22,892 nucleotides of DNA from a virus. The stretch is from positions 1 to 22,892 of the IMG/VR virus record IMGVR_UViG_3300032309_001086; one strand, written 5' to 3'. Of this stretch, positions 1 to 22,892 are shown piece after piece (positions within the stretch are counted from its first letter, which is position 1; each line of letters starts with the position of its first letter). Made by a program: the position numbers and the translations under genes. The notes under the pieces are model-generated. The model was not told the DNA's origin, made no database searches, and worked only from the letters and a program-made list of their open reading frames with translations.

Positions 1-51
1 ACTGCTACAAACGTAGCTTGGACAAATAGAGAATCAGTAATATATACATAA
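1..51 (+). CDS. 3' end of an unknown gene (partial)
   Basis: Reading frame 1 is open from the window edge and ends in TAA at 49-51, giving 16 C-terminal residues (TATNVAWTNRESVIYT). The next start codon follows after five bases, the same tight same-strand packing seen in the rest of the window, so this is probably the tail of a real gene. Too little remains to assign a function. Its position before a fibre-like gene makes a tail or appendage protein possible, but this is only a guess. Confidence 0.55.
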   Translation, partial: TATNVAWTNRESVIYT

Positions 52-56
52 AAATT

Positions 57-347
57 ATGCCAATTACAAGTACAAACCCAATCGAAGTAGATGGAAATGT
101 TTACCCATATTATATGGTAAATTTAGCAATATCACCATTAGTTAAACCAACTGATATAGGTGGTAGCGTGGCTATGAGATTAACGCCTTATAGAGTATTA
201 GAAGATGGAAGCTCAGTAAGTTTGCCTGACAATTCAATCCCTATAACCTATATGGATGTCTTTGATAGCGGAGATGCAGACGCTATAAATGCAGCGGCAA
301 CAATTATGGGTGCTTTACAGACATTTATTAATGAAAAAAATCTTTAA
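57..347 (+). CDS. Small conserved-looking phage protein, function unknown
   Basis: This 96-residue protein has no membrane segment or signal peptide. The middle (about residues 18-48) contains NLAISPLVKPTDIGGSVAMR and looks like a beta-rich strand-turn-strand region. The C-terminus (about 68-95) is probably a helix ending in ALQTFINEKNL. The leader is A/T-rich without a Shine-Dalgarno sequence. The stop is two bases before the next ATG, so it is probably co-translated with the fibre-like gene that follows. I have an impression of similar small proteins beside fibre genes in Bacteroidetes phages, which suggests a fibre-associated or assembly-accessory role. That is inference; no catalytic motif is visible. 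Confidence 0.7.
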   Translation: MPITSTNPIEVDGNVYPYYMVNLAISPLVKPTDIGGSVAMRLTPYRVLEDGSSVSLPDNSIPITYMDVFDSGDADAINAAATIMGALQTFINEKNL

Positions 348-349
348 TC

Positions 350-1612
350 ATGGCTTTAAGATATGCAGTAGCTACAGGCAATTGGAGCAATACCGCTACT
401 TGGGATGGTGGTACACTGCCAACAGCAGCAGACGATGTATTTTCAAATAACTTTACTGTAACTATTGATGGAACATTTACAGTTTTGTCAATTAGAAACA
501 CATCAAATGCATCACCTGTTATTGCAGCAGGTGGTCAATTTAGATATGCTAATGGTGGTAATTTAACTTGTACTGCTGCTCAAGCTATTTTTGCAGGCTC
601 TACTACATCTGTATTAGAAATGACTTTAGCAAGCCCTAATACTGCAATATTTAATGGTTCTGTTTTAACACTTACAAATACAAACAATTATAATGCTATA
701 AAATTGTCAGGAACAGGAACACTTACTTGTACAGGAAATTATACAGTAGATAATGGTTCAGCTACAAAACAAATTATATATGTTACAGCTGCAGGAACTT
801 TAAATGTAATTGGTAATTTATCAAGTACAATAGCATCACAGGCTGCTCCTGCTAATACTTTAAGAATAGACGCAATTGCTACTGTAAATGTAACAGGTAA
901 TATAAATTCAAGTGGAGGTATACTTAATACAACTTCATCAGCTGTTATATTTTGTAACTCAAATTCAACTTTAAATATTACAGGGGATATTATAGGAGCA
1001 GCTAATGCAGGCATATATACAATAGGTTCTACTATTAACATAATAGGTAATATAACAGGAGGTACTTTAGTGCCTACGTTATTCAATAATACAAGTGCTT
1101 CTACCATATCAATAACAGGTATTGCTACTTCAAGTTCAACGCAACCTGCAATATTAACTTCAGTAGCTTATGCCGGTAATGCTGCAACAGGGACACTTGT
1201 AAAGGTTAGTGGTAATCCTGTAAACGCAAATGGTTTAATGGCTATTATAGCACCAAGAGTAACAATAGATACAAATACTTCAAGTTGGTTGTTTCAAATA
1301 TCAACAGGTGGTAACAGAACATTATATGCAGCAGGTGTAGCTTTAGGTAATCCTGCAACAAATAACGTAAGATTTGGAACCACTTATGGCGCATCAAGTG
1401 AACTTACAGGAACATTAAGAGTGCCAAGCGCTGCAAATGTATTAAGTGGTGTTTTAGTAGATGCTACAACAGGAACATTGTTAATGACACCTGCAGACTT
1501 TTGGAACTATCTTATATCAAGTGGTTTCACTGCTAATAGTATTGGAGATAGACTACAAAATGCAAGTACTGTTGCTACAACAGGAGGACAAATAGCAAGT
1601 TATAATATATAA
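350..1612 (+). CDS. Beta-repeat tail fibre/appendage-like protein
   Basis: This 420-residue protein is rich in Thr, Asn, Ser, Gly and Ala and poor in charged residues. The N-terminal 50 residues (RYAVATGNWSNTATWDGG, then NNFTVTIDGTFTV) resemble the opening of secreted or phage beta-solenoid proteins. From about residue 125 to 258 a degenerate rung repeats six times: LTCTGN (125), LNVIGN (151), VNVTGN (179), LNITGD (208), INIIGN (229) and ISITGI (253), spaced about 21-29 residues, as expected for a right-handed beta-helix. The last 70 residues (TLRVPSAANVLSGVLVD, then PADFWNYL) form a separate C-terminal domain of the kind found at phage fibre ends. No signal peptide is seen, so it is a virion protein rather than a secreted enzyme. 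A role in host-surface binding is inferred. A polysaccharide-degrading spike is possible, but I see no active site. Confidence 0.7.
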   Translation: MALRYAVATGNWSNTATWDGGTLPTAADDVFSNNFTVTIDGTFTVLSIRNTSNASPVIAAGGQFRYANGGNLTCTAAQAIFAGSTTSVLEMTLASPNTAIFNGSVLTLTNTNNYNAIKLSGTGTLTCTGNYTVDNGSATKQIIYVTAAGTLNVIGNLSSTIASQAAPANTLRIDAIATVNVTGNINSSGGILNTTSSAVIFCNSNSTLNITGDIIGAANAGIYTIGSTINIIGNITGGTLVPTLFNNTSASTISITGIATSSSTQPAILTSVAYAGNAATGTLVKVSGNPVNANGLMAIIAPRVTIDTNTSSWLFQISTGGNRTLYAAGVALGNPATNNVRFGTTYGASSELTGTLRVPSAANVLSGVLVDATTGTLLMTPADFWNYLISSGFTANSIGDRLQNASTVATTGGQIASYNI

Positions 1613-1617
1613 AAAAT

Positions 1618-1977
1618 ATGAAAACAATTAGAAATATAGCGCATTACATAATAGGTTTTGTTTTTCTATATACTTTAGGAAACGCTACTTATGTAAGTGA
1701 TTTTTTGGAATGGCAAAAGATAGTAGGCTCAATATTAATAGGATTAATATTTGGTGGTGCTATGGGTGCATTTTGGGAGTTATGGAATAATATTGCTTTT
1801 GGCATTAAACACGATGAAAAAGATGTAAAGAGAACTGCAATAGGTGGTGTTTTTGGCTGTATGCTAGCTTGTTATTATACAGATATACATTTTATTACCT
1901 TTTGGTTATTTTACGCTTGTATAGTTTTAATATTGGCTGATTCAATACGTTCAATTATAAAGAAAAACAATAATTAA
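1618..1977 (+). CDS. Small multi-pass membrane protein, holin-like candidate
   Basis: The 119-residue protein has four hydrophobic stretches, at about residues 7-24, 35-56, 73-87 and 90-110, and a basic tail (IRSIIKKNNN). Between the second and third lies GAFWELWNN, then D66, D69-V70, T73 and IGG at 75-77. This resembles the pattern G..WE...D.......D..D...T..GG seen in a class of small phage and bacterial membrane proteins. Several small transmembrane segments and a charged tail are what a holin would show, and lysis genes often sit near fibre genes. However, no endolysin or spanin is next to it, so the holin call is weak. It is tightly packed, with a five-base gap before it and the next ATG directly after its stop. 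Confidence 0.6.
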   Translation: MKTIRNIAHYIIGFVFLYTLGNATYVSDFLEWQKIVGSILIGLIFGGAMGAFWELWNNIAFGIKHDEKDVKRTAIGGVFGCMLACYYTDIHFITFWLFYACIVLILADSIRSIIKKNNN

Positions 1978-2202
1978 ATGGACATAAGAAAAATATCGAT
2001 AGGTCCTGATTATAAAAGCGGTGCAATGCATTACATTGTTGGGCAAAAAGTGCTTGGAGATAGTAATGAGGTATATCTAATTAAGAGAAATGACAAAAAA
2101 GATGTATTAATATATATTATAAATCAAAAAGAAGAAGTAGTTTTGTGGAAGGAATTTACTTCCCCAATGCCAATTTCAATCGAATATAATATAAATTTTT
2201 AA
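1978..2202 (+). CDS. Small conserved-looking protein, function unknown
   Basis: This 74-residue protein begins MDIRKISIGPDYKSGAMHYI and ends PMPISIEYNINF. It looks like a compact alternating beta-strand fold without membrane segments or cysteines. The ISIGPDYK and AMHYIVGQ segments look like conserved blocks, and I have the impression of having seen them near terminase genes of Bacteroidetes phages, but I cannot name the family. The ATG follows the previous stop with no gap, and the stop shares its last A with the next ATG (TAATG), so translation is probably coupled with the GroES-like gene. A role in packaging or virion assembly is only suggested by location. Confidence 0.7.
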   Translation: MDIRKISIGPDYKSGAMHYIVGQKVLGDSNEVYLIKRNDKKDVLIYIINQKEEVVLWKEFTSPMPISIEYNINF

Positions 2203-2765
2203 TGAAATCCCCATTTTATTTTATAGCAAAGCCTGTAAATGGTAAACGCTATGACAACACAAAAGACATAGGTGGTATTGAGTTTATAGTCAGTACATCA
2301 GAAGAAGATCATAAGTTCTCTAATAGATATGCTGAAGTTGTAGAACTACCCATCGGCTATGTCGGAACTATATCAATAGGAGATATACTTCTTGTGCATC
2401 ATAATGTATTCAAATTTTATAATGACATTAAAGGCCGACAAAAAAGTGGTAAAAGTTTCTTCAAAGAAGATTTATTCTTTATTGAAATAGACCAATTTTT
2501 TATGTACAAAAAAGGAGATACATGGTACGCATACGACAGATATTGCTTTGTTAAACCAATACCAACAATAGAATCATATATATCTAAGCCTTTCTCAGAA
2601 GAACCATTAATGGGGATTATGAAGTATCCAAATGAGTACCTATCAACGAAAGGCGTAAGATCCGGGGATATGGTTTGTTTCGTACCTGATAGTGAATATG
2701 AATTTAATATTGATGGAGAGAAGTTATATAGAATGTATGACCATCAAATAACAATGAAGCTATGA
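2202..2765 (+). CDS. Two-module GroES-like protein (candidate phage co-chaperonin)
   Basis: The 187-residue protein reads as two GroES-like beta-barrels. Module 1 (about residues 22-103) has an IGGIEF segment, then AEVVELP, then ISIGDILLVHHNVF with G60-D61, then a polar loop (71-84) and a strand ending DQFFMYK. Module 2 (about 136-187) has MGIMKYP, GVRSGDMVCF with G155-D156, then YEFNIDGEKLYRMYDHQI. The last part aligns by eye with the GroES ending (VGD.V.F, DGE.Y......DI). In GroES the same order is GGI, a mobile-loop region, V...VGD.V and a C-terminal strand; T4 gp31 is the known phage analogue that helps GroEL fold the capsid protein. Helping fold this phage's MCP is inferred. Position between small genes and the terminase fits an assembly role. 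The fold call rests on pattern recognition only. Confidence 0.55.
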   Translation: MKSPFYFIAKPVNGKRYDNTKDIGGIEFIVSTSEEDHKFSNRYAEVVELPIGYVGTISIGDILLVHHNVFKFYNDIKGRQKSGKSFFKEDLFFIEIDQFFMYKKGDTWYAYDRYCFVKPIPTIESYISKPFSEEPLMGIMKYPNEYLSTKGVRSGDMVCFVPDSEYEFNIDGEKLYRMYDHQITMKL

Positions 2766-3046
2766 CACCTAAAGAAACAAAACTAAAGATTATTTCTGCC
2801 GGGCATAAAGCAGTACTTGAGTTAATCAAAGTAGCTGAAGAACCTATTTTAAATATTGATGATATTGGAGGTGAATTGGCTGCGGACAAATTAAAAAATG
2901 CTGCTGCTACAAAAAAATTAGCTATATTTGATGCATTCGAGATTTTAAATAGAATAGAATCTGAGAAAGAAGGCATAGAATTATCTGAAAAAGGTATTAA
3001 TAAAATTGATTCAAAACAAGGATTTGCAGAAAGAAGGTCAAAATAA
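2762..3046 (+). CDS. Small helical protein in the small-terminase position
   Basis: This 94-residue protein is predicted to be nearly all helix (KLKIISAGHKAVLELIKVAE, then ELAADKLKNAAATKKLAIFD and AFEILNRIESEKEG). It has no clear helix-turn-helix and no membrane segment. Its ATG overlaps the previous stop (ATGA), and its 3' end overlaps the start of the terminase large subunit by about 40 bases. In many tailed phages the gene directly before the large terminase encodes the small DNA-recognition subunit, so that is the leading hypothesis. The size is at the low end for small terminases and I do not recognise the sequence. It could equally be another packaging accessory protein. Confidence 0.65.
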   Translation: MTPKETKLKIISAGHKAVLELIKVAEEPILNIDDIGGELAADKLKNAAATKKLAIFDAFEILNRIESEKEGIELSEKGINKIDSKQGFAERRSK

Positions 3047-5270
3047 TATCTATACCATAGTAAGGGATCATATACCTTCTAATGCTATTACTAAAAAAAA
3101 TAGTAATAAGTCTTGGATATATGGATACAATGACCAATATGATGTTGTAGTAATATCAAAGACAGGAGAGATAGGAGATATAATTAATATATCAGGACTT
3201 AATATCGCTCTTCCTAAAACACCAAAAGATTGTTTTAAAAGAAGCAATTCAAAAGCTGAACAGTATTGGGAAAGACAACCAATACCTAAAGAACTTTCAA
3301 GAATACAATCAATATTTCAATGGAATGAAATGGCAGCTGAATTTAAAAACAGATGGGTTGATTACATTGAAAATGAATTTGATCTTAGAGAGCAAGGTTT
3401 TTGGTTTATGAATAATGGAACTCCTACTTACATAACAGGTTCTCACTATATGTATCTTCAATGGTCTAGTATAGATGTTGGATACCCTGACTTTCGTGAA
3501 GCCAATAGGATATATTGGATTTTTTGGGAAGCGTGTAAGGCAGATGAGAGAAGTTTTGGAATGATATACTTAAAGATTAGACGTTCAGGATTCTCATTTA
3601 TGTCATCATCTGAATGTGTAAATATAGGAACACTTGCTCGTGATGCAAGGATAGGTATCTTATCAAAAACAGGAGCCGATGCTAAAAAGATGTTTACTGA
3701 TAAAGTAGTTCCTATAAACAATAGACTTCCGTTCTTCTTTAAACCTATTATGGATGGTATGGACAAACCAAAGACAGAGTTGGCTTTCCGTGTACCGGCA
3801 TCTAAGATTACGAAGAAGAATATGTATGATATAGATAGTGATGCTATAGATGGTTTGGACACATCAATAGATTGGAAGAACACAGAAGAGAACTCCTATG
3901 ATGGAGAAAAGCTTATATTTTTAGCTCATGACGAAAGTGCAAAATGGGTTAAGCCAAATAACATTCAAAACAATTGGCGAGTTACCAAGACATGTCTTAG
4001 ATTAGGTAGCAAGATTATTGGAAAATGTATGATGGGTTCAACCTCAAATGCATTATCAAAAGGAGGTCAAAACTACAAAGACCTATATGAAGATTCAATG
4101 GTAGGAAGTCGTAATGCTAATGGTCAAACCAAGAGTGGTTTATATGGCTTGTTCATTCCTATGGAGTGGAACATGGAGGGTTTCATAGACATCTATGGTA
4201 TGCCTGTGTTCTACAAACCGGAGACACCTATTAAAGGAGTTGATGGTATGATGATAAAAAATGGAGCTGTTGAGTATTGGGAAGCAGAGGTTGATTCTTT
4301 AAAAAGCGATTCTGATGCTTTAAATGAGTTTTATCGTCAGTTCCCTAGAACAACATCACATGCGTTCAGAGATGAAAGTAAACAGTCTCTATTTAATCTT
4401 ACAAAGATATATCAGCAGATTGATTATAACGACAGTTTAGTTAAGGAGCATTTTTTAACAAGAGGTTCTTTTCATTGGAAAGATGGAATTAAAGATAGTA
4501 AAGTTATATTCACTCCTGACTCAAGGGGTAGGTTCTTGGTAAGTTGGACACCTGCAAAGCACCTTCAAAATAATGTTCATATACGAAATGGATCTAAGTA
4601 TCCCGGTAATGAATATCTAGGATCTTTTGGGTGTGACTCTTATGATATATCTGCAGTAGTTGGAGGTAGAGGGTCGAATGGTTCGCTTCATGGTCTTACT
4701 AAATTTCACATGGATGAAGCTCCTGTAAACGAGTTTTTCCTTGAATACATAGCAAGACCTCAAACAGCAGAGATATTCTTTGAGGAGGTATTAATGGCTT
4801 GTGTGTTTTATGGTATGCCAATTCTTATAGAGAACAACAAACCTAGGTTATTGTATCATTTTAAAAATAGAGGTTATAGGAATTATTGTTTGAATAGACC
4901 TGATAAACAATACAATAAACTAACAAAAACAGAGAGAGAACTTGGAGGTATCCCAAACTCATCTGAAGATGTAAAGCAGTCTCACGCTTCTGCAATCGAG
5001 TCTTACATAGAGAGATATGTCGGATTTGATTTAGCAGGTGCTTATAGAGAGTCTGATGAAATGGGAACTATGCCATTCACAAGAACATTAGAAGATTGGG
5101 CAAAGTTTGACATAAACGACAGAACAAAATTTGATGCTTCTATTAGTTCAGGATTGGCTATTATGGCCAATCAAAAGCATTTATATTTACCCGAGAAAAA
5201 AGATTCAAAAATTATTGTTAACTTCGCAAGGTATTCTAATGAAGGAACAACAAGTCAAATAATTACATGA
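3006..5270 (+). CDS. terL: Terminase large subunit (DNA-packaging ATPase and nuclease)
   Basis: This 754-residue motor pumps phage DNA into the prohead through the portal and cuts it. The ATPase half shows a P-loop-like segment KIRRSGFS (190-197), lacking the classic GKS/T lysine; a Walker B strand with catalytic acid, LIFLAHDE (303-310); and a motif III-like MMGSTSN (342-348). The nuclease half shows an RNase H-type first acid in FGCDSYD (D544), a second in ILIEN (E609) and a third in TKFDASIS (D710). The usual order and spacing are kept, so both activities are probably intact. The start is a TTG overlapping the preceding gene: an in-frame TAG lies at 2976-2978, the first in-frame ATG is beyond residue 100, and the region between is clearly coding. 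A CTG at 2985 is an alternative start. The stop overlaps the portal ATG (ATGA). Confidence 0.93.
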   Translation: MIQNKDLQKEGQNNIYTIVRDHIPSNAITKKNSNKSWIYGYNDQYDVVVISKTGEIGDIINISGLNIALPKTPKDCFKRSNSKAEQYWERQPIPKELSRIQSIFQWNEMAAEFKNRWVDYIENEFDLREQGFWFMNNGTPTYITGSHYMYLQWSSIDVGYPDFREANRIYWIFWEACKADERSFGMIYLKIRRSGFSFMSSSECVNIGTLARDARIGILSKTGADAKKMFTDKVVPINNRLPFFFKPIMDGMDKPKTELAFRVPASKITKKNMYDIDSDAIDGLDTSIDWKNTEENSYDGEKLIFLAHDESAKWVKPNNIQNNWRVTKTCLRLGSKIIGKCMMGSTSNALSKGGQNYKDLYEDSMVGSRNANGQTKSGLYGLFIPMEWNMEGFIDIYGMPVFYKPETPIKGVDGMMIKNGAVEYWEAEVDSLKSDSDALNEFYRQFPRTTSHAFRDESKQSLFNLTKIYQQIDYNDSLVKEHFLTRGSFHWKDGIKDSKVIFTPDSRGRFLVSWTPAKHLQNNVHIRNGSKYPGNEYLGSFGCDSYDISAVVGGRGSNGSLHGLTKFHMDEAPVNEFFLEYIARPQTAEIFFEEVLMACVFYGMPILIENNKPRLLYHFKNRGYRNYCLNRPDKQYNKLTKTERELGGIPNSSEDVKQSHASAIESYIERYVGFDLAGAYRESDEMGTMPFTRTLEDWAKFDINDRTKFDASISSGLAIMANQKHLYLPEKKDSKIIVNFARYSNEGTTSQIIT

Positions 5271-7702
5271 AAAACGTAACAATAGATATAACATCGTCAG
5301 CCTTTCCGAGTCAGTTAGCTACTGATGCGGTTAAAGCTTCCCAACAATTTGGGTTACAAGTAGGTCAAGCCATTCAATATGAGTGGTTTAGAAAAGATGG
5401 AAACTCTTGTAGGTATTATAGTCAATGGAGAGAGTTTCACAGATTGAGACTTTATGCAAGAGGCGAGCAGTCTGTTGCTAAGTATAAGAATGAATTAGCT
5501 ATTGATGGAGACTTATCATATCTAAATTTAGATTGGACACCTGTTCCTGTAATACCAAAGTTTGTTGATATTATTGTAAATGGAATGTCAAATAGACTTT
5601 TTAAAGTTAAAGCATATTCTCAAGATGCAATGTCTCAAGCAAAAAGAAACAAGCATCAAGAGTTGGTAGAGTCTCAAATGGCAGCTAAAGAAGCTTTAAC
5701 TAAAATACAAGAGTTATCAGGTGCAAATCCATTTATAATGGATCCTGAAAAGTTGCCTAATAATGATGAGGAATTATCATTATATATGCAGTTAAACTAT
5801 AAACCTGCTATTGAGATTGCCGAAGAAGAAGCTATAAATACAATGTTTGATGAAAACCATTATGATGAGGTTCGTAAGAGACTTGATTATGATGCTACAG
5901 TACTTGGTATTTCGGTTGCTAAACATGAATTTCTTCAAGGAGCAGGAATAAAAATATCTTATGTTGACCCTGCAAATGTTGTTTATAGTTATACCGAAGA
6001 TCCTTATTTCAGAGATTGTTTTTATTGGGGAGAGATTAAAACTTTGCCGATAACAGAGTTGATGAAGATAGACCAAAGTTTGACAAAAGAGCAATTGCAA
6101 GAAATAACTCAGTATAGTCAAACTTGGTATGATTATTATAATGTTGCTCAATTTTATGAGAACAGTGTATTTTCAAGAGACACGTGTACGTTAATGTATT
6201 TTAATTATAAGACTACAAAGAAAGTAGTTTATAAAAAGAAAATACTTGATAATGGTGGGTCTAGGCTTATCGAGAAAGATGATAGTTTTAATCCTCCAAC
6301 AGAAATGATGGAAGAAGGGAACTTTGAAAAAATACAAAAAACTATTGACGTTTGGTACGAAGGTATTATGGTTATGGGAACCAATATCTTATTGCAGTGG
6401 AAATTATCTGAGAATATGGTGAGACCTAAATCAGCTACTCAACATGCTTTACCGAACTATGTGGCATCTGCTCCTCGTATGTACAAGGGTATTATTGAGT
6501 CTACAGTAAGAAGAATGATACCATTTGCTGACCTTATTCAAATTACTCACTTAAAACTTCAACAAGTAATCAATAGAGTTGTACCTGATGGTGTATTCAT
6601 TGATGCTGATGGATTAAACGAAGTTGATTTAGGTACAGGTGCTGCTTATAATCCTGAGGATGCTTTGAGACTATACTTCCAAACAGGTAGTGTTATTGGT
6701 AGAAGTTATACTCAAGATGGAGAGTTTAATAATGCGAGAGTTCCAATTACCCAATTAACATCGAACTCAGGATTGAGTAAGACTCAAATGCTTATAGGTA
6801 ACTATAATCATTATATGGATATGATTAGAACGGTAACAGGGTTGAATGAAGCGAGAGATGGTTCTACACCTGATCCTAATTCGTTAGTAGGTTTACAAAA
6901 ACTTGCTGCTTTAAATTCAAATACTGCTACTCGTCATATTCTCGATGGTGGTTTATTCATATACCGTTCATTAGCAGAAGCATTGACATATAGAATTGCA
7001 GATATCTTAGAATATTCTGATTTCAAAGATGAGTTTATAAATAAAATAGGAAGATATAATGTTTCTATCTTAAACGAAATATCAGACCTTTATATATATG
7101 ACTTTGGTATATTCATAGAAGTGGCTCCTGATGAAGAACAAAAAGCACAACTTGAAGCAAATATTCAAATGGCTTTATCTAAAGGAGATATCAATCTTGA
7201 AGATGCTATTGACATTCGTGAACTTAAGAATCTTAAACTTGCTAATCAATTATTGAAAATGAAGCGAGTTAAGAAACAAGAGCGTGAAGATCAAATGGAA
7301 ATGCAAAAACAAGCTATGGTTGCTCAACAGAATATTCAGTCTCAACAAATGGCGGCTCAAACGGCAATGCAAAAAATGCAAGCTGAATTAGAGATGAAGA
7401 TGAGATTGAAACAAATGGAGACAGAGTATAACATTAAGACAATGCAGGTTGAGGCCGAATTGAAATCACACTTAATGGCAGAGGAGTTCCAATACAATCA
7501 ACAAATAAAAGGTGCAGAAATGCAGACTTTAAGCCAAAGAGAAAAAGAACGTGAAGATGCTAAGGCTAAACGTATTAGCCAACAAAATACAGAGCAATCT
7601 AAACTTATAGACCAACGAAAAAACAATCTTCCTCCTTTGAATTTTGAGTCAAACGAAGATAGTTTAGATGGCTTTGATTTAGGAGAATTTGAGCCTCGAT
7701 AA
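5267..7702 (+). CDS. Portal protein
   Basis: This 811-residue protein directly follows the terminase and overlaps it by four bases, the usual place for the portal. The dodecameric portal forms the DNA channel at one vertex, docks the terminase and later the neck. The N-terminal and central parts (about residues 70-110, with LDWTPVPVIPKFVDIIVNGM, and about 180-600) match the style of crAss-like portals, which are also about 800 residues. About residues 660-785 form a long Met/Gln-rich, strongly charged coiled coil (repeated QMEMQKQ, AMQKMQAELEMKMRL), followed by an acidic tail (SNEDSLDGFDLGEFEPR). The coiled coil would fit the inward crown or barrel of the portal. Identity rests on context, size and family resemblance, because portals carry no catalytic motif. 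Confidence 0.88.
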   Translation: MKNVTIDITSSAFPSQLATDAVKASQQFGLQVGQAIQYEWFRKDGNSCRYYSQWREFHRLRLYARGEQSVAKYKNELAIDGDLSYLNLDWTPVPVIPKFVDIIVNGMSNRLFKVKAYSQDAMSQAKRNKHQELVESQMAAKEALTKIQELSGANPFIMDPEKLPNNDEELSLYMQLNYKPAIEIAEEEAINTMFDENHYDEVRKRLDYDATVLGISVAKHEFLQGAGIKISYVDPANVVYSYTEDPYFRDCFYWGEIKTLPITELMKIDQSLTKEQLQEITQYSQTWYDYYNVAQFYENSVFSRDTCTLMYFNYKTTKKVVYKKKILDNGGSRLIEKDDSFNPPTEMMEEGNFEKIQKTIDVWYEGIMVMGTNILLQWKLSENMVRPKSATQHALPNYVASAPRMYKGIIESTVRRMIPFADLIQITHLKLQQVINRVVPDGVFIDADGLNEVDLGTGAAYNPEDALRLYFQTGSVIGRSYTQDGEFNNARVPITQLTSNSGLSKTQMLIGNYNHYMDMIRTVTGLNEARDGSTPDPNSLVGLQKLAALNSNTATRHILDGGLFIYRSLAEALTYRIADILEYSDFKDEFINKIGRYNVSILNEISDLYIYDFGIFIEVAPDEEQKAQLEANIQMALSKGDINLEDAIDIRELKNLKLANQLLKMKRVKKQEREDQMEMQKQAMVAQQNIQSQQMAAQTAMQKMQAELEMKMRLKQMETEYNIKTMQVEAELKSHLMAEEFQYNQQIKGAEMQTLSQREKEREDAKAKRISQQNTEQSKLIDQRKNNLPPLNFESNEDSLDGFDLGEFEPR

Positions 7703-7720
7703 AATATCAAAAAAATTGTA

Positions 7721-7728
7721 TAGCTTTG
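7721..7728 (+). promoter_or_regulatory. Bacteroidetes -7 promoter box before the scaffold gene
   Basis: TAGCTTTG fits the Bacteroidetes -7 consensus TAnnTTTG and lies in the 48-base gap between portal and scaffold genes, 22 bases before the ATG. No good TTG/TTTG -33 box is seen at the usual 17-23 base spacing; the nearest TTTG (7688-7691) is too far. It would place a leader of about 15 bases on a transcript covering the scaffold and capsid genes. Confidence 0.45.
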
Positions 7729-7750
7729 TAAAAAATTAAATCAAATCAAA

Positions 7751-8851
7751 ATGGAATTAAAAGTTAGATTATTAGATGGCACAGAAGAAAAAGGAGTTGC
7801 ACAAGTAGAACAAGAGTTACTTGAAAAACATGAGCAACAATTTGAAGAACCTGTACAAGATATTGTACAGAATGACGTGCAACAACAGGATGAAGTACAA
7901 GATATTTTACAACAACCTGAACTAGAGGAACAACAAGTTCTTTCATATATTGAAAAAAGATACAATAAGCAGATAAACTCTCTTGATGAGTTAGCAGCTC
8001 AAAGACAAGAGACTGAGGCTTTGCCTGAAGATGTTGCTGCTTATATGAAATACAAAAAGGAAACAGGAAGAGGTTTCGAGGATTTCTTAAGTCTTAAAAA
8101 AGACTACGATTCTATGGACCCTGAAAGTTTACTTAAAAATTATTTATCAGCAACTCAAGAAGGACTTGATGCTGATGACATTGACGCTCTAATGGATGAT
8201 TATCGATATGACGAAGATATTGATGATGAATCACACATTAAGAGAGTTAAGATTACAACAAAAAAGGCTGTTGCTGAGGCAAGAAAATTTTTTAATGCTC
8301 AAAAAGAAAAATACAAAGTGCCACTTGAGTCAAGTGTTCCACTTGTTTCTGATGAGGAAAAAGAAGTTTACGAAAGCTATAAGCAATATACCAAGCGAGC
8401 GAAGACTATTGAGGAAGAAAACGAAAGAAAGAGAGGTTGGTTTAATCAAAAAACTGACGAAGTTTTTAGCGGAGAGTTCAAAGGTTTTGAGTTCAATGTT
8501 GATGACAGAAAAATCACTTTCAATCCGGGAGACGCTGCTGAACTTAAGAAAGTCCAATCTAATCCTTCAAACTTTATAAATAAGTTTTTGGATGAACAAG
8601 GATTAATTAAAGATGCAGTCGGTTATCATAAGTCGTTAGCAATTGCTATGAATCCTGAGAAGTTTGCTAAGTTCTTTTATGAGCAAGGTAAATCAGATGC
8701 AACGGAGGGAACAATGAAAGGCATTAAGAATATAAACATGTCTGAAAGAAAAACTCCTGAAGTTATCAAACCAATGGATGGAATGCAGGTAAAAGCGGTA
8801 AATCCTGATTCGGGTAAAAGCCTAAAAATCCGTAGTATAAAAAGAATATAA
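7751..8851 (+). CDS. Scaffold-like head assembly protein
   Basis: This 366-residue protein lies between portal and MCP, the classic scaffold position. The N-terminal 65 residues are Gln/Glu-rich and low in complexity, with a repeated VQDI(V/L)Q segment. An acidic stretch follows at about residues 135-160 (DADDIDALMDDYRYDEDIDD), then a charged helical middle, and a basic C-terminus (GKSLKIRSIKRI). Acidic helical bodies with a basic C-terminal capsid-binding tail are typical of phage scaffolds, which organise MCP and leave before or during packaging. No protease motif is recognised. It has its own promoter-like box, and the MCP follows 19 bases after its stop, so the pair is probably one transcript. 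An internal capsid cargo protein is the alternative. Confidence 0.65.
   Translation: MELKVRLLDGTEEKGVAQVEQELLEKHEQQFEEPVQDIVQNDVQQQDEVQDILQQPELEEQQVLSYIEKRYNKQINSLDELAAQRQETEALPEDVAAYMKYKKETGRGFEDFLSLKKDYDSMDPESLLKNYLSATQEGLDADDIDALMDDYRYDEDIDDESHIKRVKITTKKAVAEARKFFNAQKEKYKVPLESSVPLVSDEEKEVYESYKQYTKRAKTIEEENERKRGWFNQKTDEVFSGEFKGFEFNVDDRKITFNPGDAAELKKVQSNPSNFINKFLDEQGLIKDAVGYHKSLAIAMNPEKFAKFFYEQGKSDATEGTMKGIKNINMSERKTPEVIKPMDGMQVKAVNPDSGKSLKIRSIKRI
7853..7906 (+). repeat. Short direct repeat inside the scaffold gene
   Basis: GTACAAGATATT occurs at 7853-7864 and again at 7895-7906, 42 bases (14 codons) apart and in frame. It encodes the repeated VQDI segment of the Gln-rich N-terminal arm. It looks like a small internal duplication in a low-complexity region. 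Confidence 0.6.
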
Positions 8852-8859
8852 ATTTTAAA
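8847..8859 (+). promoter_or_regulatory. Leader motif TATAAATTTTAAA before the capsid gene
   Basis: This 13-base AT-only motif starts in the last codons of the scaffold gene and ends 11 bases before the MCP ATG. The identical 13 bases occur at 10342-10354 before the next gene. It may be a phage promoter (it contains TATAAAT) or an A/T-rich translation leader. In such AT-rich DNA chance cannot be excluded. Confidence 0.25.
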
Positions 8860-8870
8860 AAAAAGTAAAA

Positions 8871-10298
8871 ATGGCAGGTTAATTAAACCCAACGCCTACT
8901 TTTGCATTACAACCGGCAGCGGAGCAAGTAGCGTTATCGACAAACTATATTACTAACTTCAACTTCTTAAATCAGTATCTTCCTGATACTTACGAAAAAG
9001 AATTTGAGCGTTATGGTAATAGAACCATCGCATCATTCTTAAGAATGGTAGGTGCAGAGATGCCTTCTAACTCTGACCAAATCAAATGGGCAGAACAAGG
9101 TCGTCTTCACATTAAGTACACTAACTGTACTTCAAATGCAGCAATTAACACAGGTACAGCTACTTTTACAGTTGCTGATGCAGGAGTTACTTACATTGCT
9201 ATTAGAATTGGACAAACTGTAATGATTCAGAATAACACTTCAGGTGTTTTCAACAAAGCAATCGTTACTGCTGTTCCTACAGCAACTACTTTCACAGTAG
9301 CTTACTATGAGGCAACAGGTCAAGCTTTTGCTGTAAACACTCAATGTACTGTATTCATTTATGGTTCAGAGTTCAAAAAAGGAACTAACGGAATGGTTGG
9401 TTCTTTGGAAGCAGAAGATTCAATCTTCTCTAACAAGCCTATTATCATTAAAGATAAATATGCTGTTAATGGTTCAGACATGGCTCAAATCGGATGGGTT
9501 GAGGTTACTACTGAGAACGGTGCTACAGGTTACTTGTGGTATTTGAAATCAGAGCATGAAACTCGTTTGAGATTCGAGGATTACTTAGAAACTGCTATGA
9601 TCGAAGCTGTTCCTGCTGAAGCAGGTTCAGGAGCATTAGCTGCTTTAGGTGGTGTTGCCGGAGGTTCTGAAGGAGTTTTCTATGTTGTAAACAACAGAGG
9701 AAATGTTTGGGGAAGTGGTACACCAACTTCTTTAGCTGATTGGGATTCAATCGTTTCTCGTTTGGACAAACAAGGAGCTATCGAAGAAAACGTAGTGTTT
9801 GTTAATCGTGGATTGTCTTTCGACATCGACAATATGTTAGCTACATTGAACGGATTTAACGGAGTGAATGCTGCGGGAGCTGCATCTTACGGTTTATTCG
9901 ACAATGATACTGATATGGCATTGAACTTAGGATTCACAGGATTCCGTAGAGGTTACGATTTCTACAAATCTGATTGGAAATACCTAAACGATCCTACAAT
10001 GAGAGGTGGTTTAAATGCTACAGCAGGTACTGCTACAGGTACAATCACAGGTCTTTTAGTTCCTGCAGGTTCTACTTCAGTATATGACCAAATCATGGGT
10101 AAAAACGCTAAGAGACCATTCTTACACGTTAGATACCGTGCTTCAGAAGCTGAGGATAGAAGATACAAAACTTGGATCACAGGTTCTGCCGGAGGTGCTC
10201 AAAACTCAGATCTTGACGCAATGGAGGTTAACTTCTTGTCTGAAAGATGTGTATGTACTTTAGGTGCAAATAACTTTGTATTATTCCGTTACGGTTAA
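8871..10298 (+). CDS. Major capsid protein, with an in-frame TAA at codon 4
   Basis: The frame opens ATG GCA GGT TAA and then runs without another stop to 10298: three residues, a stop, then 471 codons. After the stop it reads LNPTPTFALQPAAEQV and so on, clearly the N-arm of a capsid protein. The first ATG after the stop (9045) would drop 58 codon positions, and no GTG, TTG or CTG lies between. HK97-fold MCP of crAss-like phages is the best match: EMPSNSDQIKWAEQGRLHIK, the IGWVEVTTENGATGYLWYLK block and length near 475. Codon choice is richer in AAC, TTC and CGT than in neighbours, as expected for the most expressed gene. A single C in place of T8880 would restore CAA (Gln). A strong terminator follows. 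Identity is confident; how the N-terminus is translated is unresolved. Confidence 0.87.
8880..8882 (+). other. In-frame TAA stop at codon 4 of the capsid gene
   Basis: T8880-A8882 is TAA in the capsid frame and sits inside TTAATTAA (8879-8886). The ATG at 8871 follows an A-rich leader like those of the other genes, and the frame on both sides is the same, so no frameshift is needed to explain the protein. Either the sequenced copy carries a nonsense change (CAA to TAA is one transition), the base is an assembly or read error, or the codon is read through. Confidence 0.9.
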
Positions 10299-10310
10299 TA
10301 TATAGTATAG

Positions 10311-10342
10311 GGGTGCGGTGATAATCACCGCATCCTTTTTTT
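10311..10342 (+). terminator. Rho-independent terminator after the capsid gene
   Basis: GGGTGCGGTGA (10311-10321) pairs with TCACCGCATCC (10325-10335) over 11 bases with one G-T wobble and a three-base loop, followed by seven T. It lies 12 bases after the MCP stop and is the most GC-rich hairpin in the window. It probably ends or attenuates the scaffold-MCP transcript. Confidence 0.92.
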
Positions 10343-10354
10343 ATAAATTTTAAA
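10342..10354 (+). promoter_or_regulatory. Second copy of the TATAAATTTTAAA leader motif
   Basis: It is identical over 13 bases to 8847-8859 and starts at the last T of the terminator tract, 15 bases before the ATG at 10370. It overlaps the shared sequence TTAAATCAAATTAAA at 10350-10364, whose near-copy lies at 7736-7750 before the scaffold gene. It may restart transcription after the terminator or act as a translation leader. This is unproven. Confidence 0.25.
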
Positions 10355-10369
10355 TCAAATTAAATTATT

Positions 10370-11113
10370 ATGGCAGCAACACCATCAGTAGATAAAGTCT
10401 ACAAGTTAAAAATAGGCAATCCGCTATCTTATACGTTAGCATCAAGAAATCACCCACGTTTTCCTTTAATGTGGTTTGATGAAAAAAAACAACAGAATAG
10501 ACCGCTTAGATATGCGGTTAATCAAAAATCTCCTTTTGAGGATGAACAAGATGGAAACGCAATTATAGAACCAATCGTTTTTGAAGATGGTTTTCTTAGC
10601 GTTCAAAGAACAAATCCTGTTTTACAAGAATTTCTACATTATCATCCATTAAATGGAATAATCTTTTCTGAGATAGATAAAGAGAAAGAAGCATCTGAAG
10701 AAGTTGAAGATTTGAATGTAGAGGTAGATGCTTTAATAGAAGCAAGAAGATTAACTCTTGAGCAAATCGAAACTCTTACTAGAGTTATGTTTGGTAAAGA
10801 TCCATCAACTATCTCAACAGCAGAATTAAAACGAGACATATTAGTGTTTGCTAAAAATGACCCAAGAGGTTTCTTAGCTACATTGAATGATCCTGAACTA
10901 CAGTTTCAAGCTAAAGTTCGTTTGTTCTTTGAAGAAAAGTTATTAGCATTACGCAACAACGATAAAGAAGTATGGTTTAACACACCTACTAACAAAAAGA
11001 AAATGCTATCTGTACCATACGGAGAAGATCCTTATGAAATGGCAGGACACTTCTTATCAAGTGATGAAGGAATTGATTCACTTAAAATGTTAGAAGCGAA
11101 TATAGCACAATAA
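10370..11113 (+). CDS. Head/connector-region protein, function unknown
   Basis: This 247-residue soluble protein starts MAATPSVDKVYKLKIGNPLS. Two parts are visible. The N-terminal beta-rich half (about residues 20-105) includes RFPLMWFDEKKQQNRPLRYA and VNQKSPFEDEQDG, which look like conserved blocks. A helical part (about 107-200) has a charged coiled segment (KEKEASEEVEDLNVEVDAL) and a C-terminal helix. Similar proteins, to my recollection, sit after the capsid gene in Bacteroidetes and marine phages, but I cannot name a family. Between MCP and ring genes it could be a head-closure, head-decoration or neck protein. It is flanked by terminators on both sides, so its expression may be set apart from the capsid gene. 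Confidence 0.75.
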   Translation: MAATPSVDKVYKLKIGNPLSYTLASRNHPRFPLMWFDEKKQQNRPLRYAVNQKSPFEDEQDGNAIIEPIVFEDGFLSVQRTNPVLQEFLHYHPLNGIIFSEIDKEKEASEEVEDLNVEVDALIEARRLTLEQIETLTRVMFGKDPSTISTAELKRDILVFAKNDPRGFLATLNDPELQFQAKVRLFFEEKLLALRNNDKEVWFNTPTNKKKMLSVPYGEDPYEMAGHFLSSDEGIDSLKMLEANIAQ

Positions 11114-11137
11114 TATATTTTTGATTATTTGAAAATT

Positions 11138-11165
11138 AGCACGGATTTATTTCTGTGCTTTTTTT
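11138..11165 (+). terminator. Rho-independent terminator after the 247-residue gene
   Basis: AGCACGG (11138-11144) pairs with CTGTGCT (11153-11159) over seven bases with one G-T wobble and an eight-base loop, followed by a run of T to 11165. It lies 24 bases after the stop at 11113 and directly before a -7-like box. It is weaker than the terminator after the capsid gene. Confidence 0.8.
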
Positions 11166-11167
11166 AT

Positions 11168-11175
11168 TATATTTG
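11168..11175 (+). promoter_or_regulatory. Bacteroidetes -7 promoter box before the ring-protein gene
   Basis: TATATTTG fits TAnnTTTG and lies between the terminator at 11138-11165 and the ATG at 11190, giving a leader of about 7-10 bases. No TTG-type -33 element is seen at normal spacing, because that place is taken by the terminator hairpin. A terminator followed at once by a promoter is a common operon border, which raises confidence. Confidence 0.5.
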
Positions 11176-11189
11176 TAAAAAGATTTAAT

Positions 11190-12140
11190 ATGATAAACGA
11201 AGTTAGAAACGCAGTATTATCCATAGCGAACAAAAATAACTACGGATATATTTCTCCATCAGACTTCAATTTGTTTGCTGCAAATGCGCAAATGGAGATA
11301 TATGAAGAATACTATAGTAGTTATAACAAAACTATAAATGCAGAGAATCAACGTGGTTCGGGTACTGATTATGCGGACATTGAAAGTCCGATAGCAGAAA
11401 CATTAGAGACATTTTTAGTTACAGATTTCTTATCTAATATTGGAGGACATATCTTTTCTGTTCCTACTGTTACTACTGTTGGTAATGATGCTTACTACAT
11501 ATTAAAAATTTTATGTTATTCAAATCTTGTAACTTCAGGAACTAATACATCAGTAGTAGCAAATCAACTTAACGACTCTACTGCTACCTTTATTGCAGAT
11601 GGTATAGGTACAGACTATATTGTTGCAAATTTAGACACAGGAAAAGTTGCTACAGTTGTAAGTGTTACTTCTGCTACTTCTATGATATTAAGCAAGAATA
11701 TATTTCTTGCATCAGGTAATGATTATAAGATATTTTCTCCTGCAGTTAAAGAAGCAGATAAAGTAAGTGTTGGTAAGATAACTATGCTTAACGCATCAAA
11801 CTTAACAGCTCCAAATGATATTTTCCCTTCATATACACTTGAAGGTCAAAACATTAAAATATACCCTAATACTATTGATACATTAGGTCAAGTTCAAGCA
11901 GTTTATTTTAGATTTCCTAAAACACCTAAATGGACATATATTACATTGGTAAGCGGAGACCCGGCATTTGACCAATCACAACCTGATTATCAAGACTTTG
12001 AATTACCAAATGAAGATGGCTATAAGTTAGTTACAAAGATACTTGAGTATTGTGGTATGAGTATTAGAGAGACAGAGCTTACTCAATTTGGTATGGTTCA
12101 ACAACAACACGAACAGCCTACATTTAGTATGCAACAATAA
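11190..12140 (+). CDS. Head-tail connector / ring protein
   Basis: This 316-residue protein begins MINEVRNAVLSIANKNNYGY, then ISPSDFNLFAANAQMEIYEE. This helical N-terminus, with SGTDYADI at about residues 57-64, resembles adaptor or ring proteins of crAss-like phages, which stack under the portal and lengthen the neck. Residues about 121-182 form a separate beta-module (ATFIADGIG, then VANLDTGKVATVVSV, ending YKIF) that interrupts or extends the core and is also found in the giant muzzle protein. The C-terminus (QQQHEQPTFSMQQ) is Gln-rich. The gene ends with three TAA codons in a row (12138-12146). It has its own promoter-like box and leads the connector-muzzle unit. Confidence 0.7.
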   Translation: MINEVRNAVLSIANKNNYGYISPSDFNLFAANAQMEIYEEYYSSYNKTINAENQRGSGTDYADIESPIAETLETFLVTDFLSNIGGHIFSVPTVTTVGNDAYYILKILCYSNLVTSGTNTSVVANQLNDSTATFIADGIGTDYIVANLDTGKVATVVSVTSATSMILSKNIFLASGNDYKIFSPAVKEADKVSVGKITMLNASNLTAPNDIFPSYTLEGQNIKIYPNTIDTLGQVQAVYFRFPKTPKWTYITLVSGDPAFDQSQPDYQDFELPNEDGYKLVTKILEYCGMSIRETELTQFGMVQQQHEQPTFSMQQ

Positions 12141-12158
12141 TAATAAAAATAAACAGAT

Positions 12159-13082
12159 ATGGCATATTTATCACAATATGAATATTATGAAAATAATGGT
12201 AATGCACCTCAAGATGCAAATTGGGGTTCATATCAATATGTGAAATTAGAAGATATAGTAAATAACTTCTTATTGATGCATACAGGAAACCACTCATTGA
12301 TAAATAATGAAGAAAGGTATAAAGTTATCTTTCATGCAAAAAGAGCCATACAAGAGCTTAATTATGATGCGTTTAAAGAAGTTAAGGTATTAGAGTTAAG
12401 CGTAGCTGATTCATTAAGATATGTACTTCCTGATGATTATGTTAATTGGGTTCGTATATCATTATACAAAGATGGTTGGTTAAGACCATTAACTGAAAAT
12501 ATACAAGCTATTTCGTCTAATGCTTATTTGCAAGACCAACAGGGTAATATTCTATTTGACCAAAATGGTAATATCCTTAGACCACAATACTCTGATATTG
12601 ATTTTGATAGACTTACTAAAATGAAAAAAAGTATCTATTTAAACCAAGGAAATCAATTTCATGGTCAATTAGGTTGGTATTTTGAAGGTACGTGGTATTT
12701 TGATTATGGTATCAATACTGCATTTGGTTTAAATACAGAGACTGCAAATTTTAATCCTACTTTTAAAATAGATAAAAAAGCAGGAGTTATTAATTTTGAC
12801 TCTACTATGGCAGGGGAATTATGTATCCTTGAGTATGTGTCAGATGGTATGGAGTCAGGAGATAATTCTTTAATAACTGTAAATAAGTTATTTGAACAAT
12901 ATATTTATGCTGCTATAAAATATGAGATATTAAATTCTAAATTTAATGTTCAACAATATGTTTTAGAAAGAGCAAAGAAAGATAGAAGAGCTTTATTAGC
13001 TAATGCAAAAATAAGAATCAGTAACCTTCATCCGGGAAGACTCTTAATGAATTTAAGAGGAATGGATAAGATAATCAAGTAA
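12159..13082 (+). CDS. Head-tail connector / tail tubular-like ring protein
   Basis: This 307-residue protein starts MAYLSQYEYYENNGNAPQ. It has a helix (HAKRAIQELNYDAFKEVKVL), then a strand-rich segment with SLRYVLPDDYVNWVRISLYK, then a variable insert (QGNILFDQNGNILRPQ) and a C-terminal helical pair (FEQYIYAAIKYEILNSKFNV, then RAKKDRRALLANAKIR). This pattern resembles the P22 gp4 / tail tubular A class of neck proteins annotated in crAss-like phages. It would join portal and tail and help seal the head. It lies just before the muzzle gene (one base between stop and ATG), matching the usual order. Which ring of the neck it forms cannot be decided from sequence. Confidence 0.72.
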   Translation: MAYLSQYEYYENNGNAPQDANWGSYQYVKLEDIVNNFLLMHTGNHSLINNEERYKVIFHAKRAIQELNYDAFKEVKVLELSVADSLRYVLPDDYVNWVRISLYKDGWLRPLTENIQAISSNAYLQDQQGNILFDQNGNILRPQYSDIDFDRLTKMKKSIYLNQGNQFHGQLGWYFEGTWYFDYGINTAFGLNTETANFNPTFKIDKKAGVINFDSTMAGELCILEYVSDGMESGDNSLITVNKLFEQYIYAAIKYEILNSKFNVQQYVLERAKKDRRALLANAKIRISNLHPGRLLMNLRGMDKIIK

Positions 13083-13083
13083 T

Positions 13084-16000
13084 ATGGCAGATTTCACTAG
13101 AAATTTTATAGCAGGGAGAATGAATAAAATCGTTGACCAACGACTTCTTCCTGAAGGAGAGTATGTTGATGCTATGAATATCAGAATGGGTTCTACAGAG
13201 AACTCTGAAGTAGGAGTTGTTACCAATACTAATGGTAATATTTGGCTAACTAAATTAGCTTATACTGATGGAACTCCTTTAAGTGTTAATGCTAAATGTA
13301 TTGGCGCCATTCAAGATAGCGCAAGAGAAACAATATATTGGTTTGTTCACGACCCTACATTTACTGTTGGAGCTACGGATAAACTTGATTTAATTGTATC
13401 TTATAATGTGCTTACTAATATACTTACATATCATGTTATTAGCATAGATGATGGAGATGGTATAAATACAACTTTAAATTTCAATCCATCATATCTTATC
13501 ACAGGTGTAAATATAATTGAAAATCTTTTGTTTTGGACAGACGATTATAATGCACCACGATTTATAAACATAACAAGAAACTACCCTAACCCGGTAGCTA
13601 ATATTGATACTATAAATCCTGAGTCTATTCTTGTTATAAAGAAGCCACCTATTGAAGCACCTATGGTGCAGCCAATAACAACAAGTGGCCAAGAGAATTA
13701 TTTAGAAACAAGATTTATTTGCTTTGCTTATAGATATAGATATATAGATGGAGAATATTCTGCTACATCTCAATGGTCTGCACCTGCATTTGTTCCAAAC
13801 CAATTTAGTTTTAGTGCTAATAGTGTTTTAAATGAAGGTATGACTAATTTTTGTAACGCAGCAATAGTTAACTATAATTCAGGAGGACCTTTAGTTGTTG
13901 GTATTGATTTGTTATTCAAGCAATCAGAGAACAATATAATTAAGATTATACAAAAAATTGATAAAGCAGAATCGGGATTGGCTGATAATAACGTATATCA
14001 ATTTACTTTTAATAATAGTAAGATATTTACAATATTAGCAGAGTCAGAGATATTAAGACTTTATGATAATGTTCCTCGCTTTGCTAAAGCTCAAACTATT
14101 ATGGGTAATAGATTGATGTATGGGAACTATGTTGAAGGATATGATTTGATTGATAAAAATGGTAATCCTACAAGATTTGAATATTCTACTAATCTTATTT
14201 CTTTGCCTATTGGAAGTGTTGATCTTGTTGATGGTACAGCTTCAGGTGTATATAATATAGACCCTTCTGAAATAAATAAATCTATTGTTAAATCAATAGT
14301 AACAATTGATTTAGCCGGTAAAGATTTAGTTCAAGGTTCTTCAATAGATTTAGATATAGCAATATCACACGCTGCTTTTTCAGGTACAGTTATTACATTT
14401 CCTGATACAGAAACTGATACTACTCAATATAGTTTTAGTTTCTTGTTAACTACAAGTTATGATTCTGTTTATGAACTAGCTACAAGTCCTGAGTTTAAAA
14501 ACGCAGTAGGTACTGTTGCAAATATTTTACCTGTGTCAACTAATACACCGGGAGTAGATACTTCTTGCAATGGAATTACTTTTACAGATGACTTCAACTG
14601 TTTATTACCTCAAGGTTTAGGGACTGCTCCTGATAATTATATAAAATATGGAAGTGGTATAAATGCGATATTAGAACCTATTAAAATAATAACAACTCCT
14701 GCAAGTACTATAATTGGTTTTCAGTTTCCTGCTATGGAATATGTAGATGATATTGATGCTCCTACAAAAAGAGTTTATGAATACTACGAAGTAACTTTTG
14801 CAAAAGCTGTATTTCAAGAAATTGCAAATCCTAGAAGCCTTCATAGTAATAGAGGATATGAGATAGGTATTGTATATATGGATGAGTTCAATAGGTCTAC
14901 AACTGCATTGGTAAGTCCTTTTAATGCAGAATATGTTCCTTGTGGATATTCTACATATAAAAATAGTATTCAAGTTACCATACCTCCTACTCAAAGAGCG
15001 CCTAAATGGGCAACAAGATATAAGTTTGTTGTTAAGCCTGATGTTCAAGGATATGAGACTATATATAGCAATTTATTCTTTGTAAATCCTGAGACTAATG
15101 AAGGGTGGATTTTATTAGAAGGAGAGAATATGCAGAAGGTTGAAAATGGAGATAGATTGATTGTTAAGTCAGATAGTACAGGGCCAACTTTCAATTGCAT
15201 ATATACCACTGTGCTTGATAAAAAAGCTCAACCATCAGGTTTTCTTGAAATACCAACTGAATCAGATCCTAATGAAAATGTAAAAATTCCTGCAGGATTA
15301 TATATAAAATTATATCCTAACAATTTTGATTTATTTCTTCAGCAAAATGCAATAATAGTTCCGGGTAAAATTAGAAAATGGGCAAGTGGAGGAGACCATC
15401 TTCAAATGCCTTATCCAATGAATATAGCAGGAACAGACCCTGCTAATATTACTTGGACTTATGTAGATTATAATGTGCCGCAGGGTAGTAAAATACAATG
15501 GTATACAGATTGGGATAGAGCGGGTGCTCCTAATTGTGGGAAAAAAGGATATACTTTAGAAAAAGTATATACTTCAAATGCTAATTATGATAATATGTAT
15601 GAGTGGTTTGTTGGAGACAATATTCAGTTAACAATAAATTCAGGTATAGATAAAGGAGATGGAGAAGAAAATGTATTTATACCGGGGACAGATAGAAAAT
15701 TAAGTCAAGATCTTGTTGGAACAGCAACTGCTACTATGCCATTTAGACTTTATGACGATACTGCCACATTTATTTCAGATGGTGTTGTTGAGGGAGTTTA
15801 CGTATATGACTCAGTTGGAAATTTTTCAGAAGTATCACTTGTAATTAGTGAGAATGAATTGGTAATAGATACATCCGCAATTAATGTAAATGCAGGTCGA
15901 CCGTATAGAATAAAATGGATAAATTTTAGAAAAAACTTTTGGAGATTTTATAGAGACGATATTACAAATCAATTGCAGCTTTGGTTTAGTAGTACAGATA

Positions 16001-18177
16001 GTTGTAGAGGGCGTAATTATAGATATTCTCGTAGAATTTATATTACTGCCGACATACAAGTATTTAGAGCTGAAAATGTTATAGCTTTTGAAACAGAACC
16101 TTCTGATGCTTTACCTGATGTATTTTTTGAGAATGAATTATCATTCGAAATAGATTCTGATGGAAACCACATGGGTAATATTCAAGACCAAGATATAGCA
16201 ACAGGAACTCCTGCAATTGTAGATACTCAGTTCTTTAACTGCTATGCTTTTGGTAATGGAGTTGAAAGTTATAAAATTAGAGACTCTATAATAGGTAAAC
16301 CTTTTAATTTTGGAGAAAGAGTAACTACTGTTGCTGCTCAAGATTATAAAGCTGCTGACAGGTTCTCCGATATTACTTATAGTGGTATTTATAATCAAGA
16401 AAGTAACGTAAATAAACTAAATGAATTTAACGCAGGACTATCTAACTTTAAAAATTGTGAAGCATCTTTTGGAGAGATATCTTTATTAGATGGAAGAAAT
16501 ACAGATGTACTTACTTTGCAAGAGGATAAAATATCTTACGTTTTAGCAGAGAAAAACTTATTGTCGGATGCAAGTGCCGGAGGTATAATTACAGCCACTC
16601 CTGAGGTATTAGGAACGCAAATAGCACGTACTGAGAAATACGGAATAAGTTTTAATCCTGAGAGTTATATTCAGTGGGGATACGATAGGTATTTTACAGA
16701 TGCAAAACGTGGAGCTGTTATTCAATTAAAAGGAGGAGATTCTCAAAATGAACAATTAGTTGTAGTATCTGATGCCAATATGAGAACATGGTTTAGAGAT
16801 ACATTCAACGCTTCTTTTAACACTCAAAAGTTAGGAGGTTTTGATCCTTATATGAATGAATATGTTTTATCATCAAACGATAGATTGCTACCTGTAAATC
16901 CTCAGTGTTTAGCTTGTGGTGTATCTCAAACATTTACATTATCTATTGCTCCTCCTGAAACATCAAAAACATTTAAGTATTGCGTTGATTTAGGTCCATT
17001 AGTCGGTTTAAGTGAAGTTTATTGGAGCTTTATAAGTATTCAAGAAGGAGCTACTTTAAATGTTAGTGTGAATTATAATGGAACCATTGTTAGTTCAGGA
17101 TCTACAGATGAAGATGGAAGTGTTTTCTTTGGTAAGGATAATATATCTATTGAAACGGCTGAAATTACTTTGACATACACAGGAGATATGGTTGTTGCTA
17201 TACTTGCTAATTGTGTTCAGTCAGAGCCAATGACTATAATTGAAGTTGTACTAACAAACAACTCTGATTCAGGTAAAACAATACATACTCAATATAGATA
17301 TACCAATGGAGATTTTATAGGTCCACTTTTATCTAATTTAGTATTATTTGGAAGCGGAACTTCAAGTCCTCTTGTATCAAGATACAATGCCACATCGGGA
17401 TTTGTTGGAACAGGTGGTTTCCCTCCTGAGTTTAGCGATATGAGATTATCAACAAACGCTATAGTTCCTGATAATTATGTATTTAATATATCTCAAGATA
17501 AATTTAGGTTCTTAAGAACATCTACATTGTATGAAAACAACAGTGTAGATATGAATGCATTGGTGTCAGCATCTACTATTGCTACTCCTAATGCAGGTGC
17601 TGCTCCATTGTATTATGTAGACTTTGTAGTTCCTGCAAGTTCAAACGGAGAGTATTTATATTTAATTTGGGACTTTAGAGATTTTGTTCTTGTAGAACTT
17701 TGTTTTGCATCAAATGTTATAGACGCTTGTTGTGATTGTACAAATGGAGATTATTATATTAACACTTCTTCATTTGAAACAGCAACAAATATATTTATAG
17801 ATTCAGATGGTGGTTATGTTACTGCTCCAAATGGTTTCTATTCAGCAGATGATATAGTTAGAGAATTGGTTGATGGAGTTTTATTACCTCAACAGTTTTG
17901 CGGAGGTTGTGCTACAGAAGCATCTTTATGTTTTGGAACATCAGCAATAGATGTATGTTGTGCTTGTAATATTATATGTGGAGATACCTATAATACATTT
18001 TTAGTATCAAATCCAACTCTATCTAGTGTATTGGTAGGATTTTATAACTCAAGTGGAATTTATCAAGAACAATCTGTAAATGCAGAAACTAATGTTTATA
18101 TTTGTAGCATTGGATACCCTACTTGTAGTAATGTATTAGTTACAATAGAATTTGATTCATGTGGATGTCTTTTATAA
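13084..18177 (+). CDS. Giant tail stabilization / muzzle protein
   Basis: This 1697-residue tail protein opens with FIAGRMNKIVDQRLLPEGEY, then VDAMNIRMGSTENSEVG, a strong signature of the crAss-like 'stabilization' (muzzle) family placed at the distal tail. Further family-like blocks are GNRLMYGNYVEGYDL (about 340-355) and IPPTQRAPKWATRYKFVVKP (about residue 640). Residues 880-943 carry a beta-module also present in the ring protein. From about 1280 the protein becomes Cys-rich (CLACG, CVDLG). Two units starting LCFASNVIDACCDC (1539) and LCFGTSAIDVCCAC (1615) are repeats 76 residues apart. The first unit carries a module shared with the next gene. The C-terminus is probably the receptor-facing, fast-evolving part. 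Three TAA codons in a row end the gene. Confidence 0.88.
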   Translation: MADFTRNFIAGRMNKIVDQRLLPEGEYVDAMNIRMGSTENSEVGVVTNTNGNIWLTKLAYTDGTPLSVNAKCIGAIQDSARETIYWFVHDPTFTVGATDKLDLIVSYNVLTNILTYHVISIDDGDGINTTLNFNPSYLITGVNIIENLLFWTDDYNAPRFINITRNYPNPVANIDTINPESILVIKKPPIEAPMVQPITTSGQENYLETRFICFAYRYRYIDGEYSATSQWSAPAFVPNQFSFSANSVLNEGMTNFCNAAIVNYNSGGPLVVGIDLLFKQSENNIIKIIQKIDKAESGLADNNVYQFTFNNSKIFTILAESEILRLYDNVPRFAKAQTIMGNRLMYGNYVEGYDLIDKNGNPTRFEYSTNLISLPIGSVDLVDGTASGVYNIDPSEINKSIVKSIVTIDLAGKDLVQGSSIDLDIAISHAAFSGTVITFPDTETDTTQYSFSFLLTTSYDSVYELATSPEFKNAVGTVANILPVSTNTPGVDTSCNGITFTDDFNCLLPQGLGTAPDNYIKYGSGINAILEPIKIITTPASTIIGFQFPAMEYVDDIDAPTKRVYEYYEVTFAKAVFQEIANPRSLHSNRGYEIGIVYMDEFNRSTTALVSPFNAEYVPCGYSTYKNSIQVTIPPTQRAPKWATRYKFVVKPDVQGYETIYSNLFFVNPETNEGWILLEGENMQKVENGDRLIVKSDSTGPTFNCIYTTVLDKKAQPSGFLEIPTESDPNENVKIPAGLYIKLYPNNFDLFLQQNAIIVPGKIRKWASGGDHLQMPYPMNIAGTDPANITWTYVDYNVPQGSKIQWYTDWDRAGAPNCGKKGYTLEKVYTSNANYDNMYEWFVGDNIQLTINSGIDKGDGEENVFIPGTDRKLSQDLVGTATATMPFRLYDDTATFISDGVVEGVYVYDSVGNFSEVSLVISENELVIDTSAINVNAGRPYRIKWINFRKNFWRFYRDDITNQLQLWFSSTDSCRGRNYRYSRRIYITADIQVFRAENVIAFETEPSDALPDVFFENELSFEIDSDGNHMGNIQDQDIATGTPAIVDTQFFNCYAFGNGVESYKIRDSIIGKPFNFGERVTTVAAQDYKAADRFSDITYSGIYNQESNVNKLNEFNAGLSNFKNCEASFGEISLLDGRNTDVLTLQEDKISYVLAEKNLLSDASAGGIITATPEVLGTQIARTEKYGISFNPESYIQWGYDRYFTDAKRGAVIQLKGGDSQNEQLVVVSDANMRTWFRDTFNASFNTQKLGGFDPYMNEYVLSSNDRLLPVNPQCLACGVSQTFTLSIAPPETSKTFKYCVDLGPLVGLSEVYWSFISIQEGATLNVSVNYNGTIVSSGSTDEDGSVFFGKDNISIETAEITLTYTGDMVVAILANCVQSEPMTIIEVVLTNNSDSGKTIHTQYRYTNGDFIGPLLSNLVLFGSGTSSPLVSRYNATSGFVGTGGFPPEFSDMRLSTNAIVPDNYVFNISQDKFRFLRTSTLYENNSVDMNALVSASTIATPNAGAAPLYYVDFVVPASSNGEYLYLIWDFRDFVLVELCFASNVIDACCDCTNGDYYINTSSFETATNIFIDSDGGYVTAPNGFYSADDIVRELVDGVLLPQQFCGGCATEASLCFGTSAIDVCCACNIICGDTYNTFLVSNPTLSSVLVGFYNSSGIYQEQSVNAETNVYICSIGYPTCSNVLVTIEFDSCGCLL
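17698..17967 (+). repeat. Cys-rich protein repeat near the end of the muzzle gene
   Basis: Two copies of a unit start at residues 1539 (LCFASNVIDACCDC, DNA 17698) and 1615 (LCFGTSAIDVCCAC, DNA 17926-17967), 76 residues apart. The Cys pattern C, CC, C is kept. The rest of the units is diverged, so this is a protein-level rather than DNA-level repeat. Confidence 0.7.
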
Positions 18178-18190
18178 TAATAAATAGAAT

Positions 18191-18838
18191 ATGGCAATAA
18201 ATTCACAATTTTTTTTAAACGCAGCTGATTTATCATTAGCTACATCGGTATATATAGATTCAAATCTTTTAAACATAGCTCCTGATGGATTCTATTCAGA
18301 TGGTACAATAACAAGAGAGCAGTCGGGAGGTGTACTTTTGGCTGCTACTACTTGTCCTTCTTGTGAAATTCAAGCGCAATGCTTTGAAGGTATTTGGGAA
18401 GAAGGAGATCCATTACACCCTGATGGAGGAAGTGTTACTTATATAAACTCTGATGGAGATATTGTAACACAAGATTTAATATGGTTAGGAAATATTGTTC
18501 CTATATATTATTTAGAAATAATATCATCTGTTGGAGTTCTTGAAGTAAGTTGTGGACTTCAGTCAGCTTTGAGAACCGCAGGTGCTAATGAAGGAGAGTA
18601 TAGCTGCGAAGATGTTCCGTTTGCTGATTTATATATATACGGAAGTCCATTATGTGTTATAGCGGATGGAAATATAGCTTGTAATACAAACAATATATTA
18701 GATACTTTTGATGGAGAGGATAAGTATTACTTAGTTTATAAAATACTATGCACAACAGAATTTGATACTTATATTCTTCAAATAAACTCAGAAGGAGTTA
18801 TAACAGTAATAGGTATTTGTGAACCACCACCACCATAA
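18191..18838 (+). CDS. Tail-tip protein sharing a module with the muzzle C-terminus
   Basis: This 215-residue protein is acidic with several cysteines. Residues 7-58 (FFLNAADLSLATSVYIDSNL, then APDGFYSDGTITREQSGGVL, then CPSC) match muzzle residues 1557-1609 (YYINTSSFETATNIFIDSDG, then APNGFYSADDIVRELVDGVL, then CGGC) by eye at about half of positions. The remainder (59-205) is strand-rich with paired cysteines and ends in a proline tail (CEPPPP). No signal peptide or enzyme motif is present. A split-off or duplicated receptor-binding tip of the tail is the likeliest reading; a small adhesin subunit that binds the muzzle is an alternative. It follows the muzzle stop by 13 bases, in the same transcript. 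Confidence 0.7.
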   Translation: MAINSQFFLNAADLSLATSVYIDSNLLNIAPDGFYSDGTITREQSGGVLLAATTCPSCEIQAQCFEGIWEEGDPLHPDGGSVTYINSDGDIVTQDLIWLGNIVPIYYLEIISSVGVLEVSCGLQSALRTAGANEGEYSCEDVPFADLYIYGSPLCVIADGNIACNTNNILDTFDGEDKYYLVYKILCTTEFDTYILQINSEGVITVIGICEPPPP

Positions 18839-18847
18839 AAATAAACC

Positions 18848-19678
18848 ATGACATATACATTATCATATAGCGAAGCAGTTGCAGGTTGGGTATCTTTTTA
18901 CTCTTACGAGCCTGATTGGATGATTGGAATGAATAATTATTTCTACACATTCAAAGGAGGAAATTTGTATCGCCACAACACCGGTGTTGCTAGAAATACG
19001 TTCTATCAAGAGTGGTGGGATGAAGTGGATCACGTAGTACCTCCAAATAAATCACCTAGAGCTTTTAAGCCATCTAAAATAACAAGCGTATTCAATAACG
19101 CTGTGCTTGAGAATAAAATATTTAAGACCATAAATCTTGAAGGTGATGCTCCTTGGGGAGTAACTCTTCAGACAGACTTACAATACTCAGGTTTTATAGA
19201 CCAATCTTGGTTTGAAAAGAAAGAGGCATCTTATTATGCTTTTGTTAGAAATAACTCTAATGGACAACTTGCTCTTAGAAGTGTAAATGGTATAGGAAAT
19301 AGTTTAACTGTTGTGGGTAATGGAACAAATAATGCTCAAGTAAACTTTAGCATCAATCCATTGGTATCTATTGGGAACATTATAAGTGTTGGAGACTATG
19401 TTTATTTTGGAGCAAATCTTCAATTTGCAGGACCTGTAATTGACATAAATATTGACTATATATCAGGTATAAACCAAATCGTTGTAAACAACAATATGCT
19501 AACTCCATTAACTACTCCAATACCGGGGAATGTTAACTACTTCTTATTCGTGAAAAATTCAGTAGCTGAATCGCATGGAGTTTTAGGACATTATTGTACA
19601 TTTACACTTGAGAATGGATCTAATGGAAAAGTTGAATTATTTTCAGTACAATCAAATGTAATGAAAAGTTTCCCTTAA
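18848..19678 (+). CDS. Tail/appendage structural protein, family unknown
   Basis: This 276-residue protein opens TLSYSEAVAGWVSFYSYEPD, then WMIGMNNYFYTFKGGNLYRH, rich in aromatic residues. It ends GHYCTFTLENGSNGKVELFS, then VQSNVMKSFP. Both ends look like strongly conserved blocks, and I associate them with virion proteins of crAss-like and other Bacteroidetes phages, though I cannot name the family. The middle (about 135-235) is beta-rich and polar and looks more variable. There is no membrane segment or catalytic motif. Placed between the tail-tip gene and the ejection-type genes, it is probably a tail or appendage component. A 21-base gap with a -7-like box separates it from the next gene. 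Confidence 0.72.
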   Translation: MTYTLSYSEAVAGWVSFYSYEPDWMIGMNNYFYTFKGGNLYRHNTGVARNTFYQEWWDEVDHVVPPNKSPRAFKPSKITSVFNNAVLENKIFKTINLEGDAPWGVTLQTDLQYSGFIDQSWFEKKEASYYAFVRNNSNGQLALRSVNGIGNSLTVVGNGTNNAQVNFSINPLVSIGNIISVGDYVYFGANLQFAGPVIDINIDYISGINQIVVNNNMLTPLTTPIPGNVNYFLFVKNSVAESHGVLGHYCTFTLENGSNGKVELFSVQSNVMKSFP

Positions 19679-19684
19679 ATTTAA

Positions 19685-19692
19685 TATCTTTG
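19685..19692 (+). promoter_or_regulatory. Bacteroidetes -7 promoter box directly before the acetyltransferase gene
   Basis: TATCTTTG fits TAnnTTTG and ends only seven bases before the ATG at 19700. Transcription starting at the usual distance would give a leaderless or nearly leaderless mRNA. No -33 TTG is seen at the proper spacing. Confidence 0.45.
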
Positions 19693-19699
19693 TGTCGAT

Positions 19700-20110
19700 A
19701 TGGAATTAACTATTAGAAATCTTAATGAAAGTGATTACCACAATATCTTAGTAGATTGGTGGATTCAGTGGGGTTGGGAGCCACCTAAAAGAAACTTCCT
19801 TCCCGACAATGGCACAGGTGGTATTATAGTTTACGATGGAGAAATTCCTGTGTGTGCAGGATTTTTATATATTACCAATTCAGATGTATCTTGGGTTGAT
19901 TGGATTATATCAAACAAGGAATATAAGATGAAGGATAAAAGAAGAGAGGCTATTATTTTATTGGTTTCATCTCTTACTAATATTGCTAAAAATTCAGGCG
20001 CAAGTTACGCTTACGCTCTTATAAAAAACAATAGCTTAATAAAAACGTATGAACACCTTGGATACGTCAAAGGAGATACATACACAAGTGAAATGATAAA
20101 ATTATTATAA
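19700..20110 (+). CDS. GNAT-like N-acetyltransferase
   Basis: The 136-residue protein has the GNAT layout: an opening strand and helix (LTIRNLNESDYHNILVDWW, residues 3-21), a beta hairpin (GGIIVYDGEIPVCAGFLYIT, 40-59), the strand before the cofactor loop (SWVDWIISN, 64-72), a helix (KRREAIILLVSSLTNIAKNS, 80-99), and the closing NNSLIKTYEHLGY (110-122). GNAT enzymes move an acetyl group from acetyl-CoA to an amine. The cofactor loop (KEYKMKDKRREA) lacks the clear Q/R-x-x-G-x-G/A motif, so binding may be atypical. The target is unknown; a host protein or a virion protein is possible. It sits inside the virion gene block with its own promoter-like box, and the next ATG follows its stop after one base. 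Confidence 0.65.
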   Translation: MELTIRNLNESDYHNILVDWWIQWGWEPPKRNFLPDNGTGGIIVYDGEIPVCAGFLYITNSDVSWVDWIISNKEYKMKDKRREAIILLVSSLTNIAKNSGASYAYALIKNNSLIKTYEHLGYVKGDTYTSEMIKLL

Positions 20111-20111
20111 T

Positions 20112-20810
20112 ATGGCACTAGCAACAGCAGTAGCAATAGGAGGATTAGCTGTATCAGCAGGATCAACGGTTATGTCTTTTATGGAAGCATCAAAACAAAG
20201 TAGATTGCAAAGAAAAGCAGAAGCGGATGCGGCTAAAGCAATGGCAGATGCTCGTAGAAGACTTGAGATAAATTATGCTAAAGAAAGAGGAATACAAAAA
20301 GAACCATTTGAACTACAGAGAGAATCAATGTTATCAGCAGGTTCTCAGATTATTCAAGCAGGTCAAGAATCGGATAGAGGTGCGGCTACAACAGCAGGTA
20401 AAGTATATATGGCTCAGAATGAAGCTCAAGGTGGTATAAGAACAGCTATGGGTCAAGAATTAACTGATATTCAGAAAGAGATAATAGATGAAGAAAGCCG
20501 TTTAAGAGACTTAAATGTTCAATTAGACTTAGGAGAAGTTGAAGGTGCTCAGTTAGCAGCAAGAGACGCTCAAGAGGCTAAAGCACAATATATGGAGGCA
20601 GGAGTAAAAGGAGTTGCTGATACAGTTCAGATGGGTCTTAATATGGTTAATTTATATGGAAAAGGCGGAAAAGGGAAAAAAGATGGAAAAGGTGGAGCAG
20701 GTGGAGCAGGTGGAGCCGATGGTCAAAAAGTATCACAAAATGAAAATAGATCTCAATACAATCCATTTGATTTATATAACGACCAAAAAAGTTTTGGCGA
20801 ATACGCTTAA
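20112..20810 (+). CDS. Small internal virion / DNA-ejection protein candidate
   Basis: This 232-residue protein has a hydrophobic Ala/Gly helix at residues 2-25 (LATAVAIGGLAVSAGSTVMS), then a charged coiled-coil region (28-70, SKQSRLQRKAEADAAKAMAD), then a Gln/Glu-rich helical middle (90-160). A basic Gly/Lys/Ala linker (about 182-206, GKGGKGKKDGKGGAGGAGG) and a short polar tail ending FGEYA follow. One amphipathic or membrane-active N-terminal helix with long helices behind is the style of small ejection proteins such as T7 gp14 and P22 gp7, which leave the virion and enter the host envelope. The next two genes look like larger proteins of the same cassette. The function is inferred from architecture and context. 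Confidence 0.65.
   Translation: MALATAVAIGGLAVSAGSTVMSFMEASKQSRLQRKAEADAAKAMADARRRLEINYAKERGIQKEPFELQRESMLSAGSQIIQAGQESDRGAATTAGKVYMAQNEAQGGIRTAMGQELTDIQKEIIDEESRLRDLNVQLDLGEVEGAQLAARDAQEAKAQYMEAGVKGVADTVQMGLNMVNLYGKGGKGKKDGKGGAGGAGGADGQKVSQNENRSQYNPFDLYNDQKSFGEYA
20691..20717 (+). repeat. Tandem 9-base repeat in the Gly-rich linker
   Basis: GGTGGAGCA occurs three times in a row (the last ends in C) and encodes Gly-Gly-Ala units. It lies at the end of a purine-rich stretch starting near 20660. Copy number could vary by slippage in frame, changing linker length. Confidence 0.8.
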
Positions 20811-20823
20811 TACAGAATAAATT

Positions 20824-22665
20824 ATGGCAGGAACATATTATGGTTATGCAGAAAGGAATGCTGATGCATACGTTGATTGGCGTGAAGTAAGTCAGTACAC
20901 TACTGACATGCTTGATGAAACTATGAGGCTTCGTCAGGAAAAGAAAGATGCTCTAAATAAAGTTGCTAAAGATGCGCTAAAATTTGCTGCAAACGCGCCT
21001 GTTGGCGCTGATGTTAGCGTAAGAAAAAAAGCATTGGTAATGTCTGATATGGTTAGTAAGAATATATTAATGATGAAGAAGAAGATGGAGAACGGTGATT
21101 TAGATCCTAGGGATTGGCTTATATACCAACAAAATGCTTTAGATACCATTGATTTAAGTTTTAATGCATTCAAAATCTATCAAGAAGATTATGCAAGTAC
21201 AATGGAAGGTATAAAAAATAAAGAGCTATCTATTCTTACTGCTGAGAACATTGGCTTCGCAGAAACCTATGGGAACTTAGAAACATTAGGATTTACTATG
21301 TCTCCCGAAGGAAATATTTTGATGGGGAAAGAAGTGGAAACTGAAGTTGATGGTCAAAAAGTAAAGAAATTAGAGGGCATAACATCTGTAAATGCTTTAA
21401 ATGGTTTAATAGCCAATAAGATAAATCACAATAAAATAGAAGACCAAGTAAACACTTATGTAAAATCTTTAGGTGTAGAGAAGAGAGCTGTAGCCCTCGG
21501 TGCTACATTTGATGCGCAAGGACAAGTTAAGACTATCGAAGATATAAGGTCAAGAAAAAGTGATGATCCTGCAGCTTTTCAATTTAGAGAAGCAGAATTA
21601 GAACAAGCTAGAGCAATGATTGGTGATTCATCGAATATAGCATCAATATTAATTGATACTAAAAAAGTTGCAAATAATGGTAAAGAATATACCACTACAA
21701 TTGATGAGAATGAAGCTAAGAGAGATCCTAGTAAAATATTAAGAGTTTTTATTCCTAACAAAGGATATAATATTGTAGTATCTAAAGAACAAGAACAAGA
21801 TGCTCTTGATTTTACTCTAAACAGAATGCGAGAGAGATACAAATATGAGGAAGAAATAAATGTTGGAAGTCAAACTCAAAGACAATGGACTCCTGAGTAC
21901 ATTTTAAATGCAGGCAAAACTGCTGCAAAAGAAAAAGAATTTGCTAGAAATCTTGCTCAAAATTTAGTTACTTTCATGACAGGAAATGATCAAAATTCTG
22001 TCCTGTCAGGTAAATATTTATCAGGTGTTACAAATATGGCATATAACAAAACACCGGGTGGTGCTAATGTTGTAAATAAAGATAATAAACAACAGAATTA
22101 TCAATTTGATGAAAATAATGTATTTGGAGGAGCAAAAGCTCTTATAGGTTCAATAAAAGCAAATCTACCTGATGAATATAAAAATGTAAGTGAAGATGTT
22201 ATATTGAAATATGTTAAAGAATTCCTTCCTCAAGGAGCTAAATTAAATAAAACTGCTAGCGGCCAAGGCTTTGAACCTAAACCTCAGAAACAAACAGCAT
22301 TGCAGCAATTCTCTTCTTATATAGATAATGCAATGACTTTTGAATTTAAACCTAATGCCGCACCTGCAGATGTAGCGGCAACTTTAAATAGAAGATTAGC
22401 AGGAACAGGATTTGAAGTAAAATCAACTATAGTTGGAGATAATATATATATAGTAAAAGATTCAGGTAAAGGTATTCCTGAATCACCTGAGTTTCCTGCA
22501 GGAACTACGAAAAAAAATATAAATGCTTTACAAAATGCTTTAAAATGGATGAAAGCAAATCTACCTTCTAAGAAAATAGGAGATGTTAAAGATAAAGAAG
22601 CTTACGCAGCAGAATTAATAGAGTCGGGATTTATATCAGGTGGTTTAGATTATGAAAAAAAATAA
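20824..22665 (+). CDS. Large helical internal virion (cargo) protein candidate
   Basis: This 613-residue protein is mostly charged helix, with no signal peptide, membrane segment or cysteine-rich part. The N-terminus reads GTYYGYAERNADAYVDWREV; residues about 35-130 are Lys/Met-rich helices (RQEKKDALNKVAKDALKFAA, MSDMVSKNILMMKKKMENGD). Later parts mix helices and short strands (about 150-350), then a Gln/Asn-rich region (about 390-430). I recognise no enzyme motif. Between a small ejection-type protein and the start of a probable giant internal protein, it fits the second of three ejected or cargo proteins, as in T7 gp14-gp15-gp16 and the cargo proteins of crAss-like virions. Its ATG is 13 bases after the previous stop. 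Confidence 0.65.
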   Translation: MAGTYYGYAERNADAYVDWREVSQYTTDMLDETMRLRQEKKDALNKVAKDALKFAANAPVGADVSVRKKALVMSDMVSKNILMMKKKMENGDLDPRDWLIYQQNALDTIDLSFNAFKIYQEDYASTMEGIKNKELSILTAENIGFAETYGNLETLGFTMSPEGNILMGKEVETEVDGQKVKKLEGITSVNALNGLIANKINHNKIEDQVNTYVKSLGVEKRAVALGATFDAQGQVKTIEDIRSRKSDDPAAFQFREAELEQARAMIGDSSNIASILIDTKKVANNGKEYTTTIDENEAKRDPSKILRVFIPNKGYNIVVSKEQEQDALDFTLNRMRERYKYEEEINVGSQTQRQWTPEYILNAGKTAAKEKEFARNLAQNLVTFMTGNDQNSVLSGKYLSGVTNMAYNKTPGGANVVNKDNKQQNYQFDENNVFGGAKALIGSIKANLPDEYKNVSEDVILKYVKEFLPQGAKLNKTASGQGFEPKPQKQTALQQFSSYIDNAMTFEFKPNAAPADVAATLNRRLAGTGFEVKSTIVGDNIYIVKDSGKGIPESPEFPAGTTKKNINALQNALKWMKANLPSKKIGDVKDKEAYAAELIESGFISGGLDYEKK

Positions 22666-22686
22666 AAATTTTAAATACATATTAAA

Positions 22687-22892
22687 ATGGATGAAGAAGT
22701 AATCAATGATTTATATTCAAGAGCAAAGTCAAAAGGATATACCAAAAGTAGAGAGGAATTTATAAATCTTTTACATAACGACTCTGAAGTTTTAAACGAT
22801 ATGTATTCTTATGTAAAAAGCAAAGGATACGGTAAGGATATAAATTCTTTTTCATCTCTTGTGGGTAAAGGACAACCTGAACCTGCGCCTAT
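22687..22892 (+). CDS. Start of a probable large internal virion protein (partial)
   Basis: An ATG at 22687, 21 bases after the previous stop, opens a frame that runs without stop to the window end (68 full codons). The start MDEEVINDLYSRAKSKGYTK is followed by a diverged repeat: LYSRAKSKGYTKSREEFINLL (residues 9-29, given as two blocks LYSRAKSKGY and TKSREEFINLL) against MYSYVKSKGYGKDINSFSSL (39-58). The end is proline-rich (GQPEPAP), typical of a linker to a next domain. I associate such paired SKGY repeats with N-termini of very large internal proteins in Bacteroidetes phages, some carrying a lytic transglycosylase domain. That domain is not visible here, so the role is inferred from position. 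Confidence 0.75.
   Translation, partial: MDEEVINDLYSRAKSKGYTKSREEFINLLHNDSEVLNDMYSYVKSKGYGKDINSFSSLVGKGQPEPAP

Follow-up and report, generated by a model that had tools for sequence, protein, structure and literature searches.

Known phage recoding concerns the stop codons TAG or TGA, which are changed throughout (PMC11210395). For prokaryotes, a survey of in-frame stops took only those found in two or more genomes, in order to exclude sequencing errors (PMC7918605). In Flavobacterium, A at positions -3, -12 and -13 has been identified as a positive determinant of translation initiation (PMC6847099). We here describe a 22,892-base virus record (hereafter the window), a fragment of an uncultured Bacteroidota podovirus, in which the frame of the capsid gene meets a TAA at its fourth codon. 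Comparison with related sequences argues very strongly for a capsid that starts at 8871 and normally carries a sense codon at position 4, the TAA of the window being a single C-to-T difference that would represent either a wrong or minority base or a recent defective variant.

The capsid gene and its family

Besides terminase, portal and capsid, further virion genes are also found in the window (Table 1). The part of the capsid after 9045 matches the profile of phrog_13704 (head and packaging) with an E value of 3.7e-92 over residues 4-415 of 417, which is most of the length of that part, and, with the TAA treated as a residue, the start codon and the N-terminal stretch up to NYITNFNFLNQYLPDTYEKEFERYGNR are those of every intact relative. 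The best named match is Caudoviricetes sp. MW202828.1, with a protein identity of 68.5%; Maribacter phage Panino and the elemoviruses of Flavobacterium come next. A relative in the PDB was not found by sequence, and the model predicted from an input of 56 sequences was of poor quality (mean pLDDT 48, N-terminus below 50), so that no role for capsid residues 1-58 is deduced from it.

Some further observations concern the neighbourhood and the nearest named phage. For the terminase, whose exact start is uncertain, the frame begins at a TTG that lies within the gene before it (2762-3046); the annotation of MW202828.1 has a comparable overlap. The same phage carries its own annotated GroEL, adjoining a 10 kDa chaperonin (29672-31562 of that sequence, L201). 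The protein encoded at 18848-19678 of the window has a Pfam match to the C-terminal domain of the Crassvirus muzzle protein (PF25729, E 5.7e-14), which forms a link to crAss-like phages.

Table 1. Positions of the capsid gene, its neighbours and the elements around its start in the window
Feature	Position	Strand	Remark
Terminase	3006-5270		followed by portal
Portal	5267-7702		between terminase and the gene at 7751-8851
Gene of unknown function	7751-8851		upstream neighbour of capsid
A-rich leader without Shine-Dalgarno	8852-8870	+	identical in close relatives with intact gene
Capsid (virion structural protein) gene	8871-10298	+	475 codons with the codon-4 TAA included
Hypervariable N-terminal block, codons 3-8	8877-8894	+	close relatives carry different alleles
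In-frame TAA, codon 4	8880-8882	+	private to the window contig; sense codon in every intact relative
First ATG past the stop	9045-9047	+	lies inside the gene in all relatives (conserved MVGAEMPSNSD); not the family start codon

The letters at 8871-8882 read ATG GCA GGT TAA, and the same frame then stays open to the TAA at 10296-10298. Chance does not account for this open frame, because its translation agrees with that of the relatives codon by codon; with the TAA counted as a residue, the window departs from none of the 197 columns in which 55 relatives are invariant. The first in-frame ATG, GTG or TTG past the stop is the ATG at 9045, which is preceded by 58 codon positions, 54 of them sense codons past the stop. 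TAA ends 17 of the 19 predicted genes of the window and TGA ends two. These readings confirm what an initial annotation had described from the letters alone, namely capsid sequence continuing in frame after ATG-GCA-GGT-TAA, the absence of ATG, GTG or TTG until 9045, by which normal initiation past the stop would lose 58 codon positions, and the use of TAA at the end of nearly all other genes.

The start of the capsid gene

In relatives with a complete 5' end, which include cultured Flavobacterium and Maribacter phages, the gene starts about 54-60 codons before the equivalent of 9045. Their frame runs upstream from that point through NYITNFNFLNQYLPDTYEKEFERYGNRTIASFLR to this start, and the annotated capsid starts of MW202828.1, of an elemovirus and of phage Panino lie in the same upstream region. 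The start and the N-terminal stretch are common to approximately 160 relatives, and an alignment of 56 sequences has many invariant positions within residues 25-58. Since the relatives start upstream and so many of these residues are invariant, the ATG at 8871 is evidently the true capsid start. Relatives with a start near 9045, which the initial annotation had named as the case that would speak against its own reading, were not seen.

The capsid leader carries A at -3, and the same leader precedes intact genes in relatives. On these grounds ribosomes should initiate at 8871 in the window as well, and would then terminate after three residues.

Codon 4 among relatives

Between the start codon and YEKEFERYGN, none of 163 distinct relative 5' ends contains a stop, except for a single contig (L020, IMGVR_UViG_3300008107_000576) with an upstream deletion. 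In 145 pattern-matched sequences codon 4 is GCA (47), GCT (39), TCA (24), CAA (16), ACA (7), AAT (6) or another sense codon (5), and TAA once, in the window; the residue is thus A, S, Q, T, N or G, with a stop in the window only. Scanned for the N-terminal motif, a collection of 2.9 million viral contigs yielded at least 120 matches when codon 4 was left free and none with TAA or TAG (TAR) at this codon. In bacterial genomes the capsid 5' pattern had no match, and among 50 contigs that have the bare string ATGGCAGGTTAATTA none carries a capsid of this type. Conservation of the stop in independent relatives, as expected of a conserved readthrough site or minigene, was not observed. By these comparisons the stop is apparently private to the window contig; the searches may leave out records very near the window, and a sister contig with the same T could exist.

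Among the closest relatives, a 14-base A-rich leader together with the start is common to eight contigs (95-97% identical DNA), six of which read ATGGCAGGTCAATTAAATTCAACG and two ATGGCAAGTGCATTATTAAATACG; CAA stands at codon 4 in six of the eight. One contig (L169) has a leader identical to that of the window and 97% identity over 8601-10320; its sole differences from the window in the interval 8774-9123 are at 8880, 8888 and 8889. Four more distant contigs (L082, L083, L084 and L085) read ATGGCAGGTCAATTAAACCCAACGCCTACT and differ over the first 30 bases only by a C at 8880. Judged from these alignments, codon 4 of the window is one transition away from a common glutamine codon, CAA. The proposal of the initial annotation, one transition from CAA to TAA at 8880 or a read error, is thereby strengthened, and the comparison of residue 4 in related capsids that it had recommended returned a sense codon in every intact relative.

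The alleles of codons 3-8 are MASALLNT in L003 and L221, MAGQLNS in L169 and L190, and of the MAGQLNP type in the window, and they differ among these contigs despite identical leaders and near-identical DNA after the block. This pattern suggests very local exchange.

State of the rest of the gene

The 49 codons at 8895-9041 are identical at the DNA level to those of L169 and L190, and pN/pS of the whole capsid gene against close relatives is 0.12-0.27. Because of this identity and these ratios, and because no invariant column deviates, the C/T difference appears to be either very recent or not real, a choice that the sequence cannot make. Comparison of the window genes with two long relatives (G002 and G010) shows the packaging and capsid module to be free of further nonsense lesions. 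As, in addition, no invariant capsid column is off, general decay of the contig is rejected.

Other capsid genes of this kind are visibly broken. In L020 (2600-3200) the upstream gene and the capsid are fused out of frame by a deletion, with the junction at TYEKEFERYGN, and in L147 (1485-1838) a frame-shifting deletion breaks the gene after 118 codons, with the remainder in another frame; a defect in one contig is therefore not unusual in such collections. The portal match of L020 (record G011) is also split, into residues 1-413 and 497-811, so that IMGVR_UViG_3300008107_000576 has deletions or misassemblies.

Weighing the explanations

In the closest relatives codon 4 is the glutamine codon CAA, and one metagenome contig would have come to read TAA through a C-to-T change. 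We infer that the base is erroneous or non-functional. An error or a minority base at 8880 in the assembled consensus is in our judgement the probable cause, followed by a recent defective variant (a genuine nonsense mutant of very recent origin, a defective genome within the population or the product of a recombination junction), which we regard as possible and distinctly less likely; a functional stop we judge to be very unlikely. Should the base be real and the host use the standard code, translation would end after three residues, with hardly any capsid produced or none at all. Against an error or defect it can be held that, apart from the stop, the contig bears no sign of poor quality in the capsid gene, and that the T at 8880 could be real and fixed in the strain. 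A junction, as a special case of the same reading, would have arisen in a mixed population or amplification and would combine the T of a GGT TCA allele (MAGSLL type, for instance L005, which reads ATGGCAGGTTCATTATTA) with the AA of an allele that has GGT CAA. Codons 3-8 are indeed swapped between alleles in near-identical contigs (L003 and L221 versus L169 and L190), but the junction must fall within one base, and a simple transition or error gives the same T with less, which makes this origin rather improbable.

That the T is real and fixed, with the capsid made by readthrough, by suppression or by non-standard initiation just past the stop, is very unlikely. A nonsense allele tolerated through TAA suppression or readthrough in the host, for example by a host or phage suppressor tRNA that leaves low but sufficient capsid, would fit the intact and conserved frame past the stop, and in-frame stops under purifying selection have been reported in bacterial genes (PMC7918605). 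We nevertheless consider it highly unlikely. As TAA terminates 17 of 19 genes, most proteins would become longer under effective suppression, and neither the window (a fragment) nor any of seven long relatives showed a tRNA gene. The stop recurs in no relative, so that it would fall outside the survey, which asked for recurrence in at least two genomes (PMC7918605), and the capsid protein is needed in large amounts. Global recoding of TAA is rejected on the same 17 terminators: a recoded stop would be translated in many genes and avoided at gene ends, and TAA stands in frame once. Initiation past the stop, at an unusual codon or as a shorter capsid from 9045, can appeal to an ATG that is in frame with an open frame onward, and to the hypervariability of codons 3-8, which makes them tolerant of change. 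A start at 9045 is rejected, as relatives including the cultured phages start well upstream and the conserved stretch would be lost, a loss that the invariant positions in residues 25-58 indicate should not be tolerated; neither ATG, GTG nor TTG lies between the stop and 9045, and an A-rich tract like that before 8871 is absent before 9045. Initiation past the stop in either form is thus extremely improbable. The probability is next to negligible for a three-codon minigene (MAG-stop) or a conserved leader stop that controls capsid translation: only the shape ATG GCA GGT TAA speaks for it, while start and leader belong to the capsid itself in all relatives and none of the 50 contigs with the bare string carries this capsid. 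As a family feature the minigene is refuted, for no second case was found in the viral collection. Readthrough or suppression, unusual initiation and the minigene, all of which the initial annotation had put forward should the stop be real, thus find no support in the relatives.

Altogether, the codon-4 stop is in all likelihood a one-base sequencing error or a rare defective copy rather than a novel route of protein synthesis, as far as the alignments can tell. The case advises caution: when one metagenome contig shows a stop of its own, its relatives should be consulted before recoding or readthrough is invoked. Were the stop real in a viable phage, this would be an unusual instance of high-level capsid synthesis past a TAA, and if full-length capsid were made despite the T, virion peptides such as LNPTPTFALQPAAEQ would be expected.

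Comparison with known systems

The Crassvirales and Lak phages, in which TAG is changed to glutamine and TGA to tryptophan, resemble the window in that a stop lies inside the frame of a late structural gene and in their Bacteroidota hosts; their recoding affects TAG or TGA throughout, whereas the window has one TAA in one gene and no suppressor tRNA was seen. The prokaryotic in-frame stops of the earlier survey (PMC7918605) share with the window a single nonsense codon in a gene that is otherwise intact, yet those stops occur in two or more genomes and that of the window in one contig only. The closest likeness is to the phrog_13704 family, known from podoviruses of Bacteroidota (Flavobacterium elemoviruses, Maribacter phage Panino and the uncultured Caudoviricetes MW202828.1), which the window matches over the full length of the capsid, in the gene order of terminase, portal, gene and capsid, and in start position and N-terminal motif; the stop at codon 4 sets the window contig apart from the rest of this family.
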